Origin: Gaiella occulta | GTDB taxonomy: Bacteria; Actinomycetota; Thermoleophilia; Gaiellales; Gaiellaceae | Length of the DNA: 64,000 nt | Assembly: GCF_003351045.1 (NCBI RefSeq) | Contig: NZ_QQZY01000005.1 | Span: 1 to 64,000 of the forward strand | Direction of reading: 5' to 3' | Shown: piece by piece, positions 1-64,000 of the stretch | Numbering within the stretch: the first letter of the stretch is position 1 | Layout: the number at the start of each line of letters is the position of its first letter | Notes under the pieces: generated by a model | What the model saw: only the letters and a program-made list of their open reading frames with translations | Database searches by the model: none | Told to the model about the DNA's origin: nothing | Position numbers and translations under genes: made by a program

Positions 1-1
1 C

Positions 2-125
2 CGAGCACGCTGGAGCAACCGCTGGAAGCCCGCCCTCAACGCGTTCGCAGTGACATTCGAAGGACGAATCGAGATCAACGATTAACAAAATAGACAACAG
101 GACTTACACCGAAAATCTGACAGAC
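2..125 (+). mobile_element. 3' end of an IS256 (mutator)-like element
   Basis: Reading from base 2, the last 27 codons of an open frame end with TAA at 83-85. The residues include RWKPALNAFAV followed by FEGRI, the pattern found at the extreme C-terminus of IS256/mutator-type transposases (W..ALN.FA..F..R). The ~40 bases after the stop (ACTTACACCGAAAATCTGAC at 102-121) look like the terminal inverted repeat of such elements. The other end lies outside the window, so the match rests on the C-terminal motif alone. It abuts a truncated defence-type gene, which suggests the element inserted there. Confidence 0.5.
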
Positions 126-139
126 CCGCGCAAGCGGGC

Positions 140-1018
140 GACCGGATCAGCACCGCACCCGCGGATCTCGATCTGAAGGACGACACCAAAGAGGAGGCCT
201 TCGAGGCGGCCCTCAAGCTCGCCTACGCCGTTTCCGGCGGCCGAGTTCGGCTCGACGAGCTAGCAGCCCGTAGCGGCCCCGGCGCGCGCGCCCGCTACGA
301 GCAGCTCTACCCGCCGGCAATCCATGAAGCGGGCCTCGACGAGGTCGAGCTGCTCGAAACCTTCCCAGTCCTGACTACGGTCTTCGGCTACACCCGCGGC
401 GAAGCGGCCGCCGGGGCCTCTACCCTCCGACCCTTCCGCGCAGCCGACGGCAGCATCCGCCTACACGCGATCAAGGCCGAAACCGAGGGCCTGCTCTTCC
501 GCCTCGACCCACTCCGCGTCGCGAGCTGGCTCACCGCGCGCGGGCACCTCACGACCGCGCCGAGTGACCCGTACGAGGCGCGGCTGGCGATCATTCGCAG
601 CTGCGAAATCCCGCGCGCCGGCGAAGACCCCGCGCTCGACACACCAGGCGCCGACCTTCTACGCCTCATCCACTCCCTCTCGCACCGAATCATCCGCAAG
701 ATTTCCGCCTTCGCCGGCGTCGAACGCGACGCGCTCAGCGAATACCTCGTCCCACTCCATCTCGGCTTCGTCGTGTTCGCCGCCAGCCGCGGCGACTTCG
801 TCCTCGGCGGCCTCCAGGCCCTGTTCGAGAACGACCTCGACAAGGCGCTGCGAGAGGTCGTGCACGGTGAACCGCGCTGCGCACTCGACCCCGGCTGCAC
901 CCGCAACGGCTCCGCATGCGCCGTCTGCCTGCATGTCGGCGAACCATCCTGCCGCTACTACAACCAATTCCTCGCCCGAACCACCCTCTTCGGACCCGAC
1001 GGCTACCTCAACCCATGA
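140..1018 (+). pseudogene. DUF1998-domain protein, C-terminal part (DrmB-like, DISARM)
   Basis: The frame is open from just after the IS end to TGA at 1016-1018, about 290 codons with no native start. The end carries the DUF1998 hallmarks: LHSLSHRIIRK-like helix (LIHSLSHRIIRK), then GDFVLGGL, then a zinc-binding tail with DPGC, CAVCL and SCRYYNQFLAR. The upstream part (LLETFPVLTTVFGYTRG, then TEGLLFRLD) also fits proteins such as DrmB of the DISARM phage-defence system. The next reading frame starts on an ATGA overlap, the usual drmB-drmC arrangement. The 5' part was probably lost or separated by the IS256-like insertion. MrfB-type or other DUF1998 proteins remain possible. Fragment status is clear; the DISARM assignment is inference. 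Confidence 0.6.
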
Positions 1019-1105
1019 CCGTGGAGCCGGAAACCTTCGTCGCGATCGGCGCCCTGCTTGCCCGCGCACGCAACCTCGACGAAGCAACTAACGCGAGGGA
1101 AGGCC
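1015..1105 (+). pseudogene. 5' stub of the gene following the DUF1998 protein (DrmC position)
   Basis: ATG at 1015 overlaps the preceding TGA (ATGA). It opens MTVEPETFVAIGALLARARN and continues for about 30 plausible codons before the sequence changes into an inverted-repeat element at 1106. In DISARM the gene after drmB is drmC, a phospholipase-D-fold protein; too little remains to test that by sequence. The position and the translational coupling are the only evidence. Confidence 0.35.
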
Positions 1106-1324
1106 GGGGTCAGGTCTTCTTCGTTCCACCTGGCCGTGATCGCGCCCGTCCAGCGGGGTTACGGTTTGCGCGAGATAGCCGAGACGTGCGGCGACGTTGC
1201 GCCCGCTGGGAGCCGTGCGCCAAGGCGATCAGTCGAGACGAAGAAGACGTGGCCTCCGATCATCAGCCGATCCTCGCAGACTTGCGGTCGGGACAGCCAA
1301 GTGGAACGAAGAAGACCAGACCCC
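1106..1324 (+). mobile_element. ~219 bp inverted-repeat element, possible REP-associated transposon remnant
   Basis: The ends are near-perfect inverted repeats: 1106-1135 begins GGGGTCAGGTCTTCTTCG, and the reverse complement reappears at 1296-1324 ending AAGAAGACCAGACCCC, with about two mismatches in 27. GGGGTCAGGTC ends are typical of Y1 (REP-associated tyrosine) transposase elements. The interior frame reads RGYGLREIAETCG, like the helix-turn-helix tail of such transposases, but it is degenerate. It interrupts the stub of the previous gene. Confidence 0.45.
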
Positions 1325-1353
1325 CGATCCCCCCTATATGTCGACCTGGATGG

Positions 1354-1866
1354 TCATGGGCGTACGTTGTTGTCCTCGAGTTCCTTGCGGATCCGAGTGA
1401 TGCCGCGGGCAAATCGCATCTTGCAGGTAGCTTCGCTCTGGCCGATGAGCTCGGCGATCTCGGCGAACGGCAGCCCGCGGAGGAGGCGAAGCACGACGAC
1501 GGTTCGCTGCTCTTCGGATAGATGTGCGATGGCCGTCTCGAGCGCTGCCCGCACGTTCGGGCCGTACTCGTCGGTTGAGTGGAGTGTGTCGACATTCCAT
1601 GGTGCTGCTGCCTGGGGCGTCCGGCTGCGCCGCCGTATCTCATCGGCCATCCTTCGGTATGCGACCGTGTACAGCCAGGCCAGCATCGAGTCAGGAGGCG
1701 TGGCGTCGCCTGCGAATGCTTCGACAGCGTCGGCGAACACGCGCTGGGTCAGATCCTCTGCGTCCGCGGGGCTGCCTGTTCGACGCATGAAGAAGCGGTA
1801 GATCCGCAGGCGGTACTGACGGTACGCGCGCTCGGCGAGGGTCGAGCGCTTCGGAGGGTGGGTCAT
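1354..1866 (-). CDS. ECF-type RNA polymerase sigma factor
   Basis: The 170-residue protein starts at the ATG at 1866 (MTHPPKRSTLAERAYRQY). Region 2 is seen in YRFFMRRTGSPADAEDLTQ with the conserved DAEDLTQ core, and region 4 in LSEEQRTVVVLRLLRGLPFAEIAELIG followed by a helix-turn-helix. The length fits a minimal ECF factor with no extra domain. It is transcribed divergently from the first small exported protein. It is the only regulator next to four operons that share a GTTAC-N16-CGA promoter, so it is the obvious candidate to drive them. No zinc-finger anti-sigma gene is adjacent; the membrane protein at 4767-5507 may play that role. No GTTAC motif faces the sigma gene itself, so autoregulation is not evident. 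Confidence 0.85.
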   Translation of the reverse strand: MTHPPKRSTLAERAYRQYRLRIYRFFMRRTGSPADAEDLTQRVFADAVEAFAGDATPPDSMLAWLYTVAYRRMADEIRRRSRTPQAAAPWNVDTLHSTDEYGPNVRAALETAIAHLSEEQRTVVVLRLLRGLPFAEIAELIGQSEATCKMRFARGITRIRKELEDNNVRP

Positions 1867-1992
1867 CGAGTGCTCACGGCAGAAGTCAGACGGCGACCCT
1901 AGCCTGGCACGGACGCGTGCGAACTGGAAGCGGAGAGCACCGTTACTTTTCCGACGCCAACGCGACTTCTCTTCCCGGCAGCCGTCAGCGGA
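1863..1992 (+). repeat. 130-bp direct repeat, copy 1 (promoter region)
   Basis: This intergenic segment between the sigma gene and the first exported protein recurs at 3421-3550 with four visible mismatches in 130 bases. It contains the GTTAC-N16-CGA promoter and reaches the start codon of the sigma gene. Confidence 0.95.
1942..1965 (+). promoter_or_regulatory. Predicted ECF-type promoter P1 (GTTAC-N16-CGA)
   Basis: GTTAC at 1942-1946, 16 bases, then CGA at 1963-1965, 46 bases before the start codon at 2011. Identical spacing occurs at 3500, 5556 and, on the other strand, 8274. Confidence 0.6.
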
Positions 1993-2010
1993 CAACGTAG
2001 AGAGGAAGGT

Positions 2011-2370
2011 ATGCGACCCACGGTTACCTCAAGCAGGCTAATCCTCATAGTCGCAGTGTTAGGCGCCGGAATTCTTGCAGGAAGCGCGGCTGCTGCGACT
2101 TACGAGCGGTTCTTGCCGGAGGGTTCCTACTCATATGGCACCAGTGCAAGCTCAAGCTACGGGTCGTCCTGGATCAAAGCGAACTCCCACACCACGACAG
2201 GGGTTGACAGAACGATCACGCTGATCGACAACGTTTCCTACTCATGGCACGACACTCATCGCAGCACCGCGCCTGACGTGTGGGCGTCGTGGAACAGCTC
2301 AACGGTGAAGAAGGGGTACTGCCTGCTGCACACAAGTGGGACGGTCGCATGCACCGTCTTCGACTACTGA
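2011..2370 (+). CDS. Small exported protein 1 of the ECF-linked cluster
   Basis: A 119-residue protein with a classical Sec signal: short basic N-terminus, hydrophobic run about residues 9-27, and an Ala-rich cleavage region (SAAAATY). The mature part of ~90 residues is rich in Ser, Tyr, Trp and Thr and ends in a two-cysteine loop (KKGYCLLHTSGTVACTVFDY). A disulfide there is likely. I do not recognise the family. It is followed 16 bases later by a membrane-anchored partner, and the same pairing repeats at 3577/3966, 5626/6024 and 8042/7578. Such small aromatic, disulfide-containing exports could be a toxin or bacteriocin-like peptide, an adhesin or a structural coat component; nothing in the sequence decides. 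Confidence 0.75.
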   Translation: MRPTVTSSRLILIVAVLGAGILAGSAAAATYERFLPEGSYSYGTSASSSYGSSWIKANSHTTTGVDRTITLIDNVSYSWHDTHRSTAPDVWASWNSSTVKKGYCLLHTSGTVACTVFDY

Positions 2371-2386
2371 CCAGGAGGTGCTGGAG

Positions 2387-2989
2387 GTGACCAAGAATCG
2401 TCTCGTCCTCGTCGCGTCTCTCGTCGTCGCGATTGCTGTTGCGGGGGTTGCTATCGCCAGCGGCCGATCGCTCCTCTTCCCGACAGACGCACAGCAGGGT
2501 GCGCAGCTGCAAGAACTCGCTGCCAACGGTCTCGGTCAGAAGGCCGTCGGCTTTCCGAGTCAAATCGGTCGTCCCGATCTGGCCGTTTATGTCGCGCGAC
2601 TCTCGGACGGATCGATTTGCGTGAGCGACGCGCAACTCAATGGCATCGCCTCTGGTGGCGCCTGCGGTCCGGCTGATTCGCCGCTTGGTGGGAAGCCGTT
2701 CATGGCCGTGTTTGCTTCCGCTGGTGGAGCGACAGGTGCGTCGTTGAAAGAGGCCCGGCTTTACGGCCTCGCCGATAGCTCGGTCGCGCAACTCAAAGCG
2801 GAAATGAGCGACGGCTCAACTGTTGTACTACCGCTTTTTGCGTCGAAGAGCGCGGATGTCCCTTATCGTGTCTTCGCTTACCGTGTCTCTCGGGCGGATC
2901 TCGCCGCGGGCGTTACACCGGTCACGGTTGTCGCCCATGACACTGCTGGCGGCGAGATCGCTCGACAAGAAACCGGGGTTGCAGGCTGA
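2387..2989 (+). CDS. Membrane-anchored partner protein 1 (two-Cys extracytoplasmic domain)
   Basis: A 200-residue protein starting at GTG 2387 behind an AGGAGG-type ribosome site. An N-terminal membrane segment (about residues 6-26, VLVASLVVAIAVAGVAIASG) is followed by an extracytoplasmic domain. A cysteine pair lies mid-protein (SICVSDAQL...GGACG), then a beta-rich C-terminal part with RLYGLADSSV and a D-G turn. The same architecture is seen in four other proteins of this locus: hydrophobic anchor, C-x(9-20)-C, a 'V.GLA' strand, and a final D-G hairpin. Sequence identity among them is low. Function unknown; co-transcription with the small export suggests maturation, anchoring or immunity. 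Confidence 0.7.
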   Translation: MTKNRLVLVASLVVAIAVAGVAIASGRSLLFPTDAQQGAQLQELAANGLGQKAVGFPSQIGRPDLAVYVARLSDGSICVSDAQLNGIASGGACGPADSPLGGKPFMAVFASAGGATGASLKEARLYGLADSSVAQLKAEMSDGSTVVLPLFASKSADVPYRVFAYRVSRADLAAGVTPVTVVAHDTAGGEIARQETGVAG

Positions 2990-2998
2990 TCCACGCAG

Positions 2999-3041
2999 AG
3001 AGCGCTCACGGGTGCCGGATGAGTTGACCCGTGAGCGCTCT
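2999..3041 (+). terminator. Stem-loop terminator after the first cassette
   Basis: A perfect 15-bp stem (AGAGCGCTCACGGGT at 2999-3013, complement at 3027-3041) with a 13-base loop begins ten bases after the stop codon at 2989. No U-tract follows. Confidence 0.75.
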
Positions 3042-3042
3042 G

Positions 3043-3074
3043 CGCCCTTCCGTCGTCGCGCCCTTCCGTCGTCG
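3043..3074 (+). repeat. Perfect 16-bp tandem duplication
   Basis: CGCCCTTCCGTCGTCG occurs twice in direct succession immediately after the terminator stem. Confidence 0.95.
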
Positions 3075-3420
3075 ACTTGGGAAGCCAGGTCAAGGCGAGG
3101 GACCTAGTGCACCGTCTCGGTCTCATTTGGTCGTTTGCGTCAAGAGTGCCGCGGCCGCGGCTCCTCTTCTCCGAGAATCTTTCCGCCGGTCTGGTCCAGA
3201 TGAAACGGTTTGGGGGTTGTCGTTGGTGGCTTTCAGGTCGGGCACGATCCCGCGATCAGGTCGGGCACGATCAGGTCGGGCACGGGGTGGAAGATGTCGT
3301 GTCAGATCGCTTTGCCAGTGAGCTTGCCGGAGGAACGGCTCGCCGAGGTTGAGCCACAGCTCGAGGTCGGCGTGAAGCGGGACAATTGGACGACGGCGCT
3401 GCTCGCGTCCAACAGGGTCG
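3075..3420 (+). other. Non-coding stretch with three short direct repeats
   Basis: No convincing gene. TCAGGTCGGGCACG occurs three times, at 3233-3246, 3256-3269 and 3271-3284. Open frames here lack start signals and family resemblance. A minus-strand frame around 3310-3400 (DLELWLNLGEPF...) looks protein-like but was not identified and may be a remnant. Confidence 0.5.
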
Positions 3421-3550
3421 TCATCGAGTGCTCACGGCAGAGGTCAGACGGCGACCCTAGCCTGGCACGGACGCGTGCGAACTGGAAGCGGAGAGCCCCG
3501 TTACTTTTCCGACGCCAGCGCGACTTCTCTTCCCGACAGCCGTCAGCGGA
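3421..3550 (+). repeat. 130-bp direct repeat, copy 2 (promoter region)
   Basis: Second copy of 1863-1992, about 97% identical. Here it drives the second cassette, and the sigma gene that borders copy 1 is absent. The duplicated segment therefore carried the promoter only. Confidence 0.95.
3500..3523 (+). promoter_or_regulatory. Predicted ECF-type promoter P2 (GTTAC-N16-CGA)
   Basis: GTTAC at 3500-3504 and CGA at 3521-3523, about 54 bases before the start at 3577. It lies inside the duplicated 130-bp segment. Confidence 0.6.
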
Positions 3551-3576
3551 AACGGCGGAAACGAAGGAGGGCGCGT

Positions 3577-3954
3577 GTGCGTTCCATCGATGTGACGCAA
3601 TGGACCCGGGGAGGCCTGCGCAGACTCGCTCTCGTAGCTGCCTGCCTATTCCTCGTCGTTCTGCCACCCGCAGTCGCTCTGGCGGCGCAGATCACGTACG
3701 CCTCCGGTACGAACGGTGTTGGCGGCACGTTCGCCACGAGCGGCGAGGCGGTACGCGACTACAACCAGGTGTGGCACCAGGCGGGCCGCTCCTGGTGGGT
3801 CTGGTATCTGCATGGCTCCAGTCAAACCGGTCTGGTCTTCAACAGCTCGAACCCGACGAAGTACAACGGCGGCAGCGGCACGGTCGCCTACGCGAAATGC
3901 TCGAACAGCGACGACAACTCCGGCGTGACCTGGACATGCCAGACAACAAACTAG
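3577..3954 (+). CDS. Small exported protein 2 of the ECF-linked cluster
   Basis: A 125-residue protein, GTG start at 3577 behind AAGGAGG. The signal peptide is slightly longer than in protein 1 (basic ~15 residues, hydrophobic LALVAACLFLVVLPPAVALA, cut after ALA). The mature part is rich in Gly, Ser, Trp and Tyr (RSWWVWYLHGSS, FNSSNPTKYNGGSG) and ends with two cysteines ten residues apart (KCSNSDDNSGVTWTCQ). It shares size, export signal, composition and C-terminal Cys pair with protein 1 but little linear identity. It is followed 11 bases later by partner 2. No family recognised. Confidence 0.75.
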   Translation: MRSIDVTQWTRGGLRRLALVAACLFLVVLPPAVALAAQITYASGTNGVGGTFATSGEAVRDYNQVWHQAGRSWWVWYLHGSSQTGLVFNSSNPTKYNGGSGTVAYAKCSNSDDNSGVTWTCQTTN

Positions 3955-3965
3955 GAGGCGACGCG

Positions 3966-4619
3966 GTGAAGAATCCGTTTTCACGCTCGGCATCGTTCGT
4001 GCTCGGTGGCTCCGCGGCAATCGGCGCCATGCTCGCGGTGAGTGTCGTCGCATCCGCCGGAGGAGGCTTCGACGTGGAAACCGAAGCTGCAGCCCCGGCT
4101 CGCGCAGCCGACGTGCTTCCGAGTTTCAGCCGTGCTCGTACTGCAGACGACGCGTTGCCCGCCTCGGCGCAGGCAGGCCTCGCCCGTCTCCTCGCTGGTG
4201 GGGCACCAAGCGAAGCGCTCAACCCTGGAACGCCGCTTCCCACCGACAGTCGCAAGACAATCAGTGCCTACGGGCAGACGACCTACCTCGTCCCGACCGA
4301 CAAACAACAGGCGTGCTACGTGGTGAGCCCGTCGGGCGACGCCGGGTGCACGGACGGGTCGGCGATCGCACGAGACGGCCTCGAATGGGGTCTCGTTGAC
4401 CCGGATGGCTTCGATGCCGGTGCGCCCACGGTCGTGCACGGGCTAACAGGGGAAGGCGTCACAGGTGTTAGCGTCGCAACCGGCGCGACATCTCACCCGG
4501 CGATCGTGCGGGACGGTGCCTTCTACCTCGAGCTCCAGTCGAAGCCGACCGCGATCACCGTGCGCTTCGTGGACGGATCCGATAAGGAGTGGACCATTCC
4601 GGCGCCTCCGGCGCCGTAA
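3966..4619 (+). CDS. Membrane-anchored partner protein 2
   Basis: A 217-residue protein, GTG start at 3966, with SD GGAGGCGACGCG overlapping the end of the small export. A hydrophobic segment at about residues 11-30 acts as anchor or uncleaved signal. A linker rich in Ala and Pro follows, then the extracytoplasmic domain with the cysteine pair ACYVVSPSGDAGC, a VVHGLTGEGV strand, and a terminal strand-turn with DGSDKEW ending IPAPPAP. The same tail (IPAPPRP) ends the protein at 4767-5507, which supports common descent. Function unknown. Confidence 0.7.
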   Translation: MKNPFSRSASFVLGGSAAIGAMLAVSVVASAGGGFDVETEAAAPARAADVLPSFSRARTADDALPASAQAGLARLLAGGAPSEALNPGTPLPTDSRKTISAYGQTTYLVPTDKQQACYVVSPSGDAGCTDGSAIARDGLEWGLVDPDGFDAGAPTVVHGLTGEGVTGVSVATGATSHPAIVRDGAFYLELQSKPTAITVRFVDGSDKEWTIPAPPAP

Positions 4620-4633
4620 CCGCCAGGGCATTC

Positions 4634-4669
4634 CCGTCGGGGCTCTGCGGTTTCGCTCAGCCCCGACGG
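4634..4669 (+). terminator. Stem-loop terminator after the second cassette
   Basis: An 11-bp perfect stem (CCGTCGGGGCT at 4634-4644, complement at 4659-4669) with a 14-base loop lies 15 bases after the stop codon. Confidence 0.75.
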
Positions 4670-4766
4670 CTGCCTCAGCGGGATCGACGTCCTCCCTTCG
4701 GAAGTTCGCGGGGGTAACTGGTTCCCGTTGTGCCTGCCGCGGCGAGAGACATAGTGTGGGAACACC

Positions 4767-5507
4767 ATGGACGAGGAACCGGTTAGCGTCTTCTCCAATG
4801 CCGAGATCGCCGAGGCGCTTGGCAACGATCCGGAGTTGCTCGCGATCGCCGACGCTATCGCGCAGACGCGCCCAGAGCCTGCTGGACAGACACATTGGCG
4901 CCGCACAGTCGTGCTTCTTGCCGCTGCCGTGGCGGCTGCCATCGTCGTTCTGCCTGCGCTCGCGTTCACGAACGTCATTCCCGGCGTCTCGGATTGGTTT
5001 TCCAGCCCCAAAGCGCCGAGACAGATCGTCCTCAGATTCGAAAGCCTGGGGCGGGGCGCACCGACGGGCATGGACCCCAGCGTCGTGGCTTCGGAGGCGC
5101 GAACACTCATGACGATCAGGTTGGCTGACGGCACCTCCGCCCGTCTTTTCATTGCGCCGACGCGTCAAGGTGGCTTCTGCCTCGAGATCGAGGGCCTCGG
5201 GGGGGGATGCGATGCGGCCAGAGAGATCATGTTCGGCGCCGGCTTCGCAGCGAAACGCTTCCCTCAGGGCCCGGCAGTCGTCTACGGCAGCGCCCTGACA
5301 AACAAGGCGGTAGAGGCGGAAATCCGCCCGGCCAAGGGTCAGACCCAGCGTGTCGCCCTGACCCGAGTCTCGGCTCCCATCGACGCAGGCTTCTTCGTCG
5401 TCGACCTCCCCGAGTCCGCGAACGCGTTCCCGATTCAGGTGAGCCTGCTCGACGACGACGGGAACGCGGTGGGCACGAAGACGATTCCGGCGCCGCCACG
5501 GCCGTGA
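4767..5507 (+). CDS. Single-pass membrane protein, partner family, with cytoplasmic N-terminus (candidate anti-sigma)
   Basis: A 246-residue protein. Unlike its paralogues it has a ~46-residue hydrophilic, acidic N-terminal segment (MDEEPVSVFSNAEIAEALGN) before one membrane span (about 47-68, VVLLAAAVAAAIVVLPALAF). The outside domain has the shared cysteine pair GFCLEIEGLGGGC, a VVYGSALTNKAV strand and a D-D-D-G turn, and ends IPAPPRP like partner 2. It has no small export next to it and no GTTAC promoter. A short cytoplasmic part tethered to a sensing domain is the layout of anti-sigma factors, so it may restrain the sigma factor at 1354-1866; this is inference from topology only. Confidence 0.65.
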   Translation: MDEEPVSVFSNAEIAEALGNDPELLAIADAIAQTRPEPAGQTHWRRTVVLLAAAVAAAIVVLPALAFTNVIPGVSDWFSSPKAPRQIVLRFESLGRGAPTGMDPSVVASEARTLMTIRLADGTSARLFIAPTRQGGFCLEIEGLGGGCDAAREIMFGAGFAAKRFPQGPAVVYGSALTNKAVEAEIRPAKGQTQRVALTRVSAPIDAGFFVVDLPESANAFPIQVSLLDDDGNAVGTKTIPAPPRP

Positions 5508-5555
5508 CAGCATCGCGACCTCCCGCGTTTGCGGCCAGCTGTGCCCGTCGCGGGC

Positions 5556-5579
5556 GTTACTTTCAGGCGTCTCGTGCGA
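5556..5579 (+). promoter_or_regulatory. Predicted ECF-type promoter P3 (GTTAC-N16-CGA)
   Basis: GTTAC at 5556-5560 and CGA at 5577-5579, 47 bases before the start at 5626. The flanking sequence differs from P1/P2, so the motif is conserved independently of the 130-bp repeat. Confidence 0.6.
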
Positions 5580-5625
5580 AATACCGGTAAGAACGGGTCC
5601 TCGTACGACTCGGGAGGAGGATTGA

Positions 5626-6009
5626 ATGAGGTATCGAGTCGCAATAGGAACGACGGTCGTCGCGCTGATCATCGCGCCAGTCTCGGCCGCAGCGACCTGG
5701 AGTTGGGGCTTCAACTACCTGGGCAACTCGTCGAGCAATGGCAACTGTATGGCGCCAGCGGTCGCCGTGCCGGGCGCCGTCTGCAGTGGGTGGAACTACT
5801 GGAACTCGAACTACATGGACAAGCGGGGTGGGGGATACGTTTACCTGGGCTGGCAAAAAGACGCGTACACGTCTGGGTTCATTGGCGTCTCGGGCGTCAC
5901 CCAGGTTGCGACAGTGCCGAGCACCGTTGGGCTGGGTGGCTACCTGAAGTCCGCGGCCGAGTACGTCAGCGGCGCGGCGTCCTATCTCCAAACCCAGGCG
6001 TACTCCTGA
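5626..6009 (+). CDS. Small exported protein 3 of the ECF-linked cluster
   Basis: A 127-residue protein with ATG preceded by GGGAGGAGG. Signal peptide at residues 1-23 (VAIGTTVVALIIAPVSAAA). The mature protein is aromatic- and Asn-rich (TWSWGFNYLGNSSSNGNC, WNYWNSNYMDKRGGGYVYLG). It has two cysteines 14 residues apart near its N-terminal half rather than at the C-terminus. The C-terminal third is Ala/Ser/Tyr-rich. It precedes partner 3 by 14 bases. Similar in size and composition to the other three exports; family not recognised. Confidence 0.75.
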   Translation: MRYRVAIGTTVVALIIAPVSAAATWSWGFNYLGNSSSNGNCMAPAVAVPGAVCSGWNYWNSNYMDKRGGGYVYLGWQKDAYTSGFIGVSGVTQVATVPSTVGLGGYLKSAAEYVSGAASYLQTQAYS

Positions 6010-6023
6010 GGAGGGACACAATC

Positions 6024-6641
6024 ATGCGCAATCGGCTCTGGCGTGTGGCAGCTGGTCTGGCGATCGTCGTAGGCGTTGGGTTGTTCGCTCTTGTGGCAGC
6101 AGCACGCGAGGACGGTGCAGGGCTCGCAATCGAGACCTGGGCCGTCGGTAGCGACGGGACTCCGGTCGAAGTCGAGGGCCAAGCTGCTGAGCTGCTAGGG
6201 CGATTCGGTGGCCCGGGCCTGGACGCGCTCCGAGGCGTCTCGCTGATGAAATCTGTAGGTACGAACGGCGTGTTTCGAATTGCGACGACATCCGGTAAGT
6301 CGTGCGCCGCCGTCGGCCAATTCGAGGCTGGACGCGTGACCCAGCTCGGGATCGTGCAATGCCCGATCGATCCGAGCTTTCCGTCCGCGGAGCGTCCCGC
6401 GCTTGACCTCTCGGTGATCACGATCGCGAAGGGCGCTCCACGCGGGATCACGAGAGTTCAGGGCCTCGCGGCCGACGGTGTCGTCTCGATCGGCCTGGTC
6501 GACGCGACCGGCGCGATCGCCGCTGAGGTTCCGACCGCAGGAAACGCCTACCTCCTCGAGGATGTGCCGCCTGGAATTGTAGGTCTCGTCGCTCTGGACA
6601 AGGCGGGTACGGCAGTGCCGATTCAGGGCTCGCAGACGTGA
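6024..6641 (+). CDS. Membrane-anchored partner protein 3
   Basis: A 205-residue protein with a GAGGAGGG ribosome site overlapping the upstream stop. A hydrophobic anchor spans about residues 8-28. The outside domain contains the cysteine pair SCAAVGQFEAGRVTQLGIVQC, then a strand RVQGLAADGVVSIGLVDATG and a final turn ALDKAGTAV. The order of elements matches the other partners. Function unknown; likely works with the small exported protein encoded just upstream. Confidence 0.7.
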   Translation: MRNRLWRVAAGLAIVVGVGLFALVAAAREDGAGLAIETWAVGSDGTPVEVEGQAAELLGRFGGPGLDALRGVSLMKSVGTNGVFRIATTSGKSCAAVGQFEAGRVTQLGIVQCPIDPSFPSAERPALDLSVITIAKGAPRGITRVQGLAADGVVSIGLVDATGAIAAEVPTAGNAYLLEDVPPGIVGLVALDKAGTAVPIQGSQT

Positions 6642-6813
6642 GCGCAAGAAGGGGGAGCCGCCATGGCCAGTTGCGATCGTGCCGTCTACCGCTTTGCCAG
6701 GCTCTCGTCGCCTTCCTCCTGGCGGATGTCGATCTCCTTGTCGAGCAGTCCGGCTCGTTTCCCGTGAGATCGCAGCTTCGTTCCCGCGATCCGCCTCGAA
6801 CTCGCGTAGTTCA

Positions 6814-6852
6814 GGATCCGGAGGCGTGAAACGTCCCCACCCCTCCGGATCC
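6814..6852. terminator. Bidirectional stem-loop between convergent cassettes
   Basis: A perfect 11-bp stem (GGATCCGGAGG at 6814-6824, complement at 6842-6852) with a 17-base loop sits between the stop of partner 3 (plus strand) and the stop of partner 4 (minus strand). It can serve both. Confidence 0.65.
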
Positions 6853-6885
6853 ACTTTCGTCGTTGGCCGGCTTCCATAGGCGGCG

Positions 6886-7578
6886 CTACTGCGGCCGGGT
6901 CGCAGCGATCAGCTTCTCCAGATCCTGACGTCCGACCTCCGTCCCGCTTCTGTCGTAAGCAACAAGGAAGTATGGGCCGCCTGGGGCGAGCCTCCCGGAA
7001 GCGCCGGACGGGGCGAGCCCGCCGACGAAATAGCCGTGCGAGAGCGCGACCGGCATCGCTCCTGCCGACGACACGACCGCGAGGCCGGCGACGCGCGCGA
7101 CGTCGACACGACCTTCGATGGTCACCTCGTAGCCGTAGGCCCCTTCCGACGTCTTCGCCCAGTCGATGTTCGTACTGACTGGACTGTCCTTGTTCATCCA
7201 CTTCTGCGACGGCGGCGAATCGCTGCACTCCCCGGCGCCGGTGATCGTGGTCGGCACTCCCGCTGTCGCCGCCGACTTGTCGAGGAAGACGCAGTGGCCA
7301 CCGCCTGCGTTCGGCGCCTGCCACACCGCGAGCTCCTGGCCGGACGGCAGCTTCGCCGAGACCAGCTTCGAGGCGCGGCTCAGATCCGGCACCGACGACG
7401 GCTGAGCGGTCGGACCCTTCCCAGCGTAGCCGGCGAAGCCGGGGATGTCCGCCAGCTTCCCGGTCACGGCGAGCGCCGGCGCGGCAAGTGCCGCGACGAC
7501 GGTCGCCATGAGGAAGCCCCGTCCAAGCGTCATCCGCCGGTGTCGTGTCGTGCTTTCCCAGCGGCCATGATTGTCCAT
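6886..7578 (-). CDS. Membrane-anchored partner protein 4
   Basis: A 230-residue protein, ATG at 7578 behind AAGGAGGATGAC. A 16-residue basic cytoplasmic N-terminus precedes the hydrophobic segment (about 17-38, LGRGFLMATVVAALAAPALA). The outside domain has the cysteine pair HCVFLDKSAATAG...GEC, VEGRV/VARVAGLAVVSS strands and a terminal D-R-S-G turn. It follows small exported protein 4 by about 50 bases on the minus strand. It is the same two-gene layout in opposite orientation, so the locus has at least two transcription directions. Function unknown. Confidence 0.7.
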   Translation of the reverse strand: MDNHGRWESTTRHRRMTLGRGFLMATVVAALAAPALAVTGKLADIPGFAGYAGKGPTAQPSSVPDLSRASKLVSAKLPSGQELAVWQAPNAGGGHCVFLDKSAATAGVPTTITGAGECSDSPPSQKWMNKDSPVSTNIDWAKTSEGAYGYEVTIEGRVDVARVAGLAVVSSAGAMPVALSHGYFVGGLAPSGASGRLAPGGPYFLVAYDRSGTEVGRQDLEKLIAATRPQ

Positions 7579-7628
7579 GTCATCCTCCTTCAGTTCGCAG
7601 TTTGGGACGTCGAGCTAGCGTCCGGCGC

Positions 7629-8042
7629 CTAGCAGGGCGTCGGAGAGCCGTACTCGCCGGAGGTGTCGCTCCTCCCGGTACCACCCACGTTGATGTAGTA
7701 GAAGTTGTGGATGTACGCACCGGTACAGGTCGCAAGCGGCGTCCAGCGATCCCCCGATCCGGACTGATCCTGCGCCGTGTGAAGCGTCTCGGCGAGGGCG
7801 GTTCCCGCCCGGTTCACGAGACGCACGTCGTAGGCCCACATCGGGGCTCCCGCATCACAGGCGGTGTGGCCGCCGCCCTTGCTCTGGTGCGAAACCGGAA
7901 CCGGGATCCAGGTCGACGGCGTGCAGGTGGCCAGACTCCGAGCGTTGCCGCTCGCGGCGAGGACGGCGATCGCCACGAGGATGAGTCCTAGGGCGAGGAT
8001 CGGAATCACCCGCGATCCACGCCTTGAAGAGAGCGTCGGCAT
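7629..8042 (-). CDS. Small exported protein 4 of the ECF-linked cluster
   Basis: A 137-residue protein with a signal or anchor segment at about residues 12-32 (VIPILALGLILVAIAVLAAS). The mature part has four cysteines (LATCTPSTW, HTACDAG, ATCTGAY, and a C-terminal Cys as last residue), twice as many as its paralogues. Aromatic-rich stretches (HNFYYINVGG) recall the other exports. Start chosen at ATG 8042 behind AAGGGGA; upstream in-frame codons lack an SD. It is followed by partner 4. Confidence 0.7.
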   Translation of the reverse strand: MPTLSSRRGSRVIPILALGLILVAIAVLAASGNARSLATCTPSTWIPVPVSHQSKGGGHTACDAGAPMWAYDVRLVNRAGTALAETLHTAQDQSGSGDRWTPLATCTGAYIHNFYYINVGGTGRSDTSGEYGSPTPC

Positions 8043-8529
8043 TTCAAGTTCCCCTTCCGTTTGATGCCGAGCGTCGACGGCTGATGCGTTTCTGCACGGC
8101 CAGCTGGTTGCGGCACCAGCGAGGCCGGCAGTGTCAGCCAGTGCGTTCGAGCTGCGCGCCTGCAGGCCGGACAGGTCGTCTTCGCGCAAGACCGATGTTC
8201 CCCTACTGGCCCGCCTCCTTCCAATCGGAGTCCTGGTTCTCTTCAGCTAGTCGTTGAACCACGACAGAGGTAACGCAGGTCGCAGCCTGAACCGTGCGAC
8301 CCGTGCCGCCCCTCGCAGGTGCGGCCAGGCAGTCAGATCCGCATCTTCCACCGTAAGCTGAGCAAGATCGAGGGGCGGTCGAAGGATCCAGACGAATCAC
8401 AGCCGTGAGAGGAGAGGCTCTCGCAGCAGCCGCGTGAAGCTCAGGCGAGGATGACGCGCTCAGCCTCGTACACCACGAGCGGGGACGCTACTGTGGATCG
8501 AGGCGGCTGGAAGACCCCGCTCGGGTTCA
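8043..8529 (-). other. Intergenic region upstream of cassette 4
   Basis: No credible gene. It holds the predicted promoter P4 at 8251-8274, which would give cassette 4 an unusually long ~200-base leader. The rest shows no family resemblance on either strand. Confidence 0.5.
8251..8274 (-). promoter_or_regulatory. Predicted ECF-type promoter P4 (GTTAC-N16-CGA)
   Basis: On the minus strand GTTAC (8274-8270), 16 bases, CGA (8253-8251). Motif and spacing match P1-P3, but the distance to the start codon at 8042 is ~208 bases rather than ~50. Confidence 0.4.
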
Positions 8530-8796
8530 GGTGCGAGGCGCCTGATCGAGGCGCTGCCCTCACATCCGATCGTGAACGTGAAGGTGGCAGCCGAGCTCCT
8601 CGGCGGAAGCGAGGAACGAGCCCGCCTGGCTGTAGTCCGCCTCGAGCAAGCCGGTGTCCTGAGACAGGCGACGGTCGGCAAGCGCAATCGCGCCCGGGAG
8701 AGCGCCGGCCTGCTCGACCATCTCGATCGGCTCGAGCGCAGCTTCGGAGCTCTCGAACGTACGCCGCAACCGGTTCGACGAACGTCCCGCTCGTAG
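8530..8796 (+). pseudogene. Fic family protein, C-terminal remnant
   Basis: An open frame of about 88 codons ending TAG at 8796 reads ARRLIEALPSHPIVNVKVAA, then LLGGSEERARLAVVRLEQAG and VLRQATVGKRNRA. This is the winged-helix tail that follows the Fic (AMP-transferase) domain in many actinobacterial Fic proteins. The catalytic HxFx(D/E)GNGR region is missing and no start codon with an SD is present. The fragment is therefore a decayed or truncated gene; a stand-alone small DNA-binding protein from GTG 8572 is the alternative. Confidence 0.55.
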
Positions 8797-8847
8797 CGCC
8801 CCCGCCGGTGGCATACGAGCGGCGTCCACAGGCCCGCGATGCCACGC

Positions 8848-9996
8848 TCAGGCGGGCGCGGGCGTGCGGCGGCGCGGCGCGAGGAGCCACAGCGCGAGCG
8901 CGAGCGCGAGCAGGGCGACCGCGGCGAAGGCCGTGCGCACGCCGGCCTCGCTGTCCGCCGCTCCCGCGGCAAGCGGCGAGACGAGCGCCGCCACCCCCCA
9001 CGCGAGGTTCATCACGCCGACCGACGCCGCGGCGGACGCCTCCCCGCTCGCGCCGTGCGCACCCACCGCGTAGACGAGCGTGCCGATCGAGGAGCGGCAC
9101 GCCGCCGAGACGACGAGGAAGCCGACGACGACGGCGGTGGAGAGGCTGATCGCCGGCAGCAGCCAGGCCGTCGCGAGGGCGGCGGCGCCGACGCCGAGCG
9201 CATGGACGTTCGTCCGTGCCGGCCCCACGCGACCGGCGACGGCCGCGGCCGCCGTCCACACGGCCGCCGAGACGCCGACCGCGACACCGATCGCCCCCGC
9301 CGAGAGCCCGTTGGCGGCGAGCACGAGCGGCGCGAGCAGCCCGGTCACGCCGGTGACGACGCCGAGGAGCGCGCTGACGAGCGTCGCGCCGCCGGCCGAG
9401 CGATCGTGGCGCACCGCGGCGAAGGCGTCGCGCAGGCGCGCCGCCGCGAGCGACGCCGCGGGCGCGCGGTCGAGTGCGACGAGGGCCGCGACCGGGGCGG
9501 TCGCGACGGCGAGAGCGGCGAAGGTCGCCCGCCAGCCCACCGCATCCGCGAGCACCCCGGCGAGCACCGGGCCGACGAGCCAGCCGGCTCCCGACACCGC
9601 GATCAGGCGCCCCGTTCCCGCGGCACCGCGCCCGTCCGCCATCGCCCGCGCCGGGCCGACCACCCACACGATGCCGAAGGAGACGCCGAAGGCGAGGCGA
9701 CCCGCGAGCAGCGCCGGAAGCCCGGGGGCCGCGGCCTGGACAGCAAGCGAGAGCGGGATCAGCAGCGCCGCCGCGAGCAGCAGCAGCCGCGCGCCGACGC
9801 GGCCGACGAGGAGGCCGATGGGCAGCGCCGTCGCGAGCATGGCGAGCGTGGTCGTCGACAGGATCGCGCCCGTCTGCAGCGCCGTCAGCCCGAGGTCACG
9901 GCGGATCGCGGGAAGCAGCGGGAGCAGCGCAGCGTCCGCCGCGCTGTTCGCGAAGGCGAGGGCAACGAGTGGGCCGAGAGGAGACGACCGGCGCAT
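8848..9996 (-). CDS. MFS transporter
   Basis: A 382-residue, Ala/Leu-rich polytopic protein with about 12 predicted membrane segments, the usual size for a major facilitator. The first segment pair contains PAIRRDLGL and the loop 2-3 signature region GLLVGRVGARLLL (G..[AV]DR.GRR-like). Probable role: proton-coupled efflux or uptake of a small molecule; substrate cannot be read from sequence. Start ATG at 9996. It is divergent from a LysR regulator 45 bases away, the classic arrangement in which the regulator controls the exporter. Confidence 0.85.
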   Translation of the reverse strand: MRRSSPLGPLVALAFANSAADAALLPLLPAIRRDLGLTALQTGAILSTTTLAMLATALPIGLLVGRVGARLLLLAAALLIPLSLAVQAAAPGLPALLAGRLAFGVSFGIVWVVGPARAMADGRGAAGTGRLIAVSGAGWLVGPVLAGVLADAVGWRATFAALAVATAPVAALVALDRAPAASLAAARLRDAFAAVRHDRSAGGATLVSALLGVVTGVTGLLAPLVLAANGLSAGAIGVAVGVSAAVWTAAAAVAGRVGPARTNVHALGVGAAALATAWLLPAISLSTAVVVGFLVVSAACRSSIGTLVYAVGAHGASGEASAAASVGVMNLAWGVAALVSPLAAGAADSEAGVRTAFAAVALLALALALWLLAPRRRTPAPA

Positions 9997-10041
9997 GCAG
10001 ACAGGATCGCCACGCCGCATCGATTCGTAAAATACGACTCT

Positions 10042-10995
10042 ATGAACGCTCCGATCAGAAACCATGATCGCCTTCTCGGTATCGAGGTGCGCCACCTCGC
10101 GGCGCTCGAGGCCGTCGCCGCCAGCGGCTCGTTCGCCGAGGCCGCGCGCACGCTCGGCTACTCGCAGCCGGCGATCAGCCAGCAGATCGCCACGCTCGAG
10201 GCCGCGGCGGGCATGCGCCTGCTCGAGCGGCCGGGCGGCCGGCGGCCGGTCACGACGACGGACGCGGGCGAGCGGCTGCTGCGCCACGCGCGGCGGGCCG
10301 CCGCGGCGATGCGGGCGGCGGAGGCCGACCTGAACGCGCTCGCCGAGGGCGAGGCCGGCACCGTTCATGTCGGCACCTTCCAGAGCGCAGGCATCCGGCT
10401 CCTCCCCGGTGCGATGCGCCGCTACGTCGAGCGCTGGCCGGGGATCGAGGTGCGCCTGACGGAATCCCCCTACGACGAGCGCCTGCGCGAGCAGCTCCAG
10501 CGCGGCGAGCTCGAGCTGGCTTTCGTCCTGCGCACGGCCGACCCCGACCTCGAGCACGCGCACGTCCTCTCCGACCCCTACGTGCTGCTCGCTCCCGCCG
10601 CCTCCGAGCTCGCGCGGGCAGGCGCGCCGGTGCGCGTGCGCGAGCTGGCGCGGCTGCCGCTGATCGCCTACCGCCGCCCCGAGGAGGGCGGCGAGGCATT
10701 CCTGCGCGGCCGCGGCATGGAGCCGCAGATCGTCTTCCGCTCCGACGAGAGCGGCATCGTGCAGGGCCTCGTCGGCGCCGGGATCGGCTACGCGCTCGTG
10801 CCGCTGCTCGCGGTCGAGCGCTCGGACAGGGAGGTCGCCGTGCTCGACGTGGTCGGCGTCCCTCCGCGCGAGATCACGATCGCCTGGCACGCCGCGCGCG
10901 ACCTCTCGCGCGCCGCCTCGGCGTTCGTCGAGGTCGTGCAGGAGGTTGCCGCGGAGGTGGCCGCCGAGCTCGGCGGCGGCCGTGGCCGATCCTGA
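10042..10995 (+). CDS. LysR-family transcriptional regulator
   Basis: A 317-residue protein. The N-terminal winged helix-turn-helix is clear: EVRHLAALEAVAASGSFAEA, then A..LGYSQPAISQQIATLE. A PBP2-type effector-binding domain follows (GTFQSAGIRLLPGAM, ELAFVLR, GLVGAGIGYALVPLLAV). ATG at 10042 was chosen because the domain begins about 15 residues later. The 45-base divergent spacer to the MFS gene contains the AT-rich GTAAAATACGA, likely the shared promoter/operator. Probably senses the transporter's substrate. Confidence 0.9.
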   Translation: MNAPIRNHDRLLGIEVRHLAALEAVAASGSFAEAARTLGYSQPAISQQIATLEAAAGMRLLERPGGRRPVTTTDAGERLLRHARRAAAAMRAAEADLNALAEGEAGTVHVGTFQSAGIRLLPGAMRRYVERWPGIEVRLTESPYDERLREQLQRGELELAFVLRTADPDLEHAHVLSDPYVLLAPAASELARAGAPVRVRELARLPLIAYRRPEEGGEAFLRGRGMEPQIVFRSDESGIVQGLVGAGIGYALVPLLAVERSDREVAVLDVVGVPPREITIAWHAARDLSRAASAFVEVVQEVAAEVAAELGGGRGRS

Positions 10996-11087
10996 GCGGG
11001 CGCGGTCTCCCCCCGCACCCGTGTGCGACGATCCGGCCTGATGCCCGCCGAGCGCCGCACCACGCCCGTCCGCCGGACGACCGTCGC

Positions 11088-12149
11088 ATGAACGTGCTCA
11101 CCGTGGTCGGCAACCGGCCGCAGTTCGTCAAGTCCGCCCCGCTCTCGGTCGCCCTGCGGGACGCGCGCATCCACGAGACCGTCGTCCACACCGGCCAGCA
11201 CTGGGACGACGAGATGTCGGCCGTCTTCTTCGACGATCTCGGCATCCCCGCTCCGGCGCACCTGCTCGACCTGCGCACCGCGGACGCGGACGTGCTGCGG
11301 GCAGCCGCCGCGCGCGTGGTCGCGCTCGAGCGGCCCGACGCCGTGCTCGTCCTCGGCGACACGAACACGACCCTGGCGGGCGCCCAGGCCGGGGCCGCGG
11401 CCGGCGTGCCCGTGGCCCACGTCGAGGCCGGGTTGCGGTCGGGCGACCTGACGATGCCCGAGGAGCGCAACCGCATCGCGGTCGACGCGATCTCCGCGCT
11501 GCTGTTCGCGCCGGACGAGCGCTCCGCGGCGACGCTGCGGGGCGAGGGCGTGGAGGGCGAGATCCACGTCGTCGGCGACGTGATGGCGGACGCGGCGCGC
11601 CGCTTCGTGCCGCTCGCCCGCAGCCGCTCGCGCATCCTCGCGCGGCTTCGCCTCGAGCCGGGCTCCTACGTCGTCGCAACCGTGCACCGGGAGGCGAACG
11701 TGCGGCCGCAGCGCCTGGAGCGCATCGTCCGCGGGCTCGGGGCGTGCGGGCGCCCGACGGTGCTCCCCGCGCACCCGCGCACCCGCGCCGTGCTGGCGCA
11801 GAACGACGTGGCCGTGCCGCCGAACGTGTCCGTGATCGAGCCGCTCGGCTATCTCGACTTCGCGGCCCTCGCCTCGCAGGCGGCGGTGATCGCGACCGAC
11901 TCGGGCGGATTGCAGAAGGAGGCGTACTGGTACGGGGTGCCGTGCGTGACGATGCGCCCGTCGACCGAGTGGATCGACACCGTCCTCGCGGGCGCGAACA
12001 CGCTCGTCGACGACGACCCGGCCCGGATCGCCGCCGCGATCGAGACGGCGCGGATGCCGGCCGAGCGTCCCGTCCTCTACGGCGACGGGCACGCCTCCGG
12101 GCGGATCGCCGCCGCGCTGGCCGCTACGATTGCCCGCCGTGCATCGTGA
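11088..12149 (+). CDS. wecB: UDP-N-acetylglucosamine 2-epimerase family protein (WecB/WbpI-like)
   Basis: A 353-residue cytoplasmic enzyme. The start MNVLTVVGNRPQFVK is the UDP-GlcNAc 2-epimerase N-terminus (GTRPE-like loop here GNRPQF). HTGQHWD, the VLVLGDTNT strand, HVEAGLRSGD, MPEERNR and the C-terminal TDSGGLQKEAYW nucleotide-binding signature are all present. It inverts C2 of a UDP-HexNAc sugar. It heads a four-gene operon (11 bases of overlap with the next gene) with a UDP-sugar dehydrogenase, an oxidoreductase and an acyltransferase. The substrate is therefore more likely a UDP-2,3-diacetamido-uronic acid (WbpI role) than plain UDP-GlcNAc. Confidence 0.88.
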   Translation: MNVLTVVGNRPQFVKSAPLSVALRDARIHETVVHTGQHWDDEMSAVFFDDLGIPAPAHLLDLRTADADVLRAAAARVVALERPDAVLVLGDTNTTLAGAQAGAAAGVPVAHVEAGLRSGDLTMPEERNRIAVDAISALLFAPDERSAATLRGEGVEGEIHVVGDVMADAARRFVPLARSRSRILARLRLEPGSYVVATVHREANVRPQRLERIVRGLGACGRPTVLPAHPRTRAVLAQNDVAVPPNVSVIEPLGYLDFAALASQAAVIATDSGGLQKEAYWYGVPCVTMRPSTEWIDTVLAGANTLVDDDPARIAAAIETARMPAERPVLYGDGHASGRIAAALAATIARRAS

Positions 12150-13410
12150 CGTTGCCATCGTGGGCGCCGGCTACGTCGGCGTACCTCTCGCCCAGGTCTT
12201 CGCCGACGCGGGACGCTCCGTCCTGCTCGTCGACGTCAGCGCCGAGCGCGTCGCGCAGCTGAACCGCGGCGAGAGCTACATCGAGGACGTCCCGAGCGCG
12301 AAGCTGAAGCAGCTCGTCGAGGAGCGCGGGCTGCGCGCCACGACCGACTACGACGAGCTGCGCGAGGCGGATGCGATCCTGATCGCCCTGCCGACGCCAC
12401 TGTCCAGGCAGCGCGAGCCCGACCTCTCGATCGTCCTCTCCGCCGCCGAGCAGATCGCGGCGCGTCTGCGGCCGGGCCACCTCGTCGTGCTCGAGTCGAC
12501 CACCTATCCCGGCACGACGCGCGACGAGATCCTGCCGATCCTGGAGCGCGGCTCGGGGCTCGTCGCCGGCGTCGACTTCCACCTCGCCTTCTCGCCCGAG
12601 CGCGTCGACCCCGGCCGGCTCGACTTCACGACGAAGAACGTGCCGAAGGTCGTCGGCGGCGTCAACGACGCCTCCACCGAGGCTGCGGCCGCCCTCTACG
12701 GCAGCGCCGTCGACTCCGTGCACCGCGTCTCCACGCCCGAGGCGGCCGAGCTCACGAAGCTGCTCGAGAACATCTTCCGCTCCGTCAACATCGCGCTCGT
12801 GAACGAGCTCGCGCAGCTGTGCGACCGCATGGGAATCGACATCTGGGAGGTGGTCGACGCCGCCGCGACCAAGCCGTTCGGCTTCATGCGCTTCGAGCCC
12901 GGCCCCGGCCTCGGCGGCCACTGCATCCCGATCGACCCGTTCTACCTCACCTGGAAGGCACGCGAGTTCGACTTCTCGACCCGGTTCATCGAGCTCGCCG
13001 GCGAGGTGAACCAGAACATGCCCTACTACTGCCGCTCCCGCGTCTCGCAGGCGCTCAACCACGGCGCCGGCAGGTCGCTGAAGGGGTCGAGCATCCTCGT
13101 GCTGGGCGTGGCCTACAAGGCGGACATCTCCGACACGCGCGAGTCGCCCGCCGTGAAGCTGATCCAGCTGCTGCAGAACGCCGGCGCCGCCGTCGCCTAC
13201 CACGACCCGCACGTGCCGTCGTTCGAGGAGCACGGGACGACCCTCTCCTCGGCGCCGCTCGAGCCCGGCGCCTACGACGCCGTCGTCATCGCCACGGCCC
13301 ACACGAGCATCGACTACGCCCGGCTCGTCGACGACGCGCGGCTCGTCGTCGACCTCCGCAACGCGATCGGTCGCCACGGGATCGAGAGCGACAAGGTGTG
13401 GAAGCTGTGA
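12139..13410 (+). CDS. wbpA: Nucleotide-sugar dehydrogenase (UDP-HexNAc 6-dehydrogenase, WbpA/WecC-like)
   Basis: A 423-residue enzyme; GTG at 12139 preferred because the Rossmann motif DVAIVGAGYVGVPLA begins four residues later (TTG at 12130 is possible). LPTPLS and ESTTYPGTT mark the NAD domain. The central GPGLGGHCIPIDPFYL contains the catalytic cysteine, and the C-terminal domain has LGVAYKADISDTRESPA. It oxidises C6 of a UDP-N-acetylhexosamine to the uronic acid with two NAD+. It overlaps both neighbours. Confidence 0.88.
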   Translation: MHRDVAIVGAGYVGVPLAQVFADAGRSVLLVDVSAERVAQLNRGESYIEDVPSAKLKQLVEERGLRATTDYDELREADAILIALPTPLSRQREPDLSIVLSAAEQIAARLRPGHLVVLESTTYPGTTRDEILPILERGSGLVAGVDFHLAFSPERVDPGRLDFTTKNVPKVVGGVNDASTEAAAALYGSAVDSVHRVSTPEAAELTKLLENIFRSVNIALVNELAQLCDRMGIDIWEVVDAAATKPFGFMRFEPGPGLGGHCIPIDPFYLTWKAREFDFSTRFIELAGEVNQNMPYYCRSRVSQALNHGAGRSLKGSSILVLGVAYKADISDTRESPAVKLIQLLQNAGAAVAYHDPHVPSFEEHGTTLSSAPLEPGAYDAVVIATAHTSIDYARLVDDARLVVDLRNAIGRHGIESDKVWKL

Positions 13411-14387
13411 TCAGGGTCGCCCACGCCGGTGTCGGCGGCTGGGGCAAGAACGTCGTGCGCGTGGTCGGGGAGCTCGCCGAGCTCGCCTGGGTGTGCGACA
13501 CCGACGAGCGCCGCCGGGCGGAGTACGCCGAGCGGTACCCCTCGGCTCGCGTCACCGCGTCGTTCGACGAGATGCTCGACGACGACACCGTCGACGCCGT
13601 CGTGATCGCGACGCCCGTGCCGACGCACCACGCGCTCGCCAGGAAGGCCCTCGAAGCCGGCAAGCACGTGTTCGTGGAGAAGCCGCCGGCGATGCGCGGC
13701 GCCGAGATGGAGGAGCTCGTGACGCTCGCACGGGGGGCGGGGAAGGTGCTCATGCCGGGGCATCTGCTCCTCTACCACCCGGGCCTGCGCAAGGTGAAGG
13801 AGCTCGTGGACGCCGGCGAGCTGGGCGACGTCGCGTGCATCTACGGGAACCGGCAGAACCTCGGCGTCATCCGCTCGAACGAGAACGCGCTCTGGTCGCT
13901 CGGCGTCCACGATCTCTCGGTCATCCTCTGGCTGCTCGGCGAGGAGCCGAGCGAGGCCGTCGCCCACGGCATCGACCGTCTCCAGAAGGGCATCGAGGAC
14001 GTCGTCTTCTGCTTCCTGCGCTTCCCGTCCGGGAAGATCGCGCACATGCACCTGTCCTGGCTCGACCCGCACAAGATGCGGAAGATGACGGTCGTCGGGC
14101 TCGAGAAGATGGTCGTGTTCGACGACATGGAGCTCGAGCGCAAGGTGACCGTGTACGACAAGGCGCCGTGGGAGCCGGCCGAGACCTACGGCGAGTGGCG
14201 CACCCGCACCGGCGACATCTTCAGCCCCAAGATCCCGAACGACGAGCCGCTGCGACTCGAGATGCAGCACTTCCTCCGGCTCGTCGTCGAGGGGCCCGGC
14301 GGCCACCGCGAGGCGCTCGACGGGCTCGCGGTCGTCCGCGCGCTCGACCGCTTGACGACCTCGCTCCGCACCGGAGCGCCGGCGTGA
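13407..14387 (+). CDS. wbpB: Gfo/Idh/MocA oxidoreductase (WbpB/WlbA-like)
   Basis: A 326-residue protein on a GTGA overlap with the dehydrogenase. Rossmann loop HAGVGGWGKN at the N-terminus, VVIATPVPTHHALARKALEAGKHVFVEKP-type core (EKPPAMRG) and the GHLLLYHPGL segment typical of UDP-GlcNAcA 3-oxidoreductases. It would oxidise C3 of UDP-GlcNAcA to the 3-keto sugar before transamination. The genomic position between a WbpA-like and a WbpD-like gene supports this specific role over other Gfo/Idh enzymes. Confidence 0.82.
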   Translation: MIRVAHAGVGGWGKNVVRVVGELAELAWVCDTDERRRAEYAERYPSARVTASFDEMLDDDTVDAVVIATPVPTHHALARKALEAGKHVFVEKPPAMRGAEMEELVTLARGAGKVLMPGHLLLYHPGLRKVKELVDAGELGDVACIYGNRQNLGVIRSNENALWSLGVHDLSVILWLLGEEPSEAVAHGIDRLQKGIEDVVFCFLRFPSGKIAHMHLSWLDPHKMRKMTVVGLEKMVVFDDMELERKVTVYDKAPWEPAETYGEWRTRTGDIFSPKIPNDEPLRLEMQHFLRLVVEGPGGHREALDGLAVVRALDRLTTSLRTGAPA

Positions 14388-15034
14388 GCGTCGAGGTGCA
14401 CCCGAGCGCGATCGTCCATCCCGGCACCGTGCTCGGCGAAGGCGTGAAGGTGCTCGAGTACGCGGTCGTGGGCAAGCAGCCGTCGCTGTCGCCGCGGTCG
14501 ACCGCGAGCCGCGAGCCGCTGCCGCCGACGGTCATCGGCGAGGGCACGATCGTCTCCACCGCTGCGATCGTGTTCGCCGGGTCGACGATCGGCGCCCGCG
14601 TCATCCTCGGCGACCAGTCCTGCGTGCGCGAGCGCGTCACGATCGGCGACGACGTCGTGCTCGGACGCGGCTCCCTGATCGAGAACGACAGCACCGTGGG
14701 GGCGCTCGCGAAGATCCAGGCGGACGCGTACATCACCGCCTACTCGACGCTCGAGGAGAGCGTCTTCATCGCCCCGTGCGTCGTGACGACGAACGACAAC
14801 TTCATGGGCCGCACCGAGAAGCGCTTCGGGAACGTCAAGGGGCCGACGATCCGGCGCGGTGCGCGGATCGGCGGGGGGGCGATCCTGTGCCCGGGGATCG
14901 AGGTCGGCGAGGAGGCGTTCGTCGGCGCCGGCGCCGTCGTCACGAAGGACGTGCCGCCGCGGGTCGTCGTCGTCGGGAGCCCCGCGCGCGTGCTGCGCGA
15001 GGTTCCCGACGACGAGCTGCTCGAGAACGCGTAG
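14384..15034 (+). CDS. wbpD: Left-handed beta-helix N-acyltransferase (WbpD-like)
   Basis: A 216-residue protein, GTGA overlap with the oxidoreductase. Hexapeptide repeats ([LIV]-G-x4) run throughout: VHPSAIVHPGTVLGEG, then VIGEGTIVSTAAIVFAG, GARIGGGAILCPGIEVGEEA and GSPARVL at the end. This is the trimeric acetyltransferase fold that in this pathway acetylates the 3-amino group of UDP-2-acetamido-3-amino-uronic acid. Its presence implies an aminotransferase (WbpE) somewhere, but none is in the operon. Downstream genes are convergent, 18 bases away. Confidence 0.85.
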   Translation: MSVEVHPSAIVHPGTVLGEGVKVLEYAVVGKQPSLSPRSTASREPLPPTVIGEGTIVSTAAIVFAGSTIGARVILGDQSCVRERVTIGDDVVLGRGSLIENDSTVGALAKIQADAYITAYSTLEESVFIAPCVVTTNDNFMGRTEKRFGNVKGPTIRRGARIGGGAILCPGIEVGEEAFVGAGAVVTKDVPPRVVVVGSPARVLREVPDDELLENA

Positions 15035-15052
15035 GGGAAGCCGAAGGCGCCG

Positions 15053-16693
15053 CTACCACGCCTTGACGACGCTGAGACGGTAGGCGCCGCCACCCGGCCG
15101 CTCCAGGCGCAGTTGCAGGGAGTACCAGCCGGCATGCGGCGCCCGGTAGGAGACGCGCACGCGCTGCCCGGCCGCCGAGCGGCGCACACGGCCGGTCGGC
15201 CGGCCGGCGGCGGCGAGGCTCTCGCTGCCCGGCCTCCACAGCGAGAGAGACGCGGCGGCCTGCGGCGTCGCCCCGCCGTAGGACGCGTACAGCGCCTGCC
15301 CGCGCCGCAGGTAGACGCGGTAGACGTCGTCGCGGTCGTCCCAGTAGTCGAGGGTCGCGTCCACACGGCGCTTCACGCCGTAGAGCGGGTAGGCGCTCGC
15401 GCCGGCGCCGTCGTTGGGCTCGAACGCGTCCCGCGCCGGTCGCGGCGCGGCGAGAGCGGCGGCGGCGTCGAGCCGCCCCCAGCCGGTGAGGGGGTCCCTG
15501 CCGGGCGCGCACTTCGCGCACCCGTTCGCCGCGGTCGCGTCGACGGCGGAGCGCTCGATCAGCGCCGCCGCCTGACCGGGGGCAAGCGACGGGTCGGCGG
15601 CGATCAGCTGGGCCGCGGCGGCCGTCACCTGCGGGGCGGCGAAGCTCGTGCCCTCGGCATTCCGGTACTCGTCGGGACCGCACGAGGAGTAGCCCTGCTC
15701 GCTGCACTCGGGTCGCTGCGCGGTGATCGCCAGCGGGAGCGTCGAGAGGATCTCCTCGCCCGGCGCCGCGACGTCGTTGAACACCGGGTCGCGGTTCGAG
15801 AACAGCGGCGCGTCGCCGCTGCGGGCGAGTGCGCTGACGCCGAGCACGTGCGGCAGCGCGGCCGGCCAGCTCGCATACGGCCACGGCTGGGAGGGAGCCT
15901 GGTCGGAGTTCCCCACCGCGGCCACGACGAGGACGCCCTTCGACACGGCGTAGGCGACCGCGTCCGCCTCGAGCCGCGAATAGGTGTCCCGCGAGGCGTC
16001 GGCCGGGTCGCGCAGGCCGCCGAGGCTCATGTTGATCACCCGCGCTCCGCGCGCGACGGCCCAGCGGATCGCCTTCGCCTCCGCCTCGACCGAGATCGAG
16101 CGCTGCGGGCCGACGACCTTGGCGACGAGGAGCTGCGCGGACGGCGCCAGCCCCGCGATCCCGACGCCGTCGTCGGCTGCGGCGGCGATGAGGCCGGCGA
16201 CGAAGGTGCCGTGGCCCTGCGTGTCGGACGTGTCCGACGGGTCGCCGCCGACGAAGCTCCGCGCCGCGGCGATGCGGCCCGCGAGCTGTGGGTGCGTCGC
16301 GTCGACGCCGGAGTCGATCACGGCGACACGCACGGCGGCGAGCGGCGGCAGCTCGGTCCAGGCGTCGTAGGAGCGGTTCTGCGCCAGGTACCACTGCCGC
16401 GGCAGGAACGGGTCGTTGGGCGTGAACGCGGGCCGTCGCACGCGCAGCGGCTCCACGTAGCGGACGCCGCGCACGCCTGCCAGGGCGGCGGCGTCCGCGG
16501 TGTCGACGACGAGCGCGGGAAGCGGCGCGAGGCTCTCGACCGGCGTCGCGCCGCGCGCCCGCAGTTCGCGCGCGACGCCTGCGGAAGCGGCATCCGGCTC
16601 GAGACCGACCACGTAGCGTGCCGCGGCGGCGCCGGCCGGCGCGACGAGAGCGAGCACGATCGCGGCGGCCGCGGCCGCCGCGCGCCCCGTCAT
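15053..16693 (-). CDS. Secreted subtilisin-family serine protease (S8)
   Basis: A 546-residue protein; ATG 16693 overlaps the upstream stop (ATGA). Signal peptide at residues 1-24 (AAAAAAAIVLALVAPAGAAA), then a short I9-like propeptide region (RYVVGLEPDAASAGV to ALAGVRGVRYVEP). The catalytic triad is complete: VAVIDSGVDATHPQL (Asp), GHGTFVAGLIAA (His), GTSFAAPQVTAA (Ser). A C-terminal ~110-residue beta domain with FEPNDG at its head resembles the pre-peptidase (PPC) domains that follow subtilases. Secreted or cell-surface endopeptidase. It is coupled to a SpoIID/LytB protein. Confidence 0.92.
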   Translation of the reverse strand: MTGRAAAAAAAIVLALVAPAGAAAARYVVGLEPDAASAGVARELRARGATPVESLAPLPALVVDTADAAALAGVRGVRYVEPLRVRRPAFTPNDPFLPRQWYLAQNRSYDAWTELPPLAAVRVAVIDSGVDATHPQLAGRIAAARSFVGGDPSDTSDTQGHGTFVAGLIAAAADDGVGIAGLAPSAQLLVAKVVGPQRSISVEAEAKAIRWAVARGARVINMSLGGLRDPADASRDTYSRLEADAVAYAVSKGVLVVAAVGNSDQAPSQPWPYASWPAALPHVLGVSALARSGDAPLFSNRDPVFNDVAAPGEEILSTLPLAITAQRPECSEQGYSSCGPDEYRNAEGTSFAAPQVTAAAAQLIAADPSLAPGQAAALIERSAVDATAANGCAKCAPGRDPLTGWGRLDAAAALAAPRPARDAFEPNDGAGASAYPLYGVKRRVDATLDYWDDRDDVYRVYLRRGQALYASYGGATPQAAASLSLWRPGSESLAAAGRPTGRVRRSAAGQRVRVSYRAPHAGWYSLQLRLERPGGGAYRLSVVKAW

Positions 16694-18087
16694 GAGGCCC
16701 CGTCGGAGATTGTCAGCGTCAAAGCGGGCCCGGGCAGGCCGGATGCGGTTAGCCGGTAGGTGGCCGTTGCCGTCGGGCGCACGGTCACCTGGAAGGCGCC
16801 GTCCTCGGCAGGAGCGACCTTCGCGGTCGGCAGCCACGCACCCGTGGCGCCGAGCTTCTCGAGCACGGCGCCGTCGACGTCGCGCGCGATCCCCGACACC
16901 GTGACCGGCGCCCCGGGGGCCACGGGGCCCGACGGACGCGTGATGCGCAGCACCCCGATCCGGAATGCCGTCGAGCGCAGCCTGAGCCGGGCGCGCACGT
17001 CGGCGGCCTTCAGCAGCGTGCGCGTGCCCGCCCGGGTCACGAGCGTGACCGAGGCGGGCCTCCCGGAGGGCGTCGGCACGATCTCGACGTCGACGACGGG
17101 CGAGGGAAGCCCGAACGCCTTCGCGAGCGCAGCCGATGTGTACGTTCGCGGCGGCCAGCGGTGGTAGGGGGACTCCGCGTCCCACGGATCGTCACGCGTC
17201 CGCAGATAGGCGAACGGAACCCCGAACACGTCCGCGCTGGCCGCGGTGCGCCCTCCCGAGGACGCCGAGTAGAGCGTCGTCGCGACCTTGCCGTCGAACG
17301 TGAGGATCTCGCCGCGCGTCGCCTTCACGGCCGCGGTCGTGCTCGGCGACTCCGCGGCGACGCCGCGGTAGACCTGGCTGCGCTGGTCGGAGTAGAGGTC
17401 GAAGGGACGGTTCTTGACGAGGTTCGCGAGCGCGTACGAGCGCGCTGCCACGGCCTGCGCCTGCAGGGCGGCAGCGGGCCACTCCTTCGGCATCTCGCCC
17501 GGCACGACGCCGAACAGGTACGCGTCGAGGCCGACGGCGTCGATCACCTGCAGGGCGCCGTCCACGACCGAGACGCGCAGCTCGCCCCGGTAGCCGTTGC
17601 CGCCGAGCGTGAGCGGGCCTCCCTTGCCGGGCAGGAAGGCGAGCGGCCCGGGCAGCACGGTCGGCTGCCCGTCGATCGTCAACGCCAGGTCGGGCGCGAG
17701 CGTAAGCTCGCCCGCCGGGAGGGGAGTCCTGGCACCGGTGGCGTCGCGAACCGCGAACGGCACGGACGAGCCGATCGTCACCGTCGTCAGGCCGGCGCCG
17801 AGGAGCACGCGCACGCGGGAGCGGGGCGAGGTCGCGATCGTCGTCCCGGGGTAGTAGAAGTCGAGGATGTCTCGGTAGCTGCGGCCGGCGTTCGCCTGCG
17901 CGAGCGCGCCGAACTGGCTCAGGCCCACTCCGTGGCCGTAGCCGCCGCCGGTGAGCACGTACACGGGGGAGGAGAGCGCCGGCGCGGGGGCGGGGGCCGA
18001 GTCGCCCGGCGGCGTCGCCGCGGATGCGCCGGCGGCGAGCGCCAGCACGGAGAGGAGGAGGATCAGATGCCGCACGAAATGCCCCAT
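16690..18087 (-). CDS. SpoIID/LytB domain protein (secreted peptidoglycan-active)
   Basis: A 465-residue protein with signal peptide (HLILLLSVLALAAGASA). The SpoIID/LytB core is recognisable: GGGYGHGVGLSQFGA near the N-terminus (the region usually C-terminal in SpoIID is permuted to the front here, as in many actinobacterial members), IDAVGLDAYLFGVVPGEMP, EWPAAALQAQAVAARSYAL, and SSGGRTAA. These proteins cut glycan strands lacking stem peptides or enhance amidases. A C-terminal Ig-like domain (about 375-465) may bind cell wall. Start ATG 18087. Confidence 0.87.
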   Translation of the reverse strand: MGHFVRHLILLLSVLALAAGASAATPPGDSAPAPAPALSSPVYVLTGGGYGHGVGLSQFGALAQANAGRSYRDILDFYYPGTTIATSPRSRVRVLLGAGLTTVTIGSSVPFAVRDATGARTPLPAGELTLAPDLALTIDGQPTVLPGPLAFLPGKGGPLTLGGNGYRGELRVSVVDGALQVIDAVGLDAYLFGVVPGEMPKEWPAAALQAQAVAARSYALANLVKNRPFDLYSDQRSQVYRGVAAESPSTTAAVKATRGEILTFDGKVATTLYSASSGGRTAASADVFGVPFAYLRTRDDPWDAESPYHRWPPRTYTSAALAKAFGLPSPVVDVEIVPTPSGRPASVTLVTRAGTRTLLKAADVRARLRLRSTAFRIGVLRITRPSGPVAPGAPVTVSGIARDVDGAVLEKLGATGAWLPTAKVAPAEDGAFQVTVRPTATATYRLTASGLPGPALTLTISDGAS

Positions 18088-18110
18088 AGGGTCATTCTCG
18101 GTCGGACGGC

Positions 18111-19100
18111 TCAGCCCTTGAGCCGGCTCGCGTACTGCTCCTCGTAGTAGGCACGGTAGGCGCCCGACTTGATGGGCTCCCACCAGGCGCGATTCTCCCG
18201 ATACCAGTCCACCGTCTCGGGCAGGCCGGTCTCGCCGAACGAGTGCCGCGGGCGCCAGCCCAGCGCGCGCAGCTTGGCGTCGTCGACGGCGTAGCGGCGG
18301 TCGTGCCCGGCCCTGTCCTCGACGTGGCGGATCAGCGAGGGGTCGGCGCCGGTCAGCTCGAGGATGCGGTAGGTGACCTCGAGGTTCTCGTGATCCTCGC
18401 CGCCGGCGTTGTAGATCTCGCCGGGCGCGCCCTCGTGCAGGACGAGCTCGATGCCCGCGCAGTGGTCCTCTGCGTGGAGCCACTCGCGCACCTGCTTGCC
18501 GTCGCCGTAGACGGGGAGGGGCTGCCCCTCGAGCGCGTTGGTGACGAAGAGCGGCACGAGCTTCTCGGGATACTGGTTGGCGCCGTAGGTGTTGGCGCCG
18601 CGCGTGATCGACGCGTTCACCCCGTAGGTGCGGACGTAGGCGAGCACCTGCAGGTCGCCGCCGGCCTTGGCCGCGCTGTAGGGGCTGGAGGGGCGCAGCG
18701 GATCGTCCTCGCGGGCGCGGCAGCCGGCCTCGAGGTCGCCGTACACCTCGTCGGTCGACACCTGCACGTAGCGGGCCCCCGTCTCCCGCGCCAGCTCGAG
18801 CAGGCACATCGTGCCGAGCACGTCCGTGTGCACGAACTCCTTCGGGCCGAGGATCGAGCGATCGACGTGCGTCTCGGCCGCGAAGTTGACGATCGCGTCG
18901 CAGCCGGCGCCCGCGCGCGCGACCGCCTCGGGGTCGGCGATGTCGCCGACGACGAGCTCGTGCTCGACGCCCGCGAGGTTGGCCGGGTTGCCGGCATAGG
19001 TGAGCTTGTCGAGCACGACGACGTCGTGGCCCCCACGGACGAGGCGCTTGACGAAGTGGGACCCGATGAAGCCGGCGCCGCCCGTGACCAGAACGCGCAT
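18111..19100 (-). CDS. rfbB: dTDP-glucose 4,6-dehydratase
   Basis: A 329-residue extended SDR. The N-terminal MRVLVTGGAGFIGSHFVKRL binds NAD. NFAAETHVDRSI is the RmlB signature, VSTDEVYGDL carries the catalytic Thr-Asp-Glu, and YSAAKAGGDL supplies the YxxxK pair. It converts dTDP-glucose to dTDP-4-keto-6-deoxyglucose on the way to dTDP-rhamnose or related sugars. No rmlA, C or D is adjacent. The normal family length and intact motifs indicate a working enzyme. Confidence 0.93.
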   Translation of the reverse strand: MRVLVTGGAGFIGSHFVKRLVRGGHDVVVLDKLTYAGNPANLAGVEHELVVGDIADPEAVARAGAGCDAIVNFAAETHVDRSILGPKEFVHTDVLGTMCLLELARETGARYVQVSTDEVYGDLEAGCRAREDDPLRPSSPYSAAKAGGDLQVLAYVRTYGVNASITRGANTYGANQYPEKLVPLFVTNALEGQPLPVYGDGKQVREWLHAEDHCAGIELVLHEGAPGEIYNAGGEDHENLEVTYRILELTGADPSLIRHVEDRAGHDRRYAVDDAKLRALGWRPRHSFGETGLPETVDWYRENRAWWEPIKSGAYRAYYEEQYASRLKG

Positions 19101-19225
19101 CGCGCAAGGGTACCGCGCGCGGTCGCACGCGAGGCCCGCGGCAGGAGCGCTCAGGCGCGCCGAGCGAGCCCCTCCCGCCTGCCCGCATCACGCGGCGGTG
19201 GCTCCGGGAGCATGCGGGGCGCGCG

Positions 19226-20746
19226 TCAGCTCGAAAGCGCCGCGAGCAGCTCCGCGACCTCGACCGGCAGCGCGTCGGCGCAGGTGGCGCACGTGGCACA
19301 GGCCTCGTGGCCGATGCCGGCCGCCGGCTCGCGTCCGACCCTCCAGAAGACGCTGCCGCTCGCGCGAGCCTCCTCGACGACGGCCAGGAGCACAGCGACG
19401 ACGTCCGCGTCCCACTGGCTGCCGGCATGCTCCTCCAGGATCGAGGCAGCCGCCTCTTTCCCGAGCCCGTCGCGGTAGTGACGCGTGTGCACGATCGCGT
19501 CGTAGGCGTCCGACGCGGCGATTATCCGCGCCTCGAGGGGTATCTGCTCGCCGCTGAGGCCGTCGGGGTATCCCCTCCCGTCGACGCGCTCGTGGTGGGA
19601 GCGCACGAACCCGGCCGCGGGCGCGAGCTCGCGCGCGGCGAGAAGGAGCTTCTCCCCGTCGCTCGTGTGACGCTTGATCCGCTCGTACTGGTCGTTCGTG
19701 AGACGTCCCGGCTTCTTCAGGATCGCGTCGTCGACCGTGAGCTTCCCGACATCGTGGAGGAGCGCGGCGAGGCCGAGGTAGCGAAGCCGGCGAGGCTCGA
19801 CACGGAGACGTTCGCCGACGCGCATCGCCGTCTCGGCGACGCGGACGACGTGGTCGCGCGTCTGGGGATCCTTGGCGTCGAGGGCGGCGACGAAGCGCCG
19901 CACGACCGGCGCCAGGCCGAGCTCGAGCGTCGCGAGCGGATCCCGCTCGACGATCGGAGCGAGGAGGTCGCGCACCGGCCGCTCGGCGCGATGGCCGAGC
20001 GCGACGGCGCCGCAAGCCGCGAGAACGCCGACGGTGTCGAGCAGGTGCACGATCCAGAAGCCGAGGCTGAACGGGCGTTCCCCCACCCACTGGATCGCCG
20101 TCACGCCGATGAATGCGAAGCCGAGAGCTCCAACCAGCGTCGCCCTCAGCTCGCCCACCCAGTACAGCCGCAACTGGCCGTAGGAGATCGTCAGCATGAC
20201 CAGCACCGACGCCGCCGCCACCGCGACGGTGGCCGGGTGGCGCGGCCCCGGTATGCCGAACGCAGACGGGAGTGCGAGAAGCAGCGCGGAGACGCCGACC
20301 ACGAGAGCGATCCAGGCGGCCACCCATCGGCGCCAGCGCCGAGCGACCCACTGCGCCGGGCCGGTGCGCGAGGCGAGCAGCGGCGAAGCGATCGCGACGG
20401 CGACCGGGAGCGAGAGGAGGGTCGTTGCCGTAACAGCCGTGTTGGGGCCGTAGAGGACGCCCGGCACGGCGATGCCGTGCGCAAGTGCGAGCAGCGACAG
20501 GCCCAGCAAGCTACCTCCGAGGAGGCCCACCTCGGCCGTGTCGTCCCGCATCCCGACGACGACCACCGCGGCCGACGCGAGCACGCAGAGCGCCGCGGTC
20601 ACGACGACGAGCGAGAACAGCTCCAGCGGGGCGTCCCAGACGACGGCGGCCACCGGGCCGACGCTCGTGGCTCCGATCAGGCTCCCTGCTGCGACGACCG
20701 TCGCAACCCACACCGCGAGGCCGGGCCGGCTCGTGCTCCCGTGCAT
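19226..20746 (-). CDS. HD-GYP domain cyclic-di-GMP phosphodiesterase-like membrane protein
   Basis: A 506-residue protein. Residues ~1-265 form about eight membrane segments (MASE-like sensor). The cytoplasmic part is an HD-GYP domain: DPQTRDHVVRVAETAMRVG, then LLHDVGKLTVDDAILKKPG, HHERVDGRGYPDGLSGEQIP (the HHExxDGxGYP signature) and ARIIAASDAYDAI. Metal ligands look complete, so it probably hydrolyses c-di-GMP. Oddly, the C-terminus carries a cysteine cluster (EACATCATCADAL) that could bind zinc or an Fe-S cluster. Start ATG 20746. Confidence 0.85.
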   Translation of the reverse strand: MHGSTSRPGLAVWVATVVAAGSLIGATSVGPVAAVVWDAPLELFSLVVVTAALCVLASAAVVVVGMRDDTAEVGLLGGSLLGLSLLALAHGIAVPGVLYGPNTAVTATTLLSLPVAVAIASPLLASRTGPAQWVARRWRRWVAAWIALVVGVSALLLALPSAFGIPGPRHPATVAVAAASVLVMLTISYGQLRLYWVGELRATLVGALGFAFIGVTAIQWVGERPFSLGFWIVHLLDTVGVLAACGAVALGHRAERPVRDLLAPIVERDPLATLELGLAPVVRRFVAALDAKDPQTRDHVVRVAETAMRVGERLRVEPRRLRYLGLAALLHDVGKLTVDDAILKKPGRLTNDQYERIKRHTSDGEKLLLAARELAPAAGFVRSHHERVDGRGYPDGLSGEQIPLEARIIAASDAYDAIVHTRHYRDGLGKEAAASILEEHAGSQWDADVVAVLLAVVEEARASGSVFWRVGREPAAGIGHEACATCATCADALPVEVAELLAALSS

Positions 20747-21041
20747 TCTGCTCTTGTCGGCACGCCGGAAGCCGAGGTTGAGACCTGCGGACGGGGCCGC
20801 CGCGCCTCGACTCCTGGACGCCGTGCCACGTTCGTCGACGGCTTCGACGCCGCCAGACGAGCGCGAGCGACGCGAGCGCGAATCTCGCGCTCTCCGGTCG
20901 GGTCGAACGGATCGTGAACCTGGAGCGCAGCCTGGATCCACCGATCCGCGCGGCCCGGACGGCCCCCGGCGGCCACGCCGATCGGCGGATCCATGCTCGG
21001 TCAGGTGGCCGAGGTGTCCGCTCTGTGAGATCGTCGGTGCC

Positions 21042-21623
21042 GTGAGAGAGGACGCACGAGCCGCTCGCCCCGGGCATGCCGCGCCGGCGCTCGTCCTGCC
21101 GACGCTCGACGGGGCCCTCTTCGACCTCGAAGATCTCCGCGAGCGGGCGGTGCTCGTCAGCTTCCTGCGGCACGCCGGCTGACTGATCTGCCGCGCGCAC
21201 CTCGTGAAGGTGCTCGGAAAGCGCGACCGCATCGAGGCGCTCGGCGGAGCGGTCGTGTTCGTCGTCCACGACGATGCCGAGCGCGTCCGCGAAGGCCTGC
21301 TGAGAGGGCTCGACGTCCCCTTCCCGGTGCTCGTCGATCGGGAGCGGCGGGCCTACGAGGCGTGGGGAATGGGACGGTCCAGCGTGGCGGGGGTCTGGCT
21401 CGACCCCCGCGTGTGGCTGCGCTACGCACGGCTGCTCGCCGGCGGACACCCTCCGCTGCGGCTCGGCGACGACACGCTGCAGCTGGGTGGGGACTTCGTC
21501 GTCGCCCCGGCGGGCATCGTCACCTACGCGCGTCCGCAGAATCGGGATGATCGACCGCCGGTCGGCGTGCTCGTCGAGGAGCTCCGCCTCGCGGCGGGGG
21601 AACGGAGCGAGGGCCGCTCCTGA
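21042..21623 (+). CDS. Selenoprotein: peroxiredoxin-like AhpC/TSA-2 family protein (Sec47)
   Basis: Read through the TGA at 21180-21182, this is one 193-residue protein from GTG 21042. It begins GHAAPALVLPTLDGALFDL, then reads VLVSFLRHAG-U-LICRAHLVKV, then VVFVVHDDAERVRE, VPFPVLVDRERRAYEAWG, LQLGGDFVVAPAG and YARPQNRDDRPPVG. That order is the AhpC/TSA antioxidant-like family throughout, on both sides of the TGA. In cysteine homologues the TGA position is the first Cys of a CxxC redox motif (FLRHxGCxxCR), giving U-x-x-C here. A hairpin with bacterial SECIS geometry follows. A thiol peroxidase or reductase role at the cytoplasmic side is likely. A nonsense mutation is the alternative, but the downstream frame is intact for 146 codons. 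Confidence 0.8.
21180..21213 (+). promoter_or_regulatory. Bacterial SECIS-like element (UGA and hairpin)
   Basis: UGA at 21180-21182; perfect 6-bp stem GCACCT (21197-21202) with AGGTGC (21208-21213); loop CGTGA with G as second base, starting 21 bases after the UGA. Known bacterial SECIS loops sit 16-37 bases downstream with a G in the first two loop positions. Confidence 0.65.
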
Positions 21624-21696
21624 TGAATCCTTTCGTGCGTTTCCGCATCAGAGCTCGTGAAGGCGGCATACGCGGCGCCGACGGGAAGGCCGTGAC

Positions 21697-21966
21697 GTGA
21701 AGATCGTGGCAGGAGAAACGGTGGTCGAGGAGATCCGCAGCCAGGGTGGCTCCGTCTACGTCTGGCCCTGCAAGCGCTGCTGCGGCGGAACGATCAGCCT
21801 CGACGCCGCGACCAGCCCGCCGGACGGTGAGTTCGAGCTCGTCACGGCCGAGCCGCTGCAGGTGTTCGCCAGACCCGGGATGCGGCTGCCGCGCGAGCTC
21901 CACCTCGAGCTCGACCGGAAGTCGCGCGTCCGCGCGTACTGGGACGGCCTGGTCTGGATGGTCTAG
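21697..21966 (+). CDS. Small conserved hypothetical protein with CxxCC motif
   Basis: An 89-residue protein from GTG 21697. It contains VWPCKRCCGGTISLDAAT and a C-terminal half FARPGMRLPRELHLELDRKS then AYWDGLVWM. The pattern resembles a small actinobacterial family of unknown function in which a Cys pair precedes a fixed-length C-terminal strand segment. Metal binding or a redox role is possible. Its last four bases overlap convergently with the end of the sigma factor gene on the other strand, so the two are not one operon. It lies 74 bases downstream of the selenoprotein gene. Confidence 0.6.
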   Translation: MKIVAGETVVEEIRSQGGSVYVWPCKRCCGGTISLDAATSPPDGEFELVTAEPLQVFARPGMRLPRELHLELDRKSRVRAYWDGLVWMV

Positions 21967-22529
21967 TCGCCGAGGTCGGGTTCGAGCAGCTCGCGTAGCT
22001 GCATGCGGCCGCGATGGATCCTGCTCTTCGTCGCCGAGACGGAGAGGCCGAGCGCGTCCGCGACCTCCTCGTTCGAGAGGCCGGCGAGATCGCGGAGCAC
22101 GACCGCCTCCCGGTAGTCGAACGGGAGCGCCGCGAGTGCCGCGCGCACACGGTCGCGGGTGTCCGCCGACTCGACGCTGAGGGCCGGCTGCACCTCGACG
22201 CGCGCGTCATGGACGGCTGCGGCCCCCGGCGAGTCGAGGTCGACGGTCTCCAGGCGTTTCCGGCGGCGCCGAGCGAGACTCTCGTTGACTCCGATGCGAT
22301 ACAGCCACGTGAACACCGCCGCCTCGCCGCGGTAGCGGTCGAGGTTGCGCCACGCCTGCACGAACACGTCCTGAACCGCCTCCTCGACGTCACGTGTGTC
22401 GTCGAGGATGCGCCTGACCACGAGTCGCAGGCGGTGCTCGTGGCGGCGGACGATCTCGGAGAACGCCTCCACGTCGCCCCGCCGCGCGGCGGCGAGCAGC
22501 GCCGCGTCGTCTTCCGCTTCCGTGCTCAC
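21963..22529 (-). CDS. ECF-type RNA polymerase sigma factor
   Basis: A 188-residue protein, GTG start at 22529. Region 2: FSEIVRRHEHRLRLVVRRIL and DVEEAVQDVFVQAWRNLDRY, with the WLYRIGVNESLARRRRK basic segment. Region 4: LAALPFDYREAVVLRDLAGL and LSVSATKSRIHRGRMQLREL. A SigE/SigW-like group-4 factor by general pattern. No anti-sigma gene follows; it is divergent from the exported protein at 22653, which may be its target. Confidence 0.9.
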   Translation of the reverse strand: MSTEAEDDAALLAAARRGDVEAFSEIVRRHEHRLRLVVRRILDDTRDVEEAVQDVFVQAWRNLDRYRGEAAVFTWLYRIGVNESLARRRRKRLETVDLDSPGAAAVHDARVEVQPALSVESADTRDRVRAALAALPFDYREAVVLRDLAGLSNEEVADALGLSVSATKSRIHRGRMQLRELLEPDLGD

Positions 22530-22652
22530 GCACGGATCCTAGAGGGGCGGACGCGGTCGGCCGCGACCACGCCGACATCCTGAATCGCCGGCCCGTCACG
22601 CGGCATCTGACGACGTGTACCCGTCAAGCAACGCTACAGGAGGAACAACCAC

Positions 22653-23231
22653 ATGGTGGGATCGACCCGTGGTCGCGTCAGGCGCATGAGGTTCGTCGCG
22701 CCGCTCTCAGCCCTGGTCGCGGCCGGGCTCATCGCCGCCGCAGCGTTCGGATCATCCGGTGGGGCCGCGACGTCGAACGCACAGGCCCAGGAGATCGCGA
22801 AGCTGCGCGCCCAGCTCGCACTGACACAGCAGGACGCAAGGCTCTGGCAGCAGCTCGTCCAGAACTTCAGGCCGGCGAAGGGCCTCGGGCTCAACTCCAT
22901 GTCCGACCATGAGGTGCTGATGCTCCCGAGCGGCCTCCTGATGGCCCTTCACTTCGACAGCATGAACCTCGCGAAGGCGAAGAACCTGAACTGGGTCGCC
23001 GTCGGGATTCCCGGCGTGTTCACGAAGGCCGACCAAGCGCGGGTGAACAAGCTCTACGGTCCCGGCGTCACGCACTTCCACGACCTCAAGACCGACGTCC
23101 ACGGCGGCAAGCCGGGCACGAAGGGCGTCTGGTTCATCCACATCGGCGCCCGCAACTTCACCTCGCCGTTCGGCAAGGTGACGCAGGGCAAGATCGACCC
23201 GAACTTCATGCCGACCATTCCTCCCAAGTAG
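22653..23231 (+). CDS. Exported protein of unknown function
   Basis: A 192-residue protein with a twin-Arg-rich N-terminus and one hydrophobic segment (about 13-33, FVAPLSALVAAGLIAAAAFG), then a short predicted coiled coil (QAQEIAKLRAQLALTQQDARL). The rest (LNSMSDHEVLMLPSGLLMAL, VTHFHDLKTDVHGGKPGTKG, GVWFIHIGARNFTSPFGKVT) matches no family I know. The His-rich HFHD..TDVHGG could bind metal. An AGGAGGAAC ribosome site precedes the ATG. Divergent from the sigma factor. Confidence 0.6.
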   Translation: MVGSTRGRVRRMRFVAPLSALVAAGLIAAAAFGSSGGAATSNAQAQEIAKLRAQLALTQQDARLWQQLVQNFRPAKGLGLNSMSDHEVLMLPSGLLMALHFDSMNLAKAKNLNWVAVGIPGVFTKADQARVNKLYGPGVTHFHDLKTDVHGGKPGTKGVWFIHIGARNFTSPFGKVTQGKIDPNFMPTIPPK

Positions 23232-23242
23232 CCCATCTCGTT

Positions 23243-23277
23243 CGAGGCGCCGGGCCGATTCTCGGCCCGGCGCCTCG
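23243..23277 (+). terminator. Strong stem-loop terminator
   Basis: A perfect 16-bp stem (CGAGGCGCCGGGCCGA at 23243-23258, complement at 23262-23277) with a 3-base TTC loop, 11 bases after a stop codon and 15 bases before the next start. It would isolate or attenuate the DUF3179 gene. Confidence 0.8.
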
Positions 23278-23292
23278 ACTCCAACGCCGGCC

Positions 23293-24399
23293 ATGCCGAG
23301 GCGCCGCACCCTCATCACACTCCTCCTCGCAGTCGCCGTCCTCGCCGGGGCCGGAGCCGCCGTCCTGGTCGCGACGCGCGACGGCGCGCCGTCGGAGGAG
23401 GATGTGCTCGACTCGATCGGGAAGGCGCTCGCGACCACACCGCTCCCGAACGTCGGCCTCGGCGAGGGATCCCCGCCACCGCCCGCCGCGCTCAAGGCGG
23501 GTTGGAAGACCGACTTCGGGAAGCACAGCGTCCCGTTCACGGAGATCCAGTCCGGCGGGCCGCCGAAGGACGGCATTCCCGCGATCGACGCCCCCCGGTT
23601 CGTGGCGGTCGGGGACGCCCGCTTCCTCCGCGACCGCGAGCCCGTGATCGCTCTCGACCTGAACGGGGAGGTGCGGGCCTACCCGATCCAGATCCTGATC
23701 TGGCACGAGATCGTCAACGACGACTTCGGAGGCACTCCGCTCGCCGTGACGTTCTGCCCGCTGTGCAACACGGCCATCGTCTTCGACCGCCGGATCGGCG
23801 GGCGCGTTCTCGACTTCGGCACGACCGGCAACCTGCGCAACTCGGACCTCGTGATGTACGACCGCCAGACGGAGTCGTGGTGGCAGCAGTTCGGAGGCGA
23901 GGCGATCGTCGGTGCGCTCACCGGCACGAAGCTGAAGCAGCTGCCGGCGCGGATCGTCTCCTGGGCGCAGTTCCGCCGCGAGAATCCCGACGGCAAGGTC
24001 CTCTCGAGGCAGACCGGATACCAGCGCTCCTACGGGGACAACCCCTACGTCGGCTACGACGACGCGTCGTCGCCGCCGTTCTTCGCCGCCGCGAACGCGG
24101 GTGACGACCGGCTGCCGCCGAAGGAGCGAGTGGTGTATCTCGAGGACAAGGGGCAGGCGGTCGTCGTCCCGTTCTCGCTGCTGCGCAAACGGCGGCAGGT
24201 GACGGTCGAACTCGGCGCCCGCAGGCTCGACGTGCGCTGGACGCCCGGCGTCGCGTCGGCGCTCGGGGACTCGACGATCGCCAACGGCGCCGACGTCGGC
24301 TCGGCACAGGTGCTCGAGAACGGCAAGGCGGTGCCCTTCGACGAGCCCTTCTGGTTCTCGGTCGCGGCCTTCCGGCCCGATGCGCGCATCGTCCGCTAG
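23293..24399 (+). CDS. DUF3179 domain-containing exported protein
   Basis: A 368-residue protein with signal/anchor (LITLLLAVAVLAGAGAAVLV). DUF3179 features are plain: PVIALDLNGEVRAYPIQILI, WHEIVNDDFGGTPLAVTFCPLCNTAIVF-type core with FCPLCN, GTTGNLRNSDLVMYDRQTES, WWQQF, and a final PFWFSVAAF. The family is widespread and of unknown biochemical role; the conserved CPLC and His suggest metal binding outside the cell. Starts immediately after the terminator hairpin at 23243-23277, so its transcription needs read-through or a promoter inside that spacer. Confidence 0.88.
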   Translation: MPRRRTLITLLLAVAVLAGAGAAVLVATRDGAPSEEDVLDSIGKALATTPLPNVGLGEGSPPPPAALKAGWKTDFGKHSVPFTEIQSGGPPKDGIPAIDAPRFVAVGDARFLRDREPVIALDLNGEVRAYPIQILIWHEIVNDDFGGTPLAVTFCPLCNTAIVFDRRIGGRVLDFGTTGNLRNSDLVMYDRQTESWWQQFGGEAIVGALTGTKLKQLPARIVSWAQFRRENPDGKVLSRQTGYQRSYGDNPYVGYDDASSPPFFAAANAGDDRLPPKERVVYLEDKGQAVVVPFSLLRKRRQVTVELGARRLDVRWTPGVASALGDSTIANGADVGSAQVLENGKAVPFDEPFWFSVAAFRPDARIVR

Positions 24400-24452
24400 C
24401 GCCACGCCTCCGCAGCCGGCCTCACGAGACGAGGAGAGGAAGCGCGCCGCCG

Positions 24453-24923
24453 CTACGCGGCAGCGGCTCGCTCGTTCAGGAGGCCGGCGAGCTGCGCGGC
24501 CTGCTCGGCCGACCCGACCGGCAGGCGCTCGCGCAGCCGTCCGTCCCGCTCGACGACGTCGACGGCGTGACGCCAGAGGCCGTACGTCCCACCGAACGGC
24601 GCCGCCAGCAGTCCGACCGGGTTGAAGCGGCGGACGGCGCGCGCGCGCGGGAACGGCTCGCGCCGTGCCAGCGGCACGAGGATCCCGCGGCGGTCGAGCC
24701 GCGCCAGGTCGGAGGCGCCGCCGACCGGAGCCCCGTCGATCGTGATCTGCGGCACCGACGCGCGACCGGTCAGCTCGAGCAGCATGCGGCGGAAGCCGGG
24801 CACGCCGTCGCCGCGCACCTCCGTGAACGAGATGCCGCGACGGCGCAGCAGCGCCCGCGCGCGCTCACAGTGGGCGCACCCCGGCAAGGTGTAGACGGCG
24901 ACGGTGCTGTGGTCAGCGTCCAT
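24453..24923 (-). CDS. Glutaredoxin-like protein with C-terminal extension
   Basis: A 156-residue protein, ATG 24923. Residues ~6-85 are a glutaredoxin fold: VAVYTLPGCAHCERARALLR holds the CxxC active site, then FTEVRGDGVPGFR, SVPQITIDGAPVGGASDLARL with the cis-Pro. The ~70-residue extension (FNPVGLLAAPFGGTYGLWRH and onward) is not part of glutaredoxins and is unrecognised. It overlaps the upstream membrane protein gene by 11 bases on the same strand, so the two are probably co-translated and may act together in membrane-associated thiol chemistry. Confidence 0.8.
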   Translation of the reverse strand: MDADHSTVAVYTLPGCAHCERARALLRRRGISFTEVRGDGVPGFRRMLLELTGRASVPQITIDGAPVGGASDLARLDRRGILVPLARREPFPRARAVRRFNPVGLLAAPFGGTYGLWRHAVDVVERDGRLRERLPVGSAEQAAQLAGLLNERAAAA

Positions 24924-25410
24924 GTCGCACGGCTGGACGCACAGGTACCGCCGCGCGTTTCGGCGCGTCGCGCCGGATCCGCAGGCAGTCGCAGAGCGTC
25001 TCGATCGCACGCTCGGCGTCGCGGACGATCCAGAAGCTGAGCGCGGCGAGGGGTAGCTCGACGAGCACGGCTTCGGCCGCCGCGAGCGCGAGCTCGCTGC
25101 CGCCCTGCGCGGTGAGGACGTCGAACCACGCGTCGACGACGAGCAGGGTGCCCGTCGCGCTCGCCGCCGCAGCCAGCCAGGGCGAGTGCCGGACAGCGCT
25201 GAGCGCCGTCGACGCGAGGCCGAACGCGAGGGCGACGTCGAAGCCCGCCCACGCGAGATCCCAGTGGCGCGCAGTGTGGGTCGCGGGCAGCGTCCGCGAG
25301 AGCCAGAACGCCCACGGGACGAGGAAGAGCGCGAGCACCGCGAGCGCCGGTGCGAGCCGGCCGAGGCTCGGCATACGGTACGGCCCGCGCGTCCCGGTCG
25401 CTTCTTCCAC
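24913..25410 (-). CDS. Four-helix integral membrane protein
   Basis: A 165-residue protein from GTG 25410 (ATG at 25374 is an alternative start). Four hydrophobic segments: LAPALAVLALFLVPWAFWL, DLAWAGFDVALAFGLASTAL, PWLAAAASATGTLLVVDAWF and LALAAAEAVLVELPLAALSF. A conserved-looking WDLAWAGFD and DAWFDVLTA carry charged residues within the membrane. I recognise it only as a member of a small actinobacterial membrane family often near redox proteins. A CTGAATC element lies 31 bases upstream. Function unknown. Confidence 0.65.
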   Translation of the reverse strand: MEEATGTRGPYRMPSLGRLAPALAVLALFLVPWAFWLSRTLPATHTARHWDLAWAGFDVALAFGLASTALSAVRHSPWLAAAASATGTLLVVDAWFDVLTAQGGSELALAAAEAVLVELPLAALSFWIVRDAERAIETLCDCLRIRRDAPKRAAVPVRPAVRHGR

Positions 25411-25527
25411 GTGCTGTCCGACCCCGGTCGCCCGGCACGGGATTCAGCCGCCCGTCACGCCTCGCCCCGCTCGAGCCGGGGGGCGAATCGCCTCGGCCTC
25501 CCGCCGTGTCGAACTCGGGCTGACGGC

Positions 25528-25935
25528 ATGGGAGACAGGCACGTGCGCGCGACGCTGATCGTCAACCCCTGCGCGAGCCGGGTGACGGACGAGCGGCTCG
25601 ACGCCGTGGCGCGCGTGCTCGAGCGGGCGGGCGAGCTCACGATCGTACGCACGGACCGGCGCGGCCATGCGACGGAGCTCGCACGCGAGGCTGCGGGCGC
25701 CGATGCGATCGTCGCCTACGGTGGGGACGGGCTCTTCAACGCGGTGCTGAACGGCGTAACGGGCCCCGCCCCGGTCGGCTTCGTGCCCGGCGGCCACACG
25801 AACGTCCTCGTGCGCACGCTTGGCCTTCCACGCGACCCGGTCGCCGCGGCGGCGCGGCTCGTCAGCGCGCGCACGAGACGGATCTCGCTCGGCAGGGTGA
25901 GCGGACGGCGCTTCGCCTTCGCGGCCGGCGCCATC
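25528..25935 (+). pseudogene. Diacylglycerol/sphingosine kinase family, N-terminal fragment
   Basis: From ATG 25528 about 136 residues match the kinase N-domain: ATLIVNPCASRVTDERL, ADAIVAYGGDGLFNAVLNG with the GGDGT-like nucleotide loop (GGDGL), PVGFVPGGHTNVLVRTLG and RRISLGRVSGRRFAFAAGA. Homology ends abruptly at AAGA, where the second domain should begin. The frame stays open but turns into unrelated sequence to 26289. The lipid-kinase catalytic C-domain is missing, so it is probably inactive. 25936-26225 holds no recognisable gene. Confidence 0.65.
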
Positions 25936-26225
25936 CCGGATCCTCTTCGCCTTGACGTCCGCCGCGGCCTCAGGCGTCACGTCCCGAACGCAGTAGCCGC
26001 CGAGGGCCGGACAAACATGCTTCGCCCACGTTCGACCGTGCGCAGCGGCGTGAGTTCGCTGCGAGATTGGGCATCGCGCGGCGGCGGCACAGCACTCGAC
26101 GCGCTCGCGCGGAGATCCGTGTTCGCCCACCCGGCTCACGATCGGGTCGGAGGGCAGCTCCCGACGCGTGGTCGCGTACCGATCGCGGACGTCTGCGCTA
26201 CCCGGAGCGCGGCCATACTGTGTCT

Positions 26226-27953
26226 ATGCGGCGGCTCGGGTCGATCAGCATGCGCGTCTGGTTGGCGCTTGTCGTCGCCGTCATCGTGAGCGTCACTGCC
26301 GTCGCGGTCGCGGAGATTCTCACCGTGCGCAGCGAGAGCGCGTTCCGGGCACGTGCCGAGGACCTTGCCGCCGGCTCCGCCGTGACCGCGGCGGCGCTGG
26401 TGTCGTCAGAGACGACTCCCGAGGGAGCTCGGGCGGCTGCGGCATCGGCTGCGACGCGAAGACGCATTGCGTTGTTCCTGTTCGACAAGGACGGAAGGAG
26501 GATCTCCGGGAAGTCCTCGAACGGGGTCGACGTCGAGTCCGTGACCGGCATCGACGAGACGGTTCGTAGCGCCCTGGCGGGGAGGCGTCTCGTCCAGTCG
26601 ACGGATGGGGGTCGCCGCATCATCGTCGCGCTCCGGCTACGCACAGGTTCTGCCGGGGCGCTCGTCGCGGTAGCCTCCCGCCCCGACCTCGTCGCTGCGG
26701 GAGACATAGTGCGCGGCCAGCTCGGGCTGACCGTGCTGATCGCGATCGTCGGCGGGGCAGCGCTCGGTACGGCACTCGCGCTCCTGATCACCTCTCGCGT
26801 ACGCCGCGTGACGACCGCGGCACGCGCGATCGAGCAGGGGAACTTCGACAATCCACTGACCCTCCGGTTCAACGACGAGATCGGGCAGCTCGGCAGCGCC
26901 GTCGACGGGATGCGCCTGCATCTCCGCAACTCCTTCGCCACCCTCGAGGCGGAACGCGACCGCTTTCGAAGCTTCCTGGAGCAGCTCCAGGAGGGTGTCG
27001 TGGCGGTGGATCGCGATCTACGGGTTGTGTTCGCCAACTCACGCGCGCGGCTGCAGATCGGTCGACGGGCCCTCGCGCCAGGGGAGCCATTGCCGGAGCC
27101 GTGGCCCGACCTGAGTCTCCGCGATCTCGCAACGCCGCTGTTCAAAGCAGGGGCAGGGCGGACGAGCGAGCGCGTCCACACCGTGTCGGGAGAGACGTTC
27201 TCTGTCGCGGGAGTCCCCGCGGGCATACCGGGACAGGCAGCACTGCTCGTGATCACCGAGGTCACTGCCGCCGATCGACGCGAGCGCGCCGAGCGAGAAT
27301 TCGTCGCGAACGCGGCTCACGAGCTGCGGACGCCGATCGCCGCCATCGTCAGCGCGATGGAGGTGCTGCAAGGCGGAGCCAAGGCAGAGCCCGATGCTCG
27401 GGACCGGTTTCTCGCCGTGATCAGCCGACAGTCCGACCGCCTCGAGCGTTTGATCCGCGCGTTGCTGACTCTCGCGAGGGCACAGACCCGTGCCGAGCAG
27501 ATCGAGCTCGAGGCAGTCGACATCGCGTCGTTGCTCGAGGAGACGGCGAGCGTCTTCAGGGTGAGAGGCGGTGCGACGATAGAGGTGGACTGCCCGCCCG
27601 GACTGACTGCGTGGTCCCACTACGATCTCCTGTATCAGGCGGTCGGGAATCTGGCGGAGAACGCCGTGAAGCACGCGAACGGGAACCCCGTCCGGCTCTC
27701 TGCGGCCACGGCCGGCGAGGGCCGTGTGCGCATCGAGGTGCGCGATCGTGGCCCCGGGATCCCGTACGGCGATCGCGAGCGGCTGTTCGACCGGTTCTAC
27801 CGGGGAGGCTCGAGGACGGCTGAGGGCTTCGGTCTCGGGCTTTCGATCGTCGGAGGGGTTGTCGCGGTACTCGGTGGCGAGGTCGAGATCGAGCCCGCAG
27901 AGGGTGGCGGCACGAGCGCCTCGATCGTATTCGGATCGAGGTCGGCGGTCTGA
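26226..27953 (+). CDS. Sensor histidine kinase
   Basis: A 575-residue membrane kinase. TM1 about 10-31 and TM2 about 164-186 enclose a ~130-residue periplasmic-side sensor. HAMP follows (TSRVRRVTTAARAIEQGNFD), then a PAS-like region (FLEQLQEGVVAVDRDLRVVF), then HisKA with phospho-acceptor His365 in FVANAAHELRTPIAAIVSAM. The HATPase has N-box NLAENAVKHANG, G1 DRGPGIPYGDRERLFDRFYR and G2 GFGLGLSIV. PhoR-like layout. The stop overlaps the response-regulator start by one base (TGATG), so the pair is co-translated. Signal unknown. Confidence 0.92.
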   Translation: MRRLGSISMRVWLALVVAVIVSVTAVAVAEILTVRSESAFRARAEDLAAGSAVTAAALVSSETTPEGARAAAASAATRRRIALFLFDKDGRRISGKSSNGVDVESVTGIDETVRSALAGRRLVQSTDGGRRIIVALRLRTGSAGALVAVASRPDLVAAGDIVRGQLGLTVLIAIVGGAALGTALALLITSRVRRVTTAARAIEQGNFDNPLTLRFNDEIGQLGSAVDGMRLHLRNSFATLEAERDRFRSFLEQLQEGVVAVDRDLRVVFANSRARLQIGRRALAPGEPLPEPWPDLSLRDLATPLFKAGAGRTSERVHTVSGETFSVAGVPAGIPGQAALLVITEVTAADRRERAEREFVANAAHELRTPIAAIVSAMEVLQGGAKAEPDARDRFLAVISRQSDRLERLIRALLTLARAQTRAEQIELEAVDIASLLEETASVFRVRGGATIEVDCPPGLTAWSHYDLLYQAVGNLAENAVKHANGNPVRLSAATAGEGRVRIEVRDRGPGIPYGDRERLFDRFYRGGSRTAEGFGLGLSIVGGVVAVLGGEVEIEPAEGGGTSASIVFGSRSAV

Positions 27954-28639
27954 TGGCTCGAATCCTGGTGGCGGAGGACGAGCCCGACATTCTCGAGTCG
28001 GTCGTGTACGCGCTTGGACAGGAAGGATTCGAGGTGGACACCGCAGCGACCGGACAGGCTGCCCTCGACGCCGCCCGCGCGACCCCGTACGACGTTCTCG
28101 TCCTGGACGTGATGATGCCCGAGCTGTCCGGTCTCGATGTCTGCCGCGTCGTGCGTTCCGAGAGCGACGTGCCGATCGTCATGCTCACGGCGCGGGACGC
28201 CGAGATCGACCGTGTTCTCGGCCTGGAGCTCGGCGCCGACGACTATGTCACCAAGCCGTTCTCGCTCGCCGAGCTCGTCAGCCGTGTCCGAGCGCTGTTA
28301 CGGCGTCGTGACCTCGATCGGCAGGCCGCTGCCGCCACGACGACCATCCACCACGCCGGTATTACGATCGATCTCGCCCGCCACACCGTTCTCGTAGGCG
28401 GCGAGTCCGTGCACGTCACGCACTCCGAGTTCAGGGTGCTCTCGCTCCTTGCGAGCCGGCCGGGCCAGGTGTTCTCCCGTCGCGAGATCATGGAACACCT
28501 GTGGCAGAGCACATACGTCGGCGACGCCCGCGCCTGCGACGTCCATATCGCCAACCTGCGTCGCAAGCTCGAGCCCGACCCTGCGCACCCGACACGCATC
28601 GTGACCGTGCGCGAGGCCGGCTACCGCCTCGGCGACTGA
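27953..28639 (+). CDS. OmpR/PhoB-family response regulator
   Basis: A 228-residue protein. Receiver domain 1-120 with AEDEPD acidic pocket, phospho-acceptor Asp52 in VLVLDVMMPELSG, Thr in MLTARDAE and Lys in DYVTKPFSLAEL. A winged-helix output domain follows (VTHSEFRVLSLLASRPGQVF, then CDVHIANLRRKLEPDPAHP and VREAGYRLGD). It is the partner of the kinase upstream. Confidence 0.94.
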   Translation: MARILVAEDEPDILESVVYALGQEGFEVDTAATGQAALDAARATPYDVLVLDVMMPELSGLDVCRVVRSESDVPIVMLTARDAEIDRVLGLELGADDYVTKPFSLAELVSRVRALLRRRDLDRQAAAATTTIHHAGITIDLARHTVLVGGESVHVTHSEFRVLSLLASRPGQVFSRREIMEHLWQSTYVGDARACDVHIANLRRKLEPDPAHPTRIVTVREAGYRLGD

Positions 28640-28839
28640 CTGACCGATCCCGATCTCGACCGTCGGCGAGGAGGGCACGCGCCAAGCCGAGTGGTCGGCC
28701 CGAGCGGGGCGACGCCGTATGAGCAAACGCTCACACGATCCCTGGATCGCGCTCATCCGGCTGGTGGCGGTGCTCATCGGGCCACACCTACCGTGGATTC
28801 ACACCCTGTGAGATCGGACGCGACCGAGGAGACGGGCAG

Positions 28840-29265
28840 ATGGCAGGTGAGACGCTGACGTGGAACAGGTCGATCGCCGTGGAAGAGCTGAAGTACGCGT
28901 ACTGGATTCGCGTGCTCCCGCCGACGTTCGACCTCGAGGCATCGCGGGGCATTCGCACGGCGTGCCTCCGCGGTCTCGAGCGTGGCATCGCTCACATCAT
29001 CGTCGATCTGACAGGCGTGGCAAACGTCCACGACGACGGCATCGACATGCTCGAGGCAGCCGCCGAGGAACTGATCGCGAAACACGGGACGCTATGGGTC
29101 GCGAACCACCGTGGCGACAGCCTCGAGCTTCGTCCTGTGCCAGCAGAGGGTCTGTCCGAACTGGCGGGGCTGAGCGCCGCGCTCGATTCCACGCTCGCCG
29201 CGAATCGCCTGCGGACGTCAGGCCAGAGAGACGAGCGAAGGAGAGAACAATGCAAGCCGAGCTGA
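28840..29265 (+). CDS. STAS-domain protein (anti-sigma-factor-antagonist-like)
   Basis: A 141-residue protein, ATG 28840. The STAS fold is seen in VLPPTFDLEASRGIRTACLR, then IAHIIVDLTGVANVHDDGID with the DLTG-V-x-HDDG phospho-site region. Here the usual Ser/Thr at the D-S position is replaced (HDDGI), so regulation by phosphorylation is doubtful. A basic 20-residue tail follows the domain. The last 16 bases overlap the start of the ligase gene. Confidence 0.75.
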   Translation: MAGETLTWNRSIAVEELKYAYWIRVLPPTFDLEASRGIRTACLRGLERGIAHIIVDLTGVANVHDDGIDMLEAAAEELIAKHGTLWVANHRGDSLELRPVPAEGLSELAGLSAALDSTLAANRLRTSGQRDERRREQCKPS

Positions 29266-30452
29266 ATCTCGAGTATGACGAGAGGTATCTGCGCGCGAAG
29301 TTCGACACGGTCTCCTCGTTCACGGTAGGAGCCGAAGAGGAGCTCCTGCTGATCGATCCCTCCACCAGTCAGCCGGCACCCGCAGTCGAGCTGGCACTCA
29401 GTATCTTCGAAGGCGATCCGCGGGTCGCGACGGAGTTCAGGGCAGCACAGGTTGAGATCGTCAGCCCGGTGTGCGTCGCGGTGGCCGATGTAGCACGCGA
29501 GCTTGCCGCCGTCAGACGATCGCTCTCGGTAGGACTTGCCCCGGAGGCACTCGCGGTCGCAGTGGGAGCCCATCCGTGCGCAACCGATCCCGGGCCCGTC
29601 CTCCCCCGTCCTCGCTATGCCGCCATCGCGTCGGCGCAGCCATGGGCTGCGCGACACATGCTCACGTGCGGTCTGCACGTCCATGTCTCCGTCGGCGGCG
29701 CCGACCGGGCACTCGCAGTTCACAACGCATTGAGAAGCTATCTGCCGGAAATCGTCGCGCTCGGCGCGAACGCACCGTTCCACGACGGGACGGACACCGG
29801 CCTGGCGACTGCACGCCCGCTGCTCAATCGCTCGTTGACGCGCTGCGGGGTTCCGCCCGCGTTCGCCACCTGGCGCGAGCTTGCAGAGTTCGTGGCGTGG
29901 GCTCGGCGCAGCTCGACGGTTCCGGACATGAGCTATCTATGGTGGGATCTGCGGCTCCACCCGGTGACGGCGACACTCGAGATGCGCGCCGCCGACGTGC
30001 AAACGCGGGTCGCGGACGCCGCCGCCATCGTCGCGCTGGTCCAGTGCCTGGTGTACGACCTCGCGGGTCGCTACGACGCGGGCGAGCACCTCCGCGTCCA
30101 TGACCGAGATCGCATCAGCGAGGCCATGTTCGTCGCGACACGCGACGGGCTCTCCGGCTTCCTTCCCGACCTCACCCATGGCGATCTGGCGCCGGCGTCC
30201 GAGCGCGTGATAGCGCTCGCCGACCGGCTTCGGCCCGCTGCCTGGGCGCTCGGCTGCATCGAGGAGCTCGAGGACGTGCAGCGTCTCGTTCTCGACGGCG
30301 GGGGAGCAGCGCGACAGCGCGAGATCGAGACGTACGAGGGCATCGACGGCCTCGTCCGCCAGCTGGCGCGTGAGACGCAGGCCGCCTGGCCCGACTCATC
30401 GAAGACAGAGCTGGTCGGCATCGACGCCGGCCCATTCACGATTGCTCGATGA
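29250..30452 (+). CDS. Glutamate-cysteine ligase type 2 family protein (YbdK-like carboxylate-amine ligase)
   Basis: A 400-residue enzyme. ATG 29250 has GAAGGAGAG upstream and starts 16 bases inside the STAS gene. The family start FTVGAEEELLLID is intact. FRAAQVEIVSPVC, GLHVHVSVGGADRALAVHNALR, and WWDLRLHPVTATLEMRAADV with metal/ATP ligands follow. GCS2 enzymes form gamma-glutamyl or related amide bonds (gamma-glutamylcysteine, or EgtA-type products in actinobacteria). The precise substrate is unclear. No mycothiol or ergothioneine genes are adjacent. Confidence 0.85.
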   Translation: MQAELNLEYDERYLRAKFDTVSSFTVGAEEELLLIDPSTSQPAPAVELALSIFEGDPRVATEFRAAQVEIVSPVCVAVADVARELAAVRRSLSVGLAPEALAVAVGAHPCATDPGPVLPRPRYAAIASAQPWAARHMLTCGLHVHVSVGGADRALAVHNALRSYLPEIVALGANAPFHDGTDTGLATARPLLNRSLTRCGVPPAFATWRELAEFVAWARRSSTVPDMSYLWWDLRLHPVTATLEMRAADVQTRVADAAAIVALVQCLVYDLAGRYDAGEHLRVHDRDRISEAMFVATRDGLSGFLPDLTHGDLAPASERVIALADRLRPAAWALGCIEELEDVQRLVLDGGGAARQREIETYEGIDGLVRQLARETQAAWPDSSKTELVGIDAGPFTIAR

Positions 30453-30558
30453 GCTTCCCGCCTCGCGGGACGCGCTCGATAGAGCACGCACACGTGCGGG
30501 CTCGCCAAGCAGGAGCCGCGAGCCACGGATCCACCACGCAGAAGGAGAGACGCACATC

Positions 30559-31983
30559 ATGAGATCACCCCTGATTCGGATACGCAGAGCACGGCTACCC
30601 ATCGGCCACCTCCTGCGACTCGGGACGGCCCTGGCAATCATCCTCGCGCTCGGAGCGGGGGTCGCCCGCGGCAGCGCGACAGCGGCGCCGCCGGCGAACA
30701 CGTCGTCGCCCACGATCACCGGGACGGCACAGCAGGGCCAGACCCTGACCGCGACAACCGGCGTCTGGAACGGTGACACCCCCATCAGCTACACGTTCCA
30801 GTGGCAGCGCTGTGACAGCGCCGGAGCGGCGTGCGGGTCGATCGCCGGGGCGACGGCACAGAGCCGTGTCGTCGAGGCGGGCGACGTCGGCGGAACCCTC
30901 CGAGTTGTCGTCACCGCAACCAACGCGAGCGGCACGTCCTCGGCAGCATCCGGCCCGACGGCAAAGATCGCCGCTCCGGGAAGCGCCCCCAGCCCCACGA
31001 AGCAACCCGATCCCCACGGCAGCTACCAGATCGGACAGACGATCAACGTCGACACCGGAACATGGACGGGGACGGCTCCCATCACGTTCGGCTTCCAGTG
31101 GCAGCGGTGCTCGTCGAACGGCAGCAGCTGCGGCAACATCTCGGGAGCGACAGGCCAGAGCTTCTTGCTCTCTGCCGTCGACCTCGGCTTCAAGCTTCGC
31201 GCGATCGTGACGGCGACCAACGCGGTCGGCTCCGCCGGCATCGTGTCGAATCAGACACCCGTCATTGTCGCGCCCGGCACTCCCGTCAACACCGTCGCTC
31301 CGGCGATCGCGAATGCCACTGCGCTCGCGGCCGGCGATGTCGCCAGCGGATTCGCCGGGACCTGGATCGGCGACCAGCCGATCACGTACTCGTACACCTG
31401 GAGCAAGTGTGACGCCGCAGGCAAGAGCTGCCGCGTCATCCCCGGCGAGACGGGGGCAAGCCATACCGTCGCCGTGTCCGAGGTGGGCGCGACGCTCCTC
31501 CTCAGCGTTCGCGCATCGAACCGACGCGGCTCGAGCACCGCGAACTCTCCGGCGACTGCGCCGATCAAGGCCTCGGGCCTGCCGGCTGGTGCGATCCGCC
31601 TCGCCGACGGGAAGATCTCGATCCCGGCCAGCAGCGTCGCCCTGCCCAACCGCCTCGTGATCAGCGACGTCGGCTTCTCGCCCGCGATCATCCGCTCGCG
31701 GAACACCTTCTCGGCTCGCTTCCGGGTCACCGACACGAGGGGATATGTCGTTCGCGATGTGCTCGTCTACACGATTGGCCTTCCCTACTCGTACGTCCGT
31801 GCGACGCCGGAGACCCCGACCGGATCCGACGGCTACGCGGTCATGAACATCACACCGACGGCGAACCTGCCTTTGAGCCGGGGTGGTGCGATCGTCTTCT
31901 TCGTCCGCGCTCGCAAGACCGGCGACGGCGTCCTCGCCGGCGTCTCAACCCGGCGGCTGGTACAGGTTACGGTCTCCCGCTAA
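30559..31983 (+). CDS. Secreted protein with three Ig-like (WQRC) repeats
   Basis: A 474-residue protein with signal (LLRLGTALAIILALGAGVARG). Three beta-sandwich repeats of ~90 residues follow at about 48-138, 148-238 and 242-330. Each has G..L....G.W.G..P......W..C, a second Cys 7-8 residues later (CDSAGAAC, CSSNGSSC, CDAAGKSC) and an A.N..G strand. The C-terminal ~130 residues form another beta domain (FSARFRVTDTRGYVVRDVLV). Repeats 1 and 2 are the most alike, repeat 3 is diverged (WSKC). Such proteins are abundant on the surface of this bacterial class; no catalytic motif is seen. Confidence 0.8.
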   Translation: MRSPLIRIRRARLPIGHLLRLGTALAIILALGAGVARGSATAAPPANTSSPTITGTAQQGQTLTATTGVWNGDTPISYTFQWQRCDSAGAACGSIAGATAQSRVVEAGDVGGTLRVVVTATNASGTSSAASGPTAKIAAPGSAPSPTKQPDPHGSYQIGQTINVDTGTWTGTAPITFGFQWQRCSSNGSSCGNISGATGQSFLLSAVDLGFKLRAIVTATNAVGSAGIVSNQTPVIVAPGTPVNTVAPAIANATALAAGDVASGFAGTWIGDQPITYSYTWSKCDAAGKSCRVIPGETGASHTVAVSEVGATLLLSVRASNRRGSSTANSPATAPIKASGLPAGAIRLADGKISIPASSVALPNRLVISDVGFSPAIIRSRNTFSARFRVTDTRGYVVRDVLVYTIGLPYSYVRATPETPTGSDGYAVMNITPTANLPLSRGGAIVFFVRARKTGDGVLAGVSTRRLVQVTVSR

Positions 31984-31995
31984 CGCAACCAACCA

Positions 31996-32055
31996 GGGAG
32001 CGGCGGGACAGACCCGCGCCTGGAGTCACTGTTTCTGCTGACACCCGCCGCTCCC
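31996..32055 (+). terminator. Stem-loop, probable terminator
   Basis: A 12-bp perfect stem (GGGAGCGGCGGG at 31996-32007, complement at 32044-32055) with a 36-base loop starts 13 bases after the stop. 32056-32265 shows no gene, but a CTGAATC element at 32196-32202 precedes the next start by 64 bases. Confidence 0.5.
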
Positions 32056-32265
32056 GTCGCTGCGGCCTCGGGCCGGCATTGACTCTCGCGGTTCCAGCGG
32101 CTTCAGCGATGGCCTCCGGCTATCAGCTGGCGGCTGAGCTGCTCGGCTCCGGCGCCGGCTAGCCCGCTCCGCCGCCGTCGCCGTTCGCACCCCGGCTGAA
32201 TCTTCCGGGGGCGCGACGAGGTCTGAGCCAGCAACAGCAACCGACGGTGGAGAGCGGGGGTTCTG

Positions 32266-32802
32266 ATGAGTGCACGACACGTGGATTTCGCCGGATGGTC
32301 GGCCGCGAAGCGCGTGGTGGCGATCGGCGCCGCCGGCGGCGCGATCGGCGGGATGATGCTGGCGATGGTCGAGATGCTGTACGGCTGGCTCTCGGACGCG
32401 CACACGTTCTGGGACGCCCCGATGGCCATCTGGGCCTGGGTCGGCGGCATCGAGCACTTCGGCAGCCCGGGCAACCATGTCGGCCCGATCGTCCTCGGGC
32501 TGGGCGGCCACATGGTGAACTCGATGATGATCGGCGTCGGGTTCGCCGTGCTGATGGCCGTGCTCCGGCCCCGTGGCGACATCGCGCCGATCATGGCCGG
32601 CGTCGTCTACGGCCTCGGCGTCTGGGTGGTGATGCGCTACGTCATCCTGCCGCTGAACAGCGGCGAGGACGATCTCTTCACGACGAGCCTCGTCAGCCCG
32701 CAGTGGGTCTGGTGGCTCGGGCACGCCGTGCTCGGCATGGCCGCCGGCGTCTTCTACACCGTCGCGCGGCGGGCGGGACTCGTAGGCCAGGACGCGAGGT
32801 GA
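32266..32802 (+). CDS. Integral membrane protein, four predicted helices
   Basis: A 178-residue protein, ATG 32266. Hydrophobic segments: VVAIGAAGGAIGGMMLAMVEML, HVGPIVLGLGGHMVNSMMIG-VGFAVLMAVL, IAPIMAGVVYGLGVWVVMRY and WWLGHAVLGMAAGVFYTVA. Conserved-looking His residues at helix ends (GLGGHMVNSM, WWLGHAVLG) suggest metal or haem interaction. Resembles small DUF-type membrane proteins with a 'GH' per helix pair. Function unknown. Confidence 0.65.
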   Translation: MSARHVDFAGWSAAKRVVAIGAAGGAIGGMMLAMVEMLYGWLSDAHTFWDAPMAIWAWVGGIEHFGSPGNHVGPIVLGLGGHMVNSMMIGVGFAVLMAVLRPRGDIAPIMAGVVYGLGVWVVMRYVILPLNSGEDDLFTTSLVSPQWVWWLGHAVLGMAAGVFYTVARRAGLVGQDAR

Positions 32803-32809
32803 GCGAGAT

Positions 32810-32845
32810 CGGCCGCCGGCCGCCGGCCACAGCGGCCGGCGGCCG
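32810..32845. terminator. GC-rich stem-loop between convergent genes
   Basis: A 14-bp perfect stem (CGGCCGCCGGCCGC at 32810-32823, complement at 32832-32845) lies seven bases after the membrane-protein stop and 30 bases before the end of the convergent selenoprotein gene. Confidence 0.65.
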
Positions 32846-32875
32846 CTGAATCTCACGGCGCACGGCCGCCCCCGC

Positions 32876-33670
32876 TCAGTGGGCCTCCTTGCGCAGCTGG
32901 CGCGCGCGCAGGTCGTCGCGCTCCCAGCGGAAGCCGAGGTCGACGATCGTGCCGGCCGGATGTGGCCTCGTCGCTTCGGCCAGGCAGGCACGGAGCACAC
33001 CGCGGTGGGTGGCCTCGTCGCCGACTGCGCCCAGCGTGAGCCCGAAGGGATGCTCGACCAGGCAGGCGAGCGAGGGCCGGACGAGCTCGGTGATCTCTCG
33101 CACCTGGCTGAGGGAGACGGTGGCGAGGCCGTGCCGGTCGAAGACGCGCTGGAGCAGTCCCACGGACTGCTGGCAGACCGGTCAGGAGGGGACGAGCAGG
33201 ACGAGATCGACGGCGTCCGCGAGCAGCTTCGCCGCGACCTCCGGGCCGGTCTGCTCGAGCAACGGCTCCGTCTCGGGGATGTAGCCCATGAACGAGAAGG
33301 CGCGCGGCGCGACCTCCCCGATCTCGCCCTCCGCGGCGAGCCGGCGCAGCAGCGAGAGCGGGAAGACGACATCCGCGTCCTCGCGTGGACGGCGCGTGTC
33401 GTAGCCGGCGTGCGTGAAGCGAAGCTCGTGCGCGTCCGAGGGCAGCTCGCGGTAGCTGCTGTCGCCGCTCTTGCCGAGGTCGAACGCCGGCTGCTCGGGC
33501 AGGTGAGCGCCCGCGGTGGCGACGAGCGCGACGCGCGAGCGCGAGAGCGGGCGCTCCAGCGGGCGGCGCGGCGAGGGCTCCTCGAACGTCGCCCACTCGA
33601 ACGGCTCGTAGGCGCGCCCACGCACGTACTCGTACTCGACCTGCGCGAAGCCCCGGTACCGTGCCACCAC
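32876..33670 (-). CDS. Selenoprotein of the GrdB-like (glycine/betaine/sarcosine/proline reductase) superfamily (Sec163)
   Basis: Read through TGA at 33184-33182 this is a 264-residue protein from GTG 33670. The N-terminal half has SRVALVATAGAHLPEQPAFD, SSYRELPSDAHELRFTHAGY, DADVVFPLSLLRRLAAEGEI and FSFMGYIPETEPLLE. This is the typical order of GrdB-related proteins, with the His-x-Gly segment. Then VDLVLLVPS-U-PVCQQSVGLLQRV follows, where relatives have CPVC. The frame continues intact for 101 codons (LATVSLSQVREITELVRPSL, EHPFGLTLGA). The U-P-V-C motif is a likely redox centre. This branch has unknown substrate and is not a classical glycine reductase. A SECIS-type hairpin follows the UGA. 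Confidence 0.8.
33153..33184 (-). promoter_or_regulatory. Bacterial SECIS-like element (UGA and hairpin)
   Basis: On the minus strand, UGA (33184-33182), ten bases, then a perfect 8-bp stem AGCAGTCC / GGACTGCT (33171-33164 with 33160-33153) closing a GTG loop that starts 18 bases after the UGA. First loop base is G. Confidence 0.7.
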
Positions 33671-33776
33671 CCGCCAGCCTAGCTATCTCGGCCGTCCAGG
33701 AGCTCGTCCTGGATCCACCGATCGGTACGACCGGCGGGGAGTCGAGGGAGCATCTCGGGCGCCCGCATGCCGCAGC

Positions 33777-34466
33777 TCACGCCGCGGGCCCCGTGACGCC
33801 GGGGAGGGGTTCCTCGAGCGTCGCGAGAACGTAGTGCGCGCCCGCGTCGCGCAGGTCGGCTTGCGAGTAGCGTCCGCTCGCGACCGCGACGGATGTCGCG
33901 TGGGCGGCCTTCGCCGCCGCCACGTCCTTCGGCGTGTCGCCGACGACCAGCACCCTGCACGTGTCGATCTCCATGCCGAGGATGCCCTCGGCGCGGCGGA
34001 TCGCGATGCGCGTGAGCTCGCCGCGATCGGGGGAGTCGGAGCCGTAGCCGCCGAAGCAGAAGAATCGCTGCAGGCCTCCTCGCTGGAGCTTGGCGAACGC
34101 GGCCGCCTCGACGTTCCCCGTCGTCAGCCCGAGGAGGAAGCCGCCCGCGACGAGCCGCTCCAGCGTCCTTTCGACGCCCGCCAGCACCCGGTAGCCTGCG
34201 GAGTCGGCGACGGCCGCGCAGACGTGCGCGAGCCGCGTCGTCATCAGCAGCGCCATCTCCGCCGGCTCGGGCTCGCGCTCGAGGAGTCCCTCGAACGTCC
34301 GCCTGCCGACAGCCGGGTCCGTCTCCCCGACCTCGGAGAAGAGCTTCACGTCGGCGTCGACGTCGTAGAGCTCGCGGAAGGCCCGGCGCCACGACTCGCC
34401 GCCGGCACCGCCGGTCTCGACGAGGGTGCCGTCGACGTCGAACAGGATCGCATGCGGTCGCTCCAT
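33777..34466 (-). CDS. HAD-superfamily phosphatase (phosphoglycolate phosphatase-like)
   Basis: A 229-residue protein. HAD motif I AILFDVDGTLVETGG, motif II LGLTTGN (Thr), Lys in FAKLQRGGLQ and motif III CRVLVVGDTPKDVAAAKAAH. The C1 cap lies between I and II. Likely a small-metabolite phosphatase, of the Gph/PGP type. It is ten bases from zwf on the same strand and probably in its operon, so a sugar-phosphate substrate is plausible. Confidence 0.85.
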   Translation of the reverse strand: MERPHAILFDVDGTLVETGGAGGESWRRAFRELYDVDADVKLFSEVGETDPAVGRRTFEGLLEREPEPAEMALLMTTRLAHVCAAVADSAGYRVLAGVERTLERLVAGGFLLGLTTGNVEAAAFAKLQRGGLQRFFCFGGYGSDSPDRGELTRIAIRRAEGILGMEIDTCRVLVVGDTPKDVAAAKAAHATSVAVASGRYSQADLRDAGAHYVLATLEEPLPGVTGPAA

Positions 34467-34475
34467 CGTCGCCTC

Positions 34476-35963
34476 CTAGTGGTTCGTGGGAAGGTGCCAG
34501 CAGCGCGGGGCGATCAGGTCGGCGATCGCCGGCTCCGGTCCCCACGAGCCGGCCGGGTAGGCCTGCACGGGCGGTGGATCGTCGAGGACGGGGGCGACGA
34601 CCTCCCACAGGCGCTCGATCCCGTCGGCGCGCGTGAACAGCGTGCGGTCCCCGATGAGGGCGTCGTGAATGAGGCGCTCGTACGCCTCGAGCACGCCGCT
34701 GTCGGGGGCGTCCCCGTAGCGGAACTCCATCCGCGCCTCGGACAGCATGACGTCCGGGCCCGGCCGCTTGGCGAGGAACGAGGCGGAGATGGTGCCGTTG
34801 TCGGCCAGATCGAAGGTGAGATGATTGGCCTGCATGTCGCCGGTCGGAACCGCGGCGCGCTCGAACAGGGAGAGCGGCGGCTGCTTGAAGGCCACCGTGA
34901 GGATCCTCCTGCCCTCGGCGAGCCTCTTGCCGGTGCGGAAGAAGAACGGCACTCCGGCCCAGCGCCAGTTGTCGATCAGGGCGCGTCCGGCGACGAACGT
35001 CTCCGTCTGCGAATCCGCCGAGACGCCGTCCTCATCGCGGTAGCCCTCGTACTGGCCGCGGACGACGTCGCCGGGCGACAGCGGCCGTAGCGACTCGAAC
35101 ACCTTCACCTTCTCGTCGATGAGCGCCTTCGGCCGCAGCGACGAGGGCGGCTCCATGGCGACGAAGGCGAGCACCTGGAAGAGGTGCGTGACGACCATGT
35201 CGCGCAGCGCGCCGGTCGCCTCGTAGAAGGACGCACGCGTCCCGATCGAGAGCGTCTCCGGCACGTCGAGCTGGACGTGGTCGATGAAGTCGCGGTTCCA
35301 GACGGGCTCGAAGAGCCCGTTCGCGAAGCGGAACGCGAGCAGGTTCTGCACCGCCTCCTTGCCGAGGAAGTGGTCGATGCGAAACACCTGCTCCTCGTCG
35401 AGCACCGAGTGCACGACCGCGTTGAGCTCGCGGGCCGACGCCAGGTCGGTCCCGAACGGCTTCTCGAGGACGACACGGGCGCCCCCGGTCAGCCCCGCCT
35501 CGCCGAGCCCGCGCGCGATTGCCACGAACGCGCCGGGCGGCACGGCGGCGAAGAACAGCTTGCGGTCGCAGCCAAGCTGCGAGACCGATGCCTCCACCGC
35601 GGCGCGGAGCGCCCCCGTCCGGCCCGCTGCGAACGCTCCTCCCGTGTAGGTCGTCGCAGCCGCGAAGGCGTCCCAGGCGTCCCCCTCCGGCTTGACACGG
35701 CCGAACTCGTCGATCGCAAGGCGGACACGCTCGCGGAATTCCCCCTCGGAGAGATCGTTCGGGGAGACGCCGATCAGGCGCCAGCGCCGCGGCAGCAGGC
35801 CCGCGACGGAGAGGTGGTAGAGGCCCGGCAGGAGCTTGCGCCGGGCCAGGTCTCCGGTCGCTCCGAAAAGGACGATCGTCGTGGGACCCAGGACATGCGC
35901 GGTCGAGGGCGCGCAGAAGAGGGAACGGGCTTCGCGGGCAGCTTCGTTCAGGCTGTCGGTCAC
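34476..35963 (-). CDS. zwf: Glucose-6-phosphate 1-dehydrogenase
   Basis: A 495-residue enzyme of normal length. NADP loop [20 protein letters not shown] near the N-terminus, the catalytic signature [20 protein letters not shown] (active-site His following Asp), [11 protein letters not shown] and the C-terminal [15 protein letters not shown] are present. It makes 6-phosphogluconolactone with NADP reduction, the first oxidative pentose phosphate step. Its start overlaps the end of a gnd/glk remnant by four bases, so the next enzyme, Gnd, has been lost from this operon. Confidence 0.95.
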
Positions 35964-36463
35964 CGGGGGCCTCCTGAGGACGCGGCGAGGGCGGCGCCGA
36001 GGAGTGCCGCTCTGCCGTCGAGGATGACGCGGACGGGGATCTCGTCGAGGACCGGCGCGAGACGGCCCTTGCAGCGGAACGCGCGCAGGAAGGTGCCGGC
36101 GTCGATGTCGTCGATGCCTTGCGGCGTGAGGTTCGCGGCGCGTTCGATGCCGTCACGGTAGTCGCTGTTGCCGCCGTCGATCACGATGTCGCCCCCGCCG
36201 GGCAGCGGGGCGAGGTCGGCGATGATGCCGCCGACGAGCGCGGCCGGCACCATCACCCAGACGGCGCGAGGGCCGTCGAGCCTGGCGACGATGTCCGCAT
36301 AGGAGGTCGAGCCCGTCGCGCCCTCGCGCTCCAGCCGCGCGACGGCGCCGGCATCCACGTCGTAGACGACGCACTCGTGCTGTCGCGCACGAGCCGGCGG
36401 GCGATGTTCGCTCCCATCCGCCCGCTGAATCGGAGGACGGCGAACGCGGCATCCAAGCTCGCA
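35960..36463 (-). pseudogene. Chimeric remnant: 6-phosphogluconate dehydrogenase N-terminus joined to glucokinase C-terminus
   Basis: The 5' part reads RMGANIARRLVRD in one frame, then after a one-base deletion near 36380 continues HECVVYDVDAGAVARLEREG and [40 protein letters not shown] in the next frame. This is Gnd up to about residue 125. Directly after GIDDIDAGT the sequence switches to [20 protein letters not shown] then [17 protein letters not shown], which is the end of a glucokinase (Glk). A deletion that removed most of gnd, any genes between, and most of glk explains it. Neither activity can remain. It overlaps zwf by four bases. Confidence 0.75.
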
Positions 36464-36511
36464 AAGGTCGCGCATCCCGGCGTCGACCGAGAGGAAGAGG
36501 AGAGCGAAGCT

Positions 36512-36934
36512 GTGACCAGAGTCATCTCAGAGAGCATCGCCGTGCACGGGACGCCCGAAGCGGTCTGGGCCGTCGCCGGCGACCCGGGCGCGATCGGAGA
36601 ATGGGTGCCGGCGCTGGCCGAGTCGAGCTACGGCGACGGCGAGCGAGTCTGTACGACGGGCGACGGTGCGGAGATCCGTGAGCGCGTCCTCGAGCATTCC
36701 GATGCGGAGCAGTCGTACACGTACGAGATCGTGGCGTCGCCGCTGCCGCTGCGCTCGTACCGGTCGACCCTCTCGGTGCACGGGCACGGCGACCACAGCC
36801 ATGTGACCTGGGAGGCGCGCTTCGAGGCACTCGAGGAAGGGCAGGAGCCCGAGCTCGAAGCGATGTTCTCCGAGCTCTACCGCGATGGTCTCGCGTCGCT
36901 GCGCGAGCGCGTCGAAGGCGCCGCCTTCGCGTGA
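36512..36934 (+). CDS. SRPBCC (START/Bet v1-like) protein
   Basis: A 140-residue protein from GTG 36512 behind AGGAGAG. The SRPBCC order is seen: ISESIAVHGTPEAVWAVAGD, IGEWVPALAESSYGDGERVC, IRERVLEHSDAEQSYTYEIV, LPLRSYRSTLSVHGHGDHSH-VTWEARFEA and a C-terminal amphipathic helix. These proteins bind small hydrophobic ligands in a deep cavity; enzyme or carrier roles cannot be told apart here. A CTGAATC element lies 81 bases upstream inside the gnd remnant. The stop abuts the end of the convergent selenoprotein gene with no spacer. Confidence 0.8.
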   Translation: MTRVISESIAVHGTPEAVWAVAGDPGAIGEWVPALAESSYGDGERVCTTGDGAEIRERVLEHSDAEQSYTYEIVASPLPLRSYRSTLSVHGHGDHSHVTWEARFEALEEGQEPELEAMFSELYRDGLASLRERVEGAAFA

Positions 36935-37660
36935 TCAGCGGGAGCGGCGGGCGCGGGCGGCTGCTCGCGCCCGCTCCTTCCAGTACTCCTCGGCGCGGGC
37001 GAACTCCGCCACCGCTCTCGGCCCGTTCCGTTCGAGGCCCCGGGCGAACGCGTCGCTGTCGCGGCGCCGTATCTCGAGCTGTTCGGTGTGGAAGGGCGCA
37101 TGCCGCAGGTCGATGGGCTGGGCCTGGAACCGCTCCAGGAACGCGCCGATCCTCGCGGCCGACGTCCACATCGCCTTGTAGAGGATGACACCGCCGCGGC
37201 CGATCACCCAGGACATGTTCGGCAGCGCCCCGTAGGCGCTGTGGACGGTGCCGTCGAGGTCGTCGACGAGGATCGGCCGCGAGATCCCGATCTCGTCGCG
37301 CAGGCGGCGGGCGGCCTCGAGCTTGTCGTCGAAGCTGCGGTGGGCGGCGAGATGCTCGCCGGGGTGCGCCTCGCGGGTGTAGACGAAATACCAGTCCCAG
37401 TCGGGATGGTGTGGCGCCAGCTCGTCGAGCAGAGGACCCTCTGCGCTGCAGTACGGTCAGGTGAAGGAGCCGATCTCGAGCATCACGCCCCGCCGCTGCC
37501 ACAGCCGGGAGAGGCGTGCGCGCGCGCCGCCGAGCAGCGTCAGCTCGCCGTCGGGCGCCTGCTCGCCGGCGTGGAGCATGTTCGGGAAGCGCCCGAATTC
37601 CAGCTCGTCGAGGCCGGACTCGACGTAGGCGTCGAAGCGCTCGTAGTTGTAGGGGCTCAT
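36935..37660 (-). CDS. Selenoprotein: deiodinase-like / redoxin-fold protein (Sec68)
   Basis: Read through TGA at 37459-37457 this is a 241-residue thioredoxin-fold protein from ATG 37660. The core GVMLEIGSFT-U-PYC, then WYFVYTREAHPGEHL, LEAARRLRDEIGISRPILVD, DLDGTVHSAYGALPNMSWVI and GGVILYKAMWT follows the order of iodothyronine-deiodinase-like proteins (GSxTUPxF, VYxxEAHP, VDxxDxxxxxAYGAxP). U replaces the Cys seen in bacterial relatives and has a second Cys three residues on (UPYC). Bacterial members probably act on peroxides or disulfides rather than thyronines. A charged ~60-residue C-terminal helix is extra. A SECIS-type hairpin follows the UGA. Confidence 0.8.
37429..37459 (-). promoter_or_regulatory. 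Bacterial SECIS-like element (UGA and hairpin)
   Basis: On the minus strand, UGA (37459-37457), twelve bases, then a perfect 6-bp stem GCAGAG / CTCTGC (37444-37439 with 37434-37429) closing a GGTC loop that starts 18 bases after the UGA. First loop base is G. Confidence 0.65.
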
Positions 37661-37799
37661 GCGCGGCAGCCTACGTCCTGGACGATCCCGCAGCGAATGC
37701 GAGCACGACTTCGCATGGCAGCCTCCGCCGGGTGAATCTCGCCTGCACCAGGCGGGTCGAACATGCAGGAGCCGAAACCCCCAACCAGAGAGGGATCCG

Positions 37800-38147
37800 A
37801 TGCCGAGAGCAATCTGGAACGGCGAGGTCATCGCGGAGAGCGAACACACCGTCGTCGTGGAAGGCAACCACTACTTCCCCGTCGAGTCGGTGCGCCGCGA
37901 GTTCCTGGTCGAGAGCGACAAGCGCACGGTGTGCCCGTGGAAGGGCACCGCGAGCTACTACACGATCGACGTGAACGGCGACCGCAACGAGAACGCCGCC
38001 TGGTACTACCCGGCGCCGAAGGCGGCGGCGAAGAGCATCCGCGGTCACGTGGCCTTCTACCACGGCGTCGAGATCGTGGACGAGCGCGCGGGCGACGCAG
38101 GCGAGTCGGGGCTGCTGCGCCGCCTCGCCGGCCTCCTCTCGCGCTAG
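37800..38147 (+). CDS. DUF427 domain protein
   Basis: A 115-residue protein filling one DUF427 domain: MPRAIWNGEVIAESEHTVVV, EGNHYFPVESVRREFL, TVCPWKGTASYYTIDVNG, AAWYYPAPKAAAKSIRGHVA and FYHGVEIVD. The conserved CPWKG-x-ASYY is intact. Function of the family is unknown; its fold resembles a small beta-tent. An AGAGAGGG ribosome site and a GTGAATC element 62 bases upstream precede the ATG. Confidence 0.9.
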   Translation: MPRAIWNGEVIAESEHTVVVEGNHYFPVESVRREFLVESDKRTVCPWKGTASYYTIDVNGDRNENAAWYYPAPKAAAKSIRGHVAFYHGVEIVDERAGDAGESGLLRRLAGLLSR

Positions 38148-38157
38148 CCGGCCCTTC

Positions 38158-38186
38158 GCCGCGGGCGGCACGGTGCCGCCCGCGGC
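38158..38186 (+). terminator. Stem-loop terminator
   Basis: A 14-bp near-gapless inverted repeat (GCCGCGGGCGGCAC at 38158-38171, complement at 38173-38186) starts ten bases after the DUF427 stop. Confidence 0.75.
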
Positions 38187-38248
38187 ACGCCGCAGCCGGA
38201 AGGCCCACGCGGCACGGCGGGGCGCTCCCGTCTCCCGCGACGTGCCCC

Positions 38249-38647
38249 TCACCCGTCCTCCGAGCCGAAGCCCCGCATGTGCTCGGCGACGTGCGACTCG
38301 AACAGCCGTCGCACGACGACGACGGCGAGGATCCAGCCGAGGAGCCCGCCCCGCATGGTGAACGCGCCCGAGTGCTCGACACGCGTGCGGCCGCCGCCCG
38401 CGTCGAGGAAGCGGAAGCGCTCGTGGCAGCCGTGGAAGCTGCCGGCGAGGTGCTCGAACGCGATCTCGCGGTCGGAGAAGGTGACGAGCTCGGTCGTGTG
38501 GTAGCGCAGAGGCCCCGCCTCGCCGGCGAAGCGAGCGACGAGCACGTCCACGCCGTCCACGACGACCTCGCCGGTCGCGAGGCGATCGCGCAGACGCCGT
38601 GCGACCTCTTCGGGGTCTCCGCGGACGACGACGGCGTACGGCCGCAA
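38249..38647 (-). CDS. SRPBCC-like membrane-active protein (start uncertain)
   Basis: About 130 residues with a SRPBCC pattern: AGPLRYHTTELVTFSDREIA, FEHLAGSFHGCHERFRFLDA, GGGRTRVEHSGAFTMRGGLL, then a hydrophobic stretch GWILAVVVVRRLFESHVAEHM typical of actinobacterial polyketide-cyclase-like proteins. No ATG with an SD was found in frame close to the domain; TTG 38647 is tentative and GTG codons lie further up. The frame is open to 38986. Function unknown. Confidence 0.55.
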   Translation of the reverse strand: MRPYAVVVRGDPEEVARRLRDRLATGEVVVDGVDVLVARFAGEAGPLRYHTTELVTFSDREIAFEHLAGSFHGCHERFRFLDAGGGRTRVEHSGAFTMRGGLLGWILAVVVVRRLFESHVAEHMRGFGSEDG

Positions 38648-38848
38648 GGTGATCGGGGGCGTATCCTCCCCGCGACGAGCCAGGCGGCCGCGAGGGATGC
38701 GAGACGCACGGCCGCGCACGGGCTCCCCGGCCGCGATCGGCTCGACCTCGTCTCCGCACAGGCGGCTGCGGGCACAGCGGCGACGGCGCCCGAATCCCTC
38801 GGCCTGCGGCCGGGTCTGAGGGGTACAGAGATCAGGAGGTGACCACCG

Positions 38849-39049
38849 ATGACGACGATGACCTCGAGCACGACGCGGGACGAGGCGCGCGAGGTGCGGG
38901 CGTGGCGCTTCTGCGCCCTTCGCCGGGCCGGCTACCCTGACCGGGCCGCGGCCACGATCGCGGACGCGCGACATGTCGTTCTCCACCAGGCCGTCTCGCT
39001 GCTGGCGTCCGGCTGTCCGCTGGAGACGGCTCTGGCGATCCTGCTCTGA
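38849..39049 (+). CDS. Small conserved hypothetical protein (WRF...GCP...ALxILL)
   Basis: A 66-residue protein with an excellent AGGAGGTGA ribosome site. It reads VRAWRFCALRRAGYPDRAA, then DARHVVLHQAVSLLASGCPL and ETALAILL. I recall this pattern from many short actinobacterial proteins of unknown function; the fixed WRF, AGYP, LH-AV and GCP-x4-AL positions suggest a small helical domain. Confidence 0.65.
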   Translation: MTTMTSSTTRDEAREVRAWRFCALRRAGYPDRAAATIADARHVVLHQAVSLLASGCPLETALAILL

Positions 39050-39058
39050 GCGATCGCG

Positions 39059-39660
39059 TTAGCGGGGTCGGCAGGGTCGAGCCTGCGCAGGCCCACCGGC
39101 GTGAGCAGCCTCTGCTCGACGGCGGAGAGGATGCGCTCTGCCTGCTCGCCTTCGACGAGCAGGCAGAGCGCAGATCTCGACCGGCTTCCCCTGACGGGAC
39201 GTGACGACCCAGTCGCCGACCCTGGCGTCCATCCACGTCAGCTGGGCTCCCGGCTCGCCGGCACGGAGCGGCCCGTCGCCTCGAGGTAGCGATGCGCGGC
39301 GACGACCATCCACAGCGTTCCGTCGGCCGTGTTGTACTCGGGCTCGCCCTCGCCGTCGGGGAAGCGGGGATCATTCCCTCGCTTACGTGGGCGGCGAACT
39401 CCAGCAGCATCCGCCTGGCCTCGTCCGTGCGCCCGCCGGCGAGCGCGAGCGCCCGCCCGACCTCGTCAGCCGCCGGAACGGCCGCGACGAGGCCCTCTCG
39501 CCGCCTCCGCTCGCCGTCGAGGAGCGCCGTCGTGTCGTCCCCCTCAGCGACGTCGGTGCCGGCGACCACGCCGACCCATTCGCCCGCCTCCAGGGCGACC
39601 TCGATCACGCCCAGCGGAGCAGGTCTTCGCTGTGATGGAGACCGCGCTCGCGCTCGAGCC
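39059..39660 (-). pseudogene. Decayed amylo-alpha-1,6-glucosidase (glycogen debranching enzyme)
   Basis: Pieces of one GDE-family protein follow each other in different frames on the minus strand: IEVALEAGEWVGVVAGTDVA with RRREGLVAAVPAADEVGRAL, then ATGR-like [24 protein letters not shown], then (frame change) [20 protein letters not shown], then [26 protein letters not shown], then [34 protein letters not shown]. Segments normally between these blocks are missing, so there are at least three internal deletions and one frameshift. The enzyme cannot be made. Bases 39661-39850 contain a short unassigned minus-strand frame (HHALYLIYAKVEGAG) and no complete gene. Confidence 0.7.
39133..39171. repeat. 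Perfect 16-bp inverted repeat inside the debranching-enzyme remnant
   Basis: GCGCTCTGCCTGCTCG at 39133-39148 is exactly complementary to 39156-39171 with a 7-base loop. It sits precisely where two debranching-enzyme blocks are wrongly joined. Confidence 0.9.
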
Positions 39661-39837
39661 TCGAACAGCTCGTAGACGAGGACGGCGGTGCTGCTACCGC
39701 AGCACGGCTGCGACCGTCTTGCGCAGGAGGACGGTGCCTGCGCCCTCGACTTTCGCGTAGATCAGATACAGAGCGTGATGGACCGGACGCCACCGAGGCC
39801 GACCTGCTGCCCTTGCCGCTGGGGAGGTTGAGGGGCC

Positions 39838-39843
39838 TATAGT
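39838..39843 (+). promoter_or_regulatory. -10-like TATAGT hexamer next to a start codon
   Basis: TATAGT ends eight bases before GTG 39851. With a usual start-site spacing the transcript would begin at or next to the start codon, so this gene may be leaderless; no SD is present. Confidence 0.4.
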
Positions 39844-39850
39844 CGGGCCT

Positions 39851-41328
39851 GTGAGCCGCCTCTACGACAGGGTCATGCAGAACGGGTGTCGTCCGCTCAG
39901 TGCGCGAGAGGTTTACGACGCGACTCAAACGGAAGAGAGGCTCCTCGCCACACAGGAGGAGGCGTCACGGCGTGTCGGTAGGACGCTGACGGATCATGAG
40001 TTAGCCGCTGGAATCGCGTCCACGCGACTGCGGCTGACGGGCGACAGGGCAAAGGACGTAATCACGAGCATCGAGTTGCAGGATGCCGTTGTCGTCTCGG
40101 CTGAGGAGGTCGCTGATTACGTCGCGACTTTGCCCCTCGGCACGGATACAACATCGATCCTGGACAGCGTTGTTCCTCCCTTCACGACGCTGCTGGTGGA
40201 GTTTCAGGGCCGCCCAAACGTCTTGGATCTCTTCGCATGGGGAGTCCTCATCTGGAGTGACGACCGCCGTAGCGTTGAAGGCGATGATCGCGGCTGGCTC
40301 CTCGCTGCGGCCCTCATCGGAGAGTGGAAGAAGGGTGAGCCGGTCGGACCGATCGTTCGATGGTTCGTGGGGCTTGACGCATCAGGTCGAGCCATGCCGC
40401 CCGAAGAGACTGATGTGACGTACGAACACGGCTATGGAACCTTCTTCGTAATACCGCCTGAGATCCCCGGTCTCCCTTCCGATTCCGCTCTCGAGTTCGT
40501 CGACCACCTTACGAGTCTCTTCGCACCCGCCTTACTCGCGATATCGCTGATGCACTGCCGGAACATCAAACTCCGGCCTGTCGATCCACCGGAGCGTCTG
40601 TCGAAGAAGCATGAACGGAAGGCAGGGAAACCTCTCACGCGGTACCACGTCCTGGAGATCGCGCCGATGCGGCGCATCCTCGACACCGAAGGCGAAGAGC
40701 AGACGAAGGGCCTCGGTCACGCGCTCCACATCTGCCGGGGCCACTTCAAGACGTTCACCCAGGATGCCCCCTCTTCGGCAAGCGCGTGGGCACCTACTGG
40801 TGGCCCGCTCACCTCAGGGGGAGCGCCGAGGAGGGTGTGGTCGAAAAGGACTACCGCATCCGCCTGGACGGCGACGGCATCGGCCAGTCGTACCGCGAGG
40901 CGGACGAGGAGGTGACGGTGGCTGCGGCCCAGGAGCGGGCGGACGACCCCGACACCTCGCAGCGCGGACTGCGGGCGCATAACCGGACGCAGAACCTGCT
41001 CGCGACTGCGCTCGCCGAGGCCGGGTTCTCACCCCGCAGCCCAAAGCCGGACGAGCCGGACTTCGACCTCGCCTGGGTGGACGACGACAACGTGTGGGTG
41101 GCCGAGGTCAAGTCCACGACGGAGAAGAACGAAGAGCGTCAATTGCGGCTCGCCATCGGCCAAGTGGTCCGCTACCGCGAGAGGCTGTCGACCGACGGTG
41201 CCATCGTGCGGGCGATGATCGCCGTGGAGAACGCTCCGTTCGATGAATCGTGGATCGACCTCTGTGGCCGCGAGGGGATCGCGCTCGTCTGGCCCGAGGT
41301 GATGGCGCAGGCACTCGCGAGCGCCTGA
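39851..41328 (+). pseudogene. Frameshifted protein with C-terminal PD-(D/E)XK nuclease-like domain
   Basis: The first frame from GTG 39851 runs naturally to HALHICRGHFKTFTQDAP at about 40766. One extra C in the run CCCCC at 40765-40770 would continue it as LFGKRVGTYWWPAHLRGSAE, then EEGVVEKDYRIRLDGDG, to the stop at 41328, making ~492 residues. The C-terminal domain (PDFDLAWVDDDNVWVAEVKS, then EERQLRLAIGQVVRYRERL) has the D-x(n)-E-x-K nuclease signature. The N-terminal ~300 residues resemble uncharacterised plasmid or phage-type proteins ending in 'FKTY...GTYWW'. The frameshift may be a mutation, a sequencing error or programmed slippage. Base use is less GC-biased than in neighbours, suggesting transfer. 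Confidence 0.6.
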
Positions 41329-41400
41329 CGATCGGGCAGTTACGCCACGAGTCAGGTTCTCCAGTCTTGTGAAAGGCTGCCTACTGTCGTAGCGTGGGAC

Positions 41401-42378
41401 GTGGTGTCTGAGCCGCTACATCCGGGCCTCAATCAGGTAGGGGACGAGTGGGTCGTCATTGACTTCGAGACGGCCTCGTCTCGCGGGACACCGTGCCAGG
41501 TCGCCGCCCTTAGATTCCGAGACGGCACGGAAGTCGACCGCTTCACAAGCCTCATCTATCAGGCCCCTGACTCCTTCTACCCCTTCAACGTCGCTCTCCA
41601 CGGCATCAGCCCCGAGATGGTTGAGGACGCGCCTACCTGGCCTGAGGTGTGTGGGGAGCTAGTTCGATTCACGGGCGCATCACCGCTCGTCTCGCACTAT
41701 GCGCCGTTCGACATGGGCGTCGTCCGAGATGCCTGTGATTTCTGTGAGATCGAATGGCCGAGCCTGCGCTACACGTGCACGGTTTCGATCTCGCGCCGGG
41801 TGTGGCCCGGGATGCAGAGCTACAGCCTTCCGCTCCTCTGCACCGAGCTTGGTCTGTCAGTCGATGAGGACCTGACCCACGACGCGCTCTACGACTCTCG
41901 GCTGGCGGCAGAGATACTCGGTCGTGCCATCACTGCGAAGGGCGCGACGGGCCTAGACGACCTCCTCAGCAAGATCTGGTTGTTTTTCGGTGAGGTTGCG
42001 CCAGATGGCTGGTTTGGGTCACGGGCGCGGGCGAACGCGGCTGGCAGCATTCCTGAGGCCGATCTAGACGCAGATCCAGACTCCCCCTTCTTCGGGAAGG
42101 TGGTCGTCTTCACCGGCGAACTCGCCATGGTAAGAAGGAACGCCTGGCAAGCCGTGGCCGCTGCTGGCGGTCAGCCGAGCAACAACGTCTCGAAGAAGAC
42201 GAACATGCTCATCTGCGGCTACCAGGACATGCTCAAGCTGGCGGTCGGCAAGACGAAGAGTCACAAGCTGCAAAGGGTAGAAGAACTCCACGCCGATGGT
42301 GAACACATAGAGATCTTGACCGAGCGTGACTTCTTCAGGCTCCTCGGCGGAATCGAGAGACCCCAGGCGAACGTGTAA
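41401..42378 (+). CDS. DEDDh 3'-5' exonuclease fused to a BRCT domain
   Basis: A 325-residue protein (GTG 41401, possibly GTG 41404). Residues ~16-175 are a DnaQ-like exonuclease: WVVIDFETASSRG (ExoI D-E), SHYAPFDMGVVRDACDF (ExoII), and LTHDALYDSRLAAEILG (ExoIII H-x4-D). Residues ~225-310 form a BRCT domain: FFGKVVVFTGELAMVRRNAW, AAAGGQPSNNVSKKTNMLIC-G and SHKLQRVEEL. The pairing resembles actinobacterial DNA-repair exonucleases. It follows the nuclease-like protein by 72 bases in the same orientation. Confidence 0.85.
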   Translation: MVSEPLHPGLNQVGDEWVVIDFETASSRGTPCQVAALRFRDGTEVDRFTSLIYQAPDSFYPFNVALHGISPEMVEDAPTWPEVCGELVRFTGASPLVSHYAPFDMGVVRDACDFCEIEWPSLRYTCTVSISRRVWPGMQSYSLPLLCTELGLSVDEDLTHDALYDSRLAAEILGRAITAKGATGLDDLLSKIWLFFGEVAPDGWFGSRARANAAGSIPEADLDADPDSPFFGKVVVFTGELAMVRRNAWQAVAAAGGQPSNNVSKKTNMLICGYQDMLKLAVGKTKSHKLQRVEELHADGEHIEILTERDFFRLLGGIERPQANV

Positions 42379-42404
42379 CTGGCAGCGCAGTAGGCTTGCC
42401 TCCA

Positions 42405-42914
42405 ATGTCCTCTCCAGAAATACCCGCGACTCGCCATCCGTTCTTCGTCGCCGTCGGATTCGGTGGTGACGGCGGGATGACCTTGTCGCTGGCGAACTTG
42501 GCGGGGCAAGCGGTGAACTCCACTGAGGTTCCAGGAATGCCACGGCCCCGACCGATTGATGGAGAAGCTCCGTGTGTCGCGGCGCTAAGGGATAGCGCCC
42601 CACTGGCGGGTCTTCCGTTGGTCGTTCGGAGTCAGGACGACGCAGAACGACTCGCTGCGCTTCTTCCCGAACACGCGGCCCAAGTAGCCCTGATAGACGA
42701 GGTGGAGCAGGCCGCGAAGTCCCATATGCGGATTCCAACCGAACGCTGGATCGCAGGCGAGGAGGCCCGCTCGCTTGGTCACCAACACATCTCGCTCGAT
42801 GAAGCTCGCAGCTTGTCTTCGCGGCTGTTCTACTGCCTCAGCGGCCTGAGCCTTTCTCAGCGCCGTCGGGTGCGCTCCGGCTTCGGGCTTGAGAGTGTCA
42901 GCGTGGGCGACTGA
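42405..42914 (+). CDS. Hypothetical protein of the three-gene insert
   Basis: A 169-residue protein, ATG 42405 (TTG 42396 possible), 26 bases after the exonuclease stop. It reads HPFFVAVGFGGDGGMTLSLA, then LAGLPLVVRSQDDAERLAAL-LPEHAAQVALIDEVEQAAKS and WIAGEEARSLGHQHISLDEA. No membrane segment, signal or catalytic motif is evident and I do not recognise it. Codon use is closer to its two upstream neighbours than to the flanking chromosome. Confidence 0.55.
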   Translation: MSSPEIPATRHPFFVAVGFGGDGGMTLSLANLAGQAVNSTEVPGMPRPRPIDGEAPCVAALRDSAPLAGLPLVVRSQDDAERLAALLPEHAAQVALIDEVEQAAKSHMRIPTERWIAGEEARSLGHQHISLDEARSLSSRLFYCLSGLSLSQRRRVRSGFGLESVSVGD

Positions 42915-43000
42915 CCGCTACTCGGCACAGTGGAACTCGCGCTCCGCTCCCGACACTAACCGCCCTGCCAGATTTCGTGACGCGGGACAGAATCAATCAT

Positions 43001-43410
43001 CTAGCCCCTCTCCGGGCCGCAGACGTCGAGGAAGCTCGTCACCGTCGCCGTCCAGCCGGTCTGGTGGCTCGCGCCGACGCCGCGCCCGCTGTCGCCGTGG
43101 AAGTACTCGTAGAAGGGCACGAGGTCGCTGAAGGAGGGGTCGTCGGCGTAGCGGCGGTCGTTCCCGTGCGCCGGCCGGCCGCCGTCCTCGCCCGGCAGGA
43201 ACAGCGATGCGAGGCGGCGCGAGAGCTCCCCTGCGACCTGCGCCAGCGTGACCAGCCTCCCCGATCCGGTCGGACACTCGACCGTGAGATCGTCGCCGTA
43301 GACGTGGTGCGATATGCGCGGGAGAGCCGTACGCGCTCGCGAGCCCGTGCTCGAGCCGGCGCGGCTCGAGCACCCCTCGAACGTGAGGATCCGAACCAGC
43401 GGGCCGCTCA
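43001..43410 (-). pseudogene. GH63-like glycosidase (MGH1/glucosidase type), C-terminal remnant
   Basis: About 95 residues before TAG at 43003-43001 read YGDDLTVECPTGSGRLVTLA, ELSRRLASLFLPGEDGGRPA, then LVPFYEYFHGDSGRGVGASH and QTGWTATVTSFLD. This is the last part of the (alpha/alpha)6 barrel in GH63-like enzymes, including the ECPTGSG and YFHGD..GxGASHQTGWT blocks. Upstream, the frame stays open but stops resembling the family near 43330. The ~700-residue remainder is gone. Confidence 0.7.
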
Positions 43411-43428
43411 TCGCCGCCCGGCGCCCGC

Positions 43429-44853
43429 TCATGCGCTCGCGGGATGGGAGGCTCCCGATACCCCGGTAGCGGCTCGCCGCTCGTCCTCGAGCTTCTCGAG
43501 CAGGCGGAGCCAGACCTCGCTCCGCGTCGGGAACGAGGGGACGGCGTGCCACAGCTGCTCGGTCGGCACCTCGCCGGCGATCGCGATCGTCGCCGCGTGG
43601 AGCCACTCCGCGACCTCCGTCCCCGTGAACGTCGCCCCGACGATGACGTCGCGATCCTCGTCGACGACGATGCGCGAGATCCCCGGCGTGTTGCGGCCGT
43701 GGAAGCTCGCCCCGGCGGTGGCCGCCGTCTGCTGGTCGACGGTGCGGATCCGCAGCCCGCTCGCGAGGGCGCTCTCCGCCGTGTGCCCGACGGCGGCGAC
43801 CTGAGGGTCGCTGAAGACCACGCGCGGCACGAGCGGCCCGTCGGCGAGCCGGTGCGCGCGCGCATCGCGCCCGTGGATCTGCTCGGCCGCGATCCGCGCC
43901 TGGTACTTGCCGATGTGGGTGAGCAGCGCTCGCCCGTTGACGTCTCCGATCGCGTACAGCCAGTCGTGGCCGGGCACGCGCATGTCGTCGCCGACGGTGA
44001 CGAACGAGCCGGGCTCGAGGCCCACGGTCTCGAGCCCGAGGCTCCCTGTCTGCGGCCTCCTCCCCGCCGCGACGAGCAGCTCCTCGGCGGCGAGCTCCGT
44101 CCCGTCCGCCAACGTGATCCAGACCCGGCTGTGCTCCCGGTGCGCCATCACCGCCTGCACACCGAGCCGCACGTCGACACCGCGGTCGCGGAGAGCCGTC
44201 TCGACGAGCTCGCTCGCGAACGGCTCCTCGCGGGCGAGCAGCCGCGGCAGCGTCTCGAGAAGCGTCACACGGGCGCCGAGCGACGTCCATGCCTGTGCGA
44301 GCTCGACGCCGACCGCGCCGCCTCCGAGCACGATCAGGCTCGCCGGCACACGAGCCGCCGTTGTTCCCTCGCGGTTCGTCCACGGCGCGACCTCGTTCAG
44401 CCCCGGGATCGGCGGGATCGCTGCGGTCGTCCCGGTCGCGAGCACGACCGCGCGGCGCGCGACGAGGACGTCCCCGTTGACGCGGACGCGCCGCGGCCCG
44501 TCGAGGGCCGCCGTGCCGCGGACGAGGTCGACGGCGCGCGCCTCGAGCCAGGGCAGCTGTGCCGTGTCGTCGAGGTCGTGGATGACCTCGTCCCGCCGTC
44601 GCAGCGCGGCCTCGGCATCGAGCTCGCCCTGCACGGCCTCGCGCGCGCCCGGTACACGGCGAGCTTCGGCGAGGAGCTCCGACGGTCGCAGCAGCGCCTT
44701 CGAGGGCATACAGCCCCAGTAGGAGCACTCGCCGCCGACGAGCTCGTGCTCGACGAGCACGACCTCGAGCCCTGCCTGCCCGAGCCGCCCGGCGCAGACT
44801 TCGCCGGCGGGGCCGGCTCCGATCACGACGACGTCGACTTCACGCTCGCTCAT
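43429..44853 (-). CDS. Pyridine nucleotide-disulfide oxidoreductase (MerA/Lpd-like, no HMA domain)
   Basis: A 474-residue flavoprotein. FAD loop VVVIGAGPAGEVCAGRLG, redox-active disulfide GGECSYWGCMPSK, NAD(P) loop LIVLGGGAVGVELAQAW, second FAD motif WLYAIGDVNG and the dimer-interface domain RVVFSDPQVAAVGHT to VPTEQLWHAVPSFPTRSE. The C-terminal His-x4-Glu of lipoamide dehydrogenases is altered (HAVPSFPTRSE keeps H and P but not E at the usual place), and there is no C-terminal Cys pair, so it is neither a typical Lpd nor MerA. Substrate unknown. Confidence 0.85.
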   Translation of the reverse strand: MSEREVDVVVIGAGPAGEVCAGRLGQAGLEVVLVEHELVGGECSYWGCMPSKALLRPSELLAEARRVPGAREAVQGELDAEAALRRRDEVIHDLDDTAQLPWLEARAVDLVRGTAALDGPRRVRVNGDVLVARRAVVLATGTTAAIPPIPGLNEVAPWTNREGTTAARVPASLIVLGGGAVGVELAQAWTSLGARVTLLETLPRLLAREEPFASELVETALRDRGVDVRLGVQAVMAHREHSRVWITLADGTELAAEELLVAAGRRPQTGSLGLETVGLEPGSFVTVGDDMRVPGHDWLYAIGDVNGRALLTHIGKYQARIAAEQIHGRDARAHRLADGPLVPRVVFSDPQVAAVGHTAESALASGLRIRTVDQQTAATAGASFHGRNTPGISRIVVDEDRDVIVGATFTGTEVAEWLHAATIAIAGEVPTEQLWHAVPSFPTRSEVWLRLLEKLEDERRAATGVSGASHPASA

Positions 44854-44949
44854 GTCGCCGCCCCTTCCTGCTCGACGGCGCAGCGGTCGTGCGACGGCGC
44901 GAGGGCGTCCAGCAACTTCTTCGACATTCGTACCTCCGGGTCGGGATCG

Positions 44950-45288
44950 TCACGGTGAGAACGCGATGCGCGTCGGCGTATCGCGCCGGCACGGGTCGCG
45001 GGAAGTCGTCGCTACCGCTGCGGGCGCACGGCGCACCGTGAACGCGCGGACGCCGAGATGAACCTCGGCCGCGCACAGCCCGGTTCGGGCGAGCCAGCAG
45101 CGGACGAGGGCGATCACCTCGCCGGCCGTGGGCCGTTGCAGGCCGGTGGCATGCACGACGACCCTCCAGCGGCTCCCCGCGCACTGGACGAGCCGGGCCG
45201 GGATGCGCCCGACGCTCTCCCGCATGAGGAGGGCGGCGCTGCCGGCGTCCGGCGCTTCGATCCACATCGCGTCGTGTCCATCGTCCAT
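44950..45288 (-). CDS. Conserved hypothetical protein
   Basis: A 112-residue protein; ATG 45288 has GGAGCGAGG in front, though an in-frame start exists at 45342. It reads MWIEAPDAGSAALLMRESVG-RIPARLVQ, then RWRVVVHATGLQRPTAGEVI-ALVRCWLARTGLCAAEVHLG and a basic tail. The alternation suggests a small alpha/beta domain. A GCGAATC element lies 34 bases upstream. It lies divergent from merA with ~200 bases between. Family not recognised. Confidence 0.55.
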   Translation of the reverse strand: MDDGHDAMWIEAPDAGSAALLMRESVGRIPARLVQCAGSRWRVVVHATGLQRPTAGEVIALVRCWLARTGLCAAEVHLGVRAFTVRRAPAAVATTSRDPCRRDTPTRIAFSP

Positions 45289-45453
45289 CCTCGCTCCATT
45301 CGACCCTGCACGGCCGTCGGGGATTCGCACCGCGGCCGCCATCGGCCCCGCCAGCGCTCGTCCTCCTTGAGATGCGCGAGCCAGTATCGACGATTCCGGC
45401 CTCTCGACGGCGGAACGTCCCAGGGTCGAGTCGATCCGGCCGGGTGTGATTCA

Positions 45454-45473
45454 ACATCATGATATCCTGATGT
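45454..45473. promoter_or_regulatory. Palindromic operator candidate upstream of merA
   Basis: ACATCA (45454-45459) and TGATGT (45468-45473) flank TGATATCC, an imperfect 20-bp AT-rich dyad in otherwise GC-rich DNA, 22 bases before the merA start. Such sites bind ArsR- or MerR-type metal sensors; no regulator gene of that type is adjacent. Confidence 0.5.
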
Positions 45474-45494
45474 GAAACGCGAGGAAAGGGCGCC

Positions 45495-47153
45495 ATGAGC
45501 CGTCAGCGGATCGAGATCACGGGGATGACATGCGAGCACTGCGCGGTGAAGATCGAGGCGGTGCTCGAGGATGCCGGGGCGACGGGCGTGTTCGTCGACT
45601 ACCGGCGCGGCTTCGCGGAGCTCGATCCGGAGGGGGTCGACCTCGAGCAGGCGCGCGCGTTCCTGCGCGGCACGGGATACGAGCTCGGCGATCCGCTTCC
45701 GATCGAAGGCGACGGCACGCCCGAGCAGCTCGACGACGTGACGGGCGCGGACGCCGGGTACGACTACGACCTGGCGATCGTCGGCGCGGGCGCCGCCGCG
45801 TTCGCGGGCGCGATCCAGGCGTTCGAGCGCGGCGCCCGCGTGGTGATGGTCGAGCACGGCACGGTCGGCGGCACGTGCGTCAACGTCGGCTGCGTGCCCT
45901 CGAAGACGATGCTGCGCGCGGGCGAGCTCTACGGCCTCGCCGGCCACAACCCCCACGCGGGCGTGCCGACCTCGACGGCGCCGGTCGATCTCGGCGCGCT
46001 CGTGGCGCAGAAGGACGCCCTCGTGGAGCGGATGCGGAAGGAGAAGTACTGCGACCTGATCGAGGACTACGGCTGGGACCTCGTCAAGGGTCACGCCGAG
46101 TTCGGCGACGCCGACAGCCTGCTCGTCGACGGCGAGCCGATCCGGGCGCGCCGCTACCTCGTCGCGACGGGTGCGCGTCCGGCGATCCCGCCGATCGAGG
46201 GGCTCGAGGAGGCAGGCTACGTCACCTCCACGAGCGGGCTCGAGCTGAGGGAGCTGCCGAAGCGGCTGCTCGTGATCGGGGGCAACTACATCGGGCTGGA
46301 GATGGGCCAGCTCTATGCGCACCTCGGCTCCGAGGTGGTGCTGTTCGAGATGCTCGAGCGGATCTCGCCGCTCGAGGAGCCGGAGGTCGCGGACGCCCTG
46401 GCGGAGGTTCTCGCGTCGGACGGCGTGCAGGTCGTGACGGGCGCACGCGTCGTCCGCGCCGCTCGCGACGGCGGCGAGAAGACGCTGACGGTGATCGTCG
46501 ACGGTGACGAGCGGGTGTTCCGCGGCGACGAGATCCTGGTTGCCGCCGGCCGGCGCCCGAACACCGACAGCCTCGGTCTCGAGCGCGCCGGGATCGAGCT
46601 GGCCGGGCGCGGCGGGATCCGCGTCGACGCCACGCAGCGCACGACGAACCCGCGCGTGTACGCCGCCGGCGACTGCACCGACTCGCCGCAGTTCGTCTAC
46701 GTCGCGGCCGCGCAGGGGGCGACCGCCGTGCGCAACGCGCTCACGGACGGCGACGATCGGCTCGACTACACCGCGCTGCCGCGGATCACGTTCACGCACC
46801 CGCAGGTCGCTGCCGTCGGGCTGAGCGAGGCGCAGGCCGTGGAGCAGGGTCTCGACGTCGACGTGCGAACGCTGCCGCTCGCGTCGGTTCCCCGCGCGCT
46901 CGTCAATCGCGACAGCCGCGGCCTCGTCAAGATCGTGGCCGAGCGCGAGAGCGGCCGCATCCTCGGCGCGACCGCGGTGGCCGAGAACGCCGGCGACATC
47001 ATCCTCGCCGCCGTCTACGCGGTGCGGTTCAGGCTCACGGTCGCGGACGTCGCCTCCACTTGGGCGCCGTACCTGACGATGAGCGAGGGCCTCAAGCTCG
47101 CCGCCCAGATATTCACCCGCGACGTCGCGAAGCTCTCCTGTTGCGCGGCCTGA
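45495..47153 (+). CDS. merA: Mercuric reductase with N-terminal heavy-metal-associated domain
   Basis: A 552-residue enzyme. Residues 1-68 are an HMA domain with the ligand motif GMTCEHC. The flavin reductase core follows: YDYDLAIVGAGAAAFAGAIQ, active-site GGTCVNVGCVPSK, NADPH site LLVIGGNYIGLEMGQL, FAD site VYAAGDCTDS and the MerA dimer region ITFTHPQVAAVGLSE. The C-terminal KLSCCAA keeps the vicinal Cys pair that delivers Hg(II) to the neighbouring subunit's active site. It reduces Hg(II) to Hg(0) with NADPH in the cytoplasm. A dyad operator candidate precedes it and a MerT-like gene follows. Confidence 0.95.
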   Translation: MSRQRIEITGMTCEHCAVKIEAVLEDAGATGVFVDYRRGFAELDPEGVDLEQARAFLRGTGYELGDPLPIEGDGTPEQLDDVTGADAGYDYDLAIVGAGAAAFAGAIQAFERGARVVMVEHGTVGGTCVNVGCVPSKTMLRAGELYGLAGHNPHAGVPTSTAPVDLGALVAQKDALVERMRKEKYCDLIEDYGWDLVKGHAEFGDADSLLVDGEPIRARRYLVATGARPAIPPIEGLEEAGYVTSTSGLELRELPKRLLVIGGNYIGLEMGQLYAHLGSEVVLFEMLERISPLEEPEVADALAEVLASDGVQVVTGARVVRAARDGGEKTLTVIVDGDERVFRGDEILVAAGRRPNTDSLGLERAGIELAGRGGIRVDATQRTTNPRVYAAGDCTDSPQFVYVAAAQGATAVRNALTDGDDRLDYTALPRITFTHPQVAAVGLSEAQAVEQGLDVDVRTLPLASVPRALVNRDSRGLVKIVAERESGRILGATAVAENAGDIILAAVYAVRFRLTVADVASTWAPYLTMSEGLKLAAQIFTRDVAKLSCCAA

Positions 47154-47176
47154 GCTCGATGCCTGCAAGGAGTCGC

Positions 47177-47266
47177 ATGTCCCGGATCGCCCCGTCCTTC
47201 CGGATTCCGCGGGCGTCGAAGCGGGCAGGCCTCGCCGCACCCTGCCGGGGCACGAGGAAGCGGTGA
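47177..47266 (+). CDS. 29-codon ORF between merA and the MerT-like gene
   Basis: ATG 47177 has AAGGAG six bases upstream; the ORF MSRIAPSFRIPRASKRAG... ends in TGA overlapping the next GTG (GTGA). It is basic and has no family resemblance. It may serve only to couple translation of the MerT-like gene to merA. Confidence 0.25.
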   Translation: MSRIAPSFRIPRASKRAGLAAPCRGTRKR

Positions 47267-47490
47267 CGGTGCGCGGGCGTCTCGGCCTGGGCGCGGTGGG
47301 CGTTCTCGCCGCCGTCTGCTGCGCCGCGCTGCCCCTGCTTGCCGCCGCGCTCGGCGCCGCCGCTCTCGCCTGGATCGGCGGTCTCGCGCTCTTCCCCCTC
47401 GCGCTCGCGGCCGGCGCCGTCGCCGTGCGGGCGCGCAGAGCGGCCGCCGCCAGTCGTGCCGACCGCGCAGCCGGCGGGGCACGGAGATGA
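47263..47490 (+). CDS. MerT/MerF-like small mercury transport protein
   Basis: A 75-residue, two-helix membrane protein from GTG 47263. The first helix LGAVGVLAAVCCAALPLLAA carries the vicinal Cys pair of MerT/MerF transporters, and the second is LAWIGGLALFPLALAAGAVA. It lacks the second Cys pair of full MerT, so it is closer to a minimal MerF. Direct linkage to merA supports import of Hg(II) to the reductase. Confidence 0.7.
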   Translation: MTVRGRLGLGAVGVLAAVCCAALPLLAAALGAAALAWIGGLALFPLALAAGAVAVRARRAAAASRADRAAGGARR

Positions 47491-47775
47491 TCAGCCGCCG
47501 CGGTCGCGCCAGGCCCCGAGCACTCGCTCGGCGATCTCGCCGTCGCCGGCACGATCGGCCGGCGCCGGCGCATCGAGGTGCGCCAGCCGGTCGATCGTGA
47601 CCCTGAGGTTCGAGAGGACGCGCCGGCAGCGGGGGCAGAAGCGGACGTGCCGCTCGACCCTGCGCTGCTCGGTGAGCTCGATGTCCTCGTCGAGGTAGTC
47701 GGTCATGCGGGCGCGAACCTCCTCGCACTCGTGAGGATCACGCAGGAACGGGATACGACGGCGGTGCTTTGTCAT
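47491..47775 (-). CDS. Anti-sigma factor-like zinc-finger protein
   Basis: A 94-residue soluble protein with CEEVRARMTDYLDEDIELTE and HVRFCPRCRRVLSNL: Cys...His-x3-Cys-x2-Cys, the ZAS/zf-HC2 pattern of anti-sigma factors. No membrane segment follows, so it would be a cytoplasmic, probably redox- or metal-sensing, anti-sigma. It sits 61 bases downstream of an ECF gene, its likely partner. A GCGAATC element lies 44 bases before its ATG, and AAGGAG precedes it. Confidence 0.8.
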   Translation of the reverse strand: MTKHRRRIPFLRDPHECEEVRARMTDYLDEDIELTEQRRVERHVRFCPRCRRVLSNLRVTIDRLAHLDAPAPADRAGDGEIAERVLGAWRDRGG

Positions 47776-47836
47776 CTCGGCTCCTTCGACCCCTCGCTCC
47801 AGCCCGGGGATTCGCGGCGACTGACGCGGTCTCTCT

Positions 47837-48397
47837 TCACGACCTCTCTCCCTCGATCTCTTCGAGCTGCTTGCGCAGCGCCATGCGCCCGCGGTGCAGG
47901 CGGCTCTTGAAGTTCCGGATGTCGAGCCCGAGCAGCTCGGCCGCCTCCTCGTTCGCGTAGCCTTCGACGTCGCGCAGGACGACCGCGCCGCGGTAGTGCG
48001 CGGGGAGCTCCGCCAGCAGGAGCTCGAGCCTGCGGTGCCTCTCGATCGACTCGACCCGCTCCGGCACGTCCGCGGCGAGGTCGGGCGCCTTCTCCATCAC
48101 GTCCTCGTAGAGGACGAGCTCGCGCCGCGCCTCGCGGGCCAGCAGCCGGTTCGCCTCGTTGACGGCGATGCGGTGCAACCAGGTCGTGAACTCCGCGTCC
48201 CCCCGGAACGAGGGAAGCGCACGCCAGGCGCGCACGAAGGTCTCCTGCGTGACGTCATCGGCCGCGTTCTGGCCGCCGAGGAGACGTGCGACGAGCCGGT
48301 GGACACGTCCGGCATGCCGCGTCACGAGCTCTTCGAAAGCGCGCTCGTCGCGCTCGCGGGCACGCTCGACGAGGGCTCGATCCGTCTCCTCGTGCAT
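47837..48397 (-). CDS. ECF-type RNA polymerase sigma factor
   Basis: A 186-residue factor; ATG 48397 (MHEETDRALVERARERDERA) is favoured by homology over an upstream GTG at 48436. Region 2: FEELVTRHAGRVHRLVARLL and AADDVTQETFVRAWRALPSF. Region 4: LAELPAHYRGAVVLRDVEGY and LLGLDIRNFKSRLHRGRMAL. SigE/SigR-like group with a zinc-finger anti-sigma gene next to it. Given the neighbours it may control the redox and metal genes of this region. Confidence 0.9.
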   Translation of the reverse strand: MHEETDRALVERARERDERAFEELVTRHAGRVHRLVARLLGGQNAADDVTQETFVRAWRALPSFRGDAEFTTWLHRIAVNEANRLLAREARRELVLYEDVMEKAPDLAADVPERVESIERHRRLELLLAELPAHYRGAVVLRDVEGYANEEAAELLGLDIRNFKSRLHRGRMALRKQLEEIEGERS

Positions 48398-48504
48398 CCG
48401 CGGAGGTTGTATCAGCCGGCTCGTCGCGAATGGCACGTTGCCGGCAGCGGTTGGGGCCGCCTCGCGCCGCGAGACGGCCCCGGGATTCGCAGATCACCTC
48501 CTCG

Positions 48505-49260
48505 TCAGCGTTCGGCCGGCTGCTCGTCAGGCAGCTCGCGCACCCGAGCCGTCTGGAAGAGCAGGACGCGGCTGATCGTCGCCAGTCCGAGCAGGATCGC
48601 GAACAGGTAGAGGGCGACGCCGATGCGGCGTACTCCTTCCAGCACGACGAACCACTTGTCGGAGTCGGCGAGGCTCGTGGAGCCGCCGTTGACGGTAGCC
48701 GCGACCACGAGATGGATGATCGAGGCGCCGAGGTCGGCGAAGTCGGCCGCGCCGTCGGTGCCCGCCTGGATGATCGAGAGCACGAGCCCTGCCAGCACCA
48801 GCATCGGGCCCACCAGCACCATCGGCCCCCACATCCGCCGTGCCATCGTGTGGATGGGCAGCGGGCCGAGCGGCGCCGCGGTCCGGGTCGCGCGGCCGAA
48901 CACCGTGTCGGCGTCGGGTGCGCCGGCGGGGGCCTGCGCGGCGGCGGGGGCGAGCGCCGGCAGCGACGCCTTCACCGCCTCGATCCTGTCCGTGATGCGA
49001 AGCAGGATGCCGACGAGCGTGAGCGCGAGCGCCGTCTTCAGCATGACGAGCCCGGCCGTCGTGAGGCCGAACGACCAGGCGAGCGTCTGTGCCCGCCCGC
49101 TGCCGCTGCCGGCGGCGACCGTGAGGTCCGCGATCAGCGTCACGCCGATGAGGGCGACGCCCATGAGGCCGACCGCGACGCCGAAGGAACGGAGGCTCGA
49201 GGCCAGCGTGCCCGGCCCCGTGCCCTCCGGGTGGCGCACGGAGTGGAGGATCGCGATCAT
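48505..49260 (-). CDS. Four-helix integral membrane protein
   Basis: A 251-residue protein with helices near 24-46, 64-86, 144-164 and 216-240. Loop sequences include GSGRAQTLAWSFGLTTAGLV and HTMARRMWGPMVLVGPMLVL. ATG 49260 lies on an ATGA overlap with a 15-codon ORF that holds the only good SD, so its translation is probably coupled to that leader. Function unknown. Confidence 0.7.
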   Translation of the reverse strand: MIAILHSVRHPEGTGPGTLASSLRSFGVAVGLMGVALIGVTLIADLTVAAGSGSGRAQTLAWSFGLTTAGLVMLKTALALTLVGILLRITDRIEAVKASLPALAPAAAQAPAGAPDADTVFGRATRTAAPLGPLPIHTMARRMWGPMVLVGPMLVLAGLVLSIIQAGTDGAADFADLGASIIHLVVAATVNGGSTSLADSDKWFVVLEGVRRIGVALYLFAILLGLATISRVLLFQTARVRELPDEQPAER

Positions 49261-49304
49261 CGCGCGCCTCCCGCCGCCCGTGGGGAGTGGTGGGTCTCGG
49301 CCAT
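49257..49304 (-). CDS. 15-codon coupled leader ORF
   Basis: ATG 49304 behind AAAGAGGAG encodes MAETHHSPRAAGGAR and stops on the ATGA that starts the membrane protein. It has no SD-less competitor. It may be a small protein or simply a translational enhancer. Confidence 0.4.
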   Translation of the reverse strand: MAETHHSPRAAGGAR

Positions 49305-49404
49305 CGTTTGCTCCTCTTTGCTCGAGTGACGTGACGCGCGTGTGACCCGCCTCCCGGCGGCCGGGATTCGCGGCGACCGTCTCGCGTGCCCTAGAGTCCG
49401 TCCG

Positions 49405-50082
49405 GTGGCGGCTCCGCTTCCCGAGGTCGTCGTCTTCGACGTGGTCGGCACGCTGTTCGACCTGGCGCCGGTCGAATCGGCGCTGGCCGCCCAGGGGGCG
49501 CCGCCCGACACGTTGGAGGCGTGGTTCGAGCGGTTGCTGCACTCCGCCGCGGCCCTGACCCTGGCCGGTGAGTTCGCCCCCTTCGCCGAGATCGCGAGGT
49601 CGACGCTCGCCACCACGAGCGCGCGCGTCGGCGTCGAGGTCGACGCCGACGCGGTGCTGGCCTCGTTCCGGGAGCTGCCCCTGCAGCCCGGAGCGCGCGA
49701 GGCGGTCGGCACGCTCGCCGCCGCGGGAATCGAGGTCGCCGCGCTCACCAACAGCGGCGCCGACCAGGCGCGTTCGCTGCTCGAGCGCAGCGGGGTGCTC
49801 GGATCCTTCGCCGAGGTGCTCTCCGTCGAGGCCGTGCGGCGGTACAAGCCCGACCCGTCGCCGTATCGTCACGCGCTCGAGCGGCTCGGGGTCTGCGCGG
49901 AACGTTCGGCGTTCGTCGCCGCGCACGCATGGGACGTCGTCGGCGCCGCGAACGTCGGCATGACCGCGATCTGGGTCTCGGCACACGAGCGCATCTGGCC
50001 ACTTCCGCGGCGGGCGGGAGTCGAGGTCGCCGACCTCCGCGCCGCGGCGGAGCGGGTCCTCGCGGGGCCACCCGGCGCCTGA
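49405..50082 (+). CDS. HAD-superfamily hydrolase (haloacid dehalogenase type II-like)
   Basis: A 225-residue protein, GTG 49405. Motif I VVVFDVVGTLFDLAPVESAL (Asp nucleophile), motif II VAALTNSGADQARSLLE, Lys in VRRYKPDPSPYRHAL and motif III FVAAHAWDVVGAANVGMTAI-W. The HAWDV and RYKPD pattern matches L-2-haloacid dehalogenase relatives rather than phosphatases, though specificity is unproven. Divergent from the membrane protein. Confidence 0.8.
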   Translation: MAAPLPEVVVFDVVGTLFDLAPVESALAAQGAPPDTLEAWFERLLHSAAALTLAGEFAPFAEIARSTLATTSARVGVEVDADAVLASFRELPLQPGAREAVGTLAAAGIEVAALTNSGADQARSLLERSGVLGSFAEVLSVEAVRRYKPDPSPYRHALERLGVCAERSAFVAAHAWDVVGAANVGMTAIWVSAHERIWPLPRRAGVEVADLRAAAERVLAGPPGA

Positions 50083-50195
50083 TACCGCGCCGCTCTGAAT
50101 CGGCGCAGCCGCACGTGCATCGAACCCGGTAGCGGCGGCGAGCGGGCCGTCCGGCCGGCGGCCCGCCGCGCAGCGACCCGAGCGGAGGAGAACGA

Positions 50196-51731
50196 ATGTC
50201 AACGACCGAGGGCGAGACCGTGCGCGTCGACCGCGACGAGGTCTTCCTCGAGCTGACGAGATCGATCTGCCCCGTCTGCAAGCGGGTCGTCGACGCCGAG
50301 GTGAACGTGCGCGACGGCAAGGTCGTGATGCGAAAGCGCTGCCCGGATCACGGGCCTTTCGAGGCCCTCGTCTACTCCGACGCCGACCTCTACCTGTCGA
50401 CGATCCGGTTCAACAAGCCCGGCACGCTTCCGCTCGAGTTCCAGACCGAGGTGCGGGACGGCTGCCCGCTCGACTGCGGGCTCTGCCCCGAGCACAAGCA
50501 ACACGCCTGTCTGGGCGTGATCGAGGTCAACACGGCGTGCAACCTCGACTGCCCGATCTGCTTCGCGGACTCCGGACACCAGCCGGACGGCTATTCGCTG
50601 ACGCGCGAGCACGTCGCCGCCATGCTCGACGCGTTCGTCGCCGCGGAGGGAGAGCCCGAGGTCGTCCAGTTCTCGGGCGGCGAGCCCACGATCCACCCGG
50701 ACATCATCGAGTTCGTCGAGATGGCGTACGCCCGCGGCATCACGCACGTGATGCTGAACACGAACGGCATCCGTCTCGCCCGCGACCGACGCTTCGCGCA
50801 GGAGGTGGCCCGGGTCGGCGCGCACCTCTACTTCCAGTTCGACGGCTTCGACGAGTCCACGCACCGCGCCATCAGGGGCAGGGACCTGCGTGCGGACAAG
50901 CTGCGTGCGCTCGACCACTGCGCCGAGCTCGGGATCGGCGCGATGCTCGTCGCCGCCGTCGAGCGCGGCGTCAACGAGCACGAGCTCGGCGCGATCGTGC
51001 GCTTCGGCGTCGAGCATCCCGCGGTCATGGGCGTCGTCTTCCAGCCCGTCACGCACGCGGGCCGCCATGTCGAGTTCGATCCGATGCAGCGGCTCACGAA
51101 CGCGGACGTGATGCACGCGCTCGCCGCCCAGCTGCCCGACTGGCTCGCCGTCTCCGACTTCGTCCCGGTTCCGTGCTGCTTTCCGACGTGCCGCAGCATG
51201 TGTTACGGGCTCGTCGACGGGAGCTCGTTCATCCCGATCGCCCGGCTCGTCGACGTCGAGGAGTACCTCGACTACGCCGCCAACCGCGTCGTCCCCGACC
51301 TGGAGATCCGCCATGCCCTCGAGAAGATGTTCTCCGCCTCGGCGACGCCAGGGGTGGAGCAGGCACTGCTCGCCTGCGAGAGCTGCGGCATCGACCTGCC
51401 GAAGGCGCTCGAGGCGATCGAGCGGCACGCGTTCATGATCGTCGCGCAGGACTTCCAGGACCCGTACACGCTCAACGTGCGGCAGCTGATGAAGTGCTGT
51501 GTCGAGCAGATCACGCCGGACGGGCGGCTGATCCCGTTCTGTGCGTACAACTCGGTCGGGTACCGCGAGCAGGTGCGGGCGGCGATGTCGGGAGTCGAGG
51601 TGCCGACCCTCGTGCCGAACGCGACACCTCTCCAGCCGCTGCTCGAGCTGACGCGCTACGGCTCGAAGACGGTGCCTGTTGCCGACCGCTCCGCCCGGTC
51701 GTCGGCGGGCAAGGGGAAGGTGGGGCGGTGA
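50196..51731 (+). CDS. Radical SAM protein (Tes/MJ0619- and TrsS-like group)
   Basis: A 511-residue enzyme. A Cys-rich N-terminus (SICPVCKRVV, RCPDHG, CPLDCGLCPEHKQHAC) precedes the SAM-radical cluster NTACNLDCPICFADSG (CxxxCxxC). Then come FSGGEPTIHPDIIEFVE, LNTNGIRLA and FQFDGFDESTHRAIRG. The C-terminal part has further Cys groups (CCFPTCRSMC, ACESCG, KCC). This architecture is that of the radical SAM group containing archaeal tetraether-lipid synthase and bacterial TrsS-type proteins. It probably joins or methylates unactivated carbons. The stop overlaps a methyltransferase gene (GTGA), and a CDP-alcohol phosphotransferase follows. Confidence 0.8.
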   Translation: MSTTEGETVRVDRDEVFLELTRSICPVCKRVVDAEVNVRDGKVVMRKRCPDHGPFEALVYSDADLYLSTIRFNKPGTLPLEFQTEVRDGCPLDCGLCPEHKQHACLGVIEVNTACNLDCPICFADSGHQPDGYSLTREHVAAMLDAFVAAEGEPEVVQFSGGEPTIHPDIIEFVEMAYARGITHVMLNTNGIRLARDRRFAQEVARVGAHLYFQFDGFDESTHRAIRGRDLRADKLRALDHCAELGIGAMLVAAVERGVNEHELGAIVRFGVEHPAVMGVVFQPVTHAGRHVEFDPMQRLTNADVMHALAAQLPDWLAVSDFVPVPCCFPTCRSMCYGLVDGSSFIPIARLVDVEEYLDYAANRVVPDLEIRHALEKMFSASATPGVEQALLACESCGIDLPKALEAIERHAFMIVAQDFQDPYTLNVRQLMKCCVEQITPDGRLIPFCAYNSVGYREQVRAAMSGVEVPTLVPNATPLQPLLELTRYGSKTVPVADRSARSSAGKGKVGR

Positions 51732-52516
51732 CGCTCGCCCCGTCGCAGATCAAGGCGTGCTGCGCCGCCACCTACTCCGGCCCGGTCGCGCGCTTCCTGC
51801 TCGGGGACACGTTTCACCCGGGAGGGAGCGCGCTCTCGAGCCGGCTGCTGGCGGCGCTGCAGGTCGACGCAGCGGCGACGGTGCTCGACCTCGCAAGCGG
51901 GCCGGGGACGAGCGCGATCCTCGCCGCGCGACAGCTCGGGTGCACCGTCGTCGGGGTCGAGCTGTCGGCCGAGAACGTCGCGGCTGCCGGCGACGCGGCG
52001 AGGCGCGCGGGCGTCGCCGCACGCGTGCGCTTCGTCCAGGGTGACGCCGAGTCACTCCCGCTCGGGGACGCGAGCATCGACGGTGCGCTCTGCGAGTGCG
52101 CCTTCTGCCTCTTCCCCGACAAGACCACGGCCGCGGCCGAGCTCGCCCGCGTGCTCACGCCGGGAGCCCGGCTTGCGCTCTCCGACGTGACGGCCGACCC
52201 CGAGCGGCTGCCGGCCGAGCTGTCCGGGATCAGCGCATGGGCGGCCTGCGTCGCCGATGCCCGGCCGCTCGACGAGATCGCCGCGCTCCTCGAGCAGGCC
52301 GGCCTCGTCGTCGAGCACAGCGAGCGTCAGGACAGGCTCGTGAAGGACGTCGTCGCGCGCGTCGAGGCGCGACTCCGGCTCGCCCGGCTCCTGGATCCCG
52401 GGCTCGCCCGCGACCTCGGCCCCGGCATCGAGCGCGGCCTCGCGCTGATCCCGACCGTGCGAGAGGCGATCGACCGCGGGGCCCTCGGCTACGGGATCGT
52501 CGTCGCGCGGCGGTGA
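51728..52516 (+). CDS. SAM-dependent methyltransferase (DVU_1556/TrsM-like)
   Basis: A 262-residue class I methyltransferase from GTG 51728. A short N-terminal Cys motif KACCAATYSGPVARFLLGDT, then FHPGG, precedes motif I VLDLASGPGTSAILAARQLG, motif II region VVGVELSAENVAAAGDAARR, post-I RVRFVQGDAESLPLGDASID and CAFCLFPDKTTAAAELARVL. The KxCCA..Y...LLGD..HPGG start is characteristic of methyltransferases paired with TrsS-like radical SAM proteins. Substrate unknown; a Cys pair suggests metal or metalloid chemistry such as arsenic, but that is speculation. Confidence 0.8.
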   Translation: MTLAPSQIKACCAATYSGPVARFLLGDTFHPGGSALSSRLLAALQVDAAATVLDLASGPGTSAILAARQLGCTVVGVELSAENVAAAGDAARRAGVAARVRFVQGDAESLPLGDASIDGALCECAFCLFPDKTTAAAELARVLTPGARLALSDVTADPERLPAELSGISAWAACVADARPLDEIAALLEQAGLVVEHSERQDRLVKDVVARVEARLRLARLLDPGLARDLGPGIERGLALIPTVREAIDRGALGYGIVVARR

Positions 52517-52520
52517 CGAG

Positions 52521-53396
52521 GTGACCGAAGGGGAGCGCTGGGCGCTCGAGCTGCTCGCCGAGCTGCGAGCGGCGCGCTTTCGCCCGCGCGCGTGGGCGCG
52601 CTTCCTCGCCGCCGCGCTCGAGCGCGCCGCGCTCGAGCGCCGCCTGCACCGGCGCGCGCACCGGCAGACGCTCGCGCTGACGTTCACCGGGCTGGCCGCG
52701 TGGGCGGTGCCGGCCGTGCTGGGACACGCCGCGCTCGGCCTCGCCGGGGCGGGGTGGCTCGTCGCGACGATGCTGATGGTCGACTGGCACCTCGGCATGC
52801 TGGAGACGCCCGACGGCCGCCCGCTCGGCCGGCTCGGCCTCGCGAACACCGTCACCGTCGCGCGCGGCGCTGCCGTGCCGATCCTCTTCGCGGTGGACGC
52901 CGGCGGGCTGCTCGTCGCGCTGGCGCTGTTCGGCGCTCTCGACGTCGTCGACGGCGCCCTCGCGCGCGGGCTCGACGAGCGCACCCGCCTCGGGGCGTGG
53001 CTGGAGGGCTCGCTCGACAGCCTCGTCGCCGTCGCCTTCGCCGCCGCCGCCGCGCGGATCGGCGCGATACCGGCATGGCTGACGGCGCTGATCCTCGCCC
53101 GGGTCGCCGTGCCGTGGCTCGTCGTCGCCTGGCTCTACGTCCTCACGCCGTCTCCTCCGCAGGCCGCCGGCGCGGTCCGCGCCCCGGGGTACGCCGCCCG
53201 CGCTCCCGGTGTGACCGCCGCGATCGGGCTCGCGCTCGCGCTCGCCGGCGAGGATGTGGGTGTGCCGGTCGCCGCGATCGCCGCCGGCGTGTCGATTTTC
53301 CCGTTCGCGCTCGCCGTCGCGCGGTCACGCGCGCCGGCTGCCGCGGGCGCTGCACCCGGTCCGGCCGCGGGCGCTCTCAGATCTGGAAGCCGCTGA
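52521..53396 (+). CDS. CDP-alcohol phosphatidyltransferase family protein
   Basis: A 291-residue membrane protein with about seven hydrophobic segments. The family motif D-x2-DG-x2-AR-x8-G-x3-D-x3-D is seen in DVVDGALARGLDERTRLGAW, then LEGSLD: the third Asp is Glu here. It would transfer a phospho-alcohol headgroup from a CDP-activated donor. The first 55 residues form a charged helix pair not in standard enzymes. Starts 4 bases after the methyltransferase; its last 20 bases overlap the end of the convergent ccdA gene. Confidence 0.75.
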   Translation: MTEGERWALELLAELRAARFRPRAWARFLAAALERAALERRLHRRAHRQTLALTFTGLAAWAVPAVLGHAALGLAGAGWLVATMLMVDWHLGMLETPDGRPLGRLGLANTVTVARGAAVPILFAVDAGGLLVALALFGALDVVDGALARGLDERTRLGAWLEGSLDSLVAVAFAAAAARIGAIPAWLTALILARVAVPWLVVAWLYVLTPSPPQAAGAVRAPGYAARAPGVTAAIGLALALAGEDVGVPVAAIAAGVSIFPFALAVARSRAPAAAGAAPGPAAGALRSGSR

Positions 53397-54108
53397 AGCG
53401 CGCGAGCCCCGCGGTGAAACGGGTCAGATAGCCCGTCGAGAGCAGGATCCCGAAGACGACGAGCGTGCCGCCGGAGACGAGGCCGACGACGCGGCGATGC
53501 CGCCGGAACACGGACACGAAGCCGAGCGCCCTCGTGAAACCGAGCCCGAAGAGCAGGAACGGCACCCCGAGTCCGATGGAGTAGACACCGAGCAGGATCG
53601 CTCCCTGTCCCGCGTTGCGCCCGGCGGCGGAGAGGGCGAGGATCGCCGCGAGCGTCGGGCCGATGCACGGCGTCCAGCCGACGCCGAACGCCACCCCGAT
53701 CACCGCCGGCGCCGCGAACCCTCCGCGGCGCTCGACGTGGAAGCGCTTCTCGCGCAGGAGGCTCAGAGGAAGGGGAACGCCCGCGTAGATGAGGCCTGCG
53801 AAGGCGATGAAGACGCCGGCGACGATCTCGAGCGTGCGGCGGTTGGTGAGGAGGACGTCGCCGAACCACGCCGCGCCGGCCCCGAGGAGGACGAACATCG
53901 AGCCGAAGCCTGCGATGAACGCTGCGGTTGAAGAGACGACCCGGCGCGGCTGCGCTCCGATCTCGTCGAAGCCGACGCCCGAGACGAGCGACAGGTAGCC
54001 GGGCACGAGCGGGAACACGCACGGCGAGAGGAACGAGAGGAACCCGGCCGCGAAGGCGGCCACGAGCGCGGCGGGGCCGAACTCGATCGCGAAGACGACG
54101 GATCCCAT
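53377..54108 (-). CDS. ccdA: Cytochrome c biogenesis protein CcdA-like
   Basis: A 243-residue, six-helix membrane protein. The first helix pair holds FLSPCVFPLVPGYLSLVSG with Cys and Pro, and the fourth AVIGVAFGVGWTPCIGPTLA with the second conserved Cys. These two membrane cysteines carry reducing equivalents from cytoplasmic thioredoxin to extracytoplasmic partners. Divergent from a TlpA-like thioredoxin gene, its likely electron acceptor. Confidence 0.9.
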   Translation of the reverse strand: MGSVVFAIEFGPAALVAAFAAGFLSFLSPCVFPLVPGYLSLVSGVGFDEIGAQPRRVVSSTAAFIAGFGSMFVLLGAGAAWFGDVLLTNRRTLEIVAGVFIAFAGLIYAGVPLPLSLLREKRFHVERRGGFAAPAVIGVAFGVGWTPCIGPTLAAILALSAAGRNAGQGAILLGVYSIGLGVPFLLFGLGFTRALGFVSVFRRHRRVVGLVSGGTLVVFGILLSTGYLTRFTAGLARFSGFQI

Positions 54109-54263
54109 GCTCGCTCTGATGTCGCCCGCTGCGCAGACGTTTCACACGGTCGCCCCGCGCGAGCGGGCGAGCTCGGCGCGAGGCGCCTGCCGGCGGTCGC
54201 TGAATCCTTTCCTTCGCCGATCGCATCGAAACGCCTGATGACACGACACCGAAGGAACCGGGC

Positions 54264-54860
54264 ATGAGCCAGAAGAAGGCACGGGAGGTGCGCCGCGTGA
54301 AGGCAACTCCCACGAGCAGCAAGGCAGCCGGCCACTCGCGGCTCCTGGTCGCGGCCGGCGCCGTCGTGGTCGCGGCGCTCGTCGGCGCCGGAGTGCTGGC
54401 GACGCGCAACACCGGGCCGGCTCAGGCCGTACAGGTACAGACCGCTTCGAGCTCGGTGGTGTCGATCTCCGGCACCGACCCGATCAGCGGCAAGCCGATC
54501 AGCCTCGCCGACTACGCCGGGAAGCCGGTCGTGCTGAACGTGTGGGCCTCCTGGTGCCCGGGCTGCAGGGCCGAGGCCATAGATCTGCGCACGTTCGTCG
54601 CGCGGCACCCCGAGGTGCAGACGATCGGGATCGACCAGCGGGACACGAAGGGCGACGCCGGCGGCTTCTACCGCCAGTTCGGCTGGACGCACCCGAGCAT
54701 CTTCGACCCCGACGGGAGCATCGCGGCCTCGCTCGGGCTCCAGGGGTTGCCGACGACCTACTTCCTCGACCGCAATCACCGCGTCGTCACGCAGATCGTC
54801 GGCGCGACGAACCTCGCCGGGTTCGAAAAGGGGCTCCAGGCCGCGCTCGCAGGCGCGTGA
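54264..54860 (+). CDS. TlpA/ResA-like membrane-anchored thioredoxin
   Basis: A 198-residue protein with N-terminal anchor (LLVAAGAVVVAALVGAGVLA, about 30-49). The thioredoxin fold reads KPISLADYAGKPVVLNVWAS, then WCPGCRAEAIDLR with active site WCPGC, HPEVQTIGIDQRDTKGDAGG, and LPTTYFLDRNHRVV with the cis-Pro. It would reduce or isomerise disulfides outside the membrane, fed by the divergent CcdA. A CTGAATC element lies 58 bases upstream. Confidence 0.9.
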   Translation: MSQKKAREVRRVKATPTSSKAAGHSRLLVAAGAVVVAALVGAGVLATRNTGPAQAVQVQTASSSVVSISGTDPISGKPISLADYAGKPVVLNVWASWCPGCRAEAIDLRTFVARHPEVQTIGIDQRDTKGDAGGFYRQFGWTHPSIFDPDGSIAASLGLQGLPTTYFLDRNHRVVTQIVGATNLAGFEKGLQAALAGA

Positions 54861-54864
54861 TGCC

Positions 54865-56364
54865 TCAGAGCCGCCGACGATCGCCGTCGTCGTCGCCCTC
54901 GACCAGGGAACGCCCGAGCGGGAACAGCCGGCTCGCCGCCTGCTGCACGCCGACGCTCATGGTCGGATAGGCGTGGATCGTCTGCGCCAGGCGGCCGGCG
55001 AAGGCGTCGACGCGCATCGCGAGCGCGCACTCGTGGATCAGCTCGCCGGCGCCGCGCCCGACGATCTGCGCACCGACCAGCCTGCCGCCGCCGGCCCAGC
55101 CGAGCAGCCGCCGCTTCGCGGTCACGAGCTTCACGAAGCCCTCGCTGCGCCCCGCGATGCGCGCCCGGTCGACCCGGGTCATCGGGAACGCGACCGCCCG
55201 CACCGCCCCGGCCCCGTGACGCTCGCGCGCTTCACGCTCGCAGAGGCCGACGCTCGCGACCTCCGGATCGACGAAGACGACGCTCGGGACGACGCGCAGG
55301 TCGCGCTTCGCCCTCTTCCCGGCCGCGTTGCGGCCGGCGACCGCACCCTCGTGGGCGGCGACGTGCGTGAGGATCGAGCCGCCGGTGACGTCTCCGGCCG
55401 CGAAGACGTTCGCCACCGACGTCCGGCAGCGCTCGTCGACGCGCACGAACCCCCGCTCGGTCTCGACACCGATCGCGTCCAGGCCGAGCGCGGCGGTCGT
55501 CGCCGTCCGGCCGGTCGCGACGAGCAGGACGTCCCCGAGCACGGTCTCGCCGTCGAGATCGAGCGCCACCTCGTTGCCGCGGCGTGACGCCCGCCGGATG
55601 CGATGCCCCAGGCGCAGCTCGACGCCTTCGCGGCGCAGCGAGCGCTCGACGAGCGCCCCGACCTCCGGATCGTGCTGCGACAGCAGCTTCTCGAGCTGTT
55701 CCACGACGGTGACGTGGCTCCCGAAGCGGGAGAACGCCTGGGCGAGCTCGATGCCGATCGCGCCGGCGCCGACGACGAGCATGCGCCCGGGGAGCGCCTC
55801 GAGATCGAAGATCGTGCGGCTCGTCAGGTACGGCACGGCATCGAGCCCGGGGACAGCCGGCGTGGCGGGGGCGGTTCCGGTCGCGATCACGAAGCGCCGC
55901 GCGCGAATCTCCCGCTCCCCGACGAGAATCCGATGCGCGTCGACGAACCGCGCGTCGCCGTGGATCACCTCGATCCCGCGCGCGCTGAACCGGTCGACGC
56001 GCTCGTCCGCGGCGACCTCGGCCACGATCCGGCGCTGTCGCTCGCGGACTGCTGCGAAATCGAGCCGGGGCTCAGCGACCAGCACGCCGGCGCGAACGAG
56101 CTCGCCGGCGTCGGCAGCAGCCTGCGCGACGTCGATCAGCGCCTTCGACGGCACGCAGCCGTAGTAGGTGCAGTCGCCGCCCAGCCGCCCCTCGCGCTCG
56201 ACGAGCGCTACGCGGGCACCCTCGTGGCCGGCGGCGAGCGCGGCCGTCAGCCCCGCCGTTCCACCGCCGACGACGGCGACGTCGAACGAGAATGGTGGTC
56301 GCGGGAGCCGACGCTTCTCCGGATCGTGGCGAGCGCCGCGCCACCCCGGCTCGGCATCCGTCAC
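54865..56364 (-). CDS. Pyridine nucleotide-disulfide oxidoreductase (MerA-like)
   Basis: A 499-residue flavoprotein. FAD loop FDVAVVGGGTAGLTAALAAG, redox disulfide GGDCTYYGCVPSK, NADPH loop MLVVGAGAIGIELAQAFSRF, VFAAGDVTGGS, and dimer domain VVFVDPEVASVGLCEREARE, then ECALAMRVDAFAGRLAQTIH-AYPT. The N-terminus has ~28 extra residues with no HMA motif; no C-terminal Cys pair exists. HAYPT resembles mercuric-reductase-like family FAD reductases found next to rhodanese or membrane DedA proteins. It overlaps a zinc-finger gene upstream (ATGA). Confidence 0.85.
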   Translation of the reverse strand: MTDAEPGWRGARHDPEKRRLPRPPFSFDVAVVGGGTAGLTAALAAGHEGARVALVEREGRLGGDCTYYGCVPSKALIDVAQAAADAGELVRAGVLVAEPRLDFAAVRERQRRIVAEVAADERVDRFSARGIEVIHGDARFVDAHRILVGEREIRARRFVIATGTAPATPAVPGLDAVPYLTSRTIFDLEALPGRMLVVGAGAIGIELAQAFSRFGSHVTVVEQLEKLLSQHDPEVGALVERSLRREGVELRLGHRIRRASRRGNEVALDLDGETVLGDVLLVATGRTATTAALGLDAIGVETERGFVRVDERCRTSVANVFAAGDVTGGSILTHVAAHEGAVAGRNAAGKRAKRDLRVVPSVVFVDPEVASVGLCEREARERHGAGAVRAVAFPMTRVDRARIAGRSEGFVKLVTAKRRLLGWAGGGRLVGAQIVGRGAGELIHECALAMRVDAFAGRLAQTIHAYPTMSVGVQQAASRLFPLGRSLVEGDDDGDRRRL

Positions 56365-56651
56365 AAGTCTTCGCGGCGGATTCGCTCGACGACCACGCGG
56401 GCCGCAGACCCGGAGAGCTCGGCGTCATCTCGGCGACCCAGCTCGCGAACGCTCTCGACGGTGCGGACGAGCGACGCGTAGAGCGAGCGGCAGCGCCGGC
56501 AGTAGCGCAGATGCCTGCGCACACGCCGCTCGCGCCGCGGCGGCAAGGAGCCCTCGAGATGATCGGAGAGCCGGTCGCGAGTCTCCTCGCACGATCCGTT
56601 GATCGGACGAATCAGCGTGCTCACGATCAGTTCGATGCCTGTGCCCGCCAT
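56361..56651 (-). CDS. Anti-sigma factor-like zinc-finger protein
   Basis: A 96-residue soluble protein with CEETRDRLSDHLEGSLPPRR and HLRYCRRCRSLYASL: Cys...His-x3-Cys-x2-Cys as in zf-HC2. No membrane helix. No ECF sigma gene is adjacent, so its partner may be the factor at 47837-48397 or elsewhere. Coupled to the flavoprotein by an ATGA overlap. Confidence 0.75.
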   Translation of the reverse strand: MAGTGIELIVSTLIRPINGSCEETRDRLSDHLEGSLPPRRERRVRRHLRYCRRCRSLYASLVRTVESVRELGRRDDAELSGSAARVVVERIRREDL

Positions 56652-56785
56652 CTCGATTCACGGATGATAGGCGGTCGCTCGCCGATCGAGACGGGCGCAT
56701 CGCGTCGTGCAACGGCTTCGAGCCCGCGCCCGGGCCGGCTGCGGCGCAGGGCGGAGCGCACCGAGCCGTCTGCCACACTTCGCCG

Positions 56786-57418
56786 GTGCGCGTAGTCATC
56801 GCAGACGACCACAGGCTGATGCTCGACGGGATCCGGCGGGCGCTCGAGGCAGACGGCGGCTTCGAGATCGTCGGCGAGACGCAGAACGGCACCCAGGTGC
56901 TGCCGATCGTGTCGCGCACGACGCCGGACCTCGTGCTGCTCGACGTCCGCATGCCGCACATGGACGGGCTCGCCTGCCTCGACGAGATCCGCAGGCGCCA
57001 CCCGGCGACCAAGGTGGTGATGCTGTCGGCGTCGACCTCGCAGGAGCTCGTCGAGGCCGCGCTGCGACGGGGCGCGAGCGCCTACATCTCGAAGAGCGTC
57101 GACCCGGTCGACCTGCCCTCCACGCTGCGCCAGGCGATCGAGGGCAACGTGTTCAGCGCGACGCCGCTCGCCGGCGAGGCCGAGGCGGGCGGCGCCAGGG
57201 CGGCGGGCCTGACGGAGCGGGAGACGTCGATCCTGAAGACCCTTGCCCGCGGGCTCTCGAACGACGAGATCGCGAAGGAGCTGTGGGTCACCCAGCAGAC
57301 GGTGAAGTTCCACCTGACGAACATCTACCGCAAGCTCGGCGTCAAGAATCGCACGGAGGCGACGCGGCTCGCGTACCAGCAAGGGCTCGTGGAGAGCCCG
57401 CTCTACGGCGACGAGTAG
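56786..57418 (+). CDS. NarL/FixJ-family response regulator
   Basis: A 210-residue protein, GTG 56786. Receiver: VVIADDHRLMLDGIRRALEA, phospho-acceptor Asp53 in LVLLDVRMPHMDG, Lys in AYISKSVDP. LuxR-type helix-turn-helix: LTERETSILKTLARGLSNDE-IAKELWVTQQTVKFHLTNIY, RKLGVKNRTEA. No sensor kinase is adjacent, so it is an orphan in the window. It is followed by a membrane protein in the same orientation 31 bases later. Confidence 0.93.
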   Translation: MRVVIADDHRLMLDGIRRALEADGGFEIVGETQNGTQVLPIVSRTTPDLVLLDVRMPHMDGLACLDEIRRRHPATKVVMLSASTSQELVEAALRRGASAYISKSVDPVDLPSTLRQAIEGNVFSATPLAGEAEAGGARAAGLTERETSILKTLARGLSNDEIAKELWVTQQTVKFHLTNIYRKLGVKNRTEATRLAYQQGLVESPLYGDE

Positions 57419-57449
57419 CACGATCGGATCCGCGCGCGAGACGTCGCCG

Positions 57450-58943
57450 GTGGTCGCTCCACCGTCGCGCAGCCGCGGCCGGGCGGCCCGCCTCGTGGAG
57501 ATCGGCGTCGACAACAGCCTGCTCGTCGTGCTCGTCGCGGCCCTGGGGACGATGCTGCTCGGCCTCGCGCCGCAGATCCTCGTCGGCGACAGCTGGATGA
57601 CGCTCGTCGCCGGGCGGGAGATCGTCCAGCACGGCCTTCCCGGCCGCGAGGCGCTCACCGTGATCCCGTCCGGACGCACCTGGACCGACCAGCAGTGGCT
57701 CGCCCAGCTCGCCTTCTACGGAGCCTACGCCGCCGCCGGGCTGCGGGCGACGCTGCTCCTCCACGTCGTCCTCGTGACGGCAGCCACGGCGATCGCGATC
57801 GGCGCCGCGCGCCGGCGCGGCGCCACCGCGCGCAGCACGCTGCCGGTCGTCGCCGCCGGCCTGCTCGTCGCTCCGTGGTCGTGGACGCTGCGGGCGCAGG
57901 CCGTCGCGCTGCCGCTGTTCGTCGTGACGCTCGCCCTGCTCGCCTCCGATCGCGAGCTGCGGCGGCGCCGCACGCTCCTCGTGTTCCCGCTCCTCGTGCT
58001 GTGGGCGAACGTCCACGGGTCGGTCGTCCTCGGCGCCGCGATCGCGACCTGGGCCGGCCTCATCGGCCTCGGCGAGCTCATGCTGGGCCGCCCCACCCGC
58101 GCGACGGCCCGGCGCTGCGCGGCGCTCGTGCTGCTGCCGTGGGCCTGTGTCCTCGCGACGCCGTACGGCACGGCGGTCGCCGGCTACTACAAGCTCATGT
58201 TCGTCGACAGTCCGGTGGCGAAGGCGGTCACCGAATGGCAGGCGCCGAAGCCGCACGGCTACCAGATCGCGTTCTTCGTCGTGGCGCTCCTGACCGTCGC
58301 GGTCGCGGTCATGGGGCGACGGCGGCTGTCGCTCTTCGACCTCGGCGTCCTCGCGCTCACGCTCGCGGGCTCGCTGCGCAGCGCGCGCGGGATCGTCTGG
58401 TTCGCGCTCGCGCTGTCGGTGCTGCTGCCGGTCGCGCTCGACGCGGTTCTCCCGCCCGACCGGGCACCGGTGCGGCGGCGCACCGGTCTCGTGCTCTGCG
58501 TCGCGGCCTGCGTGACGCTCGCGACGGCGGTTGCCGTGTGGGTGCCGCGCGGCGACGGCTGGTATGCGAGCGAATGGTCGTCCGAGGGCGCGCGCGCGGT
58601 CGAAGCCGCGCTGCCCGGCCTCCCGGCGGGCCGGGCCGTGCTCCCGAGCGACCGCCACGCCGACTGGTTGCTGTGGAAGGTGCCGTCGTTGCGCGGCCGC
58701 ATCGCCTACGACATCCGCTTCGAGCTCCTCGACGACCGCGAGCTGGCGACGCTCGCGCTCTTCAAGGCCGTGCGGCCCGGCTGGCAGCGAGCGGCGGCCG
58801 CGTATCCGATCGTGGTCGTCGATCCGACGGAGGACCGTCGCCGGGTCGCGATCCTGCGCCGGCAGGGAATGCGTCTGCTCTACCGCGGCCGCGGCATGGT
58901 CGTGCTCGCGCGCGGATCGAGCGCGGCCGGCGCGGCCGCTTGA
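57450..58943 (+). CDS. Polytopic membrane protein (glycosyltransferase-like, GT-C fold candidate)
   Basis: A 497-residue protein from GTG 57450 with 9-11 predicted helices. After the first helix a loop contains LVGDSWMTLVAGREIVQHGL, then LTVIPSGRTWTDQQWLAQLA: an acidic residue near the first loop (GDSWM) as in GT-C glycosyltransferases, and the DQQWL motif known from an actinobacterial family of unknown function. A soluble C-terminal part of ~110 residues follows (RAVLPSDRHADWLLWKVPSL). It overlaps the convergent gene by 64 bases. Confidence 0.75.
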   Translation: MVAPPSRSRGRAARLVEIGVDNSLLVVLVAALGTMLLGLAPQILVGDSWMTLVAGREIVQHGLPGREALTVIPSGRTWTDQQWLAQLAFYGAYAAAGLRATLLLHVVLVTAATAIAIGAARRRGATARSTLPVVAAGLLVAPWSWTLRAQAVALPLFVVTLALLASDRELRRRRTLLVFPLLVLWANVHGSVVLGAAIATWAGLIGLGELMLGRPTRATARRCAALVLLPWACVLATPYGTAVAGYYKLMFVDSPVAKAVTEWQAPKPHGYQIAFFVVALLTVAVAVMGRRRLSLFDLGVLALTLAGSLRSARGIVWFALALSVLLPVALDAVLPPDRAPVRRRTGLVLCVAACVTLATAVAVWVPRGDGWYASEWSSEGARAVEAALPGLPAGRAVLPSDRHADWLLWKVPSLRGRIAYDIRFELLDDRELATLALFKAVRPGWQRAAAAYPIVVVDPTEDRRRVAILRRQGMRLLYRGRGMVVLARGSSAAGAAA

Positions 58944-60037
58944 CGGCGGCCCTCCGGAGCGAGTGCGAGCGCCACCGTCGATGCCGCCACCCCGAGGGCC
59001 GTGGCGGTCTGCCAGGCTTCGCCGTTGCCCGTGCCAGGGACGAGGACGAACGCGATCGGCACTAGCCAGGCCGGCGACAGGCGGGGGCGCATGACCGCGA
59101 CCGGCGCGAGCAGCAGCGCGTAGGAGTGGAGCCACACGATCGGCGAGGCGAGGATCATCGCGAACGCGGCCAGGCCGAACGCGCGCCGGTCGTCGCCGCG
59201 CCGTCCGAGCAGGAACGCGGCAACGAGCGCTGCGAGCGCGACGGCGGCCCACGCCGCCCGCGCCAGAGCCGGATCCACGCCGGCATCCACGAGGATGGCC
59301 TTGACGGTGTAGCTGTCGGAGGCCACCGAGCGGCCCAGTCTGCTCAGGCTGGCCGGATAGCCGGCGAGGCCCGAGAAGCCGAGCAACCCCCACAGGGCGA
59401 GGGTCACAGCCACGGCGACGGCCGCCGTCCACACGGCGGCCGCGACCCGGCGCGTGGCCGCGAGCCACGCGAGCAGCGGCCAGCAGAGGATCTTGGCGGC
59501 GATCGCCAGGCCGCCCGCCGCGGCGACGCCGCACAGGGAGTCGCGCCTGCGCCAGCAGATCGCGGTGCCGAGCAGGAGCAGGATCGTGACGTTCCCGGTC
59601 TGGACGGCGGCGAGGACGGGCGTCCACAGGAACGCCGCCCCGTAGCAGCGCCAGTCACGCACGCCGAGGAGCCACAGCGACGCCGGGACGGCCGCCACGA
59701 GGAGCGCGGCGAAGACGATATCCGGCCCGGGCACGAGCGTGAACGGCGTGAGGGCGAACGCGGCGAGAGGCGGGTAGCCGAATCCGGGGTAGGGCGAGGC
59801 TCCGGCGGCCACTGCTCGCGCGGCGGGGAGCAGCGTCCGCTCGAAGTCGACGCCGAGCAGACCGCGGCGGTAGTGGTACGAGAGAAAGGGCGGCACGATC
59901 GCCAGCGGAAGCGCGAGGAAGAGGACGAGGTCGCGCAGACGGCGGGGCGACGGGCGCCCTCGCAGAGACGACCTGCTCGGCAGTCTCACGATCTCACCGT
60001 ACGGAGTCGCACCCGCGCCGCCAGGGCGCTGCAGCAT
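58880..60037 (-). CDS. DUF2029 (GT87-type) membrane glycosyltransferase
   Basis: A 385-residue protein, about ten helices. LLGVDFERTLLPAARAVAAG, then ASPYPGFGYPPLAAFALTPF contains the D-x-x-x ... YPP motif of GT87/DUF2029 polyprenyl-phosphate mannosyltransferases. Further motifs QTGNVTILLLLGTAICWRRR and SPIVWLHSYALLLAP (WxHY-like) also fit. It would add mannose or another sugar to an envelope lipid outside the membrane. Convergent overlap of 64 bases with the preceding gene is unusual in length. Confidence 0.8.
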   Translation of the reverse strand: MLQRPGGAGATPYGEIVRLPSRSSLRGRPSPRRLRDLVLFLALPLAIVPPFLSYHYRRGLLGVDFERTLLPAARAVAAGASPYPGFGYPPLAAFALTPFTLVPGPDIVFAALLVAAVPASLWLLGVRDWRCYGAAFLWTPVLAAVQTGNVTILLLLGTAICWRRRDSLCGVAAAGGLAIAAKILCWPLLAWLAATRRVAAAVWTAAVAVAVTLALWGLLGFSGLAGYPASLSRLGRSVASDSYTVKAILVDAGVDPALARAAWAAVALAALVAAFLLGRRGDDRRAFGLAAFAMILASPIVWLHSYALLLAPVAVMRPRLSPAWLVPIAFVLVPGTGNGEAWQTATALGVAASTVALALAPEGRRQAAAPAALDPRASTTMPRPR

Positions 60038-60191
60038 TGCATCCCGGTCGAGACGATCCTAGACTTTTCGCCAGTTGCCGGATTCGGCCCCGCGCCGCAG
60101 AGTGACAGAGCGTCGGCGGCCGGGGAGCGCATCGCTTCTTGCTCCGGCGGATGGACGGAACGTCGATAACTGCGGCAGGGGAGGGTTTCAC

Positions 60192-60410
60192 ATGCAGGAT
60201 GTTCTCAACGCGGTGGCTGTGCGGCTGCAGAACGCGTGGTTCCAGGTTCGCGAGGAGGAGCGCGGCCAGGGCCTCGTCGAGTACGCGCTGATCATCGCCA
60301 TCGTCTCGCTCGGCGCGATCGCTGCGCTCACGTTCCTGAAGGGCACCATCACGGGCCTCTTCAGCAAGGCCGGGAGCACCATCAACGGCGTCACCGTCGG
60401 CGCGCCCTAG
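60192..60410 (+). CDS. flp: Flp/Fap-type class IV pilin
   Basis: A 72-residue prepilin. Basic leader ends ...REEERGQGLVEYALIIAIVSL: prepilin cleavage is expected after the Gly before QGLVEYAL, giving the class IVb N-terminus with Glu5. One hydrophobic helix follows and the tail ends KAGSTINGVTVGAP. Major pilin candidate of the Tad system encoded downstream. Confidence 0.9.
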   Translation: MQDVLNAVAVRLQNAWFQVREEERGQGLVEYALIIAIVSLGAIAALTFLKGTITGLFSKAGSTINGVTVGAP

Positions 60411-60421
60411 ATCGATGTCTG

Positions 60422-60467
60422 CGATGGGATGGCAGCCGCCCCGTGGGGGCCGGCTTCCATTCCATCG
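60422..60467 (+). terminator. Stem-loop after the first pilin
   Basis: CGATGGGATGG (60422-60432) pairs with CCATTCCATCG (60457-60467) with one G-U. It lies 11 bases after the pilin stop and may end or attenuate its transcript, allowing higher pilin output than downstream genes. Confidence 0.55.
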
Positions 60468-60559
60468 TGTAGGACGGCCTTTCGTGCCAGAGCGGCACGG
60501 CGAGATGCGGGAGAGCGGGGCCGGCTGGAGACACAAACGAAAAACGGGGGCGTTACAAC

Positions 60560-61120
60560 ATGAGAACTTCGTTGAGATCCCTGGCCGGCCGCCTTTGGAG
60601 CCCTGTGCGGCGGCTGCGGGCGAGCGAGTCCGGACAGGGGCTCGTCGAGTACGCGCTCATCATCGCGATTGTCTCGCTCGGCGCGATCGCGAGCCTGACG
60701 TTCCTGAAGGGCAGCATCACCGGTCTCTTCAGCAAGGCGGGGAGCAGCATCAGCGCCGTCGCGGTCGGAGGCGGCGGCGGAGGAGGGGGCGACACCACTC
60801 CGCCTTCCATCGTGATCAACTCGCCGTCCGACGGTCAGACGGATGTGGACGATAAGCCGACCTACTCGGGGACCTGTGGCACCGCTGCAGGCGACCTGAC
60901 GACGATCAACCTCACGGTGACGTACGTCAGCGGGCCCAATGCGGACTCGAACAGCCCGTACGTGCTGAGCGCAACGTGTAGCGGAGCCGGGACGTGGTCC
61001 GTCACCCATCCGAATTCACCAAAGCTCAAGAAGAAGGACGTCTACAACGTGACCGCCACTCAGGCCGACGGTTCGGGCAACGTCGGCAGCGATACGAATC
61101 AATTCACGGTCAAGGACTAG
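60560..61120 (+). CDS. Flp pilin fused to a bacterial Ig-like domain
   Basis: A 186-residue protein. The first ~75 residues repeat the pilin (SGQGLVEYALIIAIVSLGAI, then LTFLKGSITGLFSKAGSSIS) nearly identically to the upstream gene. A run of eight glycines then leads to a ~105-residue Ig-like domain: TTPPSIVINSPSDGQTDVDD, YSGTCGTAAGDLTTINLTVT, VLSATCSGAGTWSVTHPN, NVTATQADGSGNVGSDTNQF. The two Cys could form an intradomain disulfide. It could decorate or tip the pilus fibre. Clearly a tandem duplication of flp with added domain. Confidence 0.85.
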   Translation: MRTSLRSLAGRLWSPVRRLRASESGQGLVEYALIIAIVSLGAIASLTFLKGSITGLFSKAGSSISAVAVGGGGGGGGDTTPPSIVINSPSDGQTDVDDKPTYSGTCGTAAGDLTTINLTVTYVSGPNADSNSPYVLSATCSGAGTWSVTHPNSPKLKKKDVYNVTATQADGSGNVGSDTNQFTVKD

Positions 61121-61167
61121 CAACGCGCAGACGATCACCTGCCTGGTCGGCGACGACCGAAACGGTC

Positions 61168-61200
61168 GCGAGGGGTGACCGGACACCGGTCACCCCTCGC
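61168..61200 (+). terminator. Strong stem-loop terminator
   Basis: A perfect 15-bp stem (GCGAGGGGTGACCGG at 61168-61182, complement at 61186-61200) with an ACA loop, 47 bases after the fusion-pilin stop. It separates the pilin genes from tadE. Confidence 0.8.
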
Positions 61201-61343
61201 TGAGGATCCGGGCCGCCGCCCCACAACCGTCACCAGGCCGAAAACGTTGCATTCCACGCCGGCGGCGCTAACCTGAGGTCGTCTATCGTCGTATCGGGCC
61301 GGGAGACGAGCGGGCGACGGACGCAAGGAGAAGGGGGACTGCG

Positions 61344-61817
61344 GTGCGACACCGCTCGGTGCGGGGGGAGCGAGGCCAGGCGACGGTCGAGTTCGCCATC
61401 GTGATCCCGCTCCTGCTGCTGCTCGTCGTCGGGCTGTTCGAGTTCGGCAAGACGTTCAACTACTGGCTCAACCTCAACCACCTCGCGAACGAGGGCGCCC
61501 GCTGGGCGGCGGTCGACAGGGTTCCGGGCAACCAGACGCCGACGGGCGACGATATCAAGGCATACATCCGGAGCCAGATCCTCACCGGCGAGCTGCAGAC
61601 GAATGTCGGCTCGTCCGGGATCACGCTGTGCTTCGACGGCGCGAGCCCGACCCAGCCGCAGGTCGGCGACGCGGTCACGGTGGCCCTTGCGGCGCCGAAC
61701 CCGATCAAGCTGCTCTCCGACGTGATGAACATCACGATCCGCGGCAAGGCGACGATGCGCCTCGAGCAGGCGCCGACCGCGGACAAGCTCGCCGGGTGGG
61801 TGAAGTGCGCCAGCTGA
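61344..61817 (+). CDS. tadE: TadE-like pseudopilin
   Basis: A 157-residue protein, GTG 61344. Prepilin-like start RGERGQATVEFAIVIPLLLL with the TadE signature (G-Q-x-x-VEFA...P). A ~130-residue extracytoplasmic domain follows (FGKTFNYWLNLNHLANEGAR, WAAVD), ending in a Cys. A minor pilin of the Tad secretion machine. Its 3' end overlaps the TadG-like gene by 13 bases. Confidence 0.88.
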   Translation: MRHRSVRGERGQATVEFAIVIPLLLLLVVGLFEFGKTFNYWLNLNHLANEGARWAAVDRVPGNQTPTGDDIKAYIRSQILTGELQTNVGSSGITLCFDGASPTQPQVGDAVTVALAAPNPIKLLSDVMNITIRGKATMRLEQAPTADKLAGWVKCAS

Positions 61818-63562
61818 GACGCGACGAGCGCGGCAGCGTGCTCGTGGTCGTGGCCGTCGCCGTGCCGACGCTGATGGTGATCATGGCGATGGCGATCGAC
61901 TTCGGGAACTGGTGGGTCCACAAGCGCCAGCTCCAGAACCGCGTCGACGCCGCCGCGCTCGCCGCCGGCGTCGCCTACGGCACGCTGTTCAAGGACTGCG
62001 CGACCAGCCCCGACGCGACGGGCGCCGCGATCACGAACGTCGCCAAGCAGTACGCCGGCGTCGGCAGCAGCTACAACGCGAGCGTCAACGACCCGGCCAA
62101 GCTGACCGTGAAGGTGAACGCGACGAGCCTCGACACGGCCGACGGCAGCGCCGGCGGGCCGTGCAGCGCCCACGCGGCCGACGACATCTCGCCCGCGGGC
62201 AGCTACTGGACCGAGGTTGCCGCGCGCGAGAACAGGGTGGCGAGCTTCTTCGCCGGCTTCGGCGTGCCGACGCCGACGATCGCCGCCCGCGCGCGCGTGG
62301 CGCTGATGCGGGCGAGCAGCGCGAGCGGCATGCGGCCGTTCGTCCTCGCCGACGCGGCCGCCGTCTCGTGCGTGAGCGCGACCTACCCGAACGGCACGGT
62401 CGCGCTGGCGCGCGTCGGGGGCAGCACGACGCAGTGGAGCGGGACGCCGTCGTTCACCATGCCGGGTGCCGACGCGCCGATCTCGATCAAGGTCGGCTGC
62501 GGCTCGGGCGCGCCGAGCTACCCGCAGAGTGCCTACGTCACGCGCGTCCAGACGAGCGGGCAGCAGCCGCGGCTCACGAACATCCGGCTGCAGCCGGCGG
62601 CCGCCTCCTCGTGCACGAACGGGAACCCGTACTTCATCCCGCGCAACGGCGCGCCCTGCCAGATGACGGTGACCGCGACCGTGTCCTTCGCGAATTCCAA
62701 CAACCAGTTCGTGCGTGCACAGGTCGGCAACGACAACCCCTTCAACCTCACCCACGGCTCGGGCAACGACTGGTCCGGAACGTTCACCGTCAACCCCCGC
62801 ACCGGCGTCGGCCCGAACGGCGCCCAGCCCGTCAAGATCCTGGCGCGCAACACGGCGAACGGCAGCTACTCCACCATCGGGGAGGCGCGGATCCAGGCGG
62901 GCACGGCCGCCAACCAGGGCCCGATCGCGAACGTCGTGCTCCAGAACTACGCGAGGGCGACAGGGCAGCCCCTCGGCCAGATCACCGTCACGCTGCGGGG
63001 CCTCAATCCGAACGAGGTCGTGACACCCGACGCGGGTGCCGACTGCGGCTCCGGCAACCTCTCGAGCCAGTTCGACAACGGCTGCAGCGGCCCGTTCCAG
63101 ATCAAGTCCGGCACGGCCCCCTGCCGCACGACGGCGCCGTTCGACTGCCTCGGAGGGATCGGCGACGGTGAGCTGTCGACGCTCTCGGACGGGAACGACA
63201 ACAGCAACTACAACCGGCGCTGGGCCCCGGGCTCGAGCTGCACCGCCAACCGCTGGCCGAGCAACATCTCGCCCGGCGACCCGCGGCTCGTGACCGTGTT
63301 CCTCACCGATGCTCTCCCCGCCAAGCAGGACGGCAACGACGAGTACCCGATCACCGGCTTCGGCGCGTTCTACGTCACCGGCTGGGACGGCGCCCCGTCG
63401 CGCTGCAACGGCCAGAACGACCCGCGACCCGACGATGCGGCGAGCGGCGCCGTCTGGGGCCACTTCCTCAAGCTCGTGCTGCCGTCCGCGAACGGCACGG
63501 CGGGCACAGAGCCCTGCAACCCCGGCGATTCGGCCGCGTGCGTCGCCGTTCTCGTAAGGTGA
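61805..63562 (+). CDS. TadG-like Flp pilus assembly protein
   Basis: A 585-residue protein from GTG 61805, inside the end of tadE. N-terminal DERGSVLVVVAVAVPTLMVI, MAMAIDFGNWWVHKRQLQNR, VDAAALAAG is the TadG/pilus-assembly start: a single helix with the D-x-G-x-x-x-x-x-R-QLQN-ADAAALA stretch. The ~530-residue outside part is rich in Ser, Thr, Asn, Gly and has ~14 Cys (disulfides likely) and no von Willebrand domain, unlike many TadG proteins. It may be a fibre-associated adhesin or assembly factor. Confidence 0.8.
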   Translation: MRQLRRDERGSVLVVVAVAVPTLMVIMAMAIDFGNWWVHKRQLQNRVDAAALAAGVAYGTLFKDCATSPDATGAAITNVAKQYAGVGSSYNASVNDPAKLTVKVNATSLDTADGSAGGPCSAHAADDISPAGSYWTEVAARENRVASFFAGFGVPTPTIAARARVALMRASSASGMRPFVLADAAAVSCVSATYPNGTVALARVGGSTTQWSGTPSFTMPGADAPISIKVGCGSGAPSYPQSAYVTRVQTSGQQPRLTNIRLQPAAASSCTNGNPYFIPRNGAPCQMTVTATVSFANSNNQFVRAQVGNDNPFNLTHGSGNDWSGTFTVNPRTGVGPNGAQPVKILARNTANGSYSTIGEARIQAGTAANQGPIANVVLQNYARATGQPLGQITVTLRGLNPNEVVTPDAGADCGSGNLSSQFDNGCSGPFQIKSGTAPCRTTAPFDCLGGIGDGELSTLSDGNDNSNYNRRWAPGSSCTANRWPSNISPGDPRLVTVFLTDALPAKQDGNDEYPITGFGAFYVTGWDGAPSRCNGQNDPRPDDAASGAVWGHFLKLVLPSANGTAGTEPCNPGDSAACVAVLVR

Positions 63563-63622
63563 GACGTACGCCCCGGGTAGACAGGAGCAGCGGAAACCGC
63601 GATAACGAGAAGGGGCGGGCGG

Positions 63623-63745
63623 ATGACGTCGGGGGCCGTGGGAAATGGAGATGAGATGCAGCAGACGGTGAGCAGCGTGTCGGCGGCGCATCCCGGGCGC
63701 CCTTCGGACGAGAGGACACCCCGCCGCGGGACGGGGAGGGCGTAG
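63623..63745 (+). CDS. 40-codon ORF before the TadZ-like gene
   Basis: ATG 63623 to TAG 63745 gives MTSGAVGNGDEMQQTVSSVS and a basic tail, one base before the TadZ start. No SD of note and no family. May be non-coding leader. Confidence 0.2.
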   Translation: MTSGAVGNGDEMQQTVSSVSAAHPGRPSDERTPRRGTGRA

Positions 63746-63746
63746 C

Positions 63747-64000
63747 GTGGCGAACGCGATCCGCACGCTCGTCGTCCTCGACGCCGGTCTCAGCCACGAC
63801 CGGATCCTCGGCGCGCTGCCCGACGACGCGAACGTCGACGTCGTCAGCGTCGTCGAGGGCATGGACGCGGCCGGCCGTGCGCTCGAGAGCACGGACTGCG
63901 ACGCGCTCCTGATCGCCTGCGAGGGGTACTCGGACCGGGTGCTCTACCTGATCGAGAGCGCCGTCAACCAGGACGGAGAGCGGCCCGTCATCGTCCTCTG
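63747..64000 (+). CDS. TadZ/CpaE-like pilus assembly ATPase, N-terminal part (runs off the window)
   Basis: GTG 63747 with GGGGAGGG in front starts a frame open to the window end: VANAIRTLVVLDAGLSHDRI, LGALPDDANVDVVSVVEGMD, LESTDCDALLIACEGYSDRV, YLIESAVNQDGERPVIVL. This is the atypical receiver domain that precedes the MinD-like ATPase in TadZ/CpaE (degenerate acidic pocket, 'DALLIACEG'). Position after tadE/tadG-like genes fits. The ATPase part lies beyond 64000. Confidence 0.7.
   Translation, partial: MANAIRTLVVLDAGLSHDRILGALPDDANVDVVSVVEGMDAAGRALESTDCDALLIACEGYSDRVLYLIESAVNQDGERPVIVL

Follow-up and report, generated by a model that had tools for sequence, protein, structure and literature searches.

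In Streptomyces, the ECF sigma factor BldN and its membrane anti-sigma factor RsbN control several small exported proteins, the chaplins. The Gaiella occulta locus described here resembles this regulon in that small exported proteins are apparently under ECF control, although no chaplin or rodlin match was found and each small gene has its own partner gene. In the sigmaV system of Bacillus and Clostridioides, the anti-sigma factor RsiV has an ectodomain that is the receptor for lysozyme (PMC4183432). The likeness lies in the combination of an ECF sigma factor with a single-pass anti-sigma factor whose ectodomain receives a small extracellular protein; however, the ligand of RsiV is a host enzyme and not self-encoded, the sigmaV system lacks paired small-gene units, and RsiV carries DUF4163/DUF3298, which a Pfam scan found in none of the partners or anti-sigma factors examined here. 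Lactococcin 972 bacteriocins (PMC12345188) are likewise small Sec-exported proteins rich in aromatic residues, Ser and Gly, but they are accompanied by a seven-TM DUF1430 immunity protein and an ABC gene. Neither was found in the present units, which consist only of a small gene and a partner with a single hydrophobic segment. Membership in this bacteriocin family was rejected, as one small protein (P0004) gave a weak match to TIGR01653 (E 0.012, 15.8 bits vs. a cut-off of 32.1) and the model matched neither homologues nor the small1 family.

The window, i.e., the 64,000-nucleotide stretch analysed here, is the start of contig 5 in a 3.03-Mb genome. Between positions 1354 and 8275 it holds one ECF gene, four two-gene units, each with the gene of a small exported protein followed by that of a partner (~200 aa), and the gene of P0006, a protein of 246 aa with a cytoplasmic N-terminus (Table 1). 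A first-pass annotation had described one ECF gene with four two-gene units, and both the domains of the ECF sigma factor and the coordinates of the units were confirmed. Because the locus lies 1.35 kb from the contig end, further units may be missing. Pfam and NCBIfam searches with all locus proteins and their homologues gave no named match above cut-off except for the ECF sigma factor. As the annotation had supposed, the small proteins and partners are named by no Pfam, NCBIfam or solved-structure family, and the recurring small-protein/partner gene pair appears undescribed so far. Several other elements were observed nearby. An inverted repeat at 1106-1324, just downstream of the ECF gene (32-nt arms, 91% complementary, 155 nt between them, ends GGGGTCAGGTCTTCTTCGTTCC), is MITE-like and a possible agent of local rearrangement. 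At the contig edge, positions 149-1018 encode part of a larger protein, which has four Cys in a C-terminal segment and gave no significant match in the Pfam scan; an open stretch at ~8540-8795 (+) reads like the C-terminal helix-turn-helix of a Fic-type protein, giving the impression of a gene remnant.

Table 1 Features of the locus, with positions in the window and the basis of each assignment
Feature	Position	Strand	Basis
P0001, ECF sigma factor, 170 aa	1354..1866	-	Pfam Sigma70_r2 and r4_2 above cut-off
Promoter cassette copy 1, between the ECF and small1 start codons	1862..2009	+	148-nt direct repeat
CGTTAC-N16-CGA, unit 1	1941..1965	+	ECF-type promoter motif
small1 (P0002), exported, 119 aa	2011..2370	+	Homologues in 5 genomes of another genus
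partner1 (P0003), 200 aa	2387..2989	+	Partner-domain HMM E 3.8e-14, own type left out
Promoter cassette copy 2, before unit 2	3420..3567	+	148-nt direct repeat
CGTTAC-N16-CGA, unit 2	3499..3523	+	ECF-type promoter motif
small2 (P0004), exported, 125 aa	3577..3954	+	Homologues in G007 and G009
partner2 (P0005), 217 aa	3966..4619	+	Leave-type-out HMM E 1e-7
P0006, putative anti-sigma factor of P0001	4767..5507	+	N-terminus match, model, HMM
CGTTAC-N16-CGA, unit 3	5555..5579	+	ECF-type promoter motif
small3 (P0007), exported, 127 aa	5626..6009	+	Homologues in 5 genomes, each followed by partner3
partner3 (P0008), 205 aa	6024..6641	+	Leave-type-out HMM E 3e-12
partner4 (P0009), 230 aa	6886..7578	-	Leave-type-out HMM E 9e-13
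small4 (P0010), exported, 137 aa	7629..8042	-	Homologues in G009 (8e-21) and G003
CGTTAC-N16-CGA, unit 4	8251..8275	-	ECF-type promoter motif

P0001 has the sigma2 and sigma4 regions and lacks sigma3, the composition of an ECF sigma factor (Sigma70_r2, 1.7e-13, 50.5 bits; r4_2, 5.5e-13, 48.8 bits). P0006 combines ~43 cytoplasmic residues with two predicted short helices, one TM and a partner-type ectodomain. Its AlphaFold model (mean pLDDT 74) has helices at residues 11-17 and 22-34, the TM at 44-65 and a beta domain at 112-240, and thus displays the cytoplasmic helical N-terminus, single TM and ectodomain of an anti-sigma factor. The gene lies in the same locus as that of P0001 but not adjacent to it, and its association with a cognate ECF gene comes from the gene order of relatives. 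A P0006-type N-terminus is encoded directly after all ten ECF genes closest to P0001 (100-138 bits for the sigma factors, 15-36 bits for the N-termini) and after 0 of 24 other ECF genes that have a downstream gene on the same strand (maximum 10.2 bits). P0006 was the query with which many of these loci were gathered, and the unbiased direction of the comparison is that N-terminus matches adjoin P0001-like ECFs. Since this type of N-terminus follows all ten P0001-like ECFs and none of the 24 others, P0006 is likely the anti-sigma factor of P0001. The first-pass annotation had counted it as a fifth partner with a cytoplasmic N-terminus; N-terminus and partner domain were recovered, but the protein is better described as a putative anti-sigma factor than as a fifth copy of the unit.

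P0006 shares two short helices followed by a TM with the class II (CnrY-like, short two-helix) ECF anti-sigma factors (PMC7406223), a likeness of predicted architecture alone, whereas its ectodomain is unrelated to a named family. The cytoplasmic and TM part also resembles the NCBIfam CU044_5270 family (NF038083, E 0.011), although the score of 15.6 bits falls far short of the cut-off (100) and the ectodomain is unmatched. Foldseek comparison of P0006 with PDB and BFVD returned nothing at E ≤ 1e-3; its weak matches were Ig/FnIII-like and are taken only as an indication of a beta-sandwich-like fold. A profile match to Bap repeats (7dm0, 2.9e-7 for the whole chain, ~0.04 for single repeats) was set aside as weak and as one to an Ig-like repeat.

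An iterated HMM started from the P0006 ectodomain recruited P0009 (4e-23) and P0003 (2e-19), with P0005 and P0008 marginal. When homologues were included and each type was left out in turn, all partners were recovered at E values from 1e-7 to 3e-23 (the latter for P0006; others in Table 1), with the best outsider among 756 proteins at E 0.02. Judging from these profiles, all five partners (P0003, P0005, P0006, P0008 and P0009) share one domain, in line with the earlier view that they had diverged yet were related. Of the features ascribed to them, the two Cys are indeed invariant (13 of 13 aligned domains), but where a 'V.GLA' strand had been proposed there is a variable V/L-x-G position. The four stand-alone partners may be membrane-anchored, though the N-terminal hydrophobic segment might instead be a cleaved signal peptide.

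Within the same family of genomes, the partner domain, often in two tandem copies, also occurs in membrane proteins encoded just behind an ECF gene, with an overlap of a few bases between the two genes; by sequence it is homologous to the ectodomain of many ECF anti-sigma factors. In a tree of 72 domains, stand-alone partners were interspersed with anti-sigma ectodomains, with type 3 in a mixed group (97% SH-aLRT); a single clade for all stand-alone partners was rejected (p-AU 0.009), whereas a joint clade of types 1 and 3 was not (p 0.24). Partner4 has its nearest relative in genome G009, in the ectodomain of an ECF anti-sigma factor. In a shallow first look, the partner profile found exactly five copies in the genome of the window and few others, mostly weak, among 397 genomes of the phylum. 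The ectodomain family itself (L031, L032, L036, L038 and others) is unnamed, widespread in Gaiellales ECF anti-sigma factors and commonly present as two tandem copies; with its motif WVAPT(K/R)xGGFC it is a candidate new Pfam family.

The small exported proteins contain 13-19% aromatic residues plus His and 37-47% Ser/Gly/Thr/Asn at near-neutral charge. After the signal peptide, small1 has two Cys and small4 has four. No homology among the four was found with hhalign beyond the signal peptides, and small1-4 are, at the level of sequence, four types without detectable relationship to each other. As the partners form one family and the small proteins four types, the idea of the same two-gene unit occurring four times is proven for the partners and only architectural for the small proteins. 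An AlphaFold prediction of mature small1 alone (pLDDT 36) was discarded, and we make no fold claim for the small proteins. A search of P0004 against plasmids returned nothing.

Outside the window, 14 homologues of small1-4 (E < 2e-5) were found in 13 genomes of one family, most of them fragmented MAGs with gene calls from a simple codon model; named relatives from the protein search were Thermoleophilia and Gaiella MAGs. Every one of the 14 is followed, type for type, by the matching partner gene, directly in 13 cases and after an ECF gene in one (G009). Type 1 units lie between priA and def in five genomes of genus g19 (small1 homologues, E 7e-11 to 2e-16) and type 3 units next to purM in G112, G041, G121 and G122, with a further one in G102. 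Type 2 units occur in G009 and in G007, there divergent from an ECF/anti-sigma pair, and type 4 units in G009 and in G003, where the unit is cut by the contig end. The G009 locus has, in an apparent operon, small4, then an ECF gene, then the gene of an anti-sigma factor whose ectodomain is closest to partner4. Beyond its five genomes, small3 was not found in 399 genomes of the class, weaker matches being at chance level. Recurrence of the two-gene unit, which the annotation had anticipated, is thus borne out, but recurrence next to an ECF gene holds for only 2 of the 14 units. Units are patchily present within genera, at fixed chromosomal sites, and mean identity between relatives is 41-51% for small proteins and partners vs. 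73-79% for the flanking def and purN.

The motif CGTTAC-N16-CGA lies, with the same spacing throughout, upstream of each of the four small genes, as the proposal of a shared promoter had implied. It occurs four times in the window vs. 0.15-0.4 expected and five times in the whole 3-Mb genome, where a reversed control gave seven matches; it is absent before the P0001 and P0006 genes. The direct repeat that holds the first two sites is identical at 137 of 148 positions: the unit 2 promoter is a copy that arose by duplication of the 148-bp cassette reaching from the ECF start codon to the small1 start codon. This leaves three independent sites, and the duplication directly records the way in which a unit was added to the regulon. 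We infer that P0001 recognises these promoters, and by this route ECF control of the units, as first proposed, gains support. In relatives, a different element, TGTCY-N6-G-N2-ARTTGAC, which overlaps a sigma70-like -35, is found ahead of type 1, type 2 and type 3 units whose sites are unrelated (L176, L177, L179, L092, L135, L136 and L151, in each case before the small gene). Across 14 genomes it has eight matches, seven of them at units, and the control has none; the pattern was derived from the unit sites themselves, so that only its rarity elsewhere is informative. The eighth match (G122:C182) has no unit alongside and is attributed to chance. The element is absent from the genome of the window, where the ECF-type promoter takes its place. 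Because most units of relatives have a sigma70-like promoter and no adjoining ECF gene, ECF control is no inherent property of the unit.

The first-pass annotation had suggested toxin/immunity pairs, a surface polymer or an envelope-stress export system. Any of the three may hold, but the link to anti-sigma factors, which the annotation had missed, narrows them towards a secreted protein plus a cognate binder or sensor. We interpret the locus as an ECF-controlled module of secreted-protein/cognate-binder pairs, with binding inferred, and give this reading a probability of about 0.5. P0006 would hold P0001 at the membrane until a signal at its ectodomain releases the sigma factor, and free P0001 would then read the CGTTAC-N16-CGA promoters, so that the four pairs are made. 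Through its domain, each partner would bind its own small exported protein, as suggested by a fold shared with the anti-sigma sensor and by the strict type-for-type pairing, and P0006 could sense by binding of this kind, in the way that RsiV senses lysozyme.

In the specific form that we favour, still unproven and somewhat doubtful, the small protein would be a secreted bacteriocin-like antibacterial and the partner the immunity protein of the producer. We lean this way because the pairs show diversification and a patchy distribution over fixed sites, and because small proteins and partners alike are much less conserved than the genes that flank them. However, no toxin motif or dedicated exporter was recognised for the small proteins or units, and no bacteriocin family matched above cut-off. 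Bacteriocin systems commonly include orphan immunity genes, whereas stand-alone partners without a small gene were not seen here. Possibly, though with considerable reservation, the ectodomain of ECF anti-sigma factors has repeatedly become a separate membrane protein that serves one neighbouring small secreted protein. The same fold would then act as sensor, in the anti-sigma factor, and as immunity or capture protein, in a previously undescribed module of diversified secreted-protein/receptor pairs.

The composition of the small proteins, with their conserved Cys, would also suit structural proteins of a coat or wall, akin in function to the chaplins, for which the partners would be anchors or assembly factors and P0006 a monitor of assembly, and Streptomyces offers a precedent for ECF control of small exported surface proteins (BldN). 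A coat made of four small proteins unrelated in sequence, with a separate partner type for each, would be unusual, however; the units are patchy within genera, and the small proteins match no chaplin, rodlin or other surface family model in Pfam, which makes such an envelope module rather unlikely. The sensing domain common to partner and anti-sigma factor, together with the apparent operon in G009, could alternatively point to a self-sensing circuit without killing, in which the small proteins act as signals outside the cell, with the partners as co-receptors or as decoys that compete with P0006 for them. This appears unlikely, since most units have no adjoining ECF gene and hence no local output, and four unrelated signal forms are rarely needed in one cell.

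Most ECF/anti-sigma loci with a partner-type ectodomain have no small exported gene alongside, and for this reason the ectodomain may in general bind something else. The domain could then recognise a common envelope ligand, such as a wall polymer, a lipid intermediate or a mis-folded protein, with the gene pairs as co-regulated stress outputs. Its presence in the large exported products of the third gene in P0001-type ECF/anti-sigma operons would fit (L034, 9310-11052; L038, 4872-8231; L147, 2603-5698; those in L034 and L147 without a match in the Pfam scan), but the strict pairing of small and partner types across genera and chromosomal sites (14/14) makes a common ligand distinctly unlikely. 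A chance cluster of unrelated small exported and TM proteins, to which the low pairwise identity within the window might point, is refuted by the HMM homology of the partners, by the recurrence of every unit type and by the presence here of four of the five genomic promoter copies.

Few bacterial signalling systems are as common as ECF/anti-sigma pairs, and the ligands of most anti-sigma ectodomains are unknown. A sensor ectodomain family that is genetically tied to small exported proteins provides concrete ligand candidates for a whole class of anti-sigma factors, and the growth of a regulon by copying of a promoter cassette is shown here. The secreted-protein/binder pairs may further bring to light, in uncultured soil Actinobacteria, a new secreted antibacterial family together with its immunity partners.

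What the first reader, a model, noticed from the sequence alone, without database searches (positions are those of the whole stretch)
32876..33670. GrdB-superfamily selenoprotein in an aerobic-looking actinobacterium (S-U-P-V-C)
TGA at 33184-33182 falls on the conserved Cys of the CPVC motif. The downstream 101 codons are family-like, and a perfect 8-bp hairpin starts 10 bases after the UGA. Known Sec-containing GrdB proteins belong to anaerobic glycine or betaine reductases; this branch lacks those neighbours, so the reaction is unknown.
Basis: partly seen in the sequence, partly recalled or inferred. Interest (0 to 1): 0.78.

Follow-up and report, generated by a model that had tools for sequence, protein, structure and literature searches.

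The report
Stand-alone PrdB-like selenoprotein in an actinobacterium
A soil-type actinobacterium that looks aerobic carries a real selenium-containing enzyme related to the substrate-attacking subunit of the anaerobic D-proline and glycine reductases, but without their obligatory partner, so it probably does related selenium chemistry on a different, still unknown substrate.

Summary
At 33670-32876(-) an open frame is interrupted only by UGA at 33184-33182, at the conserved first Cys of CPVC, followed by 101 family-like codons. The Sec reading is very strong. The genome has selA, selB, selD and tRNA-Sec, and a second selenoprotein gene (AhpD-like, CHYU). The UGA is conserved in all seven members of the gene's clade, which come from separate assemblies. 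The hairpin 10 nt after UGA keeps its six core pairs in 16 of 16 Sec homologues, with compensatory changes; Cys homologues lack it.

The family assignment needs correcting. The protein matches PrdB (TIGR04483, 111 bits, cutoff 300) far better than GrdB, but belongs to neither. It is a partner-less PrdB-like clade. In 396 genomes of the phylum, 62 carry PrdB-like genes without any pyruvoyl-subunit gene (PF09338); all 15 genomes with PF09338 have it beside a GrdB. Sec "PrdB" with UxxC has been reported in surface seawater since 2005, so Sec PrdB-like proteins in oxic settings are not new. The stand-alone clade and its function are the open part.

Most likely it is a selenol reductase acting on an electrophilic or oxidised small molecule. 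In two lineages the gene sits beside an FAD disulfide reductase, once also beside a Sec-DsbA. The substrate is unknown.

The parts
32876..33670 (-). PrdB-like selenoprotein gene, GTG start, UGA read as Sec at codon 163, TGA stop; 264 aa
   Evidence: PF07355 40.1 bits; TIGR04483 111 bits over residues 36-249, spanning the UGA
33182..33184 (-). in-frame UGA = Sec163 of the UxxC (U-P-V-C) motif
   Evidence: same site is TGA in all 7 rows of the clade and most other subfamilies; aligned to the first Cys of CPVC in Bradyrhizobium and other Cys homologues
33173..33175 (-). Cys166, second residue of UxxC, proposed resolving thiol
   Evidence: invariant in alignments A2 and A3
33153..33171 (-). SECIS hairpin: 6 core pairs (columns 15-20 with 26-31) plus flanking pairs, apical loop with conserved GU
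33410..33412 (-). His87 of the H-x-x-Y-D motif, candidate catalytic residue
   Evidence: invariant in A2, nearly invariant in A3
33377..33379 (-). Asp98 of the D-x-x-x-x-x-P motif, candidate catalytic residue
   Evidence: invariant in A2 and A3

Best explanation
A stand-alone PrdB-like selenoenzyme. Shown: the UGA is a conserved Sec codon in a genome with full Sec machinery, a conserved SECIS follows it, the catalytic UxxC plus His/Asp positions of the GrdB/PrdB superfamily are kept, and the pyruvoyl subunit that works with GrdB/PrdB is absent. Inferred: Sec163, predicted at the N-terminus of a helix, is a low-pKa selenolate that attacks an electrophilic or oxidised small molecule; Cys166 resolves the Se-bound intermediate as a selenenylsulfide; NAD(P)H-fed thiol/disulfide carriers re-reduce it. 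Because no pyruvoyl group is available to activate an amine as an imine, the substrate should not be D-proline or glycine. A thiol-type or already electrophilic (possibly N-heterocyclic) metabolite is more likely.
For: Sec. Shared core with PrdB. No PF09338 in the own genome; in a 396-genome phylum sample 62 genomes have PrdB-like and no PF09338, while the 15 with PF09338 carry it beside a GrdB hit; PF09338 does detect PrdA. The AlphaFold model (pLDDT 91, pTM 0.91) puts residue 163 between strand 156-160 and helix 164-179. Redox partners in relatives: L148 has PrdB-like(Sec), then a DsbA-like gene with its own in-frame TGA (DYVUPFCYIG), then a PRK06370-type FAD disulfide reductase. A 42-44% identical FAD reductase lies on the same strand 0.85-1.4 kb from PrdB-like genes in five loci of another family.
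Against: The redox neighbours occur in only 6 of 67 loci and not at the window, whose same-strand upstream neighbours are a HAD phosphatase and glucose-6-phosphate dehydrogenase. No neighbour is conserved within the clade. Fold search gave no relative of known function. No biochemical data.
Confidence: 0.5

Rival explanations
1. It is a catabolic enzyme that reductively opens a C-N (or C-S) bond of an N-heterocycle or amide in a hydantoin/oxoprolinase-like or purine-like pathway, with the substrate activated by another enzyme instead of a pyruvoyl group.
For: In G052 both copies sit beside hydantoinase/oxoprolinase genes: L030 PrdB-like overlaps HyuA, then HyuB; L160 has isochorismatase, LLM, fused HyuAB, then PrdB-like, in a different order. 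In L032 the gene is near amidase and xanthine-dehydrogenase-type genes, which also occur near the L043 and L047 genes. PrdB itself cleaves a cyclic C-N bond (PMC13188914).
Against: Only a few loci; HyuA found in 2 of 67 loci, both from one genome; the window has no such neighbours.
Confidence: 0.25
2. It is a genuine D-proline (or glycine-type) reductase subunit whose pyruvoyl partner is too diverged or missing from the assembly.
For: Best curated match is PrdB TIGR04483; assembly about 98% complete, not 100%.
Against: 111 bits against a 300-bit cutoff; no PF09338 in the own genome or in 62 PrdB-like-bearing genomes; lies outside the PrdB clade; three COX1-family oxidase genes.
Confidence: 0.07
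3. The UGA is a true stop or a pseudogene/sequencing error and the downstream 101 codons are relic or a separate small gene.
For: The one-sequence folding z-score is weak.
Against: TGA conserved in separate assemblies and subfamilies, purifying selection downstream, covarying SECIS, complete sel genes.
Confidence: 0.02

Closest known systems
D-proline reductase PrdB (TIGR04483)
   Same: Length, UxxC active site, His/Asp motifs, alignment over residues 36-249
   Different: Below the curated cutoff; no PrdA or other prd genes; U-P-V-C rather than U-G-T-C; separate clade
Sec 'PrdB' family of Sargasso Sea/GOS metagenomes (PMC1088965, PMC2398784)
   Same: Sec PrdB-like, UxxC, common in oxic surface water
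   Different: Those sequences could not be aligned here; only their family label and motif were compared
Glycine/betaine/sarcosine reductase selenoprotein B (GrdB/GrdF/GrdH)
   Same: PF07355 superfamily; H-G-G-F-D-like and D-x-N motifs; Sec at the same site
   Different: GrdB is about 430 aa with U-G-T-x-T-R-C-G and sits beside the pyruvoyl subunit; this is 264 aa, matches only the C-terminal part and has no partner
Cys 'glycine/sarcosine/betaine reductase selenoprotein B family protein' of Bradyrhizobium and other Proteobacteria
   Same: Stand-alone PrdB-like, about 31-35% identical, CPVC at the Sec site
   Different: Cys instead of Sec, no SECIS hairpin, sister to another actinobacterial Sec clade (L044/L146)

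Membership tests
Bacterial selenoprotein (UGA-encoded Sec) | In-frame UGA aligned with a redox Cys and conserved in homologues | tested here: met
Bacterial selenoprotein (UGA-encoded Sec) | SECIS hairpin just 3' of the UGA, supported by covariation | tested here: met
Bacterial selenoprotein (UGA-encoded Sec) | selA, selB, selD and tRNA-Sec in the genome | tested here: met
Bacterial selenoprotein (UGA-encoded Sec) | Se actually incorporated in the protein | not testable with these tools
   needs 75Se labelling or mass spectrometry
GRDB superfamily (PF07355) | Score above Pfam gathering threshold | tested here: met
   40.1 bits against 22
D-proline reductase PrdB (TIGR04483 equivalog) | Score above the curated cutoff of 300 bits | tested here: not met
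   111 bits
D-proline reductase PrdB (TIGR04483 equivalog) | Pyruvoyl proprotein PrdA (PF09338) in the genome | tested here: not met
   no match in the own genome; the model detects PrdA and rings in 15 phylum genomes
D-proline reductase PrdB (TIGR04483 equivalog) | Branching inside the clade of bona fide PrdB | tested here: not met
   window clade 100/99 and PrdB rows 100/98 are separate starred groups
D-proline reductase PrdB (TIGR04483 equivalog) | D-proline reductase activity | not testable with these tools
   needs an assay
Glycine/betaine/sarcosine reductase selenoprotein B (GrdB) | About 430 aa with U-G-T-x-T-R-C-G motif, score above the GrdB model cutoffs | tested here: not met
   264 aa, U-P-V-C-Q-Q; 44-45 bits against cutoffs of 600-800
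Glycine/betaine/sarcosine reductase selenoprotein B (GrdB) | GrdE-type pyruvoyl subunit beside it | tested here: not met
   true GrdB hits in the phylum have PF09338 close by

The most novel reading that the evidence does not exclude
A pyruvoyl-independent branch of the GrdB/PrdB superfamily, often Sec-dependent and present in about one in six sampled genomes of this phylum, forms a new class of NAD(P)H/thiol-fed selenoreductases with an undescribed substrate in aerobic bacteria, and explains the abundant 'PrdB' selenoproteins of oxic seawater.
Probability: 0.4. Interest if true: 0.7.

Novelty: new variant of a known kind. Interest (0 to 1): 0.5.

Why it matters
PrdB-type selenoproteins have been counted among the commonest selenoproteins of oxic seawater for twenty years and labelled proline reductase. 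The data here show that in this phylum PrdB-like genes are uncoupled from the pyruvoyl subunit that Stickland reductases need. So the label probably hides a different reaction, and selenium is being spent on it in organisms that look aerobic. The FAD-reductase and Sec-DsbA neighbours give a concrete electron-donor hypothesis to test.

Tried and rejected
Ordinary stop/pseudogene: rejected. Bona fide GrdB or PrdB: rejected on cutoffs, partner and tree. Mobile or viral cargo: the viral scan found no relative. Conserved neighbour within the clade or the Proteobacterial Cys clade: none beyond local synteny. Fold relatives in the PDB: no Foldseek match with E<=0.001, and VIA-align best Z about 8 to LacI-type Rossmann-like folds, which is uninformative; no sequence relative in the PDB. 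Ergothioneine-type pathway, considered because of a urocanase-like gene near L148: one locus only, the gene scores as ordinary HutU above cutoff, and no paper linked the two. Sec-DsbA in the own genome: the only DsbA-family hit has no in-frame stop. Rfam gave nothing in the window. One search used wrong coordinates for three rows and was replaced. The first attempt to hand in this report failed only on formatting.

Full report
Observation. The minus-strand frame 33670-32876 encodes 264 residues if the single internal TGA at 33184-33182 is read as selenocysteine; the motif is LLVPS-U-PVCQQSVGLL and 101 codons follow before the stop. The longer overlapping ORFs in other frames look like shadows of a G+C-rich gene: only this frame has family matches, and a simple codon-usage gene call chose both of its halves.

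Is the UGA a Sec codon? The genome (3.03 Mb, 97.9% complete) has selA and selB adjacent, tRNA-Sec 2 kb on, and selD elsewhere. Between selB and tRNA-Sec lies a second selenoprotein gene, an AhpD/peroxidase-related protein with CHY-U-T. All seven rows of the gene's clade, from separate assemblies, have TGA at this site, and so do 22 of the 23 genomes with a match among 399 of the class. Downstream of the TGA the gene is under purifying selection. In a synonymous-recoding test the hairpin stands out in 10 of 15 Sec homologues (median p 0.022) and in 6% of 66 Cys homologues (median p 0.54). In a 16-sequence ungapped alignment, six pairs (columns 15-20 with 26-31) form in every sequence; four of them change on both sides; the covariation score is 0.54 against 0.17 in shuffles and at most 0.11 in slid registers. 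The invariant GU in the apical loop resembles the SelB-contacting loop of E. coli fdhF (from memory, not tested). Caveat: the sequences are related and protein-coding, so the p-values are not independent. Among 61 relatives, the five genomes with a PrdB-like gene also have selA.

What family? Pfam GRDB is met (40.1 bits, cutoff 22). Among curated models PrdB (TIGR04483) is far ahead (111 bits, residues 36-249, against 44-45 bits for GrdB models), but well below its 300-bit cutoff. A maximum-likelihood tree puts the window in a 7-row Sec-only clade (100/99), separate from bona fide PrdB (100/98) and GrdB (100/100); Cys forms are nearly all one Proteobacterial group whose sister is another actinobacterial Sec clade. 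Deep branching order is unresolved.

The missing partner. GrdB and PrdB work with a pyruvoyl subunit (GrdE/PrdA; from established knowledge). PF09338 detects PrdA but finds nothing in this genome. In 396 genomes of the phylum, 77 have a superfamily member. All 15 with PF09338 are in this set, and PF09338 lies on the same contig, usually within about 1.5 kb, as a weakly scoring, GrdB-type hit. The other 62 genomes have PrdB-like genes and no PF09338; 58 of them carry at least one copy with an in-frame TGA. PrdB-like genes are thus generally uncoupled from the pyruvoyl chemistry here.

Mechanism. Invariant or nearly invariant across PrdB and PrdB-like are His87, Asp98, Sec/Cys163, Cys166, Gly210 and Gly214. 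The AlphaFold model (29 sequences, pLDDT 91.3, pTM 0.91) puts Sec163 just before the N-terminus of helix 164-179 after strand 156-160, the usual site of a reactive thiol or selenol. PDB fold searches gave nothing decisive. Neighbours: at the window, a HAD phosphatase and glucose-6-phosphate dehydrogenase on the same strand, not conserved. In L148 the order is PrdB-like(Sec), a DsbA-like gene with its own in-frame TGA (DYVUPFCYIG), and a PRK06370-type FAD disulfide reductase. A 42-44% identical reductase lies 0.85-1.4 kb away on the same strand in five loci of another family. In G052 both copies sit beside hydantoinase/oxoprolinase genes in different orders. I therefore favour a thiol-fed selenol reductase of an electrophilic or oxidised small molecule (0.5) over an N-heterocycle C-N cleaving enzyme (0.25); the two are not exclusive. 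The substrate is inference only.

Comparison with the literature. Sec PrdB with UxxC was third among known selenoprotein families in Sargasso Sea data (42 genes) and had 235 members in GOS samples (PMC1088965, PMC2398784); proline reductase was the fifth most numerous Sec family by number of organisms in 2016 (PMC5029168), where 40% of Sec users favoured aerobic conditions. What remains is a partner-less clade with no curated family of its own and no known substrate.

Verdict. Real, not an artefact; a new variant of a known selenoprotein kind; interest 0.5.

Noticed in passing
L029:10231-10806 (-) (own genome, C1 about 310.2-310.8 kb): Second selenoprotein gene: AhpD/peroxidase-related protein with CHY-U-T, between selB and tRNA-Sec.
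   Followed up: partly
L210:6113-6865 and L211:6343-7113 (genomes G503, G473): PrdB-like genes with two in-frame TGAs, A-P-A-U-P-I-U-H-Q: the resolving Cys is also TGA (UxxU).
   Followed up: no
L148:8670-9308: DsbA-like gene with in-frame TGA (DYVUPFCYIG) directly after the Sec PrdB-like gene, followed by an FAD disulfide reductase.
   Followed up: partly
L160 (G052 contig C88, about 26.9-27.6 kb): A second PrdB-like copy in this genome is spread over three frames: frameshifted or an assembly error.
   Followed up: partly
window 45495-47153 (+) and 43429-44853 (-): Mercuric reductase MerA (TIGR02053, 577 bits) with an N-terminal extension that looks like a heavy-metal-binding domain, and a dihydrolipoyl-dehydrogenase-like flavoprotein, about 10-14 kb from the finding.
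   Followed up: no
L033, L034, L035, L158, L159 (same family or class): GrdB-type genes with S/T-G/A-T-U-G-T-G-T-R-C motif also occur in relatives; G008 and G019, which carry two of them, showed no selA match, perhaps because the assemblies are incomplete.
   Followed up: no
L148:772-4657 and 13454-15406: Corrinoid-protein and methyltransferase-like genes (by eye) and a urocanase-family gene that also scores on thiourocanate hydratase models, around the Sec PrdB-like gene.
   Followed up: partly
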